A stretch of DNA of 64,000 bases from Alphaproteobacteria bacterium (GTDB lineage Bacteria > Pseudomonadota > Alphaproteobacteria > Micropepsales > Micropepsaceae): the NCBI GenBank assembly GCA_947474645.1, contig CANJJD010000013.1, positions 1 to 64,000 on the forward strand. Direction: 5' to 3'. Under the pieces are notes generated by a model that was not told the DNA's origin, made no database searches, and saw only the letters and a list, made by a program, of their open reading frames with translations. Numbering within the stretch: position 1 is the stretch's first letter; each line of letters begins with the position of its first letter. A program made the translations under genes and the position numbers. Of the stretch, positions 1-64,000 are shown one piece after another.

Positions 1-516
1 ATCGCCGACCAGGCGCGCACCATCCGTATCCCGGTGCACATGATCGAGACCATCAACAAGCTGGTGCGCACTTCGCGCCAGATGCTGCATGAGATCGGCC
101 GCGAGCCCACCCCGGAAGAGCTGGCTGAACGGTTGGCGATGCCGCTGGAAAAGGTCCGCAAGGTCCTGAAGATCGCCAAGGAGCCGATCAGCCTCGAAAC
201 GCCCATCGGCGACGAGGAAGACAGCCATCTGGGCGACTTCATCCAGGACCCCAATGTGGTGCTGCCGATCGATGCCGCCATCCAGGCCAATTTGCGCGAA
301 ACCACCACCCGCGTGCTGGCGACCCTGACGCCGCGCGAGGAACGTGTGCTGCGCATGCGCTTCGGCATCGGCATGAACACCGACCATACGCTGGAAGAAG
401 TCGGCCAGCAGTTCAGCGTGACCCGCGAGCGTATTCGCCAGATCGAAGCCAAGGCGCTGCGCAAGCTCAAGCATCCCTCGCGCTCGCGCAAACTGCGGTC
501 GTTCCTGGACAACTGA
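1..516 (+). CDS. rpoD: RNA polymerase sigma-70 factor RpoD, C-terminal part (5' end outside window)
   Basis: Housekeeping sigma factor; it directs core RNA polymerase to -35/-10 promoters. The frame is open from base 1 and gives 171 residues: the end of region 2.4 (RTIRIPVHM), region 3, and an intact region 4 with the -35-binding helix-turn-helix ([20 protein letters not shown]). The gene ends inside panD's start (TGATG overlap). The missing N-terminal part lies upstream of the window. The family is certain; the conserved RTIRIPVHM to LRKLKHP stretch is typical of primary sigma factors rather than heat-shock or ECF types. Confidence 0.95.
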
Positions 517-890
517 TGCTTCTGACCCTGCTCAAAGGCAAAATCCACCGCGCCACGGTGACTAGTTGCGACCTTCATTATGAAGGCTCCATCTCGGTGG
601 ATGCGGCGCTGCTGGAACGCTCGGGCATCCTGCCGCACGAACAGGTGGATGTGCTGAACATCAACAATGGTGAGCGCTTCACCACTTACGCCATTCCCGC
701 TTCGGCCGGTTCGGGCACGATCGGCATCAACGGCGCCGCCGCGCGCCTGGCCCAGAAGGGCGATCTTGTGATCATCATCGCCTATGCCCGCATGGAAGAG
801 GCCGAGGCCAAGACATTCCAGCCCCGTGTGCTGCTGGTGGATTCAAACAACAAACCGCAGGCGCCCGCCTTGCGCATCATGGAAACCTGA
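516..890 (+). CDS. panD: Aspartate 1-decarboxylase PanD
   Basis: Makes beta-alanine from L-aspartate for pantothenate and coenzyme A. The 124-residue proenzyme has the self-cleavage pair Gly24-Ser25 in the YEGSIS context; Ser25 becomes the pyruvoyl cofactor. Lys9, Arg54, Thr57 and Tyr58 of the active site and the NGAAARL segment (72-78) are present. Length matches the family. The start overlaps the rpoD stop (TGATG), so translation is probably coupled to rpoD, an unusual neighbour for a pantothenate gene. Confidence 0.95.
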
Positions 891-896
891 GAAGAC

Positions 897-1292
897 ATGC
901 CGCCCCGCAAAGACGACGAGAAATTTTCCAACCGCATGGAAACCGCGGCCAAGGCCCGCGCCGAGATGCTGGCCAAGGCCAAGGCCCGGGCCGAAGCCGC
1001 CAAGGTCAATTTCGACGCCAAGGCGGGCGAACGCCTGGCCATCGCCGAAGCGCGCGAAGTGCGCGCCAAGCAGCGCGCCGAGGAAAAGCGCCTGGCCGCA
1101 ATCGCCGCCGAGAAACGCCGCCTGGAAGAAGAAGAACAGCGCCGCCTGGCCGAAATCGAAGCCAAGGCCCAGGCCGAGCGCGAGCATGAAGAACGGGTCC
1201 GGGCGATGGAAGCGCTGGAACTCGAGCAAAAGGCCAAGCGCGATGCCCGTTACGCCGCGCGCAAAGCCGGCAAGAAAAAGGGCGGCCGCTAG
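897..1292 (+). CDS. DUF6481 family protein
   Basis: A 131-residue, highly charged protein, almost entirely Ala/Lys/Arg/Glu heptad-like sequence from about residue 10 to 125, so most likely one long helix or coiled coil. The ending with many basic residues (RYAARKAGKKKGGR) and the overall pattern match alphaproteobacterial DUF6481 proteins as I remember them. No signal peptide or membrane segment. It starts 6 bases after panD and is probably co-transcribed. Function unknown; I see no catalytic motif. Confidence 0.75.
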   Translation: MPPRKDDEKFSNRMETAAKARAEMLAKAKARAEAAKVNFDAKAGERLAIAEAREVRAKQRAEEKRLAAIAAEKRRLEEEEQRRLAEIEAKAQAEREHEERVRAMEALELEQKAKRDARYAARKAGKKKGGR

Positions 1293-1437
1293 GCGGTCAA
1301 ATTTCCGTTCCCAGGTCGCGCGATCCGGTCTAGGCTTTGACCGGGTTGAGTTTTTGCTCCCCGGCACACTGCCGTCGCGCTGAAGTTCCCGCTTCGCCCG
1401 GTCTTCGTATCAATCAGCAACAGAAGGGCGAGGCCGC

Positions 1438-1653
1438 ATGGCAATCCTGGAAGACAAGTCGTTCAAATATCCGGCCGAAGATGAATGCCTGGTGCGCCGG
1501 TTGGGCTCGGGCGTGATCGCCGCCTGGGCCGGCCTGCCGCCCGAGGCGCGCGCCCGCATTCTGGAACAGGCGCAGATCGCCTGGGACCGGGAGCACAATA
1601 TCTCCAAGCTGCCCTCCAAGCTGGAAGCCATCATCAGGCGGCGCAATAGCTGA
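1438..1653 (+). CDS. Hypothetical protein, 71 residues
   Basis: Small soluble protein with a plausible ribosome binding site (AGAAGGGCGAGG) just upstream of ATG. Contains GLPPEARARILEQA, a helical segment, and a basic end (IIRRRNS). Codon use matches the neighbouring genes. I do not recognise a family. It stands alone, 145 bases after the DUF6481 gene and convergent with the MAPEG gene. Confidence 0.6.
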   Translation: MAILEDKSFKYPAEDECLVRRLGSGVIAAWAGLPPEARARILEQAQIAWDREHNISKLPSKLEAIIRRRNS

Positions 1654-1660
1654 TCGTCCT

Positions 1661-1713
1661 CATGCTTCGACACGCTCAGCATAAGGAAGTCCTCACCCTG
1701 AGCCCGTCGAAGG
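1661..1713. repeat. Dispersed intergenic repeat fragment (CATGCTTCGA...GTCGAAGGGTGAG)
   Basis: Non-coding stretch with self-complementary ends: GTCCTCACCCT followed by GAAGGGTGAGG can fold, and TTCGAC / GTCGAA flank the middle. The same opening (CATGCTTCGA), middle (AAGTCCTCACC) and end (GTCGAAGGGYGAG) recur at about 48921-49026, so this looks like a dispersed repeat family. Confidence 0.55.
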
Positions 1714-1755
1714 GTGAGGGTTACGCCCCTCCCTCGCTTCGCTCGAAGAGGCGCA

Positions 1756-1790
1756 AGCTTTTCTAAGGCGCTGCGCGCCCAAGAAAAGCT
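1756..1790. terminator. Stem-loop between convergent genes, probable bidirectional terminator
   Basis: AGCTTTTCT (1756-1764) pairs with AGAAAAGCT (1782-1790), and the loop holds a second stem, GGCGC/GCGCC (767-771 and 775-779 of the same kilobase). The right arm overlaps the MAPEG stop codon. The T-rich arm gives a short U tract in both directions. Confidence 0.5.
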
Positions 1791-2196
1791 AAGCGAGCGC
1801 CGTCAGCAGCACCATCACCAGGCCCACAATGGACGCGCCCCACACCAGGGTGCGCGCCACCGGGATGCCGGCGGCATAGACCGGCACATAGACAAGCCGC
1901 GCCCAGAAATAGATCTGCGTCCCCAGCACCGAGTTGGCGCTGCTCTTGTCCAGCGCCGTCACCACCAGCACCGCCACGGCGAAATAGACAAAGGTCTCGC
2001 GGAAATTGCCAAAGGCGCGCTGCATCCGCGCTGTCAGGATGCCGACCGGCGGCGCGGGCAAATCGCGCGCGCTCATGTTGTAAGCCAGGCCCTGGTCCTT
2101 GGTGGCCATGCTGGTGGCGACAACAAGCTGCACCAGCCCCAGCACAACGGCCCAGCACAGCATCTGGATTTCCATCGAACCGGCGAAGAAGTTCAT
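1789..2196 (-). CDS. MAPEG family membrane protein
   Basis: A 135-residue integral membrane protein with four hydrophobic segments, the layout of the MAPEG superfamily (membrane-associated eicosanoid/glutathione metabolism). The segments around MLCWAVVLGLVQLVVATSM, the R-x-x-A-F-x-N-F-x-E-T signature (RMQRAFGNFRETFVYF) and YFWARLVYVPVYAAG are typical of bacterial members. I chose the ATG at 2196 because it has GGGAGG upstream and directly opens the first membrane segment; an upstream ATG at 2241 gives a non-conserved extension. Substrate unknown. Confidence 0.8.
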   Translation of the reverse strand: MNFFAGSMEIQMLCWAVVLGLVQLVVATSMATKDQGLAYNMSARDLPAPPVGILTARMQRAFGNFRETFVYFAVAVLVVTALDKSSANSVLGTQIYFWARLVYVPVYAAGIPVARTLVWGASIVGLVMVLLTALA

Positions 2197-2254
2197 GACG
2201 CCCTCCCTGTTGTTGTTTTTATAGAGACAGCATAGCGACAAATCGGGCGCGGGG

Positions 2255-2851
2255 TCAGTCCGTGCGGTAATTAAAGCTCACCGATATGCGCTTGCCGCGC
2301 GCGGCGTTGGGCTCCACGCCATGGCGCAGCCAGCTTTCCCACAACAGCAGCAGGCCGGGCTTGGGTTCGACATCCACAAAGCGGCGATTTTCGCTGCGGG
2401 CGTTGGGTTTTTTGATGGGCGCCGCCATCATCATCGGCAGGCGCGGGTCTTCGAAGCGGATCATCCCGGACCTGGGCGGCACCGTCACATAGCAAGTGCC
2501 GCTGATCACCGAATGGGGATGGATGTGCGGGGTGTGCACCGCGTTCCTGTCCATCACATTGATCCACAGGCTGTCCAGCGCCAGCTTCTTGCCGCCCAGA
2601 TCGAATTGCAGTTCGCGCGCGAATTTTCCGACATGTCCCGAAATGACGCGCTCCAGCTCCGCGAAAATGCTGGCGCGGCGGGGCAGGTCGTTCAACGAGG
2701 CATAGGATGTATAGCCGCCATAGCCATGCGCCTTCGACCAGCGGCGGCCCGCGATATCCTCGTTTGCCAGGCCCAAACAGGTCTGTTCCAGGCCATGCAG
2801 CTTGGGCAGGCGGGCCTTGTAGAGCCGGGTGGGAAAGAGGATTTCGGACAT
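2255..2851 (-). CDS. TIGR02466-type putative 2OG-Fe(II) oxygenase
   Basis: A 198-residue protein with the double-stranded beta-helix iron site expected of this family: a His-rich first strand (HTPHIHPHS, 107-114), the distal His in WLRHGVEP (His177) and the 2-oxoglutarate-binding Arg in GKRISVSFN (Arg188). The SGTCYV segment after the first histidines is characteristic of TIGR02466. Substrate is not known for the family. Upstream on the same strand there is nothing; the gene is divergent from a small lipoprotein. Confidence 0.75.
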   Translation of the reverse strand: MSEILFPTRLYKARLPKLHGLEQTCLGLANEDIAGRRWSKAHGYGGYTSYASLNDLPRRASIFAELERVISGHVGKFARELQFDLGGKKLALDSLWINVMDRNAVHTPHIHPHSVISGTCYVTVPPRSGMIRFEDPRLPMMMAAPIKKPNARSENRRFVDVEPKPGLLLLWESWLRHGVEPNAARGKRISVSFNYRTD

Positions 2852-2939
2852 CGCTTCGTCTTTGGCTGGTTAGCGAGATTTTGACCATTGGGCGGCTAAG
2901 CTGCCGCCTTGTCAAATAATGCAGTTGGGCGGGGGCTCC

Positions 2940-3143
2940 ATGGATTCCATCATTCGCGTACCGGTTACAGCCGCGGTGTTCGCCGCCATGGCCGTTCTTC
3001 TGTCGGGCTGCATCGCCTATGACGCCGCCTCGACGGTGGTCAGCGCAGGTTCGTCCGTGGTGGGCGCCGGCGCTTCGGTGGTCGGCGGTGTGGGTGACGT
3101 GGTGACGTCGCCCTTCGACAGCGACGTCTCCGAAAAGAAGTAG
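2940..3143 (+). CDS. Small lipoprotein
   Basis: 67 residues with a lipoprotein signal: basic start, hydrophobic core (VTAAVFAAMAVLL) and lipobox L-S-G-C at about residue 24. The mature part is Gly/Val/Ala/Ser-rich (SVVGAGASVVGGVGDVV) and ends acidic then basic (SDVSEKK). The ATG at 2940 lies downstream of a G-rich ribosome binding site; an in-frame ATG at 2919 is less likely. Function unknown; probably anchored in the outer membrane. Confidence 0.65.
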   Translation: MDSIIRVPVTAAVFAAMAVLLSGCIAYDAASTVVSAGSSVVGAGASVVGGVGDVVTSPFDSDVSEKK

Positions 3144-3146
3144 CGC

Positions 3147-3902
3147 TTAAAACTTATCCTTCCGCGCGCGGATTTCGCCGAACACGGCGACGTCGCCCGC
3201 CTGTTCCATGCCCAGGCTCTTGCGGATCTCCACGCTGTCCGGGCGCAGGAAGGGATTGGTTTTTTTCTCCAGCCCCATGGTGGAAGGCACGGTCGGCCGC
3301 CCGTCGTCGCGCGCCGCGCTTACCTGGGCCATCCGCGCTTTCAGCTCGGCATTGCCCGGCTCCAGCGTGAGGGCGAAGCGGCCATTGCTCTGGGTATATT
3401 CATGCCCACACCACACCTTGGTGTCGTCGGGCAGGGTCATCAGCTTGGACAGGCTGGTCCACATCATCTGGGGATCGCCTTCAAACAATCGCCCGCAGCC
3501 CAGCGTGAACAGCGTGTCGCCGGTAAAGGCGTTGCCGTCGATCACGAAGGTGATGGCCCCGCTTGTATGGGCCGGCACTTCCAGCACCTGCACCTTGCGG
3601 CCGTCAAATTCCCAGCCGGTGGTCTCGTCCACTCCGACATCCAGGCCGGGAATGCGTGCCGCATCCTTGCCGGGGCCGATAACCTTGGCGCCCGTCTCCT
3701 GCTTCAGGTCCAGGTTGCCGCCGCAATGGTCCAGGTGATGATGGGTGTTGAGGATATGGGTCAGTTTCCAGCCCGTACGGGCCAGCGCGGCGCGCACCGG
3801 AGCGGCCTCCGATGGGTCCACGATGGCGCAATAGTCCCCCGATTTCACCAGATAGGCGTAATTGTCGGACAGGCAGGGAACAATCTCGATGGTCGTGGGC
3901 AT
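3147..3902 (-). CDS. gloB: Hydroxyacylglutathione hydrolase (glyoxalase II)
   Basis: Hydrolyses S-D-lactoylglutathione to D-lactate and glutathione, the second step of methylglyoxal detoxification. 251 residues of metallo-beta-lactamase fold with the binuclear metal motif THHHLDH at 53-59, further ligands in HTSGAITF, FTGDTLF and WCGHEYT, and the family's C-terminal substrate domain (NPFLR). I start at MPTTIEI because GAGGAG precedes it and the GloB fold begins there. Divergent from a methyltransferase, an arrangement often seen in this class. Confidence 0.93.
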   Translation of the reverse strand: MPTTIEIVPCLSDNYAYLVKSGDYCAIVDPSEAAPVRAALARTGWKLTHILNTHHHLDHCGGNLDLKQETGAKVIGPGKDAARIPGLDVGVDETTGWEFDGRKVQVLEVPAHTSGAITFVIDGNAFTGDTLFTLGCGRLFEGDPQMMWTSLSKLMTLPDDTKVWCGHEYTQSNGRFALTLEPGNAELKARMAQVSAARDDGRPTVPSTMGLEKKTNPFLRPDSVEIRKSLGMEQAGDVAVFGEIRARKDKF

Positions 3903-4011
3903 GGCGTCTCCTCTGGTGGCGCAACACACTATCAAATTTGGTCGCGCGGCCAAGCCGCGCGGGGCAAAGCTGTATCTTTGAACAACCGTCCCCAGGGCCT
4001 AGACTTGTCCC

Positions 4012-4725
4012 ATGCCGGACGTGCGCGACCTCACCGCTTTCTATGATGCCCCGCTGGGCCAGTTGGCCAAGCGGGTGCTGCTGCGCCACATCGAGAATTT
4101 CTGGCCCGACCTGCGCGGCCTTCGGGTGCTGGGTTATGGCTTTCCCATTCCCTATACGCGGCTGTTCACCGGGTCCGAGCGCGCCATTGCCGCCATGCCC
4201 GCGCCCTTCGGCGCCGTCACCTGGACGCCAAATGGCGACAAGAACGCCGCCCTGGTGTGCGAGGAAGATGCGCTGCCTTTCCCCGATGTGTTCTTCGACC
4301 GCATCCTGATTGTGCATGGGCTGGAATCGGCCGAGAGCCTGCGGCCCCTGCTGCGCCAGCTTTGGCGGGTGCTGGCGCCGGAAGGCAAGATTCTGCTGGT
4401 GGCGCCCAACCGCGCCAGCCTGTGGGCGCAGGTGCAGGTTTCGCCCTTCGGCCATGGCCGGCCCTTTTCGCGCATGGAGCTGGAAGGCTTGTTGCGCGAT
4501 GCGTTGCTGGAGCCCGGCCGCTGGTCGCGCGCGCTCTATGCCCCGCCGTTTGAAAGCATCACCGGCTCAGGCTCGGGCTGGGAAAGGGTGGGCCGGCGGT
4601 TTTTCCCCGGCATCGGCGGGGTGCATGTCGTGGAAGCGGCCAAGTCGCTCTATGCCGCCGCCACGCCCAAATTGCCCGTCGGCGCGCAAGGCGCGCTGAA
4701 GACGGCCCAGGACTTGGGGTCCTAG
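4012..4725 (+). CDS. Class I SAM-dependent methyltransferase
   Basis: A 237-residue protein with a Rossmann-type SAM fold: motif I is atypical (LRVLGYGFPIPY), a central acidic strand FDRILIVHGLE follows, and the WRVLAPEGKILLVAPNR segment is the usual post-motif III region. Same family as the methyltransferases that sit divergently to gloB in alphaproteobacteria. The substrate cannot be told from sequence. Its stop codon shares the tetranucleotide CTAG with the convergent metW stop. Confidence 0.75.
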   Translation: MPDVRDLTAFYDAPLGQLAKRVLLRHIENFWPDLRGLRVLGYGFPIPYTRLFTGSERAIAAMPAPFGAVTWTPNGDKNAALVCEEDALPFPDVFFDRILIVHGLESAESLRPLLRQLWRVLAPEGKILLVAPNRASLWAQVQVSPFGHGRPFSRMELEGLLRDALLEPGRWSRALYAPPFESITGSGSGWERVGRRFFPGIGGVHVVEAAKSLYAAATPKLPVGAQGALKTAQDLGS

Positions 4726-5342
4726 CTTTTCTTCAGCAGGAACACACCGCCCTGGGCGAACAGGTTGGGGCCCAGATAGCCATGCGTCAGGCTGGCGGGA
4801 TTCATCTTGGAAGTGGTGCCGTTGTCGTTCAGGGCATGGGCTTCCACGATGGTGGCGCCGCATTCGCGCGTCAGGTCCACGAAATCGGCCAGGGTGCACA
4901 GATGAATGTTGGGCGTCGCCCACCAGGTATAATCCAGGGTGCTGGTGCGCGGCATGCGCCCGCCGCTCAGCAGTGACAGCCGCACTTTCCAATAACCGAA
5001 ATTGGGCAGCGAAATCGCCACCCGCCGCCCGATGCGCAGCAGATGGTCCAGCACCACCTTGGGTTTCTCGGTGGCCTGGATGGTTTGGGACAGGATCACC
5101 GCATCGAACACCTGGGCGGGATAATCCACCAGGTCGGTGTCAGCGTCGCCCTGCACCACCGCCAAACCGCTCGTCACGCAGGCATTCACATTGGCCTGGG
5201 AAATCTCGATGCCGCGGCCATCGACATTCTTGGTCTTCAGATGTTCCAGCAACGCGCCATCGCCGCAGCCGACATCCAGCACCCGCGCGCCGGGACGGAT
5301 CATGGCCGCGATGGCGGCAAGGTCGGGGCGCAGCTCGCTCAT
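4722..5342 (-). CDS. metW: Methionine biosynthesis protein MetW
   Basis: 206 residues with a SAM-binding glycine loop VLDVGCGDG (21-29) and the MetW pattern NFGYWKVRLSLL and LPYTW-like LDYTWW. MetW works with MetX: known MetW proteins activate homoserine O-acyltransferase by complex formation. The ATG at 5342 lies 10 bases after the metX stop, so the two form one operon. A longer upstream reading would run back into metX and is rejected. Confidence 0.93.
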   Translation of the reverse strand: MSELRPDLAAIAAMIRPGARVLDVGCGDGALLEHLKTKNVDGRGIEISQANVNACVTSGLAVVQGDADTDLVDYPAQVFDAVILSQTIQATEKPKVVLDHLLRIGRRVAISLPNFGYWKVRLSLLSGGRMPRTSTLDYTWWATPNIHLCTLADFVDLTRECGATIVEAHALNDNGTTSKMNPASLTHGYLGPNLFAQGGVFLLKKS

Positions 5343-5352
5343 GCCCACTTCC

Positions 5353-6510
5353 TCATGAGAGATCTGTTGCCGCGTGATTGAGGAAGCCGCGCACCGTGGC
5401 GAACATTTCCGGTTCGTCCAGCAGGAAGGCGTCATGGCCCTTGTCGCTGCGGATTTCGACAAAGCTCACCTGCGCCGCCACCGCGTTCAAGGCATGGGCG
5501 ATGCGCTTGTTCTCCACCGGCGGGAACAGCCAGTCGCTGGTGAAGGCGACGATGCAGAAGCGCGCCGGGTTCACCCGGAACACATCCGACAGATGCCCGC
5601 CATGCTCCTCGGCCAGGTCGAAATAATCCATGGCGCGGGTGATGTAGAGATACGAATTGGCGTCAAAGCGGTCCACGAAGCTGGCGCCCTGGTGATGCAG
5701 ATAAGATTCAATCTGGAAGTCCGGCGTGAACTGGAACGACTTGGCGTCGCGGTTCTGCAGGTTGCGGCCGAACTTGTTCTGCAGCGCCATCTCCGAGACG
5801 TAAGTGATATGCGCGGCCATGCGCGCCACCGCCAGCCCCTTGGAGGGGCGGGTGTTGTGAAGCTGGTATTCGCCGCCCTTCCAGTCGGGATCGGCCATGA
5901 TCGCCTGGCGGCCCACTTCGTGAAACGCGATGTTCTGCGCCGAATGGCGCGCGGCGCAGGCGATGGGCACCACGGCGCGCAGGGATTCAGGATAGGACGC
6001 CGCCCATTGCAGCGCCTGCATGCCGCCCATCGAGCCGCCGACCACCGCCAGCAGCTTGGTGATGCCCAGATGCTCGACCAGGCGTTTTTGCGCCCGCACC
6101 ATGTCGCGGATGGTGACCAGGGGGAAATTCAGACCCCAGGGCTTGCCGGTGGCTGGATCGATTTCCGCCGGACCGGTCGAGCCCATGCAGCCGCCCAGCA
6201 CGTTGGCGCAGATGACAAAGAAGCGGTCGGTGTCGATCGGCTTGCCCGGTCCCACCATGGTGATCCACCAGCCGGGCTTGCCGGTGATGGGATGCTCGCT
6301 GGCGACGAACTGGTCGCCGGTCAGGGCGTGGCAGATCAGGATGGCGTTGCTCTTGTCGGCATTGAGCGTGCCATAGGTCATGTAGGCGACCGTGAAGGGC
6401 GCAAGCGCGCGGCCGCAGTCGAGCTGCAGCGGAGTCTGGAAGGTGACCGCCAGCCCGACATCGGCGGATGGCGCGGTCACCGGGCGCAGGAAACGAGGGG
6501 CCTCGGTCAT
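5353..6510 (-). CDS. metX: Homoserine O-acyltransferase MetX
   Basis: Acylates homoserine, the first committed step to methionine. 385 residues, alpha/beta-hydrolase fold, nucleophile Ser160 in the GGSMGGMQ elbow, catalytic Asp in FTSDWLFPP and His in [10 protein letters not shown] near the C-terminus; [12 protein letters not shown] and NPARFC-type segments are typical of the family. Whether acetyl- or succinyl-CoA is used cannot be settled by eye. First gene of metX-metW; an AAGGA ribosome site precedes the ATG. Confidence 0.93.
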
Positions 6511-6530
6511 TCTAAATCCTTGGAAAAGGT

Positions 6531-6559
6531 AGGTAAGGTGCGGTCACACCCCAAGTCAA
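6531..6559 (-). promoter_or_regulatory. Putative promoter of metXW
   Basis: On the minus strand TTGACT (6554-6559) is followed after 17 bases by TTACCT (6531-6536), upstream of the metX start. The -10 is weak. I looked here for a SAM-responsive riboswitch and saw no convincing match to SAM-II or related motifs. Confidence 0.35.
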
Positions 6560-6648
6560 CGAATGCCCATCTGCATACCTGACCTGCTTTGCTTTTAGGG
6601 CCCGCCCGCCCTATTAAAACCGGGCATTTTGGACATTGCCGTTAACCG

Positions 6649-7752
6649 ATGAAGCCCGAACCCAAGCCCGGCATCCTGGATATCTCGCCCTATGTCGGCG
6701 GGCGCGCTGCCGCGCCGGGCGCCGCCAAGGTGTTCAAGCTGTCGTCCAATGAAAGCCCGCTGGGCCCCAGCCCCGCCGTGGCGGCGGCGCTGGCCGAAGC
6801 CGCCACCAGCCTGGCGCTCTATCCCGAAGGCTCGGCAACCTTGCTGCGCGAGGCGATCGCCGATGTGCATCACCTGGATCCGGCGCGCATCGTCACCTCG
6901 GGCGACGGCTCCGACGCCCTGCTCACCATGCTGGCCAATGCCTATTTGCAGCCCGGCGACGAAGTGGTGTTCAGCCGGCACGCCTTCCTGGTCTACAAGA
7001 TCGCTACCCAGGCCAACAGCGCCGTGCCGGTGATGGTGCCGGAGAAGACCACCAACCGCGCCATCACGGTGGATGTGGACGCCATGCTGGCGGCGGTCAC
7101 GCCCAAGACGCGCATGGTTTATATCGCCAATCCCAACAATCCCACCGGCTCCTGCCTGAACCGGGATGAGATGGCGCGGCTGCATGCCGGATTGCCGGCG
7201 CATGTGCTGCTGGTGATCGACGCGGCTTACGGCGAATACGTCACCGCCAAGGATTATGAATCGGGCCTGGAGCTGGCGCGGCAATTTCCCAATGTCGTGA
7301 TGACCCGCACCTTCTCCAAGCTGTACGGCCTGGCCGGGATGCGCATCGGCTGGATGTATGCTGCGCCGGAAATCTGCGACGTGATCAACCGCATCCGCGG
7401 GCCGTTCAACACCGCCCTGATGCAGCAACTGGCCGGCGCCGCCGCCGTGCGCGACCGCGACCATTTCTGGAAAGCGGTGGAGCACAACAACAAGTGGCTG
7501 CCCTGGGTCACCGGGGAAATCCGCAAGACGGGCCTTCGGGTGGATGACAGTTGCGCCAATTTCGTGCTGATCCATTTTGCGGCGGAAGGCGACAAGACCG
7601 CCGCCAAGGCCGACGCCTTCCTGATGCAGGGCGGGGTCATCCTGCGCGGTGTCGGCAGCTATGGCCTGCCGAACGCCTTGCGCATGACCATCGGCACTGA
7701 GGAGCAGAACCGCCTGGCGGTGTCGCTGATCCAGAAATTCATGGCGGCATAG
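6649..7752 (+). CDS. hisC: Histidinol-phosphate/aromatic aminotransferase
   Basis: A 367-residue fold-type I PLP aminotransferase. The PLP lysine is Lys224 in TFSKLYGLAGMRIGW; NPNNPTG (161-167) and the DAAYGEYV region complete the cofactor site. It is followed with no gap by tyrA, so here it probably transaminates prephenate or 4-hydroxyphenylpyruvate in tyrosine and phenylalanine synthesis, with or without a role in histidine synthesis. No strong ribosome binding site is visible. Confidence 0.88.
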   Translation: MKPEPKPGILDISPYVGGRAAAPGAAKVFKLSSNESPLGPSPAVAAALAEAATSLALYPEGSATLLREAIADVHHLDPARIVTSGDGSDALLTMLANAYLQPGDEVVFSRHAFLVYKIATQANSAVPVMVPEKTTNRAITVDVDAMLAAVTPKTRMVYIANPNNPTGSCLNRDEMARLHAGLPAHVLLVIDAAYGEYVTAKDYESGLELARQFPNVVMTRTFSKLYGLAGMRIGWMYAAPEICDVINRIRGPFNTALMQQLAGAAAVRDRDHFWKAVEHNNKWLPWVTGEIRKTGLRVDDSCANFVLIHFAAEGDKTAAKADAFLMQGGVILRGVGSYGLPNALRMTIGTEEQNRLAVSLIQKFMAA

Positions 7753-8661
7753 ATGGCAGCGATGAAAAAAATCGCCATTATCGGGCTGGGGATGATCGGC
7801 TCCTCCATCGCCCATGCCGCACGGCGCGGATCATTGGCCAAGGAAATCGCCGGCCATGACGCATCCGCCGATGTGCTGGAACGGGCAGGCAGGATCGGCT
7901 TCTGCGACACGCTGCATGCCGATATCGGCGCGGCGGTGAAAGACGCGCAACTGGTGATCCTTTGCGCCCCGGTCGGCGCTTTTAAAGACATCGCCCAGGC
8001 GATTGCACCGCATATGGCGCCGGGCGCCATCCTGTCGGACGTGGGCTCGGTCAAGGGCGCGGTGGTGCGCGACGTGGCGCCTTTCGTGCCGGCGGGCGTG
8101 CATTTCATTCCCGCCCATCCCATCGCGGGCACCGAATTTTCCGGTCCCGAAGCCGGCTTCGCCAGCCTGTTCGACGGGCGCTGGGCCATCCTGACCCCGG
8201 TGCCGGGTAGCGACGGCCAGGCGGTGGCCCGCTTGCGGGCTTTCTGGAAGGGCCTGGGCAGCCAGGTGGATGTGATGGAAGTTGGCCATCATGACTTGGT
8301 GCTGGCCATCACGTCCCACCTGCCGCACCTGATTGCCTACAACATTGTCGGCACGGCGCACGATTTGGAACAGGTCACTGAAGGCGAAGTGATCAAATAT
8401 TCCGCCTCGGGCTTTCGCGATTTCACCCGCATCGCCGCCTCCGATCCCACCATGTGGCGCGACATTTTCCTGAACAACCGCGAAGCGGTGCTGGAAGTGC
8501 TGGGCCGTTTCAACCAGGACCTCAAGGCCCTGCAAGAGGCGGTGGAGCAGGGCAATGGCGAGCTTCTGTTCGATACCTTCACCCGCACCCGCGCCATCCG
8601 CCGCGCCATTGTGGACATCGGCCAGGATACTTCGGCGCCGAACTTCGGCAGAAAATCCTAG
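7753..8661 (+). CDS. tyrA: Prephenate/arogenate dehydrogenase
   Basis: Oxidative decarboxylation of prephenate or arogenate toward tyrosine. 302 residues: NAD(P) Rossmann loop GLGMIG (11-16), LCAPVGAF, SDVGSVKG, HPIAGTEFSGP substrate segment and the helical C-terminal dimer domain with HLPHLIAYN. The first ATG abuts the hisC stop; ATG at 7762 is an equally plausible start. Convergent with the DUF2125 gene, the two stops sharing CTAG at 8658-8661. Confidence 0.9.
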   Translation: MAAMKKIAIIGLGMIGSSIAHAARRGSLAKEIAGHDASADVLERAGRIGFCDTLHADIGAAVKDAQLVILCAPVGAFKDIAQAIAPHMAPGAILSDVGSVKGAVVRDVAPFVPAGVHFIPAHPIAGTEFSGPEAGFASLFDGRWAILTPVPGSDGQAVARLRAFWKGLGSQVDVMEVGHHDLVLAITSHLPHLIAYNIVGTAHDLEQVTEGEVIKYSASGFRDFTRIAASDPTMWRDIFLNNREAVLEVLGRFNQDLKALQEAVEQGNGELLFDTFTRTRAIRRAIVDIGQDTSAPNFGRKS

Positions 8662-9395
8662 TATAGCGGCGTCAGCAGCGTTGCGGGATCAAGCCCGGGC
8701 GCGATCACCTGCGAGAGTTTCGCCGCACCGCCCTGCGCCTGCCAGGCGGTGGCCGCCTCGGGCCAGGATTGCTTGCCTTGCAGCAGCCCCGCAAACGCAT
8801 CGCCATGGCTGAGAACCGCATAGACCTGCACCTGCTTGGCCTTGCCCGCGGCATCGGCCTGCAGCATCAGGTCCAGGTCTCGGTCGTCACGGCGCATATG
8901 CAATTGCAAGCGGCCGATCAGCACATCCTTTGCGGCCAGGTTGGCGATGTCCAGATCGGCGCGCAGCAGGCCTTCGGGTCCGGTCACGCTGCTGGCGCGC
9001 AGCGATCCGGGCAGGAAATCCAATTGGCGGGCCGCGCCGCTCGCATCGGTCCAGGACACATGCTGTTGCCCCGCCGCCTCATAGACCGTCTTGGCGCGGT
9101 TATAGGCCAGGGTGTGGGCAGCGAATTTCTCGGCGCGATAGGCAAAGGGGCCATGCGCGCCGGCGCCCGTCACCGTGAAGCCGGTGAAATCACTGTCCAG
9201 CCGGAAGGGAAAGCCGCCGACCGTGACGCTTCCCCAGTCCAGGGTGATGCCGGGAACCGCTTCATGGCCTTTGAGGGCGGCGAGCTTCTTCTCGAAGGCG
9301 TTCGCCACCACCCACCAATGCGCCATCACCAGACCGGCGATGATCACGAAGGTGGCGATAGGAGCATAGAGCCAGAAGCGGCTGGAGTATTTCAT
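8658..9395 (-). CDS. DUF2125 domain protein
   Basis: A 245-residue envelope protein: one N-terminal membrane anchor (LYAPIATFVIIAGLVMAHWWVV cut to about residues 7-28) followed by a large periplasmic domain. The sequence VGGFPFRLDSDFTGF is the DUF2125 hallmark (GFPFR). Family found in alphaproteobacteria; function unknown. I start at MKYSSRFW because the anchor follows immediately; it begins 10 bases downstream of the nrdJ stop on the same strand, so the two may be co-transcribed. Confidence 0.8.
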   Translation of the reverse strand: MKYSSRFWLYAPIATFVIIAGLVMAHWWVVANAFEKKLAALKGHEAVPGITLDWGSVTVGGFPFRLDSDFTGFTVTGAGAHGPFAYRAEKFAAHTLAYNRAKTVYEAAGQQHVSWTDASGAARQLDFLPGSLRASSVTGPEGLLRADLDIANLAAKDVLIGRLQLHMRRDDRDLDLMLQADAAGKAKQVQVYAVLSHGDAFAGLLQGKQSWPEAATAWQAQGGAAKLSQVIAPGLDPATLLTPLY

Positions 9396-9405
9396 GGCCG
9401 CGAAT

Positions 9406-11724
9406 TTAGCTGCACTTCGAATAACCGCAAGACAGGCAGGAGTCGCAGCCTTCCAGCTTGACGAAGCTGGCATCGCCGCAGCGCGGGCAGAAGCGGGCCC
9501 GCGCGCCTTCGGCCGGGATGTTGTGGGCATCCAGCATGCCCGACAGGCCCCCAGAAAGGCTTGAAGCCCGCTGACCCAGGAAGCCGATCTCGATCATGTG
9601 GCGCTCGATCACTTCGCCGATGGCCGCCAGCAGCGACGGCACATAGCGGCCGTTCATCCATTGGCCGCCGCGCGGATCGAAGATCGCCTTCAGCTCGTCC
9701 ACCACGAAACTGACATCGCCGCCGCGCCGGAACACCGCCGAGATCATGCGGGTCAGGGCCAGCGCCCAGGCATAGGCTTCCATATTCTTGGAATTGATGA
9801 AGACCTCGAAGGGCCGCCGCCGCCCGTCCTTCTCGATGTCGTTGATGGTGATGTAGAAGGCATGATCGCTGTCCAGCCATTTAATCTTGTAGGTACGGCC
9901 CAGAAGCGCGTCGGGGCGGTCGAGCGGCTGGGTCATATAGACCACGCCGCCGCTGGAAGGACGCGGCGCCGGCGGCGGCAGCGGCAGTTCCGGTTCCTGC
10001 GCGTTGATCGCCGCTTCGGCTGGGATTGCGGGTTCTTCCACCGACAGCACCGAACCGGTGACGTCATTGGGGCGATAGGTGGTGCAGCCCTTGCAGCCCG
10101 ACTCATAGGCTTCCAGATAAACATGGGCGAAATCATCAAACGAAATCGAGGCCGGCACATTGATGGTCTTGGAAATGGCGCTGTCGACAAAGGGCTGGGC
10201 CGCGGCCTGCACCGCCAGATGGTCGGACGGCGACAAGGTCTGGGCAGTGACGAAATAGTCCGGCAGCGCGGTGTCGGACCCGAATTTCTGCTGGAACAGG
10301 CGGACGGCATAATCGCTGACCTGCTCTTCGCGCTTGCTGCCGTCGGGCTGCAACACCTTGCGGGTATAGTTGAAAGCGAACACCGGCTCGATGCCGCTGG
10401 AGACATTGTCCGCCAGCAGCGAGATCGTGCCGGTGGGCGCGATGGAGGTTAGCAGCGCGTTGCGGATGCCGTGCGCGGCGATCCCGTTATAGATGTCATG
10501 CGGCAGCGCCTGGATATGCGGCGGCGACAAATAGGGGTTCATGTCAAAGAGAGGGAAAGGGCCTTTTTCCTTGGCCAATTCCACGCTGGCGCGATAGGCG
10601 GCATGGCTGACTGCGGCCAGCCAGGTGCGGATCAGGTCCAGGCTTTGATTTGAACCGTAACGCAGCTTGCACAGGATCAGGGCGTCGGCCAGGCCCGTCA
10701 CTCCTAGCCCGATGCGGCGCTTGGCGCGGGCTTCCTGCGCCTGCGCCTCCAGCGGAAAGCGCGACACATCGATGGCATTGTCCATCATCCGGACCGCGCT
10801 GCCGACCAGCCGTTCCAGTTCGGCCATGTCCAGCGCGGCATCGTCGGTGAAGGGATGGCGCACCAGCTTGGCCAGGTTGATCGAGCCCAGCAGGCAGGCG
10901 CCATAGGGCGGCAAAGGCTGCTCGCCGCAGGGATTGGTGGCGGCGATGGTTTCGCAATAGCCCAGATTGTTTTGGCTGTTGATGCGGTCAATGAAGATCA
11001 CACCAGGCTCGGCATGGTCATAGGTGGCGTGCATGATGGTGTCCCACAGCGCGCGCGCTTTCACCGTGCGATAGACCCTTCCGCCGAATTGCAGATTCCA
11101 GTCCGCGCCATTCTTGACCGCCGTCATGAAGGCATCGCTGACCAGAACCGACAGGTTGAAGTTGGACAGCCTGCCTTGGGTGCGCTTGGCGGTGATAAAA
11201 TCCTCGATGTCGGGATGATCCACGCGCAGGGTCGCCATCATGGCGCCGCGCCGCGAGCCGGCGCTCATGATGGTGCGGCACATCGAATCCCACACATCCA
11301 TGAAGGAGACGGGACCGGACGCGTCCGCGCCCACACCGGCGACCGCCGCGCCCTTGGGCCGCAAGGTCGAAAAGTCATAGCCGATGCCGCCGCCCTGTTG
11401 CAGGGTCAGCGCCGCCTCGCGCAGGGCGGAAAAGATTCCGTCCATGGAATCTTCGATCCCGCCCATCACAAAACAGTTGAACAAGGTGACGCTGCGTCCC
11501 GTGCCGGCGCCGGCCAGGATGCGCCCCGCCGGCAGGAATTTGTGTCCCGCCAGCGCCCGGGCGAATTCCTCCGCGCGCGCCATGCGGCTGTGCGGCTGCT
11601 CGGCCTGGGCCAGCGCCAGCGCCACCCGCGCCCAGCTATCGGTCAGGTCGCGGTCCATGGGCGTGCCGTCGGCCGCCTTGAACCGGTATTTCATGTCCCA
11701 GATCTGGTGGGAGATATCGCTCAT
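9406..11724 (-). CDS. nrdJ: Adenosylcobalamin-dependent ribonucleotide reductase (class II)
   Basis: Reduces ribonucleotides to deoxyribonucleotides using coenzyme B12, without oxygen. 772 residues. Seen: FNCFVMGGIEDSMDGIF with the first active-site Cys, QQGGGIGYDFS, the NPCGEQPLPPYGAC substrate-site segment with the radical-site residues, and a Cys-rich tail (CPRCGDASFVKLEGCDSC then CGYSKCS) of the kind that supplies electrons or binds zinc. Shorter than the roughly 1200-residue NrdJ type. No B12 riboswitch is apparent upstream. Confidence 0.92.
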   Translation of the reverse strand: MSDISHQIWDMKYRFKAADGTPMDRDLTDSWARVALALAQAEQPHSRMARAEEFARALAGHKFLPAGRILAGAGTGRSVTLFNCFVMGGIEDSMDGIFSALREAALTLQQGGGIGYDFSTLRPKGAAVAGVGADASGPVSFMDVWDSMCRTIMSAGSRRGAMMATLRVDHPDIEDFITAKRTQGRLSNFNLSVLVSDAFMTAVKNGADWNLQFGGRVYRTVKARALWDTIMHATYDHAEPGVIFIDRINSQNNLGYCETIAATNPCGEQPLPPYGACLLGSINLAKLVRHPFTDDAALDMAELERLVGSAVRMMDNAIDVSRFPLEAQAQEARAKRRIGLGVTGLADALILCKLRYGSNQSLDLIRTWLAAVSHAAYRASVELAKEKGPFPLFDMNPYLSPPHIQALPHDIYNGIAAHGIRNALLTSIAPTGTISLLADNVSSGIEPVFAFNYTRKVLQPDGSKREEQVSDYAVRLFQQKFGSDTALPDYFVTAQTLSPSDHLAVQAAAQPFVDSAISKTINVPASISFDDFAHVYLEAYESGCKGCTTYRPNDVTGSVLSVEEPAIPAEAAINAQEPELPLPPPAPRPSSGGVVYMTQPLDRPDALLGRTYKIKWLDSDHAFYITINDIEKDGRRRPFEVFINSKNMEAYAWALALTRMISAVFRRGGDVSFVVDELKAIFDPRGGQWMNGRYVPSLLAAIGEVIERHMIEIGFLGQRASSLSGGLSGMLDAHNIPAEGARARFCPRCGDASFVKLEGCDSCLSCGYSKCS

Positions 11725-11770
11725 TGGACGGTAACAAACACATCAGCTCGGGGGTTCGCCACCATGGCTT

Positions 11771-11795
11771 GCAACCCTGCCTAATATGGGGTTGC
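11771..11795. promoter_or_regulatory. Inverted repeat upstream of nrdJ
   Basis: GCAACCC (11771-11777) and GGGTTGC (11789-11795) flank TGCCTAATATG, 47 to 71 bases before the nrdJ start. It could be an operator or the terminator of the upstream YkgJ gene. It does not convincingly match the NrdR box. Confidence 0.35.
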
Positions 11796-11815
11796 GCAGG
11801 CCGTGTTCCAGTCCT

Positions 11816-12421
11816 CTAACCGGCTGATTTCATGTGATATTTCTGGTATCCCCGGTCTATCTGCAGCCGGTAGAGAAAACGGATGCGCTGCCACAGATTC
11901 TGCCCGAAACGGGCGGCATGCAACATGGGGTAAAGCTCGGCCAGCCGAGTCTTCAAAACGGCGGTATCGGCGCCGGGCGGCACATGGTCATTCAGCACAA
12001 TGTAGGGCGAGGCGGCCGACAGGAAGATGGGGATGCCGCGCGCCATCGTGCGCGCCGCGTAAGCAATGAAGGCCGGGCGCAGCACCGCGGCTTCGCCGCC
12101 CAGGATCACCATGTGCATGCCATAGGGCGCAGCTTTCCAGGCGGCGGGCATCTCCGACGGCGCCCGGCGCATCACCAGCACGCCGCTCAGGTCCGGCCGC
12201 CAGTCATCGGTCATGTCGTCGAACAATCGCCAGCCGCACAGGAATTCGCGGCAGACGCCGGGCCGCTTGTCATAGATGCCGCAACCCTTGGCGCCCAGAT
12301 GCGGGCAAGGCACCCGCGCCGCCTTCTTCAATTCCGGGTCCGCGATCTTCAGGTCAATGCAGCAGGCGGTGCAGGGCCCGCATTGGCGCCCACTTAGCAA
12401 GGATTTGTCCAGCCGGATCAT
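11816..12421 (-). CDS. YkgJ-type cysteine cluster protein
   Basis: A 201-residue protein with the metal-binding Cys pattern of the YkgJ/FliB-like family near the N-terminus: Cys14, Cys17, Cys20, Cys21, Cys39, Cys47 (CGIYDKRPGVCREF) and Cys62. Likely binds zinc or iron; biochemical role unknown. The start ATG overlaps the plsC stop (ATGA), so it is translationally coupled to plsC; longer upstream readings would lie inside plsC. Confidence 0.75.
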   Translation of the reverse strand: MIRLDKSLLSGRQCGPCTACCIDLKIADPELKKAARVPCPHLGAKGCGIYDKRPGVCREFLCGWRLFDDMTDDWRPDLSGVLVMRRAPSEMPAAWKAAPYGMHMVILGGEAAVLRPAFIAYAARTMARGIPIFLSAASPYIVLNDHVPPGADTAVLKTRLAELYPMLHAARFGQNLWQRIRFLYRLQIDRGYQKYHMKSAG

Positions 12422-13113
12422 GCGAGCAGCCGGTTGGTCGCCGTCTCGATGCGGGTCTCCAGCAGCGTCATGAATTCTGCGCGCTTCAGCCCCGGCGCAA
12501 TCGGCTCCAGGAATTCCAGCACGATGGTGCCCGGCACTTTTCTGAAGCCGGCCCAGTGGACACCAGAATTCAGCGCCACCGGCACGCAAGGCACATCGAG
12601 CAGAGTGTAAAGCCCCGCCACACCAGGCTTGTAGTCCGGCGCAGCCCCGGGTTTTTTCCGGGTGCCTTCGGGAAAGATCAGGATGGGCCGGCCCTCGGCC
12701 AGCACCTTTTTTGCGGCGCCCTGCATCTTGCGCAACGCCTTGGCGCCTGCGCTGCGATCAATCGGCACGGCGGCCGCCTTCCACAGAAACCAGCCATAAA
12801 AGGGGATATAAAGCAGGTTGCGCTTGAGCACGATGGCCGGCGCATCCAGCGCCAGGTACAGCCCCAGCGTATCCCACATGCTCATATGCTTGGACGCCAC
12901 CAGCACCGGGCCGCGCGGCGGGGCGCCGCGAATTTCCCAATCCACGCCCGCAAAAATCTTCAAGCCGAAGAAGGTGGCGCGCGCCCAGGCGCGCGCCAGC
13001 CAGATGGTGGCGCCACGCGGCAACAACAACACCGGCAGGAAAAGCAGCGACAGGATGGTGGTGACGACAACAAACCACGCCAGGAACAGCGTGGAGCGGA
13101 TCACGGTTATCAC
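12418..13113 (-). CDS. plsC: 1-acyl-sn-glycerol-3-phosphate acyltransferase
   Basis: Makes phosphatidic acid from lysophosphatidic acid at the inner membrane. 231 residues, N-terminal hydrophobic segment (LFLAWFVVVTTILSLLFL), catalytic HX4D at His76-Asp81 (KHMSMWD), substrate motif FPEGTR at 147-152, and VPCVPVALNSG. Lies in a minus-strand run ftsE-ftsX-YdcF-plsC-YkgJ with 4-base overlaps, which suggests one envelope operon. Confidence 0.9.
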   Translation of the reverse strand: MITVIRSTLFLAWFVVVTTILSLLFLPVLLLPRGATIWLARAWARATFFGLKIFAGVDWEIRGAPPRGPVLVASKHMSMWDTLGLYLALDAPAIVLKRNLLYIPFYGWFLWKAAAVPIDRSAGAKALRKMQGAAKKVLAEGRPILIFPEGTRKKPGAAPDYKPGVAGLYTLLDVPCVPVALNSGVHWAGFRKVPGTIVLEFLEPIAPGLKRAEFMTLLETRIETATNRLLA

Positions 13114-13733
13114 CGCGCCAGCCGCGTGGTCACAAGGCTGGCGAGATATTTGATATATTCGCGGTGCAACAGTTGGGCGGTCTTGGGATGCAGATACCAG
13201 CCGTCCAGCGGGATGCGGCTCTGCTCCACCGGATAGGCGATCAGGGTGATGTCCGGCAGTTGGGCGGAAAATTCCTTCATGGTGCGCGGCATGTGATAGC
13301 GGGCGGTGACGATCACCAGGCTGGCGAAATGATGCTCGCGAGCCCAGGTGGCGGCTTCCTCCGCATTTCCGTGTGTATCCTCGGCGGTGTAGTCGATATC
13401 GGCGCAGCAGGCGAAGCGCGGGCCGCCGTCCGACATCCTGCCCACCGTCTCCTTGGTGGTTTGCGCGCCGGCGCCGCTCACCAGCAACCGCTTGCCCTGC
13501 CCACGCTCCAGCAGCGCCACGGCGGTATCCAGCCGCTCATCGCCCCCGGTCAACGCAACGATGCCGTCGGCGCGCGGCAGGACATCCGGCGCGACCGGCA
13601 GGTTGGCCACGAACAGCACAAAGCTCAGGCCATAGCCCAGAAGCGCCAGAAAAATCACGGCCAGAAAAACGCGCAAATCGCCAGGCTCCAATCGTTGGGT
13701 GAGAGGATAGCAAACAGCTTTCGCTGCGCTCAA
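13110..13733 (-). CDS. YdcF/SanA/ElyC family (DUF218) membrane protein
   Basis: About 207 residues if translation starts at the TTG that overlaps the ftsX stop; other weak starts (TTG, GTG) follow within 70 bases, so the start is uncertain. One N-terminal membrane segment, then the DUF218 Rossmann-like domain: GIVALTGGDERLDTAVALL, KRLLVSGAG, EDTHGNAEEAATWA and VTARYHMPRTM. Related proteins act in envelope or peptidoglycan homeostasis; substrate unknown. Context with ftsEX and plsC fits an envelope role. Confidence 0.75.
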   Translation of the reverse strand: MSAAKAVCYPLTQRLEPGDLRVFLAVIFLALLGYGLSFVLFVANLPVAPDVLPRADGIVALTGGDERLDTAVALLERGQGKRLLVSGAGAQTTKETVGRMSDGGPRFACCADIDYTAEDTHGNAEEAATWAREHHFASLVIVTARYHMPRTMKEFSAQLPDITLIAYPVEQSRIPLDGWYLHPKTAQLLHREYIKYLASLVTTRLAR

Positions 13734-14623
13734 TAGATGGCTTTGACCACCAGAAGGACCGAAATGCGTGCTGTGGCCCAGGCAATCAGGGCCGTAACCA
13801 TGGGCACTGCCAGCAGCCAGGGGATTTCGATCCATTTCAGCGACAGGGGCGGCAGGAAGGGAACCGCCTCCACGCCGAAAATCTCCAGCCCGCCCGCGCC
13901 CAGGAAGAACAGGGCCGCGAACAGGGTGCCCAAGGCGGCGGCGAACAGCGCCGAGATGAAATAATGCCATTCCACGGCGCGGGCGATGAAGCCCGGCAGC
14001 GCTCCCATCTGGTGCAACAACACCACCATCTCGTGATGTGCATCCAGCCCCGCACGGGTGGCGAAGGACACCGCCGCCGCCGTGGCGCCTGCGATCAACA
14101 GCAAGATGCCATAAGCGGAAAAACGCACCGCATCGGCGAGCCCGCGCAGGCGGGTCAGCCAGCGGCGATGATCGTCCACCGATGCATGCGGCGCCGCCTG
14201 TTTCAATCGCGCGGCCAGTGCGGTCACATCCAAATCTTCGCCCGGCGTCACGGATGCGTCGATCAGCCGGGGCAGCGGAATGCCCGACACCACGCCGTCC
14301 TTGCCGATCCAGGGCTCGACCAATGCGTTGATCTCCGCATCCGAAAGCAAGTTGGCATGGGCGATGCCCGGCGTGTTTTCCAGCACCGCCAGCGCCGCCT
14401 TGGTTTCCGCTTCCAGACCGGCGCGCACATCGCCCTGTTCCGGCGGCATCACCTGCACCGTGATGCGATCCGACAATCCGCTCTGCCAGCCATGGGCGGC
14501 GCGGGTCGCCACCAGGGATGCGCCCAGCGCCAGCGCCGCGAGAAAAGCCATCACCGCGATGACGAAATCCAGCGGGGCGGCGCCCTTGTCGCGCGGAAGA
14601 ATATATGTGGCGCGCTCGCTCAT
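13730..14623 (-). CDS. ftsX: Cell division protein FtsX (ABC transporter permease-like)
   Basis: 297 residues with the FtsX layout: cytoplasmic N-terminus, TM1 (about 21-41), periplasmic domain, then three C-terminal membrane segments (about 166-188, 218-245 and 267-290). Partner of FtsE; in known systems the pair controls peptidoglycan hydrolases at the septum. Start overlaps the ftsE stop by ATGA. Divergence in the periplasmic domain is normal for this family. Confidence 0.88.
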   Translation of the reverse strand: MSERATYILPRDKGAAPLDFVIAVMAFLAALALGASLVATRAAHGWQSGLSDRITVQVMPPEQGDVRAGLEAETKAALAVLENTPGIAHANLLSDAEINALVEPWIGKDGVVSGIPLPRLIDASVTPGEDLDVTALAARLKQAAPHASVDDHRRWLTRLRGLADAVRFSAYGILLLIAGATAAAVSFATRAGLDAHHEMVVLLHQMGALPGFIARAVEWHYFISALFAAALGTLFAALFFLGAGGLEIFGVEAVPFLPPLSLKWIEIPWLLAVPMVTALIAWATARISVLLVVKAIY

Positions 14624-15288
14624 ACGTTCGCCCTCAGTTCGACCAGCCGGCCTTCGACCAGCCGCATCTCGCGGGCGCGTGTCGCCTCGATCAGGGCGCG
14701 GTCATGGGTGGCGATCAACACCGTGGTGCCCAGCCGGTTGAGTTCGGCGATCAGCCGGATCAGGCGCGCGCCCATTTCCGGATCGACGTTGCCGGTGGGC
14801 TCATCGGCGATCAGAAGATCAGGCCGCGCCACCACGGCGCGGGCGATGGCGACGCGCTGCTGCTCGCCGCCCGACAGGGTGGCGGGGCGGGCCTGCATCC
14901 GGTCGCCCAGTCCCACCCAGGACAGAAGCTCGCTCACGTCATGAGAGAAATCGCTCACCTTCTTGCCGGCCAGCCGCAGCGGCAGGGCGACATTGTCGAA
15001 GGCCGACAGGTGATCCAGCAGCCGGAAGTCCTGGAACACCACCCCGATGCGGCGGCGGATGGCGGGAAAGTCCCGCCGCCGGGCGGTGGCCAATTCTGTG
15101 CCAAAAAGCGTAATCAGCCCGCGGCTGGGCGGTTCGGCGACATAGATCAGCTTCAGCAAGGTGGTCTTGCCCGCGCCCGACAGCCCGGTCAGGAAGGTGA
15201 AGGAGCCCGGCTCCAGCGAGAAACTGACATCGCGCAGCACTTCGGGTCCCGAGCCATAGCGCATGCCGACATTTTCAAAACGGACCAT
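14620..15288 (-). CDS. ftsE: Cell division ATP-binding protein FtsE
   Basis: 222-residue ABC ATPase. Walker A GLSGAGKTT (35-43), Q-loop VVFQDFRLLDHL, signature LSGGEQQR (138-145), Walker B LLIADEP (158-164), and the H-loop His in IATHDR. The FtsE-like YVAEPPSRGLI segment precedes the Q-loop. MVRFENVGMRYG is the normal N-terminus; an upstream ATG adds a non-conserved leader and is rejected. First gene of the ftsE-ftsX run. Confidence 0.92.
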   Translation of the reverse strand: MVRFENVGMRYGSGPEVLRDVSFSLEPGSFTFLTGLSGAGKTTLLKLIYVAEPPSRGLITLFGTELATARRRDFPAIRRRIGVVFQDFRLLDHLSAFDNVALPLRLAGKKVSDFSHDVSELLSWVGLGDRMQARPATLSGGEQQRVAIARAVVARPDLLIADEPTGNVDPEMGARLIRLIAELNRLGTTVLIATHDRALIEATRAREMRLVEGRLVELRANV

Positions 15289-15367
15289 GTGGCGAACATA
15301 ACGGCCACGGTGCTTGCGGTCATGGTCCCCGGCCCCTATTTTCTGCTGATAATTCAATAGGCCGGGC

Positions 15368-16105
15368 ATGATTCTCACTTGTCCCTCTTGCGACACGCGC
15401 TATTCGGTCGACGGGTCGAAGTTTCCGGCTGCCGGGCGCACGGTCCGCTGCGCCAAATGCGGCCATAGCTGGCACCAGGAGCCCGAGGCCCCGCCGGAGC
15501 CGGTCCTCGAAGCCGTGGCGGAAGTGGCCGGGGCGGCGCCCGAGCCGGTCCCGGAGGCTGACGTCGCGCCAGCCGAGGTGCCGGTTTCCGATCCTTTTCC
15601 CACCAGTCCCACCCGCGCTTACGCGCCGGCCCCGGTATCGCCCGAGCCGCCGGCGCCCTGGGGTCCCAGGATCGCGGTGGTGGCGGGCTGGGCCGGGCTG
15701 ATCCTGGTGGTGCTGCTGATCGCGGTGTCGGCGGTGCGCTATCGCCAGGACATTGCGGTGATCTGGCCGCAATCGGCCGGGGTCTATTCCAGCCTGGGCC
15801 TGCATGTGAATGCCAGCGGCATTGATTTCCGCCAGGTGGATTATCGCCGCGAGACCGAGGACGGCCAGGTGGTGCTGGCGGTGTCGGGGATGATCGTCAA
15901 TGCCGGTTCGCGCCAATTGCCGGTGCCGCAGACGGTGCGCGTCACCCTCAGCGATGTCTCCAACCATGAACTTTATCATTGGACCTTCAAGCCCAGCGCC
16001 ACGGTGCTGGGCCCGGGCCAGTCGGTGCCCTTCATGACGCGCCTGTCCAGCCCGCCCGCCGCGGCGCGGCACCTGGAAGTGCGCTTCGCCAAAGACGGAA
16101 GCTGA
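15368..16105 (+). CDS. Zinc-ribbon (MJ0042-type) membrane protein, DUF3426-like
   Basis: 245 residues. N-terminal zinc finger with Cys5, Cys8, Cys28 and Cys31 (CPSC...CAKC), then a Pro/Glu/Ala-rich linker, one membrane segment (about 102-123) and an Ig-like C-terminal domain resembling DUF3426. Commonly located beside ftsE in alphaproteobacteria. Divergent from ftsE. Function unknown. Confidence 0.8.
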   Translation: MILTCPSCDTRYSVDGSKFPAAGRTVRCAKCGHSWHQEPEAPPEPVLEAVAEVAGAAPEPVPEADVAPAEVPVSDPFPTSPTRAYAPAPVSPEPPAPWGPRIAVVAGWAGLILVVLLIAVSAVRYRQDIAVIWPQSAGVYSSLGLHVNASGIDFRQVDYRRETEDGQVVLAVSGMIVNAGSRQLPVPQTVRVTLSDVSNHELYHWTFKPSATVLGPGQSVPFMTRLSSPPAAARHLEVRFAKDGS

Positions 16106-16620
16106 TGGCGCCCGACGTTCTCTTCTCCGCCGAACAGATCCAGGACCGGGTGCGCGCGCTGGCGCGGCAGATCGCGGCCGCGCCCCTGATGCCCGAGATC
16201 GTGATGCCGGTGCTGGTAGGCGGCTTTGTCTTCGCCGCTGATCTCTTGCGGGCGCTGGCCTGGGAAGGCGCGGCGATGGATGTGGAGATGATCTGGCTGC
16301 GTTCCTATGGCGACAAGCGGGTGGCCAGCGCCATTTCCATGATCGCGGGGCCGTCCGAACAGATCACCGGCCGTCATGTGCTGGTGGTGGACGGGGTGCT
16401 GGATGCGGGCCGCACCATCGCCAAGGCGGTGTCGCTGATCCAGGCGGCGGGCGCCGCCAGCGTGCAGGTGGCGGTGATGCTGGACAAGCAGCGGCCCGAC
16501 GCCCTGGCGCGCGCCGACTATACCGGCTTTGCGATCGGCAATGATTTTGTCGTGGGCTATGGCATGGACGATGCCGGGCGCTATCGCGGCTTGCCGTATA
16601 TTGGCAAGGTGACGAGCTAG
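16105..16620 (+). CDS. Hypoxanthine-type phosphoribosyltransferase
   Basis: 171 residues, start ATG overlapping the previous stop (TGATG). Type I phosphoribosyltransferase fold: hood with LVGGFVFAADLLRAL, flexible-loop region RSYGDKR, PRPP motif VVDGVLDAGRT (94-104), and an Hpt-like ending (FVVGYGMDDAGRYRGLPYIG). The second acidic residue of the usual PRPP motif (VVDD/VEDI) is replaced by Gly97, so activity or substrate may differ from standard purine salvage. Confidence 0.82.
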   Translation: MAPDVLFSAEQIQDRVRALARQIAAAPLMPEIVMPVLVGGFVFAADLLRALAWEGAAMDVEMIWLRSYGDKRVASAISMIAGPSEQITGRHVLVVDGVLDAGRTIAKAVSLIQAAGAASVQVAVMLDKQRPDALARADYTGFAIGNDFVVGYGMDDAGRYRGLPYIGKVTS

Positions 16621-16632
16621 CCCTAACCCAAA

Positions 16633-16746
16633 TGTCATGGCCCGCAAATGCGGGCCATCCAGATGACGCCGCCGCTTCACCGTCAAATTAATCGCGAACC
16701 CAACTGGATGGCCCACACTCCGGTGGGCCATGACAATTGTTTTTTC
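16633..16746. repeat. Composite REP/BIME-like inverted repeat, possible bidirectional terminator
   Basis: Two hairpins face each other: ATGGCCCGCA/TGCGGGCCAT (16637-16658) and ATGGCCCAC/GTGGGCCAT (16708-16731). The whole unit is itself inverted: TGTCATGGCCC at 16633 answers GGGCCATGACA ending at 16735, and TCCAG answers CTGGA inside. A T-rich run (TTGTTTTTT) follows. It separates two convergent genes. Confidence 0.65.
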
Positions 16747-19086
16747 CTAAAACGCCTTCAGCAGCCGGTCCAGGTAATCGCGTTCCTGCTGCGGCCGGTT
16801 CATCTGCGCGGCACGGCGGCGCAGTTCTTCCAGGATCGCGCGCGCCCGCGCCAGGTCAGCGGCGCCGGGAATCTTGACTCCCGTATTGCCCAACGGGGAA
16901 TTGCCACGCCCGAGCGGATCCTGTCCGCCGCCCTGCTTTTGTCCCTGGTCCTGCTCATCGGCCAGCGCCTGTGCGCCCTGGCGCAGCGCATCCAGCGCCT
17001 GGTTCTGGGAGCTGCCGGCATTGGTCAGGTCCTTCTGGCCCAGCGCGTTCTGGGCATCGCCCATCGCTTTGCCGGCCTCGCGCAGCTTTTGCGCCGACTT
17101 GCCGTCCATGCCCTTGAGCGAATCCTGTAATTCTTTTTGCAAGTCCTTCTGCTGCTTCTGCAAGCCCTGCGCGCCGCCATCCTTGGGATCGGCCTGGCCC
17201 TGTTGCTGGCGGAAGGTCTTGTCCAGCAGGGCGCGCTGCTTGCCCATCAGGTTGCCGTATTTCTGCAGCTTCTCGTTCAGCGCCTTGTTCTGCGGCGAGC
17301 CGTTGCCGTTTTCGCCCTGGGTCACGCGCATATTTTCCAGCATGGATTGCAGCATGGCGAGCAATTGGGCCGCCTTCTGGCGGTCGCCCGCCTGGGTCAG
17401 CTTCTTGATCATGTCCAGCATGGTCTGGATGTCGTTCTGGCTCAGGGTTTTGGCATCAGGCGACATGGGCTGCTGCTCGCCCGGCGCGGGCGGATTGGCC
17501 GCCAGTGCCGCCATGTATTTCTGCATCGCCTCGTCATAGCGCTTGAGAAGTTCGTCGATCACATCCTGCGGCGCGCCCGAGGCGAGAGCCGCTGTGATCA
17601 TGATCTGCAGCTTGCGCAGTTCCTCCGCCGCCGACAAAAGCCCGCCGCGCTCCAGCTTCAGGGCGGTTTCCCACAGAATCGCCTCGACCCGCGTGATGTC
17701 GGCCTCGCGCTTGGCATTCTTGACGCCATTGAAGGCGCTGCGCAGCGCCAGGAAGATGTCGTTCTTGCCCTCATAGAATTTCTCGGGCGCGATGGTCAGC
17801 GCATCCAGGGTGAGCAGCACGACCTTGCGCCCCGCAGCATCGCTGGTGGCGAGCTGTTGGCGTTGTTCAATCAGCGCGCGCGCCAGGGGATCGGTGAACA
17901 CGCGCGCCGGCAGCTTGAAGGTGACGGGTGGGCTTAGGCCCTTCTGGCCGATGGCGTCGCGCGCCTCCAGCCGGCCGCTGACGATCAGCCCGGCATAAGG
18001 ATGGCCGGTGAGATCGACATAGCTGTTCTGGTCTATCGTCTTGGCGTTGGATTCCGGCAGCGGCAGCTCCACCACCAGCGGCTTGCCATGACCGCCTCGC
18101 GGCGCCAGCACGGCGCGGACATTGGCAATGCCGTAATCGTCGCTGCCCTTGAAGGCGAACTGGGTGGCTTTCTGCTCGGTGGGCAAGGGCGTGGCGGTCA
18201 GCGCGATCTTTGGCGCGATGTCAGGCACCGCCTGGATCATCCATTTGCCGATGGCATGGCCGCCCACCTGTACCCGCACCCGCGCATCGGTGGAAAGGAT
18301 CACATTGCTGGAATATTCTCCCTCCTCGCCGGCAAAGCGCGGCGCGGCATTGTTGCCGGCGGCCAGGCCCGGCGTGCGCGGCGCGCCATGCACCCGCAAG
18401 TTCAACACCGAGCCGCGCGGCACCTGGATGATGGAGGTGTCGCCGATGCGAAGCGAGGTGAGCGGCAAGCCGGTATAGGGCGGCGGATCGATCCAGGCAT
18501 CCAGCCCGGCGGCGGCGCCCGCACCGCTGTCGAACGCCGACACCAGCCGCGCGCCGGTATCACTGCGCGCCAGAACCAGACCCACCGCCACCGCGATCAA
18601 CAGATACCAGCGCAGACCTTGCGGATCGCGCGCGGCGATGCCGGTACGGGGCAGGCCGATGCGGAACTTTTCGGGCAGACCACGCTGGCGGTGCAGATCC
18701 CACAGCGCGCGCGCCACCGGATCATCGCCCACCAGCACGTCATCGCGTTCGGAGATGGGCCGGTGCGCCAAGCCGCTGTCGCGCTCCAGCCGCCGCGCCG
18801 CATCAATCGTGCGCGGCCAGGAAAAATCCGCAAATCCGTCAACCAGCGATAGCGCGCCCGCCGTGATGGTGGCGGCCAGCAGCAGCGCCTGCACCGGCCA
18901 GGCGATAAAGGCGAAGATGCCGGTCAGGGACAGGGCAAGGTAAAAGCCGAAGAAACCAAAGGCGGGCCACAGCCGCGGCAACAGCCGTTCGATGGCCAGC
19001 ACGCCGCGCGTCAGCGCAACGCGCCGCTCCAGCGGATTAGCTGGAAAGCCAGTCGGGAATACGGTCCTTGGCGATAAGATCGGCAT
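16747..19086 (-). CDS. TIGR02302 family (DUF4175) membrane protein
   Basis: 779 residues. Two hydrophobic segments near residues 41-80 and one near 158-172, then a large domain and a Gln/Lys-rich, low-complexity C-terminal third (runs such as QKQQKDLQKELQDSL) likely to be helical. Matches the alphaproteobacterial TIGR02302 protein, usually found after lysA. Function unknown, probably envelope. The first ATG lies 50 bases inside lysA; a later start would also fit. Confidence 0.83.
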   Translation of the reverse strand: MPILSPRTVFPTGFPANPLERRVALTRGVLAIERLLPRLWPAFGFFGFYLALSLTGIFAFIAWPVQALLLAATITAGALSLVDGFADFSWPRTIDAARRLERDSGLAHRPISERDDVLVGDDPVARALWDLHRQRGLPEKFRIGLPRTGIAARDPQGLRWYLLIAVAVGLVLARSDTGARLVSAFDSGAGAAAGLDAWIDPPPYTGLPLTSLRIGDTSIIQVPRGSVLNLRVHGAPRTPGLAAGNNAAPRFAGEEGEYSSNVILSTDARVRVQVGGHAIGKWMIQAVPDIAPKIALTATPLPTEQKATQFAFKGSDDYGIANVRAVLAPRGGHGKPLVVELPLPESNAKTIDQNSYVDLTGHPYAGLIVSGRLEARDAIGQKGLSPPVTFKLPARVFTDPLARALIEQRQQLATSDAAGRKVVLLTLDALTIAPEKFYEGKNDIFLALRSAFNGVKNAKREADITRVEAILWETALKLERGGLLSAAEELRKLQIMITAALASGAPQDVIDELLKRYDEAMQKYMAALAANPPAPGEQQPMSPDAKTLSQNDIQTMLDMIKKLTQAGDRQKAAQLLAMLQSMLENMRVTQGENGNGSPQNKALNEKLQKYGNLMGKQRALLDKTFRQQQGQADPKDGGAQGLQKQQKDLQKELQDSLKGMDGKSAQKLREAGKAMGDAQNALGQKDLTNAGSSQNQALDALRQGAQALADEQDQGQKQGGGQDPLGRGNSPLGNTGVKIPGAADLARARAILEELRRRAAQMNRPQQERDYLDRLLKAF

Positions 19087-20305
19087 GACTTTCTCTGGGC
19101 CTTACGATGCCCCATTCATCGCCGTGAACCAAGACTTCCGGCACCCGCGGCCGGGCATTGTAATCGCCGGCCATCACCGCGCCATAGGCGCCGGCCGATA
19201 GGATAGCCACAAGATCGCCGCTTTTGAGTTCCGGCAGCGCCCGGCTGGAGGCGAAAAGATCGGACGTCTCGCACACCGGCCCGACCACGTCATAGCGCGG
19301 GCGCGGGGAACCGACCTTGGGTTCCGCCACTGCCACGATCTCGTGATGGGCCTCGTACATGGCCGGGCGGATCAAATCATTCATGCCCGCATCAATGATC
19401 AGGAAGTCCTTGGCCTCGCCCTTCTTCACATAGATCACCGTGCTGACCAGGATGCCGGCATTGGCGGCGATCAGCCGGCCGGGCTCGAACGACAAAGTGC
19501 AGCCCAAATCCTTGGTAACCCGCGCGACCATGTCGCCATATTCGCGGGGGTCGGGCGGCGGCATGTTGCTGTTCTCGTACGGCACACCCAGCCCGCCGCC
19601 CAGATCCAGGCGGCTGATGTTATGGCCATCGGCGCGCAATGTGATGACCAGATCGCGCACGCGGGTAAAGGCGGTCTCGAACGGTTCCAGATCGGTGATC
19701 TGGCTGCCGATATGTACATCCACGCCGACGATCTCGATGCCCGCCAGCTTGGCGGCATGAGCATAGGCCTCACGCGCGCGGGTGAAGGGAATGCCGAACT
19801 TGGTTTCCGCCGTGCCGGTGGTGATCTTGGCGTGGGTCTTGGCGTCCACGTCCGGGTTGACGCGCAAGGTGATGGGGGCGCGCTTGTTCAAACTGCGCGC
19901 GACTTCGTCCAGCGCCGCCAGTTCCGGCTCGCTTTCCACATTGAATTGATGAATGCCGGCCTCAAGGGCGGCCCGCATTTCCTCGCGCGTTTTGCCCACG
20001 CCGGAGAACACGATCTTATTCGCCGGAATGCCCGCCGCCAGCGCCTTGGCCAGTTCGCCGCCCGACACCACGTCGGCGCCCGCGCCCAAGGCGCCAAGCG
20101 TCTTCAGCACCGCCAGATTGCCATTGGCCTTGACCGAATAGGCCACCAGCGAACCGGCGGGCAGGGCGCCCGCGAACACCTTGAAGTGCCGCTCCAATGT
20201 GGCGGTGGAATAGCAATAGAAAGGCGTGCCGACTTTTTCAGCCAGCACGTCCAGCCGCACGCCTTCCGCGCACAGCACGCCATCCTTGTATTGAAAGTGA
20301 TTCAT
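19037..20305 (-). CDS. lysA: Diaminopimelate decarboxylase
   Basis: Last step of lysine synthesis: meso-diaminopimelate to L-lysine. 422 residues; PLP lysine at Lys59 (VAYSVKANGN), Gly-rich phosphate site LDLGGGLGVPY, FEPGRLIAANAG, and the GPVCETSD active-site Cys region. Ordinary length. Follows the lptM-like lipoprotein in the conserved argH-lptM-lysA order. Confidence 0.95.
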   Translation of the reverse strand: MNHFQYKDGVLCAEGVRLDVLAEKVGTPFYCYSTATLERHFKVFAGALPAGSLVAYSVKANGNLAVLKTLGALGAGADVVSGGELAKALAAGIPANKIVFSGVGKTREEMRAALEAGIHQFNVESEPELAALDEVARSLNKRAPITLRVNPDVDAKTHAKITTGTAETKFGIPFTRAREAYAHAAKLAGIEIVGVDVHIGSQITDLEPFETAFTRVRDLVITLRADGHNISRLDLGGGLGVPYENSNMPPPDPREYGDMVARVTKDLGCTLSFEPGRLIAANAGILVSTVIYVKKGEAKDFLIIDAGMNDLIRPAMYEAHHEIVAVAEPKVGSPRPRYDVVGPVCETSDLFASSRALPELKSGDLVAILSAGAYGAVMAGDYNARPRVPEVLVHGDEWGIVRPRESHADLIAKDRIPDWLSS

Positions 20306-20322
20306 GAAATGACCCGGCCGGA

Positions 20323-20383
20323 CAGTCCGGCTCTAATTAATGCCACTTATTTTAAAGGGCAGTCCGGCTCACGCCTAATGCCC
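20323..20383. repeat. Short direct repeat between lptM and lysA
   Basis: CAGTCCGGCTC occurs at 20323-20333 and 20360-20370, each followed a few bases later by AATGCC. The first copy is also part of a CCGGA-CAG-TCCGG palindrome. The second copy overlaps the 3' end of the small lipoprotein gene. Confidence 0.45.
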
Positions 20384-20518
20384 TAATGGAAACGGCGGCT
20401 GGGAAGGATTTTTCTGGTCCCGCGGCGTGGATTGGCCGTTGGGCTTGATCAGCTCGTTCTTGACGCCGCAGCCCGTCAGCACGGCCGCCAGCGCGGCCAG
20501 GATGATGAATTTCTTCAT
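20375..20518 (-). CDS. lptM: LptM-like small lipoprotein
   Basis: 47 residues: [20 protein letters not shown] gives a signal peptide with lipobox L-T-G-C (Cys17), followed by the short polar tail KNELIKPNG and a Pro-rich end. LptM (YifL) proteins have this size and sit between argH and lysA; known LptM helps assembly of the LptD outer-membrane translocon. The ATG overlaps the argH stop (ATGA), so translation is coupled. Confidence 0.8.
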
Positions 20519-21897
20519 TTCAAAACTCCCCGCCAATGGTTGAGCTGTTCCTTCACCCGCGCCGGCGCGGTGCCGCCCAGGCTCATGCGCGAATTCACGC
20601 TGGCTTCCAGCGACAGGACCTTGAAGACTTCTTGCGTGATCGCGGGATCAACGGCCTGCATGTCGGCCAGCGTCAGCTTGTCCAACGTCACGTTCCTGTC
20701 CTCGGCCAGCTTCACGATGGAACCGGCGATGTGATGGGCTTCGCGGAACGGCTTTTTCAGCACCCGCACCACCCAGTCCGCCAGGTCGGTGGCGGTGGGA
20801 AAGCCGGCCTCGCAGGCGGCGCGCATCTTGTCGGGCTGCGCCGTCAGGTCGGCCATCATCGCCGCCATGGCGGCGAGGCTCAGCTCCAGCGTATCGGCGG
20901 CGTCGAACACCCGCTCCTTGTCTTCCTGCAGGTCCGTGCCATAGGTCAGCACCAGGCCTTTGACCACGGTGGCCAGCGCCACGAAATCGCCCAGCACCCG
21001 GCCGGTCTTGCCGCGCACCAGTTCGGCGGCGTCGGGATTGCGCTTTTGCGGCATGATGGAGGAGCCGGTGGTGAAGGCGTCCGACAATTTCACAAAGCCG
21101 AAAGCCGGCGTGGACCATTGCACCAGCTCGCCCGCCAGCCGCGACAGGTTGACGGCGGCGATGGTGCAGGCCGCCAGATATTCCAGCGCAAAGTCGCGCG
21201 CTGAAATGGCGTCCATGGAATTGCGCATCGGCCGGATGAAGCCCAGCGCCTTGGCGGTGGCATCGCGGTCAATCGGGAACGAGGTGCCCGCCAGGGCGGC
21301 GGCGCCCAGCGGGGATTCGTTCAGCCGTTTCCTGGCATCCTCGAAGCGGCCACGGTCGCGCCCGAACATCTCGACATAGGCAAGGCAGTGATGGCCGAAA
21401 GTGACAGGCTGGGCGACCTGCATATGGGTGAAGCCCGGCATGATGGTGTCAGTGTGATTTTCCGCTTGGCCCAACAGCGCAAGCTGCAACGTGGCCAATC
21501 CCTGATCGGCGCGCTCGCAGGCGGCGCGCACCCACAGACGGAAATCGGTCACCACCTGGTCGTTGCGCGAGCGGGCGGTGTGCAGCCGTCCGGCGACCGG
21601 CCCGATCAGCTCGGCCAGGCGCGACTCGATATTCAGATGAATGTCTTCCAGCTCGCGCTTGAAGACGAAGGTTCCGTCCTTGATTTCCTTTTCGACAGCA
21701 GTCAGCCCGTCCTGGATGGCGAGGCCGTCTTCCTTGGAAATGATCCCTTCGCTGGCCAGCATGCGGCAATGCGCCCGCGACCCCGCCAGGTCTTCGCCTG
21801 CGAGGCGCTTGTCGAAATCGATCGAGGGGGTAATCTCCCTCATGATGTCGGCGGGTCCGGACTGAAAGCGTCCGCCCCACATTTTGTTCGTGCTCAT
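20515..21897 (-). CDS. argH: Argininosuccinate lyase
   Basis: Splits argininosuccinate into arginine and fumarate. 460 residues of the fumarase/aspartase superfamily: [17 protein letters not shown], the His in [17 protein letters not shown] and the flexible signature loop [11 protein letters not shown] at 278-288. Head of an argH-lptM-lysA run; divergent from a TlpA-like gene 18 bases away, so promoters of the two must overlap. Confidence 0.95.
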
Positions 21898-21915
21898 TTT
21901 TTCTTCCGAAGGCCC

Positions 21916-22470
21916 ATGACCAAGAAAATCATCATCAGTCTGGCCGTAATCGTCGCGCTGGCAATGGGCATCCTATATGCGAGAGGCCTGCTTTCTGTCC
22001 ATCAGGGGCTGGAGCCGCCGCCGTCCCTGGCGGTGCTGATACTGGAAAAAGCCCCCAAACCCGCCCCCGCGGTGACGTTCAGCGACGGCAAGGGTGGCCG
22101 CCATGCGCTGGACGCATTCAAAGGCCGCTATGTCCTGCTGAATCTGTGGGCCACCTGGTGCGCGCCTTGCGTCGCCGAACTGCCGGCGCTGGCCCGCCTT
22201 CAGGCCCATGCGCCGGGCATCCGGGTGCTGGCGATCAACACCGACAGCCAGAAGGTGGATGCCGCCGCCTTCCTCAAAAGCCATGGCGCCGGCAGCTTGC
22301 CGGTGTTTGTGGATACCGAGCACATGCTGATGCGCAGCTTTGTGGTGCCGGGCCTGCCCACCACCATCCTGATCGATCCCGACGGCAAGGTGGTGGCGCG
22401 CGCCGAAGGTCCCGCCGAATGGGCGAGCCGGGAAGCGGTGGCTTACTTCAAGAGAATTAGCGGTACCTGA
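21916..22470 (+). CDS. TlpA-like membrane-anchored thioredoxin
   Basis: 184 residues. N-terminal anchor or signal (about residues 4-22), then a periplasmic thioredoxin fold with WCAPC (Cys82-Cys85) and the cis-Pro segment GLPTTILID. TlpA-type proteins reduce disulfides in the periplasm, for example for cytochrome or oxidase maturation; the target here is unknown. Ends 5 bases from the convergent hbd gene. Confidence 0.85.
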
Positions 22471-22475
22471 TCCGC

Positions 22476-23351
22476 TTATCGCGTCGGCACGGGGTGCTCG
22501 CCCCGATAGTCGTAGAAGCCGCGGCCGGTCTTGCGGCCCAGCCAGCCCGCTTCAACATATTTCACCAGCAGTGGACAGGGGCGGTACTTGGAGTCCGCGA
22601 GACCCTCATACAGTACCTGCATCACGCTCAGGCAGGTATCCAGCCCGATAAAGTCGGCCAGTTGCAGCGGACCCATCGGGTGGTTGGCGCCCAGCCGCAT
22701 GGCGGTATCAATCGCGTCCACATTGCCCACGCCTTCATACAGCGTATAGACCGCCTCGTTGATCATCGGCAGCAGGATGCGGTTGACGATGAAGGCGGGA
22801 AAATCCTCGGCGTAAGCGGCGGTCTTGCCCACGCGCTTGACGATTTCCAGGCCCGCCTGGAAGGTCGTGTCATTGGTGGCGATGCCGCGGATCACTTCCA
22901 CCAGCTGCATCACCGGCACCGGATTCATGAAATGAAGTCCGATGAAATGCTCCGGCCGGTCGGTCGAGGCCGCCAGGCGCGTCACCGAGATGGACGAGGT
23001 GTTGGTGGCGATCAGCGCCTTGTCGGAGATGCGCGTGCACAGGTCCTGGAAGATTTTCTTCTTGATGGTTTCGTCTTCGGTTGCCGCCTCGATCACCAGG
23101 TCGCGGTCCTTGAGATCGTCCAGGGTCTGGGTGATGCGGATGCGCGCCAGGGCCGGCGCGATTTCCTCTTCCTTGATCAGGCCCTTCGAGGCCTGGCGCT
23201 GCATGTTCTTCTGCACCCGCTCGATCGCCTTGGACAGCGCGTCCTTGTTGATGTCGTCCAGCACCACGTCATAGCCGGCCAGCGCCAGCACATGGGCGAT
23301 GCCGGTGCCCATTTGCCCTGCGCCCACAACACCAATTTTCTCAACTGCCAT
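22476..23351 (-). CDS. hbd: 3-hydroxybutyryl-CoA dehydrogenase
   Basis: Interconverts (S)-3-hydroxybutyryl-CoA and acetoacetyl-CoA. 291 residues: NAD loop GAGQMG (10-15), active-site His in [14 protein letters not shown], and the C-terminal [11 protein letters not shown] and [13 protein letters not shown] segments. Last gene of the etfB-etfA-hbd operon, 11 bases after etfA. The pairing links acyl-CoA oxidation to the electron transfer flavoprotein. Confidence 0.93.
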
Positions 23352-23362
23352 TTGAATTGCCT

Positions 23363-24307
23363 TTACTTGTAGCCGCGGCTGGCGAGTGCTTCGTCCAGCT
23401 CGGGGAGAATCTTGAACAGGTCGCCGACCAGGCCGTAATCGGCCACCTGGAAGATCGGCGCGTCTTCGTCCTTGTTGATGGCGACGATCACCTTGGAGTC
23501 TTTCATGCCCGCCAGATGCTGGATGGCCCCGGAAATGCCCACTGCCATATAGAGATCGGGCGCCACGGCCTTGCCGGTCTGGCCCACCTGATAGTCATTG
23601 GGCACATAACCCGCATCCACCGCGGCGCGGGAAGCGCCCACCGCCGCATGCAACTTGTCGGCGATCGAATCCAGCAGCTTAAAGTTTTCCGCCGATCCCA
23701 GCCCGCGTCCGCCGGAGATGACGATCTTGGCGCTGGTCAGGTCGGGACGTTCGGATTTGGACAGGGCTTCGCCGGCGAATTTGGAATTGCCTGAATCGGA
23801 CGACGCCGCAATTTTCTCGACGGTGGCGCTGCCGCCTTCACCCGCCGCCTTGAAGGCGGTGGTGCGCACGGTGATGATTTTTTTGCCGGAGGGCGCCTGC
23901 AAAGTCTCGATGGCGTTGCCGGCATAGATCGGCCGCTCGAAAGTGTCGGGGGATATCACTTTCAGGATTTCGGAAATTTGGCCCACATCCAGTTTGGCGG
24001 CGACGCGCGGCAGGATGTTTTTGCCGGTGGTGGTGGCCGGCGCCAGGATCGCATCATACTTGTCCGCCAGACTTAGCAGCAACGCTTCCATCGGCTCGGC
24101 CAATTGGCGCGCGTACGACGCCGCATCCGCCAGAAGAACTTTCTCGACACCGGCGATCTTGGCGGCGGCTTCGGCCACGGCGCCGCAATTCTCACCCGCC
24201 ACCAGCACATGCACCGGCGCGGAAATTTGCGCCGCCGCCGTTACCGTCTTGTGGGTGGCGTCCTTCAGCGACGCATTGTCATGTTCGGCGATCACCAGCG
24301 AAGCCAT
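23363..24307 (-). CDS. etfA: Electron transfer flavoprotein alpha subunit
   Basis: 314 residues. The C-terminal FAD domain is intact: [46 protein letters not shown] and [20 protein letters not shown]. Takes electrons from acyl-CoA dehydrogenases to the quinone pool via ETF-QO. Start overlaps the etfB stop (TGATG). Confidence 0.95.
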
Positions 24308-25053
24308 CAGATGACCCCATCGGCTTTGAGCTTGTCCAAAAGTTCGGGCACGCCCGAAACTTTCACGCCGCCGACGCGCTTGGGCGGCTCGGAAATCTTC
24401 AGCACCTTGAAGCGCGGGGTGATGTCTACGCCCAGGTCGGCGGGCGACTTCTCCTCGATCGGCTTCTTCTTGGCCTTCATGATGTTGGGCAGTGAGGCAT
24501 AGCGCGGCTCGTTCAGGCGCAGGTCGGTGGTCATCACCGCCGGCAATTTCACCTCCACCGTCTGCAGGCCGCCATCGATCTCGCGGGTGATCTTGGCGCT
24601 GCCGTCAGCCAATTCGAGGCTGTGTGCGAAGGTGCCTTGCGGCCAGCCCAGCAGCGCGGCCAGCATCTGGCCCACCTGGTTGGCGTCGTCATCAATCGCC
24701 TGCTTGCCGGTAATGACAAAGCCCGGCTGTTCGGCGTCCACGATGGCCTTGAGGATCTTGGCGACCGCCAGCGGCTCGACCATCTGGTCGGTCTTGACCA
24801 GGATGCCCCGGTCGCCGCCCATCGCCAGCGCGGTGCGGATGGTTTCGGAGGCTTGCTGGGGACCGATGGAGACGATCACCACCTCGCTGGCCTTGCCCTT
24901 TTCCTTCAGGCGCACGGCTTCTTCCACCGCGATCTCGTCAAAGGGGTTCATGGACATTTTGACATTGGCCAAGTCCACGCCGCTCTGGTCCGCTTTCACG
25001 CGGACCTTCACGTTGTAGTCAATCACCCGCTTGACGGGCACCAGGACCTTCAT
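24307..25053 (-). CDS. etfB: Electron transfer flavoprotein beta subunit
   Basis: 248 residues. Starts [17 protein letters not shown] as expected; AMP-binding residues lie around [17 protein letters not shown], and the adaptor-like recognition loop is [20 protein letters not shown]. Forms the ETF heterodimer with EtfA. First gene of the operon; the long palindrome at 25181-25205 is 128 bases upstream. Confidence 0.95.
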
Positions 25054-25180
25054 GGTGTTTCTTTGACCCCAATGGACGGCGTTTCGCGGCGGCGGCTCGC
25101 GCTTCGTCCTGTTCTTGTGCGGTGCAAAAAGTATGGCCGCAGGGCGAGGCCTGTCAACGAAACCGGGCTAATAGCTGGGC

Positions 25181-25205
25181 ACCATTGCTGCAATGCAGCA
25201 ATGGT
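25181..25205. promoter_or_regulatory. Perfect 11-bp palindrome upstream of etfB, candidate PhaR-type operator
   Basis: ACCATTGCTGC and GCAGCAATGGT with a 3-base spacer (AAT). The core CTGC-N3-GCAG is the known binding pattern of the polyhydroxyalkanoate regulator PhaR. There is no U tract, so a terminator for the upstream cytochrome gene is less likely, though an RNA stem-loop is possible. Confidence 0.5.
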
Positions 25206-25245
25206 GGTTAACCCCGGGCGCTAACCTGCGTCATCCCGCCGCAGG

Positions 25246-25617
25246 TTACTTGAGGCTCGCCATGTAGGCGGACACATCGGCCTGCTGCTTTTTGCTGCTG
25301 ATCCCGGCAAAGGCCATCTTGGTGCCGGGCACCATGCGGGCGGGGCCGGCCACCCACTTGGACAGGGTGGCGTCGGTCCAGGTGATGCCGGATTTCTGCA
25401 GCGGCGCCGAATAGGCAAAGCCGGGGCGGGTGGCGGCCTTGCGGCCCACGATCCCGAACAGGTTGGGGCCCAGGCCGTCGCCGCCGCCCTTTTCGGTGGT
25501 GTGGCAGACGGCACAGCGCTTGAACACGGCCTCGCCGGCCTTGGCGTCGCCGGCGGCATTGGCCGCCAGGGTGGATGCGGCCAGCAGCGCCAGCGCGATG
25601 AAACTGTTGCGAAGCAT
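25246..25617 (-). CDS. Class I c-type cytochrome (cytochrome c2 / c556-like)
   Basis: 123 residues: cleavable signal peptide (about 1-21, ending LAANA), haem motif CAVCH at 35-39 and axial Met101 in GTKMAF. The spacing and the LGPNLFGIVGRKAA segment match mitochondrial-type cytochrome c / c2. Periplasmic electron carrier. Follows cfa on the same strand with 95 bases between. I start at MLRNSF because the signal peptide begins there. Confidence 0.9.
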   Translation of the reverse strand: MLRNSFIALALLAASTLAANAAGDAKAGEAVFKRCAVCHTTEKGGGDGLGPNLFGIVGRKAATRPGFAYSAPLQKSGITWTDATLSKWVAGPARMVPGTKMAFAGISSKKQQADVSAYMASLK

Positions 25618-25665
25618 GGAATAGCCTTTTTTGGTTCCCCTCACGGGGCCCTCCAATACCTGACT

Positions 25666-25675
25666 TTGTATACAA
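25666..25675. promoter_or_regulatory. TTGTATACAA palindrome upstream of the cytochrome gene
   Basis: A perfect 10-base palindrome 49 bases before the cytochrome start. The form TTGT-N2-ACAA resembles GntR-family operators; it also contains a TATACA that could act as a -10. Low certainty. Confidence 0.3.
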
Positions 25676-25712
25676 TAACAGCCGATTTATGGCCGCAGCC
25701 GTGATCTACGGA

Positions 25713-26879
25713 TCAGGCGTTGACCAGCTCCACCTGCAACACATCGGTGCGCGCCACTTCGAAGGTCGCGGCGCAGATTCCCAGGTAGAATTCCCAGTTG
25801 CGCAGGAATTGCTGGTCATGGCCCAGGGCCCTGATCTGGGGTTCGGCGGCCTGCATCCGCACCAGCCATTCGCGCAAGGTGCGGGCATAGTCCTTGCCGA
25901 AGCCGAAGGCGCCGGCGAATTTCAGGCCGGCCCTTTCGGCTTCTTCGCGGAAGCGCGACAGGCTGGGCAGCATGCCGCCCGGGAATACATAATGGCGGAC
26001 GAAATCGCTGCGGGTGCGATAGCCGGCGAAGAACTCGTCCCGGATGGTGATGGTCTGGATAACGGCGCGGCCGCCGCGCTTCAGCCGTTCAGCCACCGTG
26101 GCGAAATAGGCCGGCCAGTAATGCTCGCCCACCGCTTCGAACATCTCGATGGAGACGATGTTGTCGAAGCTGCCTTTGCAGCGGCGATAATCCTGAAGCT
26201 GGATGTCGGCGGCGGCGCCCAATCGCGCGGTGGCGAATTTGTGCTGGGCCGGTGAAATGGTCAGGCCGGTGACGTGGTGGTTGTCGGCGGCGGCGCGCTC
26301 GGCAAAGCCGCCCCAGCCGCAGCCGATCTCCAGCACATTGGCTTTCTTCTCGGTGAATTTGGACAGGATGCGCTCATACTTGTTCTGCTGGGCGCGATAG
26401 AGCTCGTCGGTGCCGTTATACAGCGCCGAGGAATAGGTCATGCTCTTGTCCAGCCACAGCGAATAGAAATCGTTGCCGACGTCGTAATGATCCTTGATGT
26501 TGCGCGCCGATCCGGAAATCGAATTGCGCCGCACCAGCGCATTGTGAATCACAAAGCCGATGCGGTTGAAGATATTGCCGTCCGAGAAATTCGAGAAGTG
26601 ATCCAGGTTGAGCAGGAACAGGCTCACCAGCCGCTCGACGCTGTCGCTGTCCCAGGCGCCGGCGATATATTCCTCGCCCAGCCCGATATCGCCGCGCGCC
26701 ATGATCCGGCGCAGCACGTCCCAGTCATGGATGTGAAAACGCGCCTCCGGCCCCGGATGGACGCCCTTGTGGACGCTCACCTCGCCATTGGGGGCGATGA
26801 AGGTCAGGGTGCCGTACTCCAGCGAGTTCATCGCCTTGCGCCAGCTTTTTTCGATATAGGAGGCAGGGATCAGGGACAT
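25713..26879 (-). CDS. cfa: Cyclopropane-fatty-acyl-phospholipid synthase family
   Basis: Methylenates unsaturated acyl chains of membrane phospholipids with SAM. 388 residues; N-terminal lipid-binding region, SAM loop VLEIGCGWGGFAE, HYDVGNDFYSLWLDKSMTYS and the VSIEMFEAVGEHYWPAYF segment. Product could be a cyclopropane or another methylated fatty acid; close homologues in the singlet-oxygen regulons of this class make furan or modified fatty acids. Directly follows the FAD gene. Confidence 0.9.
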   Translation of the reverse strand: MSLIPASYIEKSWRKAMNSLEYGTLTFIAPNGEVSVHKGVHPGPEARFHIHDWDVLRRIMARGDIGLGEEYIAGAWDSDSVERLVSLFLLNLDHFSNFSDGNIFNRIGFVIHNALVRRNSISGSARNIKDHYDVGNDFYSLWLDKSMTYSSALYNGTDELYRAQQNKYERILSKFTEKKANVLEIGCGWGGFAERAAADNHHVTGLTISPAQHKFATARLGAAADIQLQDYRRCKGSFDNIVSIEMFEAVGEHYWPAYFATVAERLKRGGRAVIQTITIRDEFFAGYRTRSDFVRHYVFPGGMLPSLSRFREEAERAGLKFAGAFGFGKDYARTLREWLVRMQAAEPQIRALGHDQQFLRNWEFYLGICAATFEVARTDVLQVELVNA

Positions 26880-26921
26880 TGGACATCCAGCGGAAAGCGG
26901 GATTTTAGGGCCTGGCGGGCC

Positions 26922-28280
26922 TTAAAACAATTCGGCCGGGACCGGACCGGGTGCCTGGAAGCCCGGCAGCATGACCGGCGGGCGCGCCTTTTGTTGTGGC
27001 GCATCGGGTTTGACGGCGGCATCGCTGTCCCACGGGATGCGCGCACCCAGGCCTTGCGCCACCCGGACCGCGCTGGCCAGGCCGTCCTCGTGGAAGCCGT
27101 GGCCCAGATGGGCGCCGGCGAACCAGGTGCCCTGGCGGCCCTGCAGCGCGGCGATGCGCCCCTGGGCGGCCATGGCGGCCTCGTCGAACACCGGATGGTC
27201 GAACTCGGCCCGGTCGAACACCAGGTGGTCCGGAATGTCGCGCTTGGGATTGAGGCTGACGAACAGCGGGTATTTCTGGTCGATGCCCTGCAGCAGGTTC
27301 ATCCAGTAGGTCACGGTTATCTTGGGGTGGAGAATGTCTCCATCTGAAACGTAGTTCCAGCTTGCCCAGCAGCGCCGGCGGCGCGGCATGATGCTTTCGT
27401 CGCGGTGCAGGACGGCGATGTTCTTCTGGTAGCGGAAACAGGACAGCGCGGCCTGTTCTTCCCGGTCCACATCCTTCAGCAGCGCCAGTGTCTCGTCACC
27501 ATGGCTGGCCATCACGACCTGGTCATAGACCTCGGTGCCGCCCTGGGAATCCTTGACCTGCACCTTCCCATCGTGGCGCGTCACTGCCACCGCGGCACAA
27601 TTGGTGCGGATGCGATGCGCAAAGGGCGCGGTAAGGCGGCGAACATATTCCTGGCTGCCGCCGGTGACGGTGCGCCATTGCGGCTGCCCGGTGAAGGACA
27701 TCAGGTGATGATTGGCGAAGAACCGCACCAAGGTGCGGGCCGGGAAGTTCATCATCTCGCAGGGCGGGCAGCTCCAGATCGCGCCCGACATGGGCAGCAG
27801 ATAAAAGCGCCGGAACCAGTCACCCAGGCCCAGCTTGCGGATCAACCCTTCGACGCTGAGTTCGGGATGGCGCTCGACCGTTTCCTGCGCCCTGGCGTTG
27901 AATTTGAAAACGTCGCGCACCAAGAGGCCGAAGCGGGGCCGCAGCAGGTTGCGGCGCTGGCCGATCACCGAGTCCAGGTCCTTGAGGCCCCATTCCAGCC
28001 AGCCGTCGCGGATGGAGGCGGCGAAGGTCATGTCGCTGGCATGGGTGGGCACGCCCAGATGGGCGAACAGGCCGGACAGGTTGGGATAGTTGGGGCAGTT
28101 GAAGACGATGAAGCCGGTATCGACGGGGATCGCCTTGCCGTCATAGTCCAAGGTCACGGTGCGGCTGTGCCCCCCGATCCGGCCGGCCTTTTCATAGACA
28201 GTGATGTCGTGGTCGGGATTCAGCAAAAAGGCGCTGCCCAGCCCCGAAATTCCCGTCCCGATAATAGCGATCCTGGCCAT
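26922..28280 (-). CDS. FAD-dependent amine-oxidase-type oxidoreductase
   Basis: 452 residues. N-terminal FAD loop GTGISGLGSAFLL, YEKAGRIGGHSRTV and the VDTGFIVFN segment typical of the protein that precedes cfa in many proteobacteria. Co-transcribed with cfa (42-base gap). The DUF1365 gene that usually lies between the two is absent here. The -10 of its TGATCC-type promoter is only 6 bases before ATG, so the message may be leaderless. Confidence 0.85.
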   Translation of the reverse strand: MARIAIIGTGISGLGSAFLLNPDHDITVYEKAGRIGGHSRTVTLDYDGKAIPVDTGFIVFNCPNYPNLSGLFAHLGVPTHASDMTFAASIRDGWLEWGLKDLDSVIGQRRNLLRPRFGLLVRDVFKFNARAQETVERHPELSVEGLIRKLGLGDWFRRFYLLPMSGAIWSCPPCEMMNFPARTLVRFFANHHLMSFTGQPQWRTVTGGSQEYVRRLTAPFAHRIRTNCAAVAVTRHDGKVQVKDSQGGTEVYDQVVMASHGDETLALLKDVDREEQAALSCFRYQKNIAVLHRDESIMPRRRRCWASWNYVSDGDILHPKITVTYWMNLLQGIDQKYPLFVSLNPKRDIPDHLVFDRAEFDHPVFDEAAMAAQGRIAALQGRQGTWFAGAHLGHGFHEDGLASAVRVAQGLGARIPWDSDAAVKPDAPQQKARPPVMLPGFQAPGPVPAELF

Positions 28281-28285
28281 TGGAT

Positions 28286-28315
28286 CAGTTACGCCCCCTT
28301 GCGATCCCCGGATCA
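28286..28315 (-). promoter_or_regulatory. RpoE/ChrR-type promoter for the FAD gene and cfa
   Basis: On the minus strand TGATCC (28310-28315) and TAACTG (28286-28291) are separated by exactly 18 bases. This is the -35/-10 form known for Rhodobacter RpoE (TGATCC...TAA). Transcription would start at or next to the ATG. Confidence 0.6.
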
Positions 28316-28327
28316 CCTGAGCCTAAT

Positions 28328-28357
28328 TGATCCGGACGCCGCTGGCGCGCGTAAAAA
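28328..28357 (+). promoter_or_regulatory. RpoE/ChrR-type promoter for the DUF2177 gene
   Basis: TGATCC (28328-28333), 18 bases, TAAAAA (28352-28357), then an AGGAAAGGGA ribosome site and ATG at 28379. The spacing is identical to that of the divergent promoter next to it. Confidence 0.65.
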
Positions 28358-28378
28358 ACACGCAGGAAAGGGACCCCG

Positions 28379-28780
28379 ATGGCCTATCTGATTGCCTATG
28401 GCGTGTGCGTTCTGGTGATGGGCGGGCTTGACTTCCTCTGGCTGACCAACACGTCCAAGGCGCTGTACCAGAAGGACCTGGGCGCGCTGCTGGCCCCCGA
28501 CCCCAACATGGTGGTCGCGGTGATTTTCTACCTGCTCTACATTGTGGGCATACAGATTTTTGCCGTGCGGCCCGCGCTGGAATCGGGCGACTGGAAAACC
28601 GCAGCCTTGTTCGGTGCGCTGTTCGGCTTCTTCACCTACGCCACCTACGACCTCACCAACATGGCGACCATGAAGGTGTGGACGCTGCGCGTGACCCTGC
28701 TGGACATTGCCTGGGGCACCATCCTGACAGGGATCACGGCCAGTGCAGGCGCTTTCGCCGCCTTACGGTTCGTGAAGTAG
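28379..28780 (+). CDS. DUF2177 family membrane protein
   Basis: 133 residues, four membrane segments. Family features: GGLDFLWLTNTSKALYQKDLG at the first loop and FFTYATYDLTNMATMKVW. DUF2177 genes cluster with cfa and its FAD partner in photooxidative-stress regulons; here the gene is divergent from them and shares their promoter type. Molecular function unknown. Confidence 0.83.
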   Translation: MAYLIAYGVCVLVMGGLDFLWLTNTSKALYQKDLGALLAPDPNMVVAVIFYLLYIVGIQIFAVRPALESGDWKTAALFGALFGFFTYATYDLTNMATMKVWTLRVTLLDIAWGTILTGITASAGAFAALRFVK

Positions 28781-28781
28781 C

Positions 28782-29117
28782 TTAGTTCTGGCCGTACAGC
28801 ATGTGCAGCTGCTTGCGCGAAGAGTCGGTGACGATTTCGTTGCGATCGGCGTCATAGGCCACCCGCTTGGCATCCAGCACCATCATCTTCTCATCAGGGC
28901 CCAGCAGCGCCACCGACACTTTGGCGGGCGTGCCTTGCGTGGTCAGCTCCAGGCGCTGGACCGCGCCGATAACCCTGCCGTTGGTATCGCGTACATTGGC
29001 ATTGGCGATAGTGAGCGGCGGGTTTTCGATCGAGGACAAGGGGACGAGCGCCGCGAATGCCGGCGTGGCCAGCAGGGAAAGGGCGGCGCCGGTCATGGCG
29101 ATAAGACGGTTCTTCAT
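28782..29117 (-). CDS. Exported protein under an EcfG-type promoter
   Basis: 111 residues with a clear signal peptide (cleavage after PAFA, about residue 22). The mature part resembles a small beta-barrel: NANVRDTNGRVIGAVQRLEL recalls the PRC-barrel pattern of a conserved D-x-x-G-x-x-I-G turn, but I cannot confirm the family. Ends in VTDSSRKQLHMLYGQN. Likely a periplasmic stress protein. The stop is 1 base from the convergent DUF2177 stop. Confidence 0.7.
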   Translation of the reverse strand: MKNRLIAMTGAALSLLATPAFAALVPLSSIENPPLTIANANVRDTNGRVIGAVQRLELTTQGTPAKVSVALLGPDEKMMVLDAKRVAYDADRNEIVTDSSRKQLHMLYGQN

Positions 29118-29150
29118 GGGGATGCTCCTGTTGAAAAGCCTTTCCATGAA

Positions 29151-29176
29151 AACGGGTGGGCAGGCGAGCCCGTTCC
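29151..29176 (-). promoter_or_regulatory. EcfG-type promoter of the exported protein gene
   Basis: Minus strand GGAAC (29172-29176), 17 bases, CGTT (29151-29154); the start codon is about 34 bases further. Matches the alphaproteobacterial general stress sigma consensus GGAAC-N16/17-CGTT. Confidence 0.72.
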
Positions 29177-29193
29177 CCTGAAAAAGCACGGAA

Positions 29194-29208
29194 CCTAAGG
29201 ACCTTAGG
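29194..29208. promoter_or_regulatory. Palindrome CCTAAGG-A-CCTTAGG between divergent stress promoters
   Basis: Perfect 7-base arms with a 1-base centre. It abuts the GGAAC of the rightward promoter and lies 18 bases from the leftward one, so a bound regulator could affect both. Confidence 0.4.
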
Positions 29209-29233
29209 GGAACTTGGGCGGGGCGCGGGAGTT
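29209..29233 (+). promoter_or_regulatory. EcfG-type promoter of the DUF3309 gene
   Basis: GGAAC (29209-29213), 17 bases, GTT (29231-29233), read as GGAAC-N16-AGTT. Start codon at 29263, preceded by GAAGGA. Confidence 0.6.
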
Positions 29234-29262
29234 GCTTCCACATATAGCTGGAAGGATTTCAA

Positions 29263-29418
29263 ATGCTCGGAACCATTCTGATTGTCGTGCTTCTGCTGCT
29301 GCTTCTCGGCGCCTGGCCTTCCTGGCCGCACAGCCGCGCCTGGGGCTACTACCCGTCCGGAACCCTGGGCCTGGTGCTGGTGATCGTGCTGGTACTGGCG
29401 TTGCTCGGCCGCATCTGA
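29263..29418 (+). CDS. DUF3309 small membrane protein
   Basis: 51 residues, two hydrophobic segments joined by the family signature WPHSRAWGYYPSG, ending LALLGRI. DUF3309 proteins are short, widespread in alphaproteobacteria and typically stress-induced; molecular role unknown. First of three small genes transcribed together from the EcfG-type promoter. Confidence 0.85.
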   Translation: MLGTILIVVLLLLLLGAWPSWPHSRAWGYYPSGTLGLVLVIVLVLALLGRI

Positions 29419-29427
29419 CGGTGCGCC

Positions 29428-29646
29428 ATGAGCAAAAAGAGACTGTTCGACGATATCAGGCAGAACCCGGCGCGGATCTATCGCACCCCGGGTGACGTGC
29501 TGCGCGACCGCCGCTTCGACGATGGCGAACGGTTGGAAATCCTGCTGGCCTGGCGCGATGCCGCGCCGGACGCACAAGACGAAATCGCGGCCGTGATCGC
29601 CGAGCTGGAAAACCGGCTGCATATCAGCGGCCACGCCGCGGAATAA
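29428..29646 (+). CDS. Hypothetical protein, 72 residues
   Basis: Soluble, charged and helical; starts 9 bases after the DUF3309 stop. Contains RIYRTPGDVLRDRRF, then an acidic helix (AAVIAELENRL). I do not recognise a family. Codon use matches the neighbours, so it looks like a real co-transcribed gene. Confidence 0.6.
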   Translation: MSKKRLFDDIRQNPARIYRTPGDVLRDRRFDDGERLEILLAWRDAAPDAQDEIAAVIAELENRLHISGHAAE

Positions 29647-29659
29647 CAGGAGACAGGCA

Positions 29660-29812
29660 ATGGCACATACGGAAGACGGCAAGACGGTTCTGAATGCGCA
29701 GGAAGCGCGCGGCGGCAAGGAGCTGGGGGTGATGCGCTATGTGCTGCACATCTCGTTGGCGCTGTCGGTGATCGCAGGCATCGTGATCTACAGCATCTTC
29801 TTCCGCGGATAA
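29660..29812 (+). CDS. Small single-pass membrane protein, 50 residues
   Basis: Polar N-terminal half (MAHTEDGKTVLNAQEARGG), then one membrane segment (VLHISLALSVIAGIVIYSIF) and a short basic end. ACAGGAGACA precedes the ATG by 5 bases. Third gene of the DUF3309 unit. Function unknown. Confidence 0.6.
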   Translation: MAHTEDGKTVLNAQEARGGKELGVMRYVLHISLALSVIAGIVIYSIFFRG

Positions 29813-29820
29813 GCGGACGA

Positions 29821-30231
29821 TCAGGCGGACAACTGCATCAGCGCGCGCCTGAGCTCCACCGGGCCGAAGGGCTTGCGCAAGACCGCATGATTCTGGAATT
29901 GGGCCGGGATGGCCTGCGGGCCATAGGCGGTTGCGAACAGGAAGGGAATGTCGCGATCTTCCAATTCCGCGGCGAAGGCGAAGACCGTCTTGCCGTTCAG
30001 GTGCACGTCCAGCACCGCCAGGTCGAACAGGTCGCTGTCCAGCAGACGCATGGCGTCTTCCAGCCGGGGCACCACGGCGGCGACCTCATAGGCCAGCTCG
30101 CTGACCATGTCCTCGATCAGCATGGCCACAGTCATCTCGTCCTCGACCACCAGCACCCGGGGCGCCACCACCCGCAAATGGGTATGATCGGCGGGTAGGC
30201 CGGGAATAGGTCCGTGCTGGGGTATCGGCAT
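29821..30231 (-). CDS. Single-domain response regulator, FAT GUY-like
   Basis: 136 residues, receiver domain only: acidic pair Glu30-Asp31, phospho-acceptor Asp75 (LAVLDVHLNG), Lys120 in LRKPF. The segment PFLFATAYG (96-104) is close to the FAT GUY motif (PFxFATGY) of alphaproteobacterial single-domain regulators such as SdrG, which work in the PhyR general stress pathway. A start at 30246 adds five residues. Its location in the stress cluster supports that role. Confidence 0.8.
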   Translation of the reverse strand: MPIPQHGPIPGLPADHTHLRVVAPRVLVVEDEMTVAMLIEDMVSELAYEVAAVVPRLEDAMRLLDSDLFDLAVLDVHLNGKTVFAFAAELEDRDIPFLFATAYGPQAIPAQFQNHAVLRKPFGPVELRRALMQLSA

Positions 30232-30396
30232 GACAGGGTCGCCCATAGCCGTGCAACGCCCGCTTGCGCCCAAGGTTGCACCTGTTGGGGGTGGTAACCG
30301 GCTGGGTTGGTTAGCCATTTGTTGCCCGATTGCTAACCCCTTGACGTAAAACGCGCAGCGCCTCACCAAGGGGCGGACTTTCTCTGAGCCCCGCCT

Positions 30397-31482
30397 TTGC
30401 CCACCGCCCAGCTTTCCATCGTCGTGCCCACCTTCAAGGAGCGGGGCAATGTCGCCGAGCTGGTGCGCCGGCTGGACGCCGCCCTGGCCGGCATCGCCTG
30501 GGAAGCCATTTTCGTGGACGACAACTCTCCCGACGGCACCGCCGCGGCGGTGAAGGACATTGCCGCCCAAGACCCCCGGGTGCGCTGCCTGCGCCGGGTG
30601 GGGCGCAGGGGCCTTGCCGGGGCCTGTATCGAGGGCATCCTGTCCAGCGCCGCGCCCTATGTGGCGGTGATAGACGCAGACCTGCAGCATGACGAAAAGG
30701 TGCTGCCCGCCATGCTGGCCAAGCTGACGAGCGGCGAGGCGGACCTGGTGGCGGCCACCCGCTATGTCGCGGGCGGATCGGCCGCCAGCTTTTCGGAAGG
30801 CCGCGGCGCCATCTCGCGGCTGGCGACGGCCATGACCCACCGGATGGTGGGTACGCCCTTGTCCGATCCCATGTCGGGCTTTTTCATGCTGCGCCGCGAC
30901 CGCTTTGACGAGATCGCGCCGCGCCTGACGCCGGCCGGATTCAAGATCCTGCTGGACATCGCCGCGACGGCGGGACCGAGCCTGCGCATCGCCGAACAGG
31001 CCTACAGTTTCGGCGAGCGCCATGCCGGCGAAAGCAAGTTCAATATCCAGATCGGCGTGGAATTCCTTGGGTTGCTGCTGGCCAAGACGACCGGCGATTT
31101 TGTCGACCCGCGCTTCATTTTCTTCGCCATTGTCGGCAGCATCGGTCTTGTGGTGCACCTGGCCGTCCTGTTCGGCGGCTTGCTGGTGCATGAGGATTTT
31201 CGTGTCGCCCAGATCATCGCCACCTTCGTCGCCATGACCAGCAACTTCCTGCTCAACAATGAACTGACTTACCGTGACCGTCGGCTTAAGGGATGGAGCA
31301 TGCTGCGCGGCTTTGTGCTGTTCTGCCTGGTCTGTTCGGTGGGCGTGCTGGCCAATGTGGACCTGGCGAGCTGGCTTTACGGCGAACGTTCGACCTGGTG
31401 GGTGGCCGGCGCGGTGGGCGCGGTGATGAGCGTGTTGTGGAACTACGCCATGTCGACATTGTTCGTCTGGCGCGCAAGATGA
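30397..31482 (+). CDS. Glycosyltransferase family 2 fused to GtrA domain
   Basis: 361 residues from a TTG start. Residues 1-225 are a dolichol-phosphate-mannose-synthase-like GT2 domain (LSIVVPTFKERGN, FVDDNSPDGT, VIDADLQHDE). Residues about 235-355 are a GtrA-like domain with four membrane segments. Such fusions make and perhaps flip polyprenyl-phosphate sugars for lipid A or polysaccharide modification; the next gene is a matching GT39 enzyme. Confidence 0.85.
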   Translation: MPTAQLSIVVPTFKERGNVAELVRRLDAALAGIAWEAIFVDDNSPDGTAAAVKDIAAQDPRVRCLRRVGRRGLAGACIEGILSSAAPYVAVIDADLQHDEKVLPAMLAKLTSGEADLVAATRYVAGGSAASFSEGRGAISRLATAMTHRMVGTPLSDPMSGFFMLRRDRFDEIAPRLTPAGFKILLDIAATAGPSLRIAEQAYSFGERHAGESKFNIQIGVEFLGLLLAKTTGDFVDPRFIFFAIVGSIGLVVHLAVLFGGLLVHEDFRVAQIIATFVAMTSNFLLNNELTYRDRRLKGWSMLRGFVLFCLVCSVGVLANVDLASWLYGERSTWWVAGAVGAVMSVLWNYAMSTLFVWRAR

Positions 31483-31499
31483 TGCCCTCTCCGGCCTTC

Positions 31500-31565
31500 G
31501 CCGGCTCGAGAGCCGGCTACGGCCACCTCCCCCCATACAAGCGCGCTTCGCGCGCACGGGGGAGG
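31500..31565. repeat. Two tandem hairpins between glycosyltransferase genes
   Basis: GCCGGCTC/GAGCCGGC (31500-31517), then an outer CTCCCCC (from 31527) / GGGGGAG (to 31564) enclosing GCGCGC-TTC-GCGCGC. REP-like. The right arm also supplies the GGGGAGGG next to the following GTG start. Confidence 0.55.
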
Positions 31566-31567
31566 GC

Positions 31568-32986
31568 GTGATCCCGGCGAGAGTCAGCCTGGCGATTGTC
31601 GCGCTGCTGCTTGTGCTGCGCGGCGTGATAGCGGCGGTGCTGCCGCTGTCGGCCGACGAGGCCTATTACTGGCTGTGGTCGCTGCATCCGGCTTTCGGTT
31701 ATTTCGATCATCCGCCCATGATCGCCTGGTTGATCCGCGCCGGGACTTTTGTGTTCGGTGATACGCCGCTGGGCGTGCGCGCGGCCGGTGTGGCGCTGTC
31801 CGTGCCCGCAACCTGGTTTGTCTGGCGCGCCGCAGCGCTTGTTTTGAAGGATGAAGACCGCGCCGCGCTGGCGGCTTTGTTCTTCAACCTCACCATCATG
31901 GTTTCGGCGGAGCTGCTGGCGGCGACCCCGGACATGCCGTCCACCGTCACGGCCTGCGCCTTTGTCTATTGCTTGGCGCAAGTGCAAGCCACGGGCAACG
32001 GCAAATGGTGGCTGGCGGTCGGCGTGGCCGCTGGCTTGGGACTGCTGTCCAAATTCTCCGCGCTGTTCCTGGGCGCGGGCACGTTGCTCTGGCTGGTGGT
32101 GGATGCGCGGGAGCGCAAATGGCTGGCGACGGCATGGCCCTATCTGGGCGCCGTGTTGGCGCTGCTGCTCTGGGCGCCCGCCTTGCTCTGGCAATCACAG
32201 CATCATTGGGAAACCTTCGCCTTCCAGTTCGGCCGCGTCGGCACCGGCCATTACACCTGGCGCTATCTGGGCGAATTTCTGGGCGCGCAGTTCGCCATGG
32301 CCTCGCCGCTGATTTTTGTCCTGATGGCGGTTGGCCTGTGGCGTGCGACTCGACGGGACAGCGACCAGTTGATGTTGGCGCTGCTGGCCTGGACGGCGCT
32401 GGGCTATTTCCTGCAACACTCGCTGCACGACCGCGTGCAAGGCAACTGGCCCTGCTTCATCTATCCGGCGCTGGCGATCCTGGCCGCCGGCGTCCGCACC
32501 AGCGGTGTATTGCGCAAAGTGTCCATGATCGCCGCGCCGCTGGCCGGGGTGATGCTGCTGGCGCTCTACGCCCATGCGGCCTTCCCGCAAATGCTCAATC
32601 TGCGCAAGGATCCGGTGGCGCGCATCCTGGGCCGCGACTTCGCGCCCATTGCCAGCGTCGCCGCGGCGCTGAACCAGGCGCATCTGGCCGATGCCATTCT
32701 CACCACCGATTATGAGACCACCGCCTGGCTGCGCTTCACCCAGCCGGGCCTCAAGGTCATCCAGGTCAATGAGCCCCAGCGCTATCCGGACGCTCCGCCG
32801 CCGCCGGCCGCGCTGCTGAAAGGCCGGCTGTACTATCTGGCGAATTTGCGCCGTGACCAGCATCGCCTGGTGCAGCAGTCCTTCGGCTATATTGGTTTTC
32901 CCACCCAGGCCCAGGCCCCGTCCGGCATTTACATGCTGTATCCGGTCGGCCGCCCCAAAAGTTCCCTGATCGGCAAGATGCCTTAG
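31568..32986 (+). CDS. Glycosyltransferase family 39 (ArnT-like)
   Basis: 472 residues with about ten membrane segments. First periplasmic loop holds the GT39 signature DEAYYWLWSLHPAFGYFDHP, as in ArnT and protein mannosyltransferases, which move a sugar from a polyprenyl-phosphate donor to lipid A or protein. Together with the preceding gene it forms a donor-plus-transferase pair. The annotated GTG start is only 2-3 bases from GGAGG, so a start a few codons downstream is possible. Confidence 0.83.
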   Translation: MIPARVSLAIVALLLVLRGVIAAVLPLSADEAYYWLWSLHPAFGYFDHPPMIAWLIRAGTFVFGDTPLGVRAAGVALSVPATWFVWRAAALVLKDEDRAALAALFFNLTIMVSAELLAATPDMPSTVTACAFVYCLAQVQATGNGKWWLAVGVAAGLGLLSKFSALFLGAGTLLWLVVDARERKWLATAWPYLGAVLALLLWAPALLWQSQHHWETFAFQFGRVGTGHYTWRYLGEFLGAQFAMASPLIFVLMAVGLWRATRRDSDQLMLALLAWTALGYFLQHSLHDRVQGNWPCFIYPALAILAAGVRTSGVLRKVSMIAAPLAGVMLLALYAHAAFPQMLNLRKDPVARILGRDFAPIASVAAALNQAHLADAILTTDYETTAWLRFTQPGLKVIQVNEPQRYPDAPPPPAALLKGRLYYLANLRRDQHRLVQQSFGYIGFPTQAQAPSGIYMLYPVGRPKSSLIGKMP

Positions 32987-33024
32987 AGCGTCGGCGAAAG
33001 CCGCCATCGAAAAGGCAACAAAAA

Positions 33025-33045
33025 AGCCCCGCGGAGCGGGGCTTT
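33025..33045 (+). terminator. Intrinsic terminator after the GT39 gene
   Basis: AGCCCCGC (33025-33032), loop GGA, GCGGGGCT (33036-33043) with A-run before and a short T-run after. Confidence 0.75.
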
Positions 33046-33167
33046 AAGAGAAGAGAGCGGACACCCGAAGCGGGCTGTCGAAGGGGCTGGGGGCGTTCCG
33101 GATCGGACGTCCGCTCGGGTGAGATAATGGGCGGAGGAAAAAAGCGTTCCGGCCGGCCCAAAAAAAT

Positions 33168-33323
33168 TTACGTCTTGTCGATGACCGCTACCTTGGCGGG
33201 ATGGGGCTGGGCAGCAAGTTCCGCGGCATGCCGGTCGGAGGAGCCGAACAGCAGGGCAAGCAGCAGCACCCCCGCGATCAGGGTCTCCACCGGATGCTCT
33301 ATCAGGAAGGCGGGAATACGCAT
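33168..33323 (-). CDS. Small membrane protein, 51 residues
   Basis: MRIPAFLIEHPVETLIAGVL begins one membrane segment (about 12-28) followed by a short Ala/His-rich tail and VAVIDKT. GAGGGAGA lies 6 bases upstream of the ATG. It follows the DUF1328 gene by 38 bases and would share its EcfG-type promoter. No family recognised. Confidence 0.55.
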   Translation of the reverse strand: MRIPAFLIEHPVETLIAGVLLLALLFGSSDRHAAELAAQPHPAKVAVIDKT

Positions 33324-33341
33324 GCGCAGTCTCCCTCGATC

Positions 33342-33368
33342 AGACAATCAGACTTAGACAATCAGACT
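33342..33368. repeat. Tandem 14-base repeat spanning the DUF1328 stop
   Basis: AGACAATCAGACT occurs at 33342-33354 and 33356-33368, a 14-base period. The DUF1328 stop codon (33362-33364 on the other strand) lies in the second copy. Confidence 0.6.
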
Positions 33369-33535
33369 GGCGGCCTGCCCCTGAGCGCGCCCGAAAAAGC
33401 GCTGACGATCAGAAGGATCAGGAACACCACCAGGAGCAGTTTGGCGATCGTTGCCGCCAAGCCTGCCAAGCCGAAAAAGCCCATATAGCCGGCGACCAGT
33501 GCGAGAATCAGAAAAGTAAGCGCCCAACCCAGCAT
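33362..33535 (-). CDS. DUF1328 small membrane protein
   Basis: 57 residues, two membrane segments: [20 protein letters not shown], then [20 protein letters not shown]. This is the DUF1328/YtjA pattern (W-A-x-x-F-L-I-x-A-x-V-A). Family members are small, often stress-induced inner membrane proteins. EcfG-type promoter 32 bases upstream. Confidence 0.85.
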
Positions 33536-33566
33536 GCGATTTGCTCCCTTTAGTCTAGGTCACAAA

Positions 33567-33591
33567 AACGTCTCGGTTGGGCGGCGGTTCC
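33567..33591 (-). promoter_or_regulatory. EcfG-type promoter of the DUF1328 gene
   Basis: Minus strand GGAAC (33587-33591), exactly 16 bases, CGTT (33567-33570): the textbook general-stress promoter form. Confidence 0.8.
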
Positions 33592-33624
33592 ACTTGTCCA
33601 CAGGGGGACGGAAGTGGGGCGCAG

Positions 33625-33975
33625 CTATTTGGAGGATTTGTTGCGGTTGAGAAACATGTTGGCGGCCGCAGCCAGGCCGGCGCCGACAATGGCGAGCCAG
33701 GGTGTTTCCTTCGCAACCGCGGCAAGCAGCACCCGAGTCAGCTCGTTATTCTGCGCCGGCGGGGGCGGACGGCGCGGACGCGACAGCTTTACGATCAGCG
33801 CCCATAGCAAAGGCGGCACCAGCAACACCGCACCGGCCACGGCATAGCCGCCGACATTGCCCAAGGTCGCAGCCAGGCAATGCGCCAGCGCCACGCCCAA
33901 CAGGCCAATGCCGAAAAACGCCATGGCAATGGCGGTGGCGGCAAAAATCGCCTTGGCGGTCAATCGCGCGAGCAT
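33625..33975 (-). CDS. Holin-superfamily-III-like membrane protein
   Basis: 116 residues. Two adjacent membrane segments in the first half (about 8-32 and 40-62), a Pro-rich basic linker (SRPRRPPPPAQ) and a third hydrophobic stretch near the end (about 92-110). Genes of the phage-holin-like (Holin-X) family usually follow DUF883 genes, as here. Not phage-related in this setting; probably an envelope stress protein. Confidence 0.65.
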   Translation of the reverse strand: MLARLTAKAIFAATAIAMAFFGIGLLGVALAHCLAATLGNVGGYAVAGAVLLVPPLLWALIVKLSRPRRPPPPAQNNELTRVLLAAVAKETPWLAIVGAGLAAAANMFLNRNKSSK

Positions 33976-34032
33976 GTTCGTTGGTCCCTTTGCCGGCCGG
34001 TTATACGCCAGCCCGCCTTAACAGGGAAAGAA

Positions 34033-34395
34033 CTAGCGCCGAAGGAAAATGGCGCCCAGAAAGGCGCCGACACTGCCCGCGATCAGCAGAGACTGGATGG
34101 GCTGGGCGCGAACATGGCTGCGCAATTCCTCGGCATTCTCGTCCGCCCAGTCTTCGGCCTCTTCCTTGTATTCCAGCGCGGTGACCTTGGCTTCGCGGGC
34201 GGCTTCCTCCGCCAGCGCCACGGCGCGGTCGGCGATTTCCTCCGCCGAGCGCATGGCCAGGGCCGCGCGTTCGGAGGCGATCTCGGTGACATCGCCGTAA
34301 AGTCCCTTCATGTCGCCCTGCAGCGCCTGGATATCGGCGCGCAGCGCCGAAAGCCGCGCTTCGAGGTTGCCGGACTGTTTTTTCTTGGCGGCCAT
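34033..34395 (-). CDS. DUF883 (ElaB/YqjD-like) membrane-anchored protein
   Basis: 120 residues: long Ala/Glu-rich amphipathic helix (about 13-92) and a C-terminal membrane anchor (LLIAGSVGAFLGAIFLRR). E. coli relatives ElaB and YqjD are stationary-phase proteins that tether ribosomes to the membrane. Starts 28 bases after phyR and is probably co-transcribed with it. TTGGAGAT is the ribosome site. Confidence 0.82.
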   Translation of the reverse strand: MAAKKKQSGNLEARLSALRADIQALQGDMKGLYGDVTEIASERAALAMRSAEEIADRAVALAEEAAREAKVTALEYKEEAEDWADENAEELRSHVRAQPIQSLLIAGSVGAFLGAIFLRR

Positions 34396-34423
34396 GACTG
34401 AGATCTCCAACTAGAAAGAAAAC

Positions 34424-35212
34424 TTAAGCAGCTTCGCGCGCGACAGGATGGAAGAACAACGCCTGGCCCACCGTGGCCTGCACCGTCTCGGGCAGGAACG
34501 GCTTGGCAATCAGATACGTCGGCTCGGGCCGTTCGCCGGTGAGAAGTTTTTCCGGATAGGCGGTGATGAAGATCACCGGGATGTCGAACGAGGCCAGGAT
34601 TTCGCTGACCGCGTCGATGCCGCTGCCGCCTTCGCCCAGGTTGATATCCGCCAGCACCAGGCCGGGACGTTCGGACTTGGCCTTGGCCACCGCATCGTCC
34701 TTGGTGGCAGCCACGGCGACCACCTTGTGGCCCAGCTCGGTGACCAGGTTTTCCAGGTCGAGCGCGATGATCGGCTCGTCCTCGATGATCAGCACCCGGC
34801 TGGCCAACTGGCTGTCGATGGTCTTCTGGGCGCCCAGGATGGCGGCTTCCACCTCTTCGGGGGTCTCATCCACGATGAAGGCGGCTTCCTCCAGGCTGAA
34901 GGCCTCCACGGCGGTCAAAAGCAGGGCCGCCCGCTTGGTGGCGGACAGGGACTTGAGGCGGCCTTCGGGGCTGTGGCTGGCGGCCGGGGCCTCATTGTCG
35001 AAATGCTCGGCGCCGGACTGCCAGATGGCATGGAAGATCCGGTACAGGCCGACCCGGGGGGGCACGCCCTCGATCAGGCTCTGGTCACCCGCCAACAGCG
35101 CGGTCAGGGCGGCCCGCACATGGGCGTACCCGCTGGACTGGGATCCCCTTAAAGCCCTGGCATAGCGGCGCAAATAGGGAAGATGCGGCGCAAGGGTCTG
35201 CGACATACTCAT
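34424..35212 (-). CDS. phyR: General stress response anti-anti-sigma regulator PhyR
   Basis: 262 residues: N-terminal sigma-like domain (about 1-130, sigma2-like then sigma4-like SLEEAAFIVDETPEEVEAAI) fused to a receiver (about 138-255) with Glu144, Asp145, phospho-acceptor Asp189 (LVLADINLG), Thr217 and Lys237. When phosphorylated PhyR binds NepR and frees EcfG. The ATG at 35212 has GAAGGAG 7 bases upstream; a longer reading has no ribosome site. Confidence 0.95.
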   Translation of the reverse strand: MSMSQTLAPHLPYLRRYARALRGSQSSGYAHVRAALTALLAGDQSLIEGVPPRVGLYRIFHAIWQSGAEHFDNEAPAASHSPEGRLKSLSATKRAALLLTAVEAFSLEEAAFIVDETPEEVEAAILGAQKTIDSQLASRVLIIEDEPIIALDLENLVTELGHKVVAVAATKDDAVAKAKSERPGLVLADINLGEGGSGIDAVSEILASFDIPVIFITAYPEKLLTGERPEPTYLIAKPFLPETVQATVGQALFFHPVAREAA

Positions 35213-35248
35213 GGAAAGGCTCCTTCGGCCCAAGAAAAGCTCAGGGGA

Positions 35249-35275
35249 GGAACTTACGCCAGTCAAAAAAGTTCC
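35249..35275. promoter_or_regulatory. Palindromic, two-way EcfG-type promoter (phyR side and nepR side)
   Basis: GGAAC (35249-35253), 17 bases, GTTCC (35271-35275). Because the ends are inverse complements, it reads GGAAC-N17-GTT on both strands. Leftward it fits phyR (start 35212); rightward it could add to nepR transcription. Confidence 0.6.
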
Positions 35276-35285
35276 CTAGCCTGCC

Positions 35286-35310
35286 GGAACCATCACGAAA
35301 TCCGTTCGTT
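35286..35310 (+). promoter_or_regulatory. EcfG-type promoter of nepR-ecfG
   Basis: GGAAC (35286-35290), 16 bases, CGTT (35307-35310). Perfect consensus. It leaves a leader of about 95 bases before the nepR ATG. Autoregulation of ecfG by EcfG is the known pattern. Confidence 0.8.
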
Positions 35311-35413
35311 TGGAACCTTGGGAAGGGAACTGGTATGGGGCAGAGACGTCGAAATAAGGCGGATTTCCGGGCTTTTCCGGGCGCTGCCGCACCAGGAAAT
35401 GGCGTGAACAGAT

Positions 35414-35617
35414 ATGACGCAGCAATGGGAAATGGACGTGGCTGAAGAAAAGCCCTCCGAAAAGGCCCGGGCGATCCGGGCGCGCCAGCGCGCGATCGGC
35501 CGCGAGCTGCGCCGCATGTATGACGATGTCGCACAGGAACAGGTGCCGGACGATTTTATGGACCTGCTGCGCCAAATTGATGAAGCTGAGGACAAGGGGG
35601 GCAAGAAGGTATCGTGA
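35414..35617 (+). CDS. nepR: Anti-sigma factor NepR
   Basis: 67 residues with the invariant NepR core IGRELRRMYDDVAQEQVPDD followed by F-M-D-L-L-R-Q-I-D, two helices that clamp EcfG and are in turn bound by phosphorylated PhyR. Divergent from phyR. The stop overlaps the ecfG start (TGATG), giving translational coupling of sigma and anti-sigma. Confidence 0.95.
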   Translation: MTQQWEMDVAEEKPSEKARAIRARQRAIGRELRRMYDDVAQEQVPDDFMDLLRQIDEAEDKGGKKVS

Positions 35618-36258
35618 TGCCCACATCCGCCCCCTCTGCCGCCACCCAGAAGCCGGAAAATCCCGACTTCAAATCCGAACTGCTTGGCCTGGTCCCGTTC
35701 CTGCGCGCCTTTGCCCGCTCGCTGACCGGCAACCAGGAAGCCGCCGACGACTTGGCGCAGGAAACGCTGGTCAAGGCCTGGCAGAGCCGCTCCAGCTTCA
35801 TCCCGGGCACCAATCTCAAGGCCTGGCTATTCACCATCCTGCGCAACCAGTTCTACTCGGACCGGCGCCGTGCCTGGCGCCAGGCGCCCTGGGACCAGGA
35901 TGCCGCCGAACGCATTCCCGGCGGCGGCGAGGACCAGGTCCATTCGGCCGAACTGTCCGACACGGTGCGCGCCCTCAAGCATCTGTCCGACGAACAGCGC
36001 GAAGCGCTGATTTTGGTGGGCGCCGGCGGCTTTTCCTATGAAGACGCCGCGGCCATCTGCAAATGCGCCGTGGGCACGGTGAAGAGCCGGGTTGCCCGCG
36101 CGCGCAAGACCTTGATAGAGATTCTGGACGGCAGCGACACGCTGAATGATGTTTCCCGTCCTGCCGGTGGGGATGCCGCTCGTGAAATCATGGCGCAGCT
36201 TGACCAGCTCAGCCCCGGACGCTCCGACCAGGTCGGCGGAAAAAAGCGCCTCAAATAA
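35617..36258 (+). CDS. ecfG: General stress ECF sigma factor EcfG
   Basis: 213 residues. Sigma2 about 25-90 (DDLAQETLVKAWQSR, LFTILRNQFYSDRRR), sigma4 about 112-170 (LSDEQREALILVGAGGFSYE, AVGTVKSRVARARKTL). GGFSYEDAA is typical of the EcfG group. ATG at 35617 overlaps the nepR stop; a GTG three bases earlier is possible. Expected to recognise the GGAAC...GTT promoters listed here. Confidence 0.95.
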   Translation: MPTSAPSAATQKPENPDFKSELLGLVPFLRAFARSLTGNQEAADDLAQETLVKAWQSRSSFIPGTNLKAWLFTILRNQFYSDRRRAWRQAPWDQDAAERIPGGGEDQVHSAELSDTVRALKHLSDEQREALILVGAGGFSYEDAAAICKCAVGTVKSRVARARKTLIEILDGSDTLNDVSRPAGGDAAREIMAQLDQLSPGRSDQVGGKKRLK

Positions 36259-36262
36259 TCCC

Positions 36263-37966
36263 ATGGACATGATGAGCCGAGAGGCCGGCTGGACACTGCG
36301 CCGCCGGCTCCAGGCGATCATTACCCTGGCGCTGGTGCCGGTGGTGCTGGTGTCCATCTTCCAGGGCGTGGCGCGCGCGCGCCTCGACATCGCCAACGTC
36401 CATGAACGGCTGCTGGCATCGGCGCGCAGCGTGGCGGCCGGCGACCAGAATTTGATGGCCGCCGCCGAACAGGTGCTGCGCGCGGTGGGCAGCCTGTCCG
36501 AAGTGCGCAGCATGAGCGGCAATTGCGATGGCGTCCTGGCCGACACGCTGATCGGGGTGCGCTATTTCTCCAACCTCTCGCGCATTGACGCCAGCGGCCG
36601 CGTGGTCTGTTCGGCCATGGCCCTGGCCCATGGCCTGAAGGTGAACCAGTTCGGCGTGTTTGCGGACGCGCAGAAGACCGACGGCATGGCGGTCTCCAAC
36701 GAATTGATCAGCCGCGTCACCGGCCAGCCGGTGATCGGCGGCATGCTGGCGCTGCACAAGGCGGACGGCTCATTCGACGGCACCGTGGCGATCTCGCTGG
36801 ACGTGCACTGGATCGACTACATGATGCGCTCCACCAACCTGCCCAAGGGCGCGGTGGTGGCGGTATTCGACCGCACCGGCAAGGTGATCGCCACCAACAA
36901 CAAGGATGTGGGCAACGCCATTGCCAAGGCGTCTCTGGCGTCCGGCGCCAGCTCCACCGACGTTTCCAGCGCGGTGGATTCCAGCGGCAACCTGTGGCGC
37001 TACGGCAATGCGCCGCTGATGGGCAATTCCATCTTTGTCACCTTCGCCATGGGCGAAGCCCGGCTGTTCGGCCCCACCTATCTGCATGTCGGCCTGGATT
37101 TCGCGCTGCCCATTTTGATGATCGGCTTTGCCTGGTTCGCCATCTGGCTGGCCACCGACCGGCAGGTGACCCAGTGGATCAGCTATCTGCGGCGCATCGC
37201 GGCGGCCTATCGCGGCGGCCATTATGCCATCCGCCCGGACCTGGCGGACGCGCCGGTGGAGTTCAGGCTGCTGGGCAATGCGCTGAGCGAGATGGCCGAA
37301 GGCATCCAGGACCGCGACCATCGCCTGCGCGAAGCGGTGGACATGAAGACCACCCTGATCAAGGAAATCCATCACCGGGTGAAGAACAACCTGCAGATCG
37401 TGATGAGCCTGCTGTCCATCCAGGCCAACCAGGTGAAGGATCCTGCCTCGCGCGACGCGCTGGTCCAGGCCCAGACGCGCATCAATGCCCTGGCGCTGGT
37501 GCACCGCATCCTCAACGAGCTGGAGGACCAGAGCACCCTGGACATCCACGACCTGCTCGAACAGCTTTGCCACCAGATCGCCGGCGGCATGAGCAACGAG
37601 AATGTGCGGGTCGAGGTCGATGTGCCCAGCCGGGTGGTGTCGGGCAGCGTGGCGGTGGCCCTGGCCCTGTTCACGGTGGAAGTCCTGACCAACATCTTCA
37701 AGCATGCCTTTCCGGACGAGCGGAACGGCGTGATCCGGGTCAGCATGGCGCCGGCGGACGGCGGCAAGCTGAAGCTGACCATCGCCGATGACGGCCGCGG
37801 CTTTGCCATGGAAACCACCGGCAAGAGCGTGGGCAGCCGCCTGATCAAGACCTTCGGCCTGCAACTGGGCGGGGTTTCCAACGTCCATTCCGAGCCGGGC
37901 AAGGGCACGGTGGTGGAGCTGGTGTTCCCCGACCCGGACCTGAAGCCCGAAGTGCCCAGCGCCTAA
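36263..37966 (+). CDS. Membrane sensor histidine kinase, HisKA_2 (PhyK-like)
   Basis: 567 residues: TM1 about 17-35, a periplasmic sensor domain (about 36-277), TM2 about 279-297, HAMP-like linker, then HisKA_2 with phospho-acceptor His371 in EIHHRVKNN and an HATPase domain (N-box EVLTNIFKHAF, G-box DDGRGF). Starts 4 bases after ecfG. HisKA_2/HWE kinases next to ecfG are the known PhyR phospho-donors, so this is the likely signal input. Confidence 0.9.
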   Translation: MDMMSREAGWTLRRRLQAIITLALVPVVLVSIFQGVARARLDIANVHERLLASARSVAAGDQNLMAAAEQVLRAVGSLSEVRSMSGNCDGVLADTLIGVRYFSNLSRIDASGRVVCSAMALAHGLKVNQFGVFADAQKTDGMAVSNELISRVTGQPVIGGMLALHKADGSFDGTVAISLDVHWIDYMMRSTNLPKGAVVAVFDRTGKVIATNNKDVGNAIAKASLASGASSTDVSSAVDSSGNLWRYGNAPLMGNSIFVTFAMGEARLFGPTYLHVGLDFALPILMIGFAWFAIWLATDRQVTQWISYLRRIAAAYRGGHYAIRPDLADAPVEFRLLGNALSEMAEGIQDRDHRLREAVDMKTTLIKEIHHRVKNNLQIVMSLLSIQANQVKDPASRDALVQAQTRINALALVHRILNELEDQSTLDIHDLLEQLCHQIAGGMSNENVRVEVDVPSRVVSGSVAVALALFTVEVLTNIFKHAFPDERNGVIRVSMAPADGGKLKLTIADDGRGFAMETTGKSVGSRLIKTFGLQLGGVSNVHSEPGKGTVVELVFPDPDLKPEVPSA

Positions 37967-38055
37967 CAGAATTCGCCAAGCTGACATGCGTTTGGGGCTG
38001 TTTTCGTTAAGCCCTGAATGGTTATGTTCCGGCTCGAATATCAGTGAGCAGGGCC

Positions 38056-39459
38056 ATGGCGGACAGTTTTGATGCAATCGTGATCGGCGGCGGACCGGGC
38101 GGCTACAATGCCGCCATCCGCCTGGGCCAGCTTGGCCTTTCCAGCGCCTGCATCGACAAGCGCGGCAGCTTCGGCGGCACCTGCCTGAATGTCGGCTGCA
38201 TCCCCTCCAAGGCGTTGCTGCACGCCTCCGAACGTTTCCACGAAGCCCAGCACGATTTCGCCAAGCTGGGCATCAAGGCCAAGGTGGATCTCGATCTGCC
38301 CGCCATGATGGCCCAAAAATCCAAGGTCGTCGGCGAGCTGACCAAGGGCGTGGAATTCCTGCTCAAGAAAGCCAAGAGCGAGGCCATTGTCGGCGAAGCG
38401 AAAATCACCGGACCCGGCAAGGTCGAAGTGAAGCTGGCCGACGGCAAGACCCGTTCCCTCACCGCCAAGCACATCATCATCGCCACCGGCTCGGATGTCG
38501 CGCCGCTGCCCGGCGTCACGGTGGATGAAAAACAGATCGTATCCTCGACCGGCGCCATCGCCCTGAGCTCTGTTCCAAAGAAGTTATTGGTCGTTGGTGC
38601 CGGCGTGATCGGGCTGGAGCTGGGTTCGGTATGGGCGCGTCTTGGCGCCGAAGTGACGGTGGTGGAATTCCTCGATCGCGTTACCCCCGGCATTGACCTG
38701 GAAGTGTCCAAGGCGTTCCAGCGGGTGCTGACCAAGCAGGGCTTCACCTTCCATCTGTCGACCAAGGTCACGGGCGTGGAGAAGAAGGGCGGCGGCCTGA
38801 AAGTCAGCGTCGAACCGGCGGCGGGCGGCGAGGGCCAGGTGCTGGACGCCGATGTGATGCTGGTCGCCATCGGCCGCATTCCCTACACCGCCAATCTTGG
38901 CTTGCAGGAAGCCGGCGTGGCGCTGGACAAGCGCGGCCGCGTCGTCACCGACCATCACTATCGCACCAATGTGCCGGGCATCTATGCCATCGGCGATTGC
39001 CGCGAAGGCCCAATGCTGGCGCACAAGGCCGAGGATGAAGCGGTGGCCTGCGCCGACCTGATCGCCGGCAAGGCGGGGCATGTGAATTACGATGCGATCC
39101 CGTCGGTGGTCTACACCTTCCCGGAAGTCGCGACTGTCGGCAAATCGGAAGAAGAGCTGAAGGCGGCGGGCATCGCCTACAAGGTCGGCAAGTTTCCCTT
39201 CACCGCCAATGCCCGCGCCAAGACCATCATGGCGACCGACGGCATGGTGAAGATCCTGGCCGATGCCAAGACCGACAAGGTGCTGGGCTGCGCCATCATC
39301 GGACCGGAAGCCGGCAACCTGATCGCCGAAGTGGTGCTGGCGATGGAGTTCGGCGCGTCATCGGAAGACATCGCCCGCACCTGTCATTCGCATCCCACCT
39401 TGAGCGAAGCGGTGCGCCAGGCGGCTATGGGTGTCGAAGGCTGGACGATGCAGATGTGA
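38056..39459 (+). CDS. lpdA: Dihydrolipoyl dehydrogenase
   Basis: E3 of 2-oxoacid dehydrogenase complexes: reoxidises dihydrolipoamide with NAD. 467 residues: FAD loop VIGGGPGGYNAA, redox disulfide Cys43-Cys48 (GGTCLNVGCIPSK), NAD loop GAGVIGLELGSV, and the C-terminal active-site His-Glu in CHSHPTLSEAV. Start MADSFDAI has AGCAGGG upstream. It stands alone, without its E1/E2 genes in the window. Confidence 0.93.
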   Translation: MADSFDAIVIGGGPGGYNAAIRLGQLGLSSACIDKRGSFGGTCLNVGCIPSKALLHASERFHEAQHDFAKLGIKAKVDLDLPAMMAQKSKVVGELTKGVEFLLKKAKSEAIVGEAKITGPGKVEVKLADGKTRSLTAKHIIIATGSDVAPLPGVTVDEKQIVSSTGAIALSSVPKKLLVVGAGVIGLELGSVWARLGAEVTVVEFLDRVTPGIDLEVSKAFQRVLTKQGFTFHLSTKVTGVEKKGGGLKVSVEPAAGGEGQVLDADVMLVAIGRIPYTANLGLQEAGVALDKRGRVVTDHHYRTNVPGIYAIGDCREGPMLAHKAEDEAVACADLIAGKAGHVNYDAIPSVVYTFPEVATVGKSEEELKAAGIAYKVGKFPFTANARAKTIMATDGMVKILADAKTDKVLGCAIIGPEAGNLIAEVVLAMEFGASSEDIARTCHSHPTLSEAVRQAAMGVEGWTMQM

Positions 39460-39535
39460 ATTCGCGCCAAGCGCGAATTCATCCCCGGCGAGCCGCGACC
39501 AGCGGCGAGGGAGTTCGTAGCGTCAGCGTACGAAC
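39458..39535. repeat. Three tandem hairpins downstream of lpdA
   Basis: GAATTCGCGC/GCGCGAATTC (39458-39480, begins in the lpdA stop), GCCGC/GCGGC (39492-39506) and GTTCGTA-GCGTCAGCG-TACGAAC (39513-39535). The third has the same loop as hairpins at 48934-48956 and 48985-49009. Confidence 0.65.
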
Positions 39536-39556
39536 GATCCAACTTCTTCTGAACTT

Positions 39557-39688
39557 CTAAAGCGAACTCAGCGCCCAGGTGATCGCGCCGATGGCGGCGA
39601 AGAAGCCCAGCCAGGTCAGGCAGAACATGATCGCGCAGCGATTCTGTTCCTTCTTGGACATCTCAGGATGATGCTCAACCACGGCCAT
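39557..39688 (-). CDS. Small membrane protein, 43 residues
   Basis: MAVVEHHPEMSKKEQNRCAI then one membrane segment (IMFCLTWLGFFAAIGAITWAL). GGGAGCACG precedes the ATG. The layout recalls small single-helix subunits such as aa3 oxidase subunit IV, but I cannot assign it. 86 bases downstream of the FAD monooxygenase stop on the same strand. Confidence 0.55.
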   Translation of the reverse strand: MAVVEHHPEMSKKEQNRCAIMFCLTWLGFFAAIGAITWALSSL

Positions 39689-39774
39689 GGCGTGCTCCCG
39701 CTTGGACCCTCGCGCAAAGCCTATGCCGGTTTGTGCCCCCGCAGAATGAAATTCGATGGCGCAGCGCAGCAAAC

Positions 39775-40992
39775 TCAGCGTTTGGGCAGCCGCACATGTT
39801 CGGGGCGGACGCCCATGCCGATGAAGCGGGCCGGGAACTGGCGGGCCCAGGGCCAGGCGTTGAGGATTTTGACCAACAGCGGCGGCTCGGGCGTCTTCAT
39901 CGCCGCCAAGGTGGGGGCCAGCACGGCGTTCTGCGCCGCCACCTGGAAAGACTGGATCACCTTGGTGGGAAATTCGCGCCGCTTCTGCACGCGCTTAAGG
40001 TCGCGCAAACCCGGCACGCCTTTGGTCAGCACGGGGCTGAGGATATTGGCCGTCGCCACAGCGTCCTGGATGGCGAGATTGATGCCCACCCCGCCGATGG
40101 GTGACATGGCATGGGCGGCGTCGCCGATGCAGAGCAGGCCCGGCCGCGCCCAGCTCGAAAGCCGGTCCACCGTCACGGTCAACAGCTTGACCTGATCGAA
40201 ATCCTTGATGGCGTCGTCAATGCGCCCCGCGGCAAAGCCGGCGATCGATTTCAGGCGATTGCGGAATTTGGTCAGGCCATCGGCCTTGATGGCGTCGAAG
40301 CCGCCCTTGGGGATCAGATAGGCGCATTGCCAGTAATCGGTGCGATAGATCATCACGAACAACTGGCCATCGCGGATCTTGCCGATCAGGTCGGCGGGAT
40401 CGCCCGGCAACACCGGCAGGCTCAGCCACAGCACGTCGAACGGCGCGCCCAGGTCGTTGACCTTCAGGCCGGACTTGTCGCGCAGGATGGAGCGGCGGCC
40501 ATCGGCGGCGATGGTCAGCCCGGCCCGGATCTGCATGTTTCCGTTTGGACCGGTCGCCAGAACACCGCAGATCCGTCCGTTCTGCGCAATCAGATCCTTG
40601 GCCTCGGTCTGCATCAGCAGATGGAAGTTGGGCAGCTTTTTCGCCTGCTGGGCGAGAAAATCCAGGAAGTCCCATTGCGGCATCAGGGCGATGAACTTGG
40701 CGATGGTGGGCAGGCGGGAAAAATCGCCGATGGTGAAATGCTCATCCCCGATCTCGATCGTGGCGGTGCGAATCCTGGTGTGCGGCAGCTTGAGGAAATC
40801 TTCCAGCAGGCCCAGCTCGTGCATCACTTGCAGGGTCGAGGGGTGCACCGTGTCGCCGCGGAAATCGCGCAGGAAATCCTTGTGCTTTTCCAGCACCGTC
40901 ACATCCACCCCCGCCCGGGCCAGCAGATAGCCGCACATCATGCCGGCCGGGCCCCCGCCCGCGATCACGCATGTGGTGGAAAGTGTTTCCAA
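39775..40992 (-). CDS. FAD-dependent aromatic-ring-type monooxygenase
   Basis: 405 residues, class A flavoprotein monooxygenase fold: CVIAGGGPAGMMCGYLLARA, FRGDTVHPSTLQVM, the DG motif in TIAADGRRS, and the GD motif LLCIGDAAHAMSPIGGVGIN. HPST is typical of the PheA/TfdB/MhpA branch. Substrate unknown. Divergent from the HpcH/HpaI aldolase 47 bases away, which suggests a joint catabolic role. Confidence 0.85.
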   Translation of the reverse strand: METLSTTCVIAGGGPAGMMCGYLLARAGVDVTVLEKHKDFLRDFRGDTVHPSTLQVMHELGLLEDFLKLPHTRIRTATIEIGDEHFTIGDFSRLPTIAKFIALMPQWDFLDFLAQQAKKLPNFHLLMQTEAKDLIAQNGRICGVLATGPNGNMQIRAGLTIAADGRRSILRDKSGLKVNDLGAPFDVLWLSLPVLPGDPADLIGKIRDGQLFVMIYRTDYWQCAYLIPKGGFDAIKADGLTKFRNRLKSIAGFAAGRIDDAIKDFDQVKLLTVTVDRLSSWARPGLLCIGDAAHAMSPIGGVGINLAIQDAVATANILSPVLTKGVPGLRDLKRVQKRREFPTKVIQSFQVAAQNAVLAPTLAAMKTPEPPLLVKILNAWPWARQFPARFIGMGVRPEHVRLPKR

Positions 40993-41039
40993 TCCGCGCC
41001 CCCTTGCCCTTGCCGTCCGTTGGTCTAACCTGAACCGGC

Positions 41040-41792
41040 ATGCGCGCCAATCGTATCCGTGAATTGTGGGCCTCGGGCAAGCCGGCCCTGAATTGCTGGA
41101 TCACCCTGCCGGGGACCTTGGCGGCGGAAATGCTGGCGCATCAGGGCTGGCACAGCCTGACCGTGGACCTGCAGCATGGCGCCAGCGATTTCGCCTCCAT
41201 GTGCGCCATGTTCGCCGCCATCTCCACCACCGACACGGTGCCGCTGATGCGGGTGGCCTGGAACGCGCCGGGCGATGTGATGAAGGCGCTGGATGCCGGC
41301 GCCTATGGCGTGATCTGCCCCAATATCGAAACGGTGGAGGAGTGCGAACGTTTTGTCGGCGCCTGCCATTATCCGCCGGATGGCTATCGCAGCTTCGGGC
41401 CCAAGCGCGGGCTGCTCTATGGCGGCAAGGATTATGTCCATCACGCCAACAAGACGATTTTGACCATCATCCAGATCGAGACCCTCAAGGGGTTGCAGAA
41501 TGTGGATGCCATCGCCGCGGTGAAGGGGCTGGACATGCTCTATGTCGGCCCGTCCGACCTGGGCCTGGCGCTGGGCCGCGAGGCCAAGCAGAACCAGACC
41601 GATCCGGTGGTGATGGACGCCATCGACAAGATTTTGAAGGCGGCCAAGAAGGCGGGCCTGAAGGCCGGCATGCATTGCACCAGCGCCGAATACGCCGCCC
41701 AGATGATCGAGAAGGGCTTTGATTTCCTCACCGTCATCTCGGACGAGAATCTGCTGGCGCGCGGCGCCGCCGAACGCGCCAAGCTGGCTTGA
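41040..41792 (+). CDS. HpcH/HpaI family aldolase
   Basis: 250 residues, class II pyruvate-type aldolase. Seen: WHSLTVDLQHGASDF (catalytic His), PLMRVAWNAPGDVMKALDAGAYGVICPNIET (shortened view: Arg and PNIET), metal Glu in IIQIETLKGLQN and Asp in VGPSDLGLALG. Cleaves 4-hydroxy-2-oxoacids to pyruvate plus an aldehyde; exact substrate unknown. The promoter of the following small unit overlaps its stop codon. Confidence 0.88.
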   Translation: MRANRIRELWASGKPALNCWITLPGTLAAEMLAHQGWHSLTVDLQHGASDFASMCAMFAAISTTDTVPLMRVAWNAPGDVMKALDAGAYGVICPNIETVEECERFVGACHYPPDGYRSFGPKRGLLYGGKDYVHHANKTILTIIQIETLKGLQNVDAIAAVKGLDMLYVGPSDLGLALGREAKQNQTDPVVMDAIDKILKAAKKAGLKAGMHCTSAEYAAQMIEKGFDFLTVISDENLLARGAAERAKLA

Positions 41793-41816
41793 ACTCCGGC
41801 CGGGCTGCGCTATATT
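41789..41816 (+). promoter_or_regulatory. Promoter of the small leader/sRNA unit
   Basis: TTGAAC (41789-41794, over the aldolase stop), 16 bases, TATATT (41811-41816). Predicted start near 41823. Confidence 0.55.
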
Positions 41817-41826
41817 TGCAGTGCAA
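41816..41826. promoter_or_regulatory. TTGCA-G-TGCAA operator-like palindrome over the predicted start site
   Basis: Perfect 5-base arms with 1-base centre between the -10 and the Shine-Dalgarno, the usual position for a repressor site. Its GCA/TGC halves resemble PhaR-type sites but lack the full CTGC-N3-GCAG. Confidence 0.45.
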
Positions 41827-41851
41827 CAATTATTGAGAAGGAGGTGATCCA

Positions 41852-41926
41852 TTGTCTCATTGTCTCAGCCTGCGGACGTCTGAAACCGCGAACTGGATCC
41901 TTCTTGCGAAGGGCAGCGCCGCGTAA
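41852..41926 (+). CDS. 24-codon ORF with very strong ribosome binding site (leader peptide or sRNA-encoded)
   Basis: TTG start 6 bases after AAGGAGGTGATCC, which is the exact complement of the 16S rRNA 3' tail. Encodes a 24-residue peptide with the centre SETANWILLAKG. A segment inside the ORF (TGGATCCTTCTT, 41894-41905) can pair with the Shine-Dalgarno region (AGAAG and GATCCA), so translation may be self-controlled. Followed after 25 bases by a strong terminator and then a thiamine-enzyme gene. Confidence 0.55.
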   Translation: MSHCLSLRTSETANWILLAKGSAA

Positions 41927-41951
41927 GCGACGTCTTCAGCACGACAATGTC

Positions 41952-41988
41952 GGGCCGTCACCCTTGCGGGTGGCGGCCCTTCTTGTTT
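41952..41988 (+). terminator. Strong intrinsic terminator just before the TPP-enzyme gene
   Basis: GGGCCGTCACCC (41952-41963), loop TTGC, GGGTGGCGGCCC (41968-41979) with one G-U pair, then TTCTTGTTT. Ends 12 bases before the next ATG. Confidence 0.8.
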
Positions 41989-41999
41989 GAAGTATCCCG

Positions 42000-43553
42000 A
42001 TGAACGGTGCGGAAAGCCTAGTCCATACCCTGGCCGATAGCGGCGTCGAGATTTGCTTCGGCAATCCCGGCACCTCGGAAATGCATTTCGTGGCGGCGCT
42101 GGACCGCGAGCCCAGGATGCGCGGCGTCTTGTGCCTGTTCGAAGGCGTGGTGGCGGGCGCCGCCGACGGTTATGCCCGCATGACCGGAAAGCCGGCGGCG
42201 ACCTTGCTGCATCTGGGGCCGGGCTTCGCCAATGCGATTTCCTTTTTGCACAATGCACGCAAGGCAGGCCAGCCGGTGGTCAATATCGTGGGCGATCACG
42301 CCACGGCCCACGCGAAGTATATCCAGGCGCCGCTGACCTCCGACATCATGGCGATTTGCGGCGGGGTGTCGGACTGGCTGCATCAAACACGCACGGCGGG
42401 CGAAGTGGCAGGTGACGGCGCGCGCTGCGTGCAGGCGGCACGGGCTGCACCGGGACAGATCGCGACCTTGGTGTTGCCCGCCGACTGCGCCTGGTCGGAC
42501 GCCTCCGGCCCCGCCAAGCCGCTGCCGGTGGCGCCGCCAAAGATGGTGGACAGCGCGGTGATCGATCGGATCGCCGCCGCCCTGAAGAATGGCAAGAAGA
42601 CCGCGCTGCTGATGCGCGGCCGCTGCCTGGAACGCGCCGGCGTGGAAGCGGCGGGCCGTATCGCGCATCTGACGGGTGCGCGGCTGCTGCATGATTACTT
42701 CACCCCGCGCATGACGCGCGGCGAGGGCCTGGCCGAAGTGGAGCGCGTGCCCTATTTCGCCGAGGATATTGTGGAAGCGCTGAAGGGGCTGGAGCAGATC
42801 GTGCTGGTGGGCGCCCCCGCGCCGGTCACCTTCTTCGCCTATCCGGACAAGCCGAGCTGGGTCACGCCCGAGGGCTGCGATCTTCTCACCCTGGCCGAAG
42901 GCCAGGACGATGCCGTGGGCGCGCTGGTTGCGCTGGCCGATTCTCTGGGTGCGCGCGCGCCGGGGCCCGTGATGCGCCGCGTGGTGCCCGACATGCCGGG
43001 CCATGCGGCGCTGAACCCGTTCAGCATGGGCGCCATTATCGCACGGCTGATGCCCGACAATGCCATCCTGTCGGACGATTCCCTCACCGCCGGTATGGGC
43101 CTGCAAGCCTCGCTGAAACACGGCCCGCTGCATGACTGGATGGTGCTGACAGGCGGCGCCATCGGCGATGCCCCGCCCATGGCGGTGGGCGCAGGCCTGG
43201 CCTGCCCGGACCGCAAGGTGATCGCGGTGACCGGCGACGGCGCGGCGATGTATTCGCTGCAGGCGCTGTGGACCATGGCGCGCGAGCGGCTGGACGTAAC
43301 CGTCATCGTCTGCGCCAACCGCACCTATAACATTCTCAACATCGAACTGGGGCGGGTGGGCGCCCTCAATCCGGGGCCCAAGACGCTTGCCATGCTGGAC
43401 CTGCACGACCCGGTGCTGGATTTCGTCAAGATGGCTGAAGGCATGGGAGTGGAAGCGTCCCGCGCCGAAACCACCACCGAATTCGCCGCCCAATTCGCCG
43501 ACGCCATGCAGACCAAAGGCCCGCGATTGATCGAAGCAGTGTTCAATGCCTGA
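42000..43553 (+). CDS. Thiamine-diphosphate enzyme, acetolactate synthase / benzoylformate decarboxylase-like
   Basis: 517 residues with the three-domain POX fold: activating Glu48 (LFEGVVAG), GNPGTSEMHF near the N-terminus, and TPP-magnesium motif GDGA (412-415) to Asn440/Asn444 (CANRTYN). GNPGTSE resembles benzoylformate decarboxylase. No ribosome site is visible before the ATG, and a terminator lies 12 bases upstream, so expression may depend on read-through or a leaderless start. Likely works with the aldolase upstream. Confidence 0.85.
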   Translation: MNGAESLVHTLADSGVEICFGNPGTSEMHFVAALDREPRMRGVLCLFEGVVAGAADGYARMTGKPAATLLHLGPGFANAISFLHNARKAGQPVVNIVGDHATAHAKYIQAPLTSDIMAICGGVSDWLHQTRTAGEVAGDGARCVQAARAAPGQIATLVLPADCAWSDASGPAKPLPVAPPKMVDSAVIDRIAAALKNGKKTALLMRGRCLERAGVEAAGRIAHLTGARLLHDYFTPRMTRGEGLAEVERVPYFAEDIVEALKGLEQIVLVGAPAPVTFFAYPDKPSWVTPEGCDLLTLAEGQDDAVGALVALADSLGARAPGPVMRRVVPDMPGHAALNPFSMGAIIARLMPDNAILSDDSLTAGMGLQASLKHGPLHDWMVLTGGAIGDAPPMAVGAGLACPDRKVIAVTGDGAAMYSLQALWTMARERLDVTVIVCANRTYNILNIELGRVGALNPGPKTLAMLDLHDPVLDFVKMAEGMGVEASRAETTTEFAAQFADAMQTKGPRLIEAVFNA

Positions 43554-45564
43554 ACGTTCGATGCTCAGGCCGGCATATTATGATGCTCAGATAAGCGAAT
43601 TTCTTCGGTCGGATCCCGATGCCATTTATGGCCAGCTTGGAAAGCATCATAGCCATAGCCTGGAACTGACAGAAAAAGTGGCGTGGCTAGAACAAATCCA
43701 AATTCTTCGCCAAGGGCTCCATAGCATCCCAGAAGGCTGGCTTGCCTTCGAATTTTCCATTCCGCGAATGGGAAAGAGGGCCGATGCTATCGTGCTTTTT
43801 GGCGGCATAGTTTTTGTAATTGAGTTTAAGATCGGAGCTGAGCGCTTCACGTCTGCTGCTATTGAGCAAGTTACAGACTATGCGCTTGATCTGAAGAACT
43901 TCCATTCCGCTAGTCATGATCGCATCATCGTGCCCGTTGTGGTGTCCACCGAGGCGAAACCAAAGCCTGTCCAATTGCCACTCTGGGAAGACGAAGTTTC
44001 GCCGCCTATCCTTTCCGTGGGCGACAGGCTTGGCGAATTGATATCGTCTGTAGTGCAAAGCCATCCTGAGCAACCCGTGCTCGATCCTCAACTATGGATG
44101 ACTAGTGTCTATAAGCCAACGCCAACTATCATTGAGGCCGCGCAAGCCCTCTATAAAACTCATCAAGTAGAAGAAATAATTAGCTCCGCCTCTGGAAGGA
44201 AAAACCTCGGAATCACAACAGACCGATTGAATGAGATTATAGAAACGGCCAAGAGCAAAGGTGAGAAAGTAATTTGTTTTATTACGGGCGTACCAGGCGC
44301 CGGCAAAACCTTAGCTGGTTTGAACTTGGTTACTCAGCGCAGGCAAGCGCATACAGGTGAAAACGCAGTATTCTTATCTGGTAACGGACCCTTGGTAGAT
44401 GTCCTGAGAGAGGCGCTTGCTAAGGACGAAAGCCAAAGGCGAGGCAAGAACGGTGCGCGAACTAAGGTCGGTGATGCGCGCCGTAAGGTGAAATCCTTCA
44501 TCCAGAACATTCATCACTTTCGAGATCATTATCGAGAGTCTTTAACCGCTCCGCATGAGATGACGGTTGTTTTTGATGAGGCGCAACGTGCCTGGGATCG
44601 CGACAAAATTGTTAAATTCATGCGTGATCGGAAGGGCGATAAAGACTTCAATGTTTCAGAGCCGGAATTTTTGATTGGTGTTATGAACCGCCATCCTGGT
44701 TGGTGCGCCATCGTTTGTCTCGTGGGCGGCGGGCAGGAAATCTATGCGGGTGAAGCAGGGTTGTCGGAATGGTTCCTCGCTTTATCGCAACGCTACCCCA
44801 AATGGAAGGTTTTCACATCCGATCAACTGCTACAGCCAGACTATCACTGGGGCAAAGACCTTCGTGGGATGATTTCATCTCTGGATCACCAGGTAGATGG
44901 CGACCTACACCTGGCTGTTGCTATTCGCTCATTCCGCGCGGAGAAGCTGTCACAGTTTGTCAATGAGCTAGTCGCGGGAGATCCAGAGTCTGCAAGAACT
45001 ACTTATCAAGCGATTAGAAAAACTTACCCTATTGCGCTGACGCGTAGTCTAGAAGTCGCCCGTGTGTGGCTTCGCACCAAAGCGCGAGGCTCGGAACGAT
45101 ATGGGCTTGTGGCCTCTGCCGGAGCGATGCGCTTGAAACCTGAAGGGATTTTTGTGAAGGCGCCGTTTGATGCGCCCACCTGGTTTCTCAATTCGCGGGA
45201 TGACGTACGATCTTCATTTTATTTAGAGGACGCGGCCACGGAATTTGCCGTACAGGGTCTAGAACTAGATTGGATCGGCGTATGCTGGGATGTCGATTTC
45301 TCCCGCCAAAATGATAGCTGGGTTTATCGTGCTTTTAAGGGAACGCGCTGGCAGAACGTGAAAGCTGAGCGAGATAGGAAATATCTAGCGAATGCTTATC
45401 GTGTGCTGCTTACCCGCGCTCGGCAAGGCATGGTGATTTATATACCTCCTGGTGATCCGCTCGACCCGACCCGATCCCCTATTCTTTATGATGGAATTGC
45501 GGATTATCTCGAGCGCTGCGGTATCGGGCATTTTCAGGGCCAAGATCAAAATAGCGCAGGCTGA
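43546..45564 (+). CDS. PD-(D/E)XK nuclease-SF1 helicase fusion (DUF2075 / COG3410)
   Basis: 672 residues. Residues about 60-115 look like a PD-(D/E)XK nuclease: Asp80, then E93-F-K95 (VIEFKI) and Gln108 in the next helix. Then a DUF2075 helicase: Walker A GVPGAGKT (248-255), Walker B VVFDEAQR (341-348), GGGQEIY (394-400), FAVQGLELD (567-575) and motif VI YRVLLTRAR (618-626). All motors look intact. The region is clearly AT-richer (bases 44161-44220 hold 25 G+C of 60) with ATA/TTA/AGA codons rare elsewhere here: a likely transferred gene, perhaps phage defence. Alternative ATG at 43561. Confidence 0.85.
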   Translation: MPERSMLRPAYYDAQISEFLRSDPDAIYGQLGKHHSHSLELTEKVAWLEQIQILRQGLHSIPEGWLAFEFSIPRMGKRADAIVLFGGIVFVIEFKIGAERFTSAAIEQVTDYALDLKNFHSASHDRIIVPVVVSTEAKPKPVQLPLWEDEVSPPILSVGDRLGELISSVVQSHPEQPVLDPQLWMTSVYKPTPTIIEAAQALYKTHQVEEIISSASGRKNLGITTDRLNEIIETAKSKGEKVICFITGVPGAGKTLAGLNLVTQRRQAHTGENAVFLSGNGPLVDVLREALAKDESQRRGKNGARTKVGDARRKVKSFIQNIHHFRDHYRESLTAPHEMTVVFDEAQRAWDRDKIVKFMRDRKGDKDFNVSEPEFLIGVMNRHPGWCAIVCLVGGGQEIYAGEAGLSEWFLALSQRYPKWKVFTSDQLLQPDYHWGKDLRGMISSLDHQVDGDLHLAVAIRSFRAEKLSQFVNELVAGDPESARTTYQAIRKTYPIALTRSLEVARVWLRTKARGSERYGLVASAGAMRLKPEGIFVKAPFDAPTWFLNSRDDVRSSFYLEDAATEFAVQGLELDWIGVCWDVDFSRQNDSWVYRAFKGTRWQNVKAERDRKYLANAYRVLLTRARQGMVIYIPPGDPLDPTRSPILYDGIADYLERCGIGHFQGQDQNSAG

Positions 45565-45579
45565 TGCTTGTGCGGTGAA

Positions 45580-45668
45580 TGGTGGCCCCGGTCTGAGTCG
45601 AACAGACACGTCCCTTTCGGAACAACGGATTTTAAGTCCGGTGCGTCTACCAGTTCCGCCACGGGGCC
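45580..45668 (-). tRNA. tRNA-Leu (anticodon UAA)
   Basis: On the minus strand a 7-bp acceptor stem GGCCCCG/CGGGGCC, anticodon loop CTTAAAA, a long variable arm (class II tRNA) and T-loop GTTCGACTC. CCA is encoded. Reads UUA codons. Its 3' end points at the DUF2075 gene 15 bases away, the typical edge for integrated DNA. Confidence 0.95.
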
Positions 45669-45753
45669 AAGATGTGAAGGTCTATCGTAATCGCGCGGAG
45701 AGGCGGATCAGCTCGGCGATGCGCGGGCCTTGGGGTCCTTTAGGCATGGGCTT

Positions 45754-45921
45754 TCACATCTTCACGCAAATTTGGCCAGCCGGAGCTTGGCACGGTGGGT
45801 CGGGGTGCAGCATGTATTTTACGCGGGCATTGAGGGTCTGGTCCGACATCAGCCAGACGCAAAAGAGGGTGACGCCCGTTGCCAGGACCAGTCCCACCAA
45901 TTTGGGCCAGTTTTCTCCCAT
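45754..45921 (-). CDS. Possible small membrane protein, 55 residues
   Basis: MGENWPKLVGLVLATGVTLF begins one membrane segment to about residue 25; the tail is short and has two Cys (PPCQAPAGQICVKM). No recognised family and only a weak ribosome site. It is the only plausible gene in the 474-base stretch between tRNA-Leu and rpsD; the rest of that stretch (45669-45753 and 45922-46066) shows me nothing else. Confidence 0.4.
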   Translation of the reverse strand: MGENWPKLVGLVLATGVTLFCVWLMSDQTLNARVKYMLHPDPPCQAPAGQICVKM

Positions 45922-46066
45922 GCCCAGACCCTAGCCCCGGCCCCAAAACCCCTCAACCCCGGCTTTTCGGCAAACTGTACCGGTGCCCAACGCGCGGGCG
46001 ATGTTTGTCCAAGCCATTGATAATACTAGGCAACAAATCGCATACTAAACCTGTGGTTGCAGGTGT

Positions 46067-46094
46067 TTGACATGCCAAAGTCGCTGCCTATAGT
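46067..46094 (+). promoter_or_regulatory. Housekeeping promoter of rpsD
   Basis: TTGACA (46067-46072), 16 bases, TATAGT (46089-46094). Near-perfect sigma-70 form, consistent with a highly expressed ribosomal gene. Confidence 0.75.
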
Positions 46095-46142
46095 GCGCCG
46101 CTTTCCGGCACCCCGCCGGGTCAAATCACTGAAGCAGGACCG

Positions 46143-46757
46143 ATGAGCAAGCGCCAAAATTCCAAGTACAAGCTCGACCGCCGCATGGGCGAGAACATCT
46201 GGGGCCGTCCCAAGAGCCCGGTCAACAAGCGCTCCTATGGTCCGGGCCAGCACGGCCAGCGCCGCGCCAAGAAGCTGTCCGACTACGGCACCCAGCTTCA
46301 GGCCAAGCAGAAGCTCAAGGGCTATTACGGCAACATCACCGAGCGCCAGTTCCGCAAATATTACACCGATGCGGCGCGCCGCCCCGGCGACACCGGCGAG
46401 AACATGATCGGCCTTTTGGAAACCCGCCTGGACACGGTTGTCTATCGCGCCAAGTTCGTGCCGACCCCGTTCGCCGCCCGCCAGTTGGTCAGCCACGGTC
46501 ACGTGAAGGTCAATGGCCGCCGCGTCACCATCGCCTCCTATCATGTGACCGAGAAGGACGCGATCGAGCTGTCGCCCAAGGCGCGCGAAATGGCGCTGGT
46601 TCTGGATGCCGGCAAGAGCGCCGAACGCGACACCCCGGATTTCCTGGAAGTGGTGGAATCCAAGTCGGTGAAGCTGCTGCGCACCCCCAAGCTGGCGGAC
46701 GTGCCCTACGCCGTGCAGATGGAGCCGCATCTGATCGTTGAATTTTACTCGCGCTAA
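46143..46757 (+). CDS. rpsD: 30S ribosomal protein S4
   Basis: 204 residues, primary 16S rRNA-binding protein that nucleates 30S assembly. N-terminal [20 protein letters not shown] and S4 RNA-binding domain [20 protein letters not shown], ending LIVEFYSR. Normal length. Monocistronic with its own promoter and terminator, not in an alpha operon, which is common in alphaproteobacteria. Confidence 0.97.
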
Positions 46758-46798
46758 AGCGCGAGGGGGAATTCTACTCGCGCCAGTTTCCGCGCGAG
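46740..46798. repeat. Duplicated, hairpin-forming rpsD tail
   Basis: GAATTTTACTCGCGC (46740-46754, end of rpsD) recurs with one change at 46769-46783. Each copy forms a hairpin: CTCGCGCT/AGCGCGAG (46748-46765, including the stop codon) and CTCGCGC/GCGCGAG (46777-46798). Confidence 0.6.
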
Positions 46799-46805
46799 CC
46801 CAAAC

Positions 46806-46836
46806 AAAAAGCCCGCCAGAAATGGCGGGCTTTTTT
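46806..46836. terminator. Bidirectional intrinsic terminator between rpsD and grxD
   Basis: AAAAA, GCCCGCCA (46811-46818), loop GAAA, TGGCGGGC (46823-46830), TTTTTT. Serves both convergent genes. Confidence 0.9.
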
Positions 46837-46856
46837 ATTGGCGAATGGTCGAGGCG

Positions 46857-47192
46857 TCAGGAGGCCTGGGCCAGCGTCACGCCATGCTGTTCCAGGAACG
46901 GCACCAGCTCTTCCTGCTCGAACATTTCCTTGACGATGTCGCTGCCGCCGACAAACTCGCCCTTCACGTAAAGCTGGGGGATGGTCGGCCAGTTGGAATA
47001 GGCCTTGATGCCTTCGCGGATTTCCTGGTCCTCCAGCACGTTGATGGCTTTGAACTTGGCCCCGACATGGGACAGGATCTGCACCGTCACGGCCGAGAAA
47101 CCGCACTGCGGAAAGCCGGGGGTGCCCTTCATGAACAGCAGCACATCGTTGCTCTTCACTTCTTCGGCAATGCGGGCCTGGACATCGGACAT
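46857..47192 (-). CDS. grxD: Monothiol glutaredoxin GrxD
   Basis: 111 residues with CGFS active site (Cys30; GTPGFPQCGFSAVTVQIL). Binds glutathione-ligated 2Fe-2S clusters and trafficks them, in partnership with BolA proteins; a BolA-like gene lies 1.5 kb away on the same strand. TFP-like IPQLYVKGEFVGGSDIVKEM is the glutathione-binding segment. Confidence 0.95.
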   Translation of the reverse strand: MSDVQARIAEEVKSNDVLLFMKGTPGFPQCGFSAVTVQILSHVGAKFKAINVLEDQEIREGIKAYSNWPTIPQLYVKGEFVGGSDIVKEMFEQEELVPFLEQHGVTLAQAS

Positions 47193-47288
47193 CGGGAAAC
47201 TCTCGCTGGAAACTCCGCCATGATCTAAGCATGGGGGCGATAAGGGTCAAGGCGGCCCGAAAACGGCCAGTATTAGCGAAGATTTTCC

Positions 47289-48227
47289 ATGAATCCTGCC
47301 TTGCCGTCCTTGCTGAGCGATGCCCTGGCCCGGTTGCTGGACGGGGTGCCGCGCAGGGAACTGGCCACCGCCGCCGCCAGCATGTCGGCCGGTTACCGGG
47401 CGGGCGCCACCTCCAAGGCCATCGTCACGCCGGCCGATGCCCTGGCCTATGCCGTGGCGCGCATGCCCGCCACCTATGCCGCCTGCGCCGCGGTGTTTGC
47501 GCGCCTGGCCGAGGTGATGCCGGATTTCGCCCCCGCCAGCCTGCTGGATGTGGGCGCCGGAACGGGCGCCGCCAGTTGGGCGGCGCAGACGCAATGGCCC
47601 GGTGTCAGGGCGATTTTGCTGGATCACAATCCGGCGCTGCGCAACTTGGCGCGCAAGCTGGCGGAAGCCGGATTGGATGCGGAAATTCTCTCCGGCGATC
47701 TCGGCGCCGACAAGCCGCAAGCCGATCTGGTGGTGGCCAGTTATGTGCTGGCGGAATTTCCGCAAGCCTCGGCGGCGGCAACGGCGCGGCATCTGTGGGC
47801 ATCCGGCGCCTCGGTGCTGGTGCTGATCGAGCCGGGCACGCCGGACGGCTTTGCCCGTATCCGCGCTGCCCGCGCCGCGTTGATCGAAGACGGCGCCCAT
47901 GTCGCGGCGCCCTGCACCCATGATAACGTGTGTCCGATGACCGGTGATGACTGGTGCCATTTCAGTCAAAGACTGCCGCGGTCGCGCGATCACATGCTGC
48001 TCAAGGGCGCGAGCGTGCCGTTCGAGGATGAACGCTATTCCTATGTCGCGGTGACGGGGCAGAAGGTGGCACAGGGCGCGCGCATTCTGGCGCCAGTGCT
48101 GGAGACCAAGCCCGGCCTGACTTTCAAGCTGTGCGATGAAACAGGATTGCGTGCGGCGTTCGTGGCGGCGCGCGACAAGGACGAAACCCGCCGGTTACGC
48201 AAATCAGGCTGGGGCGACTTGTTCTAG
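47289..48227 (+). CDS. Rsm22-family methyltransferase-like protein
   Basis: 312 residues related to mitochondrial Rsm22/METTL17. SAM loop LLDVGAGTGAASWAA, then the Cys-rich segment PCTHDNVCPMTGDDWCHFSQ that in METTL17 holds a 4Fe-4S cluster, and RYSYVAVTG. Likely acts on the small ribosomal subunit. The stop shares CTAG with the convergent gene. Confidence 0.85.
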   Translation: MNPALPSLLSDALARLLDGVPRRELATAAASMSAGYRAGATSKAIVTPADALAYAVARMPATYAACAAVFARLAEVMPDFAPASLLDVGAGTGAASWAAQTQWPGVRAILLDHNPALRNLARKLAEAGLDAEILSGDLGADKPQADLVVASYVLAEFPQASAAATARHLWASGASVLVLIEPGTPDGFARIRAARAALIEDGAHVAAPCTHDNVCPMTGDDWCHFSQRLPRSRDHMLLKGASVPFEDERYSYVAVTGQKVAQGARILAPVLETKPGLTFKLCDETGLRAAFVAARDKDETRRLRKSGWGDLF

Positions 48228-48607
48228 TGCGCGTCCTGGGGCGTGGCGGACAATTTGGGGGCATAGGGATTGCCCGCGCCATAAGGATTGCGGACACGAT
48301 CCGGCGCATAGGGGTTGTCATAACGGCCATAAGGACTGTTGATCGAATCCGGATCATAGGGATTGATCGGCAACTGGCGCCGGTCCGCGCCCGGGCTGCC
48401 GTATAGCTTCAGCTTCGGCGCGGCATAGGGATTGGTGAGCGAATTGGGACTGCCGTAACGGCCCTCTGTCACGCTGCCCGGCGCATAAGGATTGGCCGGG
48501 GAATGCGGCGCATAGGGGTTGGCGGAACGATTGCCCAGATACTGGGCGCTGGCGGGCGCGGCCAGGATCATCATGAGCGCTGCAAGGACCGCAGATGTCT
48601 TGAACAT
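48224..48607 (-). CDS. Secreted NPYAP-repeat protein
   Basis: 127 residues: signal peptide (cleavage near ASAQ, about residue 22) and a mature chain of spaced NPY units (seven NPY, such as NPYAPHSPANPYAPGSV, plus one SPYG). No fold or catalytic motif is visible; likely disordered or surface-associated. Proteins of this type with DPDSINxPYGRY segments are common but uncharacterised in alphaproteobacteria. Confidence 0.7.
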   Translation of the reverse strand: MFKTSAVLAALMMILAAPASAQYLGNRSANPYAPHSPANPYAPGSVTEGRYGSPNSLTNPYAAPKLKLYGSPGADRRQLPINPYDPDSINSPYGRYDNPYAPDRVRNPYGAGNPYAPKLSATPQDAH

Positions 48608-48662
48608 GATGCCTCCCGCAAATCGGCGCTATCCTAGCACCGTCCCGGCCGACGCGCGACGC

Positions 48663-48896
48663 TCAATCCTTGGCGATGGTCGTCAACTGCAGGGCATGCA
48701 GCACCCCGCCCATATTGCCCTTCAGCGCGGCATAGACCATCTGGTGCTGGGCGACCCTGGATTTGCCCTTGAAGGCGGACGATTTGACCACCGCGGCCCA
48801 GTGATTGTCGTCACCGGCCAGGTCCTTCATCTCGATGTCCGCGTCGGGAAACGCGTCCTTGATGAACGCCTCGATTTCCGTGCCCTTCATGCCCAT
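48663..48896 (-). CDS. BolA family protein
   Basis: 77 residues with the BolA fold: IEAFIKDAFPDADIEMKDLA, NHWAAVVKSSAFKGKSRVAQ and the conserved HQMVYAAL, HALQLTT end. Works with monothiol glutaredoxin in Fe-S handling; grxD lies nearby. GAAGG precedes the ATG used; an upstream start at 48923 is possible. 137 bases downstream of purL. Confidence 0.85.
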   Translation of the reverse strand: MGMKGTEIEAFIKDAFPDADIEMKDLAGDDNHWAAVVKSSAFKGKSRVAQHQMVYAALKGNMGGVLHALQLTTIAKD

Positions 48897-48933
48897 GACA
48901 ATACCTTCGTTGCTTGCGGCCATGCTTCGATAG

Positions 48934-49009
48934 GTCGGTAGCGACAGCGTACCGACGCATGAGGATTGAGTGTAAGTCCTCACCGTCGTTAGCGCCAGCG
49001 TAGTGCGAC
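48934..49009. repeat. Two TAGCGNCAGCGTA hairpins between bolA and purL
   Basis: GTCGGTA-GCGACAGCG-TACCGAC (48934-48956) and an imperfect GTCGTTA-GCGCCAGCG-TAGTGCGAC (48985-49009). Flanked by the CATGCTTCGA...GTCGAAGGGCGAG sequence shared with 1661-1713. Confidence 0.65.
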
Positions 49010-49033
49010 GCTTGTCGAAGGGCGAGAAAGAAT

Positions 49034-51235
49034 TCAGTTCGTAACCGGGATTTCTTCGCCCGCCATGAAATTGGGAAACCAGTTTTCGAAACCGGCCTTC
49101 AGATCGGCCACTGAAATGCTGTCCTTGCTGTCCAGGGTGATCTTGTCACCGCCGGTCTTGCCCAGCTCGGCCACGGTGATGAAGGCGGCGCGGGCCTCGG
49201 CCACGATTTTCTCGGCTTCGGCAAAGGGCGCAGCGATCACGTAACGCGCCTGGTCTTCGCCGAACCAGAAGGGAATGGCTTCAGGCAGACCGGCGATACC
49301 GATCGAAGCGCCGATGCCGCGCGGCATCGCCATCTCGGCAATCGTCACCAGCAGCCCGCCGTCGGAGATGTCGTGCACCGTATCCACCCGGCCGGCTTCG
49401 ATCAGCTTGCGTACGAAGTCGCCATGCTTCTTTTCGATGGCCAGATCGACTTTCGGGCTGGCGCCTTCTTCCTTGCCTTCGATCTCGCGCAGATAGATGG
49501 ACTGGCCCAGATGGCCCTTGGTCTCGCCGATCAGGATGACCACATCGCCGGTGCGCTTGAACGCCACCGTGGCCATCTTGGTGACATCCTTCATCAGGCC
49601 CACCGCGCCGATAGCGGGGGTGGGCAGGATGCCTTCGCCATTGGTCTCGTTGTACAGCGAGCAATTGCCGCCGATCACCGGGAAGTCCAGCGCCCGGCAG
49701 GCGGCGCCGATGCCGTCAATGCCGGCCACGATCTCCCACATGATCTCGGGCTTCTGCGGATTGCCGTAGTTCAGATTGTCGGTGACGGCCAGCGGCAGTG
49801 CGCCCACCGCGGTCAGGTTGCGCCAGGCTTCGGCGACGGCCTGCTTGCCGCCTTCGAAAGGATCGGGCCTGCAATAGCGCGGCGTCACGTCGGTGGTGAT
49901 CGCCAGCGCCTTGTTGGTGCCGTGGATACGCACCACGGCGGCATCGCCGCCCGGCACCTGCGCTGTGTCGGACATCACGGTGTGGTCATATTGTTCCCAC
50001 ACCCAGCGGCGCGAGGCCATGTCGGGCGAAGCCAGAATGGTTTTCAGCGAGGCCAGCACCGGCTTGGCCTTGTCGTATTTGGGTTCGCCGGTCTGCGGCT
50101 TGCGCTCGGTATAGGGGCGTTCATAGACCGGCGCGGCATCCGACAAGGCGGTGATGGGCATGTCGGCTTCGACCTTGCCCTTGTGCTTGACCACCAGCCG
50201 GCTGGTGTCGGTGGTGATGCCGATGACGGCGAAATCCAGTTCCCATTTCTTGAAGATGGCTTCGGCCTGGGCTTCGCGGCCGGGCTTCAAGACCGCCAAC
50301 ATGCGCTCCTGGCTTTCCGACAGCATCATCTCATAGGCGGTCATGTTGGTTTCGCGCTGGGGCACCTTGTCGAGATCGAGCTCGATGCCGCTGCCGCCCT
50401 TGTCGCCCATTTCGGCGGACGAGGAGGTCAGGCCCGCCGCACCCATGTCCTGGATGGCGATGATGGCGTCGGTCGCCATCAGCTCGAGACAGGCTTCCAG
50501 CAGCAGCTTTTCGGTGAAGGGGTCGCCGACCTGCACGGTGGGGCGCTTTTCTTCCGAAGCATCGTCAAACTCGGCGCTGGCCATGGTGGCGCCATGGATG
50601 CCGTCGCGCCCCGTCTTGGAGCCGACATAGACCACCGGATTGCCGGCGCCCTTGGCGGCGGACAGGAAAATCTTGTCCTGCCGCGCCAGGCCCACGCACA
50701 TGGCATTGACCAGGATGTTGCCGTTGTAGCTGGGGTGAAAATTCACTTCGCCGCCCACGGTGGGCACGCCCATGCAATTGCCGTATCCGCCGATGCCCGA
50801 CACCACGCCCGACACAAGATGGCGGGTCTTGGGATGGCCCGGCTCGCCGAAGCGCAGCGCATTCATCATGGCGATGGGGCGCGCGCCCATGGTGAAGACG
50901 TCGCGCATGATGCCGCCCACGCCGGTCGCCGCGCCCTGATAGGGTTCGATGAAGCTGGGATGGTTGTGGCTTTCCATCTTGAAGATGGCGGCGTCGCCGT
51001 CGCCGATATCAATGACGCCGGCATTCTCGCCCGGGCCCTGGATCACCCAGGGCGCCTTGGTCGGCAGCTTCTTCAGATGGAAGCGGGTGGATTTGTAGGA
51101 GCAATGCTCGGACCACATCACGCTGAAGATGCCCAGCTCGACGAAGGATGGCTCGCGGCCCATCAGCTCCAGGATGCGCGCATATTCGGCATCCGAAAGC
51201 CCATGCTCACGGACCATCTCAGGCGTAATTTTCAC
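49034..51235 (-). CDS. purL: Phosphoribosylformylglycinamidine synthase subunit PurL
   Basis: Makes FGAM from FGAR in purine synthesis with PurQ and PurS. 733 residues, the small PurL type: [50 protein letters not shown] and [14 protein letters not shown]. Start overlaps the purQ stop (ATGA). Last of purC-purS-purQ-purL. Confidence 0.96.
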
Positions 51236-51900
51236 GAGAGCGCCTCGATCAGGCTTTGGAACAAGGCGCGGCCGTCGGTGCCGCCCAGCACGTCATCCAC
51301 CACCCGTTCGGGATGGGGCATCAGGCCCAGCACATTGCGTTTCTCGCTGAGGATGCCGGCGATGTTGCGGGCCGAGCCGTTGGGGTTCTCGCCCTTGGCA
51401 TAACGGAAGGCAACGCGGTTCTCGCCCTCCAGCCGGTCCAGCGTGTCTTCATCGGCGAAATAGCTGCCTTCGCCATGCGCCACCGGGAAAGTGACGCGCT
51501 GGCCGTTCTCATATTTGCGGGTGAAGCCGGACTGGGTTTCCTGAACCTCAAGTCCCACCGGCTTGCAGACGAATTTCAGGGCGGCGTTGCGCATCAGGGC
51601 GCCGGGCAGCATGTGGCTTTCGGTCAGCACCTGGAAACCGTTGCAGACGCCCAGCACCATGCCGCCCTTGTCGGCATGGGCCTTGACCGAGCGCATCACC
51701 GCCGACTGGCTGGCCATGGCGCCGCAGCGCAGGTAATCGCCATAGGAAAAGCCGCCCGGCAGCACCACCAGGTCCACATCGGGAAGTTCGCTGTCCTGGT
51801 GCCACACCATGGCGGGCGTCTTGCCGGTCATCTGCTTCAGGGCGACCTTGGCGTCGCGGTCGCAGTTGGAAGCCGGAAAGACGATGACGGCGCTTTTCAT
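51232..51900 (-). CDS. purQ: Phosphoribosylformylglycinamidine synthase subunit PurQ
   Basis: 222-residue glutamine amidotransferase (class I). [16 protein letters not shown] start, [16 protein letters not shown], nucleophile Cys in [11 protein letters not shown] and the His-Glu pair in GLMPHPERV. Supplies ammonia to PurL. Overlaps purS and purL by 4 bases. Confidence 0.96.
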
Positions 51901-52144
51901 TTGATTTCGATTTCGTACTTTTCGATGACCGTGTTGGCGAGCAGCTTTTCGCACATCGCCTTGAGTTCTTCCCTGGCTTTGCCGGCATCGCTGCCGGACA
52001 ATTCCAGATCAATCACCTTGCCCTGGCGCACTTCGCCGACGGACGCGAAACCCAGGCCGTTCAGGGCATGGCCGATGGCCTTGCCTTGCGGGTCCAGGAC
52101 GCCATTTTTCAGGGTAATGAAGACGCGGGCTTTCACGGCAGGAC

Positions 52145-52148
<4 letters not shown>
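51897..52148 (-). CDS. purS: Phosphoribosylformylglycinamidine synthase subunit PurS
   Basis: 83 residues: [32 protein letters not shown] and the [17 protein letters not shown] end, all typical. Bridges PurQ and PurL. ATG overlaps the purC stop (ATGA); a GTG four codons later is the start used in some annotations. Confidence 0.94.
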
Positions 52149-52909
<761 letters not shown>

Positions 52910-53092
52910 GGCAATTGTCCTCAAAATAAGGGCGGCTCCGCCAGCGGCCCTGTGGATGCAAACTTACCGGATCGGCTGCGGCTGCGGCAATGTTTTGACG
53001 CCGCATACCCACATCTCACGAGAAACATGACGCAATCTTGCTATGATCGTCGGGTACTGTCTAAAATATCAAGCGATTACAGGGAGTTGAGA

Positions 53093-53407
53093 ATGGCGAC
53101 CGGCATGGATGACCGCGGCAAGGCCTTTGAATCCAAATGGGCCCATGACGCGGAACTGCGCTTCAAGGTGGAAGCCCGGCGCAACCGGCTGTTGGGCGCC
53201 TGGGCGGCCGAGAAAAAGGGCCTGTCCGGCGAGGCGGCCGAAGACTTTATCGGCGGCGTGATCGCCGCCGATTTCCAGGAAGCAGGCGATGAAGATGTCT
53301 TCCGCAAGCTGCGCAGCGAACTGGACGCGTCGGTGTCCGATGCGGCGATTCGCGACAAGATGGGCGAATGCCTGAACAGCGCGGTGGCCGAGGTCACCAA
53401 GCCGTAG
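53093..53407 (+). CDS. ATP synthase inhibitor zeta-like protein (DUF1476)
   Basis: 104 residues, helical: GMDDRGKAFESKWAHDAELR, KVEARRNRLLGAWAAEKKG and DFQEAGDEDVFRKLRSEL, the DUF1476 pattern. In Paracoccus the zeta subunit blocks F1F0-ATPase hydrolysis via its N-terminal segment. Usually placed beside purC in this class, as here. AGGGAG precedes the ATG. Confidence 0.9.
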   Translation: MATGMDDRGKAFESKWAHDAELRFKVEARRNRLLGAWAAEKKGLSGEAAEDFIGGVIAADFQEAGDEDVFRKLRSELDASVSDAAIRDKMGECLNSAVAEVTKP

Positions 53408-53410
53408 GCG

Positions 53411-54715
53411 TTATTTTCCGAAGACCCGTTCGAAGATCGTATCCACGCGGGCCAGGTGATAGCCCAGGTCGAACATGGCTTCGAGCTTGGCTGCCGGCAG
53501 CGCCTTGGTGACGTCGGGATCGGCCTTGAGCAGGTCCAGCAGGTTGCCTTCGCCGTTCCAGGCGCGCATGGCGTTCTTCTGCACCAGCCGGTAGCTGTCC
53601 TCGCGCGCCAGGCCGGCCTGGGTCAGGGCCAGCAGCACGCGCTGGCTGTGCACCAGCCCATGGGTGGCATCCAGGTTCTTCTGCATCCGTTCGGGATAGA
53701 CCAGCAGCTTCTCGATCACGCCGGTCATGCGCGCCATCGCGAAATCCAGCGTGATGGTGGCATCGGGGCCGATGTAACGCTCGACCGAGGAATGGGAGAT
53801 ATCCCGCTCATGCCACAGCGCCACATTCTCCATGGCAGGCAGGGCATAGCTGCGCACCATGCGGGCGAGACCCGTGACGTTTTCGGTCAGCACCGGATTG
53901 CGCTTGTGCGGCATCGCCGACGAGCCCTTCTGTCCCGGTGAGAAATATTCTTCGGCTTCCAAAACTTCGGTGCGCTGCAAGTGCCGGATTTCAATCGCCA
54001 GCCGCTCCAGCGAAGACGCCACCACGCCTAGCGCCGCGAAATAGGCGGCATGGCGGTCGCGCGGGATCACCTGGGTGGAGACCGGCTCCACCGTCAGGTT
54101 CATCGCCTTGGCGACATGTTCTTCGACCTGCGGATCAATATTGGCGAAGGTGCCCACCGCGCCGGAAATGGCGCAGGTGGCGATTTCGGCGCGCGCCGTC
54201 ACCAGCCGTGCGCGGGCGCGGGTGAACTCGGCATAATAGGTCGCCAGCTTGACGCCGAAGGTGGTGGGCTCGGCATGGATGCCATGGCTGCGCCCGATGG
54301 TGGGCGTCATCTTGTATTCCATCGCGCGCTTCTTCAGCGCCGCCAGCAGGGCATCGGTGTCGGCGATCAGCAGATCGGCGGCGCGCGCCAATTGCACATT
54401 CAGGCAGGTGTCTAGCACGTCGGAACTGGTCATGCCCTGATGGACGAAGCGCGCTTCGGGACCGACGATTTCCGACAGGTGAGTCAGGAAGGCGATGACG
54501 TCATGCTTGACCTCGCGCTCGATCTCATCGATGCGCGCAACGTCGAACTTGGCGTGTTTTCCTTTTTCCCAGATCTTGGCGGCGGCTTCCTTCGGCACCA
54601 CCCCCAGCTCGGCCAGCTTGTCGGTGGCATGCGCCTCGATCTCGAACCAGATGCGGAATTTGGTCTCGGGCGACCAGATCGAAACCATCTGTTCGCGGGC
54701 GTAGCGGGGGATCAT
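53411..54715 (-). CDS. purB: Adenylosuccinate lyase
   Basis: Acts twice in purine synthesis (SAICAR to AICAR, and adenylosuccinate to AMP). 434 residues, fumarase/aspartase fold: IGRSHGIHAEPTTFG with the catalytic His, HQGMTSSDVLDTCL, and the signature loop GQKGSSAMPHKRNP. Normal length. Confidence 0.96.
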   Translation of the reverse strand: MIPRYAREQMVSIWSPETKFRIWFEIEAHATDKLAELGVVPKEAAAKIWEKGKHAKFDVARIDEIEREVKHDVIAFLTHLSEIVGPEARFVHQGMTSSDVLDTCLNVQLARAADLLIADTDALLAALKKRAMEYKMTPTIGRSHGIHAEPTTFGVKLATYYAEFTRARARLVTARAEIATCAISGAVGTFANIDPQVEEHVAKAMNLTVEPVSTQVIPRDRHAAYFAALGVVASSLERLAIEIRHLQRTEVLEAEEYFSPGQKGSSAMPHKRNPVLTENVTGLARMVRSYALPAMENVALWHERDISHSSVERYIGPDATITLDFAMARMTGVIEKLLVYPERMQKNLDATHGLVHSQRVLLALTQAGLAREDSYRLVQKNAMRAWNGEGNLLDLLKADPDVTKALPAAKLEAMFDLGYHLARVDTIFERVFGK

Positions 54716-54781
54716 GGAAACACCGACTTGGGAATACGGTTGCTTCTAACGCGTATGAAGTGCGCGCGAAAGCACTGATTT

Positions 54782-55468
54782 CTAAAGCAATCCCAAGGAC
54801 TTGAAGCTGGCATTGCCGCCGCGCCCGATCACCAGATGATCATGCACGGCAATGCCCAGCGCCTTGGCGGCGGTGACCACCTCCCGCGTCATGGCGATGT
54901 CAGCCTTGGACGGGGTGGGATCGCCGGAGGGATGATTGTGCACCAGGATGATGGACGATGCGCCCAGCTCCAGGGCGCGCTTGATGATCTCGCGCGGATA
55001 GACCGGGGTGTGATCCACCGTGCCGCGGTTCTGCACTTCATCGGCGATCAGCACATTCTTGCGGTCCAGGAACAACACGCGGAATTCCTCGTTTGCCGCG
55101 CGCGCCATGGCGGCGGTGCAGTAGTCCACCAGCGCCGTCCAGGACGACAGCACGGGGCGGTTGATGACGCCGGTCTTGGCCGAGCGATGCGCGGCGGCCT
55201 CCACGATCTTCAGGTGATGGACCACGCTTTCGCCTACGCCCTGGATTTCCATCAGCCGCGCCGGCGGGGCGGCGATCACCTCGGCAAAGCTGCCGAAGCG
55301 CGCCAGCAGGGCCTTGGCCATTGGTTTGGTGTCGCGCCGTGGCACGGCGGCGAACAGGGTCAGTTCCAGAAGTTCGTAATCGGGCATGGCGTCGGCGCCG
55401 CCCTTGAGGAAGCGCGCGCGCAGCCGCTGGCGATGGCCGGCCGTTCCGTTGTCGGTAGAATCCCCCAC
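54782..55468 (-). CDS. radC: RadC/MPN+ (JAMM) domain protein
   Basis: About 228 residues. N-terminal helix-hairpin-helix (IQGVGESV), C-terminal JAB/MPN domain with metal motif E...[14 protein letters not shown] ([12 protein letters not shown] supplies the Glu). RadC proteins are not required for DNA repair; role unclear. I prefer the GTG 10 bases after the map stop; an ATG at 55534 would overlap map. Confidence 0.88.
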
Positions 55469-55478
55469 GCCGTCACCG

Positions 55479-56312
55479 TCAGAGATAAGGCGGTTTATCC
55501 AGGCCTTTTGGCGACAGGGTGAAAATCTCCACACCGGTCTCGGTCACACCGCAGGAATGTTCGAATTGCGCCGACAGCGAACGGTCGCGCGTCACCGCGG
55601 TCCAGCCGTCCGCCAGCACCTTCACGCCAAAGCCGCCCAGGTTGATCATGGGCTCGATGGTGAAGAACATGCCGGGCTTCAGGGCGATGCCGTGGCCCGG
55701 CTTGCCGTAATGCACGATGTTGGGCAGGGCGTGGAACACCTTGCCCAGGCCGTGACCGCAGAAATCGCGCACCACGGCGCATTTCTCCTGGCCTTCGGCA
55801 TAACTCTGGATGGCATAACCAATGTCGCCGGTGGTGGCGCCCGGCTTCACCGCCGCGATGCCGCGCATCATGGATTCGTAAGTGATCTCGACCAGGCGTT
55901 CGGCCTTCCGCTTGACCTCGCCCACCGGATACATGCGGCTGGTGTCGCCATGCCAGCCGTCCAGGATCACGGTGACGTCGATGTTCACAATGTCGCCGTC
56001 GCGCAGCGGCTTGTCGGCCGGGATGCCGTGACAGACCACATGATTGATGGAGGTGCAGACGGTATGGCGATAGCCGCGATAGCCCAGGCAGGCCGGAATG
56101 GCGCCATGGGCGATGATGTAATCGTAAGCCACTTTGTCGATGGCGGCGGTGGTAACTCCCGGCTGGACCATGGGCACCAGCAGGTCCAGCACCTCGGCCG
56201 CCAGGCGGCCGGCCCGGCGCATGCCGTCAAAATCGGGCGCATGGTGCAGGGTGACCGCAAAATGGGCCTTGCGGGCGGCTTCAAAAATCTCGGACTGGGG
56301 TACGATGGTCAT
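55479..56312 (-). CDS. map: Methionine aminopeptidase, type I
   Basis: Removes N-terminal Met from new proteins. 277 residues, pita-bread fold: [16 protein letters not shown], metal Asp pair in [20 protein letters not shown], His in [12 protein letters not shown], Glu in FTIEPMI and the last Glu near [16 protein letters not shown] at 56312 gives the usual N-terminus. Confidence 0.95.
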
Positions 56313-56359
56313 GTGGGGCAATATAATGGGCCTGCTCGCGAAAACCAAACAGGAACCTG

Positions 56360-57133
56360 ATGAGTAAAACTGCGGCAGTTCTGGCAATCGGCGACGAGAT
56401 CCTGTCGGGACGCACCCAGGACACCAACACCAACCATATCGCCCGTTTCCTGACGGCGCTGGGCATTGACCTGAAAGAGGTGCGGGTGGTGTCCGATATG
56501 GAAGACCAGATCATCGCCGCCCTCAATGCCTTGCGCGGGGCATATGACTTCGTCTTCACCACCGGCGGCATCGGTCCCACCCATGACGACATCACCGCCG
56601 ATGCGGTGGCCAAGGCCTTCGGCGTGGGCATCGGTTATCATCCAGAGGCCTATGCGCTGCTGGAAGCGCGCTATCCGCCGGGTGAATTCAACGACATGCG
56701 AAAGCGCATGGCCCGCATTCCCAACGGCGCGGCCCTGGTGGCCAACAGCGTGTCGGGCGCGCCCGGATTCCATATCGGCAATGTCTATGTGATGGCCGGG
56801 GTGCCGATGGTGATGCGCGCCATGCTGGAAACCATCGCGCCGGAACTGCCGCGTGGGACCACGGTGCAAAGCGTGACGGTGGAAGCTGCTGTCCCGGAAG
56901 GCGTCATCGCGCCGGGCCTGGCCCAAGTGCAGAAGGACAACAAGGATGTTTCCATCGGTTCCTATCCCTTTTATCGCGAGGGAACCGGCAAGCCGTTTGG
57001 CGCGCAGCTTGTGGTGCGCGGCCGCGACGGCGAGGCGGTTGAACGCGCCGCGCAGGCACTGGAAGCATTGATACGCAGTCTCGGTGCTGCACCGCAGCGT
57101 ATAAATCCGGCTGACAGCGCGCCGCCGAAGTGA
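56360..57133 (+). CDS. CinA-like molybdopterin-binding (MoCF) domain protein
   Basis: 257 residues, only the N-terminal CinA half: VLAIGDEILSGRTQDTN, FVFTTGGIGPTHDD and the ADAVAKAFG segment. The C-terminal nicotinamide-nucleotide deamidase half is absent, as in many short CinA/YfaY-type proteins. Enzymatic role uncertain (possibly nucleotide pyrophosphatase). Confidence 0.85.
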   Translation: MSKTAAVLAIGDEILSGRTQDTNTNHIARFLTALGIDLKEVRVVSDMEDQIIAALNALRGAYDFVFTTGGIGPTHDDITADAVAKAFGVGIGYHPEAYALLEARYPPGEFNDMRKRMARIPNGAALVANSVSGAPGFHIGNVYVMAGVPMVMRAMLETIAPELPRGTTVQSVTVEAAVPEGVIAPGLAQVQKDNKDVSIGSYPFYREGTGKPFGAQLVVRGRDGEAVERAAQALEALIRSLGAAPQRINPADSAPPK

Positions 57134-57164
57134 CAGGCTTTCCCAAAACACAAAGGGGAAAGCC

Positions 57165-58340
57165 ATGGACATCAAGAACATCAAGAAGCGTGATTTTCTG
57201 AGAGGCTTCGGCATGGTCAGTGCCGGCGCCGTCGCCGCCGGCGGTGCGCTGGCCCAGACACGCCCCCCTGGCGGCGGTTATCCGCCCGGCGTTCCCCATG
57301 CCACCGGCCGCAGCATGCTGGACAGCCCGCATTATATCGGCACCGCCAGCAAAGGTTATGGCTTCAAGGCCAACTGGGCGCGCACTTTGCCGATGGTCCC
57401 CAGCGTGGACCCGAACTACAAGCCGCGCCGCATCAACAAGGCGATCGAGCTGTGGGAAGACAACCAGGTCGTCGCCTATGCGGAGTTCGGCGCGTCCGGT
57501 GCGCCCGACACCTACGAAGAAGGCAAGCGCATGGCCAAGACCTATTGCGATGCCATCAACTACGAAATGGAGAATGACAGCTTCAATTTCGACGGCTTGC
57601 GCAACTTCATGCAAGGCTTGGTGGATGGCGGGCCGACGCCGTCGGGCCATCGCACGCCGATGGTGTTCGTCACCCTGCCGGCCTGGGGCTTTGACGGTCC
57701 GTCCATGCGCGCCAATATCTGGCAGATCGCCCAGGCGCTGGCGGCCGGCGCCCATGGCGCGCTGATCTGCGAAATGGAATCGCCCGAAGCCGCCGAAATC
57801 GCCATTGCGGGCGGGCGCTACAAATGGACCTGGCCGGGGGTGGAAGAACTTCCCCTTGAAGGCGTGCGGGGCGCGGGCAGCCAGACTTTCGCCGCCCATA
57901 TCTGGGGCCTCAGCAGCGCCGAATATCTGCGCGTTGCCGATACCTGGCCGCACAATCCCAAGGGCGAAATCTCGATGGGCTTCAAGTTGGAGAACCGCCG
58001 CTCCGCCATGGCGGCGGAACAGTTGATGGCGGTGAAGGGCCTGGCGTTCGCCGAGCCCGGTCCATCCGACAATGGCTGGTCCCATCTGGGCTGGGATGCG
58101 ATCCGGGGCGACATCACGCCGGCCCAGCGCGCCGCCTTGCCGGCTTCCCGGCGGCTGGAGGAAAATCTTGAGCTCATCCGCCTCGCGGCAAAGAAGAACA
58201 AGGTGCAATGGCTGGGCAATGGCCCGCCCGGCGCCACGCCCCAGCAGGAAATCGATCAGGGCCGCCGCATGGGTCCGGCCGGCACCGAAGAACGGGTGCA
58301 GGCCGACCGCCTCTATACCAAGCGCAAAATGCCTTACTGA
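57165..58340 (+). CDS. Exported HpcH/HpaI aldolase-like protein
   Basis: 391 residues. N-terminus KKRDFLRGFGMVSAGAVAAG looks like a twin-arginine-type signal (Lys-Arg variant) with cleavage near ALAQ. The rest resembles the HpcH/HpaI barrel: AYAEFG, LICEMESPEAAE (metal Glu) and GPSD, but lengthened by about 140 residues. An aldolase-like enzyme outside the cytoplasm is unusual. Substrate unknown. Confidence 0.7.
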   Translation: MDIKNIKKRDFLRGFGMVSAGAVAAGGALAQTRPPGGGYPPGVPHATGRSMLDSPHYIGTASKGYGFKANWARTLPMVPSVDPNYKPRRINKAIELWEDNQVVAYAEFGASGAPDTYEEGKRMAKTYCDAINYEMENDSFNFDGLRNFMQGLVDGGPTPSGHRTPMVFVTLPAWGFDGPSMRANIWQIAQALAAGAHGALICEMESPEAAEIAIAGGRYKWTWPGVEELPLEGVRGAGSQTFAAHIWGLSSAEYLRVADTWPHNPKGEISMGFKLENRRSAMAAEQLMAVKGLAFAEPGPSDNGWSHLGWDAIRGDITPAQRAALPASRRLEENLELIRLAAKKNKVQWLGNGPPGATPQQEIDQGRRMGPAGTEERVQADRLYTKRKMPY

Positions 58341-59215
58341 AGCTTCAGCGCTTTCGCCGCGGTGGTGAAGGCGGTCTGGGCATCCTTGTTATCGGGAAAG
58401 GCCTTGCGGGCATCAGCCAATGCCTGCAGGGCCTTTTGCTTTTCGTCCAGCACGGTATAGGCGCGCATCAGCCGCACCCAGCCCAGCGCGTCATTGGGAT
58501 CGGCCTTCAACCGCGCCGCCAGCATCTCCACCATGGCGAGCGGATTGGGCGCACCGCCGGGTGTCTGGGACGTCAGCAGCGCAATCTTGTCCACCAGCAC
58601 CTGGTGCAGCGGGGCTGCGGCCGGCGTGTCGGCCAGCAGGCTCTGCCACAGGGCGATGGCGCCGGGCTTGTCATTGTGGGTGGCCTTGTAAAGTCCCAGG
58701 TAAAAACGCGCCGGCGGATTGCGCGGGTCCACCGCCAGCGCGGCGGTGAAAGCCGCTGCCGCTTCCTGCGGCACTTCGTTGTTGCTGGCCAGCACCAGCG
58801 CCTCGCCATAGGCGGCGTTCAGGTCCGCGTCGCCCTTGCCGATCAGGGCGACGGCTTTCGCCAGCGCCTTGGCGGCGTTGCGCGGATCGTTGGCGGTCAT
58901 ATAGGCCTGGCCCAGATAGCGCCAGGCGCGCGCGTCTTCGGGATGTTCGTGCACGCGCTTGATCAGGAAGGGGATCAGGCCGTTGATCTCGCGGGTGTTG
59001 AGGCCGACAACCTCGCGTGCGGCGAGGTGCGGGCGGCCGACGTAAAAATAAACCCCGCCGCCGATCGCCAGGATGAAAAGCGCGATACCCGCCAGCAGCG
59101 CTGCGCGCATCCTGATGTTTTTCATTCGCAGCAAGGGCACCACCGCGAACGCAATCGCCAGCAGCGCAACCAGGACAAGACCGATGCCAGGAAGATGGGA
59201 ATAAAGGGCGCTCAC
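58334..59215 (-). CDS. TPR protein, CcmI/CycH-like
   Basis: 293 residues: two N-terminal membrane segments (about 7-29 and 39-59), then TPR repeats (DARAWRYLGQAYMTANDPRNAA, NPPARFYLGLYKATHNDKPG and a last one near 245-280). The layout recalls CcmI/CycH of cytochrome c maturation, but no ccm genes are nearby, so this is family-level only. Start overlaps the trmJ stop (ATGA). Confidence 0.7.
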   Translation of the reverse strand: MSALYSHLPGIGLVLVALLAIAFAVVPLLRMKNIRMRAALLAGIALFILAIGGGVYFYVGRPHLAAREVVGLNTREINGLIPFLIKRVHEHPEDARAWRYLGQAYMTANDPRNAAKALAKAVALIGKGDADLNAAYGEALVLASNNEVPQEAAAAFTAALAVDPRNPPARFYLGLYKATHNDKPGAIALWQSLLADTPAAAPLHQVLVDKIALLTSQTPGGAPNPLAMVEMLAARLKADPNDALGWVRLMRAYTVLDEKQKALQALADARKAFPDNKDAQTAFTTAAKALKLQ

Positions 59216-59976
59216 GGCTGGCCTCTATATTTGTTGCGTACCAGGGCGACGATCATGCCGCGAATGGTGCGGGCCTGCTGGTCGGTCAGGCCGGAGCGCA
59301 ATATCATGGCGCGGATGTTGCGTACCATGGCGCCGCGCTTTTCGGCGGGAAAAAAGAATGCGGCGGCATCCAGTTCCTTTTCAAGATGTTCGAACAGCTC
59401 CACCAATTCCTTGCGGCTGGCGGGCAGCGCAATGCGCTCCCGGATGCGCACGGCCGGCGTGGTATCGCCCGACTTCAGCCATTCATAGCCCATCAGCAGG
59501 ACAGCCTGGCCCAGGTTGAGGGAGGAGGCCTTGAGTTCGGTGTCCTTGACCCGCGGCAGCGGCGCGGTGGGAATGGTGATCAGCGCGTCGCACAGGGAAA
59601 TTTCGTCATTGTCCAGACCGGCGCGCTCGCCGCCGAACAGGATGGCGGTTTTTACGCCCGCCTCAGATGCCTGGCGCAACCGCTGTGCCGCGGCCTGCGC
59701 CGTCAGCACTTCGCGTGTCACATCCCGGCCCCGCGCTGTGGTGGCCAGCACAAGCTGGCAATCGGCCAGCGCGGCCTTGGCGTCGCCATGGATCTGGGTC
59801 TGCGCCAGGATGTCGCCCGCACCGCTGGCCAGCATCTGGGCCCGGTCATTGGGCCATTCCATCTTGGGAGCGATCAGGCGCAGGTCCGTCAGCCCGAAAT
59901 TCTTCATCGCCCGGGCGGCGGACCCGACATTTTCGCCCATCTGGGTATGGGACAGGATGACGGCGGGTGGGATCAT
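59212..59976 (-). CDS. trmJ: tRNA (Cm32/Um32) methyltransferase TrmJ
   Basis: 2'-O-methylates position 32 of tRNAs. 254 residues, SPOUT knot: VILSHTQMGENVGSAARAMKN, ILFGGERAGLDNDEISLCD, and SSLNLGQAVLLMGYEW, plus the C-terminal helical extension that TrmJ needs. Followed by the TPR gene. Confidence 0.88.
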   Translation of the reverse strand: MIPPAVILSHTQMGENVGSAARAMKNFGLTDLRLIAPKMEWPNDRAQMLASGAGDILAQTQIHGDAKAALADCQLVLATTARGRDVTREVLTAQAAAQRLRQASEAGVKTAILFGGERAGLDNDEISLCDALITIPTAPLPRVKDTELKASSLNLGQAVLLMGYEWLKSGDTTPAVRIRERIALPASRKELVELFEHLEKELDAAAFFFPAEKRGAMVRNIRAMILRSGLTDQQARTIRGMIVALVRNKYRGQP

Positions 59977-60060
59977 TGGACGCTTTGACGGGCCGGTTCT
60001 TGTGGGGCTAACTGCGCCCCGCTATATCCCCTCCCGGCCCAATTTTCGAGGAAATACGAG

Positions 60061-61272
60061 ATGGAAAAGATCAAGGTTGCCAATCCGGTGGTCGAACTGG
60101 ACGGCGACGAGATGACCCGCATCATCTGGGACCTGATCAAGAAGAAGCTGGTCCTGCCCTACCTGGACATTGACCTGCACTATTACGATCTTTCCATGGA
60201 GAACCGCGACAAGACCGACGACAAGGTCACGGTCGATGCCGCCGAAGCGATCAAGAAGCACGGCGTGGGCGTGAAGTGCGCCACCATCACCCCGGACGAG
60301 CAGCGGGTCGAGGAATTCAAGCTCAAGAAGATGTGGAAGTCGCCCAACGGCACCATCCGCAACATCCTGGGCGGGGTGATCTTCCGCGAACCGATCATCT
60401 GCAAGAACGTGCCGCGGCTTGTGCCCGGCTGGACCCAGCCGATCGTGGTGGGCCGTCATGCCTTTGGCGACCAGTACAAGGCGACCGACTTCGTGTTCCC
60501 CGGCAAGGGCACTCTCTCCATCAAGTTTGTCGGCGAAGACGGCAAGACCATTGAACATGAAGTGTTCAAGGCGCCGGGCGGCGGCGTCGCCATGGCGATG
60601 TACAATCTGGACGAGTCCATCCGCGAATTCGCCCGCGCCTCGATGAACTACGGCCTGAACCGCAAGTATCCGGTTTACCTGTCGACCAAGAACACGATCC
60701 TGAAAGCCTATGACGGCCGCTTCAAGGACCTGTTCCAGGAAATCTACGAGGCCGAGTTCGCCGACAAGTTCAAGGCGGCCGGCATCACCTATGAACACCG
60801 CCTGATCGACGACATGGTGGCCTCTGCCCTGAAGTGGAGCGGCGGCTATGTCTGGGCGTGCAAGAATTACGACGGTGACGTGCAGTCCGACACGGTGGCG
60901 CAGGGCTTCGGCAGCCTTGGCCTGATGACCAGCGTGTTGTTCACGCCCGACGGCAAGACGGTGGAAGCCGAAGCCGCGCACGGCACGGTGACCCGCCATT
61001 ACCGCGAGCATCAGAAGGGCAAGGCGACCTCGACCAACTCCATCGCCTCGATCTTCGCCTGGACGCGCGGTCTCACCCATCGCGCCAAGCTCGACGGCAA
61101 TGACAAGCTGGCCAAGTTCTCCGCCACCATGGAGAAGGTCTGTGTCGATACGGTCGAGCAGGGCTTCATGACCAAGGACCTGGCGCTTCTGGTCGGTCCC
61201 GACCAGAAGTGGCTGACCACCGAAGGCTTCCTCGACAAGGTCGACGAAAATCTCAAGAAGGCGATGGCGTAA
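60061..61272 (+). CDS. icd: NADP-dependent isocitrate dehydrogenase
   Basis: TCA cycle: isocitrate to 2-oxoglutarate. 403 residues, eukaryotic-like homodimer subfamily: [32 protein letters not shown] substrate loop, [20 protein letters not shown], and [16 protein letters not shown] site. Normal length. GAGGAAATACGAG precedes the ATG. Confidence 0.96.
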
Positions 61273-61322
61273 CCCGCCAGGTTCCAATTGATCTGCAAGG
61301 GCCGTGTTTGCGTATCGGAAAG

Positions 61323-61709
61323 ATGCGCAGCGCGGCCCTTGTTTTTTTGATGCTCTCCACGCTTTCGGCGGCGGCGGCGCCGGTCTGCCTGCAGCGCACC
61401 CAGACCGCTGCGTTCCAACCCCGGCTGGGCAATCGCGCGGTGATCGTCGCAGATCGTACGAAGCAAAAGTTCCTGGTCAGCTTCGCCGGCCCCTGCCGCG
61501 CCCTGGAGGACACCAGCCGGCTGGGCTTCCAGACCATGGAACAGTCGCGCCTGGCTTGCGTCGGACGGGGCGATTATCTGGTGTCGCTGCGCGATGCTGA
61601 CTTTGGCGGCTTCGGGCGCAGTTGCACGGTACGGAAGATCGAAGCCTATACGCCGGATATGGAAAAGGCCGATGACGTTGCGCGCGCCCTGGAGCGAATA
61701 GCGCAGTAA
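61323..61709 (+). CDS. Exported hypothetical protein, possibly DUF6491
   Basis: 128 residues with a signal peptide (about 1-20, ending SAAAAPVC). The mature part has four Cys (APVCLQRT, GPCRAL, RLACVGRGDYL and RSCTVRKI) that could form disulfides, the arrangement of DUF6491 as I recall it. Function unknown. 50 bases after icd; abuts the convergent GGDEF gene with no gap. Confidence 0.6.
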   Translation: MRSAALVFLMLSTLSAAAAPVCLQRTQTAAFQPRLGNRAVIVADRTKQKFLVSFAGPCRALEDTSRLGFQTMEQSRLACVGRGDYLVSLRDADFGGFGRSCTVRKIEAYTPDMEKADDVARALERIAQ

Positions 61710-62444
61710 TTATTCGGCGGCGTTTCTTTGCGACTTCTTCTGCGCATACATCGCCTGGTCGGCGCGCGCCATGGCGGTGTCGGGATTGTCGCCCGCCTTC
61801 AGCTCAAAGGCGCCATAGGCGAAGCTGACCGGAATGGCATGGCCATTCCAGCTTGTGGGCGAATTTTCCAGCGCCGCCGCCAAAGTGTCGGCCTTCTTCA
61901 GCGCCAGTTCCTGGTTGGCGTGGCTCAAGAGCACGCCGAACTCGTCGCCGCCCAGCCGCCCCACGCAATCGCTGTCGCGCACATGGGCCTGCAGCACATC
62001 GGCGAAATGCGACAGCACCGCGTCGCCCGCGGCATGGCCGTAGGTGTCGTTGGTCTTCTTCAAATGATTGAGGTCGAAATAGATCAGCGAGGCCGGGGTG
62101 TTGTAGCGGCCGGTAAAGGCGATGTAGCGCGTCAGCTCGCGCACAAAGGCGCGGCGGTTGAGCAGCGGCAGCATGCCGTCCTGGTCGGCGGTTTTTTCCA
62201 CCTCGTCCAGCCGGGCGCGGGTCTGGGTCAGTTCGCGGCGCAGCGTGTCCACTTCGCCCATCAGTCCCATGATGGCGTCGCGCACCTTGGGGGTGAATTC
62301 GTTATCCGGAATGCCCAGCACGCTGGCCGCCGGCATCACCGCGTCCAAGCCGCTGACGGTGCCCGTGGCTTCGACCCGGCGGGCATAGGCGGCCTGGGCC
62401 ACCGAGCGTGCCGGCCGGGAGGGGCTGTTGCGTTCGACTTTCAT
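61710..62444 (-). CDS. Diguanylate cyclase (GGDEF domain)
   Basis: 244 residues: short N-terminal region with a predicted coiled coil (about 60-85) and a GGDEF domain. Active site GRLGGDEFGVLL is intact, and RDSD five residues before it forms an I-site for product inhibition. No membrane or sensory domain, so activity may depend on dimerisation via the coiled coil. Makes c-di-GMP. Confidence 0.9.
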   Translation of the reverse strand: MKVERNSPSRPARSVAQAAYARRVEATGTVSGLDAVMPAASVLGIPDNEFTPKVRDAIMGLMGEVDTLRRELTQTRARLDEVEKTADQDGMLPLLNRRAFVRELTRYIAFTGRYNTPASLIYFDLNHLKKTNDTYGHAAGDAVLSHFADVLQAHVRDSDCVGRLGGDEFGVLLSHANQELALKKADTLAAALENSPTSWNGHAIPVSFAYGAFELKAGDNPDTAMARADQAMYAQKKSQRNAAE

Positions 62445-62564
62445 AAGCGGATCTGCCTTCTGGCCGGGCTAGGCTGCCCCATTTGCGTTTAAGAATGCGT
62501 TTATCCATCTCAACGAATGGTTAACAGGGCCTAAAACGGCTCTTTCCTTGGGCTTTTTCGTGCC

Positions 62565-62570
62565 TATACT
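62565..62570 (+). promoter_or_regulatory. Probable -10 of the purEK promoter
   Basis: TATACT in the context CCTATACTGCGCCGCTT, almost the same as the rpsD start region (CCTATAGTGCGCCGCTT). No good -35 at 17 bases. Confidence 0.45.
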
Positions 62571-62594
62571 GCGCCGCTTCGCTGGAGCATCCCC

Positions 62595-63125
62595 ATGGCA
62601 ACCCGAAGCAGCTCTAAGAAAAATGCCGCGCGACGCGCGGCGGGGCCCCGTCCCTCCGTCGGCATCATCATGGGCAGCCAGTCCGACTGGGGCACCATGC
62701 AGGCGGCGGCGCATATGCTGGACGCCCTCAAGGTTGCCTACGAGACGGGGATCGTTTCCGCCCACCGCACCCCCGACCGTATGGCCGCCTATGCCAAGGA
62801 CGCCGAGGCGCGGGGCATCAAGGTCATCATCGCCGGCGCCGGCGGCGCGGCGCACCTGCCGGGCATGGTGGCTTCCATGACCACCTTGCCGGTGCTGGGC
62901 GTCCCGGTGGAAAGCCGCGCCCTCAAGGGATTGGATTCGCTTCTCTCGATCGCCCAGATGCCGGGCGGCGTGCCGGTGGCGACCTTCGCCATCGGCGAAG
63001 CCGGCGCCAAGAATGCGGCGCTGCATGCCGCCGCCATCATCGGCATGTCAGATCTGGGCGTGAAGAAAAGGCTGGATGCCTGGCGCGACAAGCAAACCCG
63101 GTCGGTTGCCAAGAAACCGAAATGA
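62595..63125 (+). CDS. purE: N5-carboxyaminoimidazole ribonucleotide mutase PurE
   Basis: Class I PurE. 176 residues: [24 protein letters not shown] and [34 protein letters not shown]. Converts N5-CAIR to CAIR, the substrate of PurC. The basic N-terminal extension (about 15 residues) is longer than usual. Overlaps purK by ATGA. Confidence 0.96.
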
Positions 63126-64000
63126 AGAAACTGGATCACCCCGTCCCGCCGGGCGGCACCATCGGCATTGTCGGCGGCGGCCAGCTCGGCCGCATGCTCG
63201 CCATGGCGGCGGCGCGGCTGGGGCTTCAGACCTGCATCTACAACGACACGCCCGATGCGCCGGCCTTCCAGGTGACGGAGCAGGCGATGGACGCGCCCTA
63301 TGACGATCTGGACATGCTGGCCAGCTTCGCCGAGGTCTGCGACGCGGTGACCTTCGAGTTCGAGAATCTGCCCGCCCATGCCATCGCACACCTGGCGGAG
63401 CGGGTTTGGGTGGCGCCCGGCGCCCATGCCCTGGCGATGACGCAAGACCGCCTCACCGAAAAGACCTTTGTCGAAAAGCTGGGCCTCAAGACCGCGCCCT
63501 TCTTCGACGTGACATCGGCCGACCAGGCCCGCGCGGCCTTCGCCAAATTGAACGGACGCGGCATCTTGAAGACCCGCCGCTTCGGCTATGACGGCAAGGG
63601 CCAGACCAAGGTCGCCTCCGCTGACGAAACCGTGAAGGCGTTTGAAAGCTTCAAAGGCGCGCCGTCCATCCTGGAAGGCTTTGTGGATTTTTCCTGCGAA
63701 GTGTCGGTGATCGCGGCGCGAGGGCATGACGGCGCCTTTGCGGCCTATGACCCGCCGGAGAATGTCCACGAAAATCATATCCTGCGCCGCTCCACCGTGC
63801 CGTCGCGCCTCAGCGCCGCCCAGGTGGACGATGCCAAGGCCATCGCCAGGAAAATCGCCGACGCGCTGGATTATGTCGGCGTGCTGGCGGTGGAATTGTT
63901 CGTGGGACAGGACGGCAGCCTGCTGGTCAACGAGATCGCGCCGCGCGTCCATAACAGCGGCCATTGGACCATCGAGGCCTGCCAATGCTCGCAGTTTGAA
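63122..64000 (+). CDS. purK: N5-carboxyaminoimidazole ribonucleotide synthase PurK, 5' part
   Basis: ATP-grasp ligase that makes N5-CAIR from AIR, ATP and bicarbonate. 293 residues are in the window and the frame runs off its end. Seen: [55 protein letters not shown] and [14 protein letters not shown]. Coupled to purE by a 4-base overlap. Confidence 0.95.

Follow-up and report, generated by a model that had tools for sequence, protein, structure and literature searches.

The window, that is, the whole 64,000-nucleotide stretch of alphaproteobacterial (Micropepsaceae) DNA analysed here, harbored a leftward ufaD-cfa gene pair and a rightward DUF2177 gene, separated by a short intergenic region with one promoter per strand (Table 1). 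The product of the ufaD-type gene matched Amino_oxidase/NAD_binding_8, with a Rossmann motif (GTGISGLG) spanning residues 8-15. The neighbouring methyltransferase is assigned as a putative ufaM on the basis of its family and gene context, and none of the curated cyclopropane-synthase models scored over cut-off against it. It is probably co-transcribed with ufaD, given the short gap between the two genes, and the same ufaD-cfa order was found in two relatives (loci L115 and L116). The small cytochrome c gene is possibly the last gene of this operon and is perhaps also driven by the same motif. UfaD, UfaM, and UfaO are putative assignments throughout, made by domain matches plus context. Near the contig edge (window 100-474), a sigma-70 family gene was represented by its C-terminal part.

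Table 1. Features of the divergent locus, in window coordinates.
Feature	Position	Strand	Remarks
Small cytochrome c gene	25246..25617	-	3' of cfa; position shared with L115 and L116
cfa/ufaM-type SAM-dependent fatty-acyl methyltransferase (CMAS) gene	25713..26879	-	42 nt after ufaD; CMAS match
ufaD-type FAD/NAD-binding amine oxidase-like desaturase gene	26922..28280	-	GTA-to-ATG gap of 9 nt, too short for a Shine-Dalgarno
ECF11 (RpoE/ChrR-type) promoter of ufaD-cfa	28290..28315	-	-35 TGATCC 28315-28310, N15, -10 GCGTA 28294-28290; conserved in genus
ECF11 promoter of DUF2177 gene	28328..28353	+	-35 TGATCC 28328-28333, N15, -10 GCGTA 28349-28353
DUF2177 gene, predicted four-helix membrane protein	28379..28780	+	25 nt from GTA to ATG

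As described in the initial annotation, TGATCC-N18-TAA was present on each strand, at 28315-28289 (-) and 28328-28354 (+), and the window contained three matches to this pattern compared with 0.07 expected from shuffles. The third match (12394-12420) was dropped as a promoter, being a coding coincidence in which the motif overlaps a start codon (ATGATCC). The exact element on each strand was TGATCC-N15-GCGTA, with the -35 boxes lying back to back, 12 bp apart. The leftward site (TGATCC-GGGGATCGCAAGGGG-GCGTA) and the rightward site (TGATCC-GGACGCCGCTGGCGC-GCGTA) both agreed perfectly with the RpoE promoter published for R. sphaeroides, TGATCC(N15)GCGTA (PMC5036791), in agreement with the promoter form originally proposed. 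The -10 element had been given as TAA and is corrected here to GCGTA or CGTA, because the base after GTA varies in relatives and TAA is thus only partly conserved. The motif was found 5' of ufaD in 16 of the 16 congeners with a compared gene start (one with CGATCC), and the DUF2177-side promoter was kept in the genus as well as in L115 and L116. On sequence grounds, the back-to-back pair of ECF11-type promoter sequences is confirmed as real, and their conservation is evident together with that of the ATG spacing, the motifs, the genes, and the sigma/anti-sigma pair. It is expected that RpoE transcribes from both promoters upon singlet-oxygen induction, with start sites predicted from the positions of the -10 boxes.

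The initial annotation also stated that the window lacks rpoE-chrR and predicted such a pair elsewhere in the genome. Both statements held, since the ECF gene in the window (35614-36258) belongs to a PhyR/EcfG locus and an ECF11 sigma/ChrR pair with its own motif was found on contig C19. The genome (2.64 Mb, 54 contigs) encoded one ChrR (C19:42790-43416), which scored 173 bits against the curated cut-off of 124.5 (TIGR02451), also matched Cupin_7, and had the ChrR of the 2q1z/2z2s complexes as its best solved match; the His/Cys residues of its anti-sigma domain aligned with 2z2s. For the adjoining ECF sigma, the best solved match was RpoE from the same complexes (2q1z/2z2s; 1.8e-48), with the next-best match far behind (4.5e-21). 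The start of rpoE lay just behind TGATCC-N15-CCGTA (G000:C19:44060-44085), a promoter of the autoregulatory type, and its divergent neighbour was a DUF1365 gene, the family to which UfaO belongs (PMC7380195), with a facing TGATCT-N15-GCGTA.

Pattern searches of the whole genome with the strict form TGATCC-N16-CGTA yielded eight matches versus none in the reversed control. The motif-bearing genes comprised rpoE-chrR, ufaO, ufaD-cfa, DUF2177, msrA, and a second CMAS-type methyltransferase gene. Genes of the ufaD, ufaO (DUF1365), and ufaM types were all present under the ECF11 motif, and the view that cfa-type genes are regulon members agrees with the core regulon already described (PMC6852236, PMC7380195). 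The msrA gene (L042 783-1481 (-), G000:C4), with TGATCC-N15-GCGTA located 19 nt before its ATG, is a probable further member, and the second methyltransferase gene (L041 1549-2568 (+), G000:C3; motif C3:47552) had a 22-nt gap between the motif and its ATG. Strict matches on C11, C18, C22, C12, C5, and C9 were unsupported by position. An RpoHII cascade was not found, as the genome had a single RpoH gene without the motif, and the genome search found no photosynthetic reaction centre gene. In addition, the window harbored genes for a PhyR anti-anti-sigma response regulator and a nearby EcfG-kind ECF sigma (34424-36258), both of the general stress response, 6 kb from the promoters. Cross-talk between PhyR and RpoE is conceivable because the PhyR homolog of R. 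sphaeroides modestly affects RpoE activity (PMC5830050).

The pattern of two facing promoters was detected in 16 of 385 alphaproteobacterial genomes and was absent from the reversed control. At ten loci in other families it lay between ufaD and rpoE-chrR; in Rhizobium, Ciceribacter, and Asticcacaulis genomes, ufaM-ufaO-ufaD occupied one side of the promoters and rpoE-chrR-DUF2177 the other. The order rpoE-chrR-DUF2177 also occurred in Shinella, and the chrR-DUF2177 gaps measured 12-41 nt in five genomes. In the window and likewise in congener G031, the pattern lay between ufaD and DUF2177; congener G061 had two copies, one separating ufaO from rpoE-chrR and the second ufaD from DUF2177. Since most other families have the pair between ufaD and rpoE-chrR, a known unit seems to have been rearranged in the window. 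In the simplest history, the window's genus would have relocated rpoE-chrR together with ufaO and left ufaD opposite DUF2177. Single stop codons were seen inside the ufaD or DUF1365 matches of some congeners (L018 in G006, L098 in G031, and L102 in G428), and may mark pseudogenes or be end-of-match artefacts.

DUF2177 was present in 19 of 190 genomes of the class and absent from most. A set of 80 GTDB loci was selected for similarity to the window protein, and its fractions are therefore not estimates for the family; in 29 of these loci ufa or rpoE-chrR genes lay no more than 5 kb from DUF2177, and 12 carried the motif upstream, compared with 0.55% of random windows from the same loci. The remaining 68 genes had no motif directly upstream, and several of them came from phyla without an evident link. 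The recurring contexts were rpoE-chrR-DUF2177 operons, a position opposite ufaD, or a gene alone behind the motif. The low occurrence in the class and the frequent placement elsewhere might suggest that DUF2177 is a passenger that came to lie opposite ufaD by chance, with no role in the singlet-oxygen response. This reading is unlikely, given the existence of rpoE-chrR-DUF2177 operons and of five motif-bearing loci whose fetched flanks contain no ufa genes (L132, L146, L150, L153, and L158, including Roseibium species). Moreover, a Chlamydomonas DUF2177 gene shows strong SAK1-dependent singlet-oxygen induction along with DUF1365, CFA1, CFA2, and MSRA3 (PMC4067076), a parallel drawn from the annotations in a table of that study. 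Judged by its recurring gene contexts, DUF2177 is a recurrent member of the ECF11 module and is new beyond the known regulon.

The structural model of DUF2177 was a confident four-helix membrane bundle (pLDDT 95), with invariant residues including D18, W21, Y51, T89-Y90-D91, N94, T97, D109, and W112. A fold search with this model returned nothing informative (best Foldseek E 1.7), and the best VIA Z values of 5.7 (Mce-complex subunit) and 5.6 (FtsX) were within the range expected for helical bundles. This family without known function, mentioned in three papers retrieved by the literature search, becomes a candidate component of the singlet-oxygen/furan-fatty-acid response of bacteria and perhaps of algae.

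The purine-rich leader of the DUF2177 gene (AGGAAAGGGA) was Shine-Dalgarno-like. For ufaD, the distance from the -10 element to the ATG at 28280 had been given as 6 bases, and is actually 8 after TAA and 9 after GTA. An upstream in-frame GTG sits at the -35, and no later ufaD start is plausible because the Rossmann motif begins at residue 8. For one alphaproteobacterial ECF promoter, mapping placed the start site 6 bp past the -10 box (PMC3420878), so that the ufaD leader would measure between 0 and about 5 nt. The GTA-ATG gap of ufaD was 8-9 nt in seven of 16 congeners and 21-37 nt in the other nine; the long-gap genes mostly had Shine-Dalgarno-like leaders, and the short-gap ones had no room for them. 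On the protein tree, the short- or long-gap state switched three or more times, indicating that the ufaD spacing is labile.

In most congeners, ufaO started 7-9 nt past GTA, and several had the conserved domain directly behind the first ufaO ATG. An open in-frame rpoE ATG lay 8-10 nt after GTA in 17 of 18 congeners and in 15 of 19 loci outside the genus (from several families and not all independent, as some, such as the two Rhizobium, share a genus), compared with a chance level of about 0.6% per position further on. This frequency, far above chance, points to leaderless or near-leaderless messages. The RpoE of this genome (L001 2136-2765 (-), G000:C19) would thereby be extended at its N terminus by about 28 residues, ahead of the Met close to the solved R. 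sphaeroides start; the sequence of the extension varied between families, and the position of the initiating ATG was constant. In five close relatives, changes in the first 28 rpoE codons numbered 43, 38, and 81 at the three codon positions, a third-position bias as in translated sequence.

It is alternatively conceivable that the promoters are real and that the ATG near +1 of ufaD, rpoE, and ufaO is unused, with translation starting at a later codon, as was proposed for B. japonicum ecfF (PMC3420878). Further in-frame rpoE ATGs do occur 70-100 nt downstream, near where the solved R. sphaeroides RpoE begins. The biased codon changes in the extension, the rpoE ATG, which is in frame and open wherever it lies at 8-10 nt, and the ufaD and short ufaO proteins, which have no later start ahead of the conserved domain, make this quite improbable. 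The spacing therefore suggests that several regulon messages, including that of the sigma factor itself, start directly at the start codon. As such, the claim that ufaD transcription begins at its ATG gained comparative support and reaches beyond one gene, with its exact position relaxed to a predicted leader between 0 and about 5 nt long. Many messages of the class are leaderless, with 375 in Caulobacter and 171 in Sinorhizobium (PMC4117421, PMC3616915), making this mode ordinary here. A literature search did not find leaderless ECF11 messages, or their conservation at the sigma gene's own promoter, described, and the putative conserved near-zero leader of rpoE and ufaO is the new part. Taken jointly, and only tentatively, the ECF11 sigma mRNA may be leaderless by selection across Alphaproteobacteria (in the genus together with ufaO and often ufaD), adding about 25-30 residues to the sigma factor and allowing Shine-Dalgarno-free translation of the regulon in stress, and DUF2177 may be a so far overlooked, conserved component of a furan-fatty-acid/singlet-oxygen module that algae share. 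An apparently leaderless sigma message across much of the class bears on the translation of stress regulons and on the true starts of RpoE proteins.

That the two TGATCC boxes are a palindromic operator for a dimeric regulator and not two sigma promoters, as the inverted repeat CGGATCA-N12-TGATCCG formed by the -35 boxes might indicate, is highly improbable, because the box-to-box distance varies widely among genomes, the 15-bp spacing of TGATCC-NCGTA is nearly fixed, and single unpaired sites lie 5' of msrA and of a CMAS methyltransferase gene. The intergenic region is thus very probably a bidirectional ECF11 RpoE promoter, driving ufaD-cfa to the left, with a message from or near the ATG, and DUF2177 of the same module to the right. 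RpoE would normally be held by the zinc anti-sigma ChrR, and singlet oxygen or organic peroxides would lead to the loss of ChrR, freeing RpoE to transcribe in both directions. Leftward transcription would yield UfaD and the ufaM/cfa-type methyltransferase, which, together with the unlinked ufaO (DUF1365, opposite rpoE), could produce furan-containing fatty acids of the membrane; rightward transcription would yield the small membrane protein DUF2177. The leftward message would begin at the ufaD ATG or a few bases off and be translated without a Shine-Dalgarno sequence, and rpoE and ufaO would share this start arrangement. The kind of system, the promoter, and most of the genes are already known, and are now placed in a genome that lacks a photosynthetic reaction centre.

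Among the closest known systems is the core regulon of R. sphaeroides RpoE-ChrR (ECF11), which is alike in its promoter, its sigma/anti-sigma pair, and its furan-fatty-acid enzymes (PMC6852236, PMC7380195, PMC5830050). In R. sphaeroides, RSP1091-1087 (ufaD, ufaO) adjoin rpoE, and the ufaD operon and rpoE have neighbouring locus numbers (RSP1091, RSP1092), whereas here the unit is split in two, with ufaD-cfa opposite DUF2177 and ufaO opposite rpoE-chrR; the present genome further differs in including DUF2177, in having no phototrophic reaction centre, and in its single RpoH without the motif. In Rhodopseudomonas palustris (RPA2569-2571, ufaM-ufaO-ufaD; PMC7380195), ufaM is likewise clustered with ufaD, but ufaO lies outside the cluster here. 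The SAK1 singlet-oxygen set of Chlamydomonas (PMC4067076) similarly includes CFA-type methyltransferases, DUF1365, DUF2177, and MsrA, although in a eukaryote with an unrelated regulator. Moreover, the leaderless mRNAs of Caulobacter and Sinorhizobium (PMC4117421, PMC3616915) resemble the predicted messages in starting from AUG, whereas here a single regulon conserves the arrangement at its own promoters, that of the sigma gene among them.
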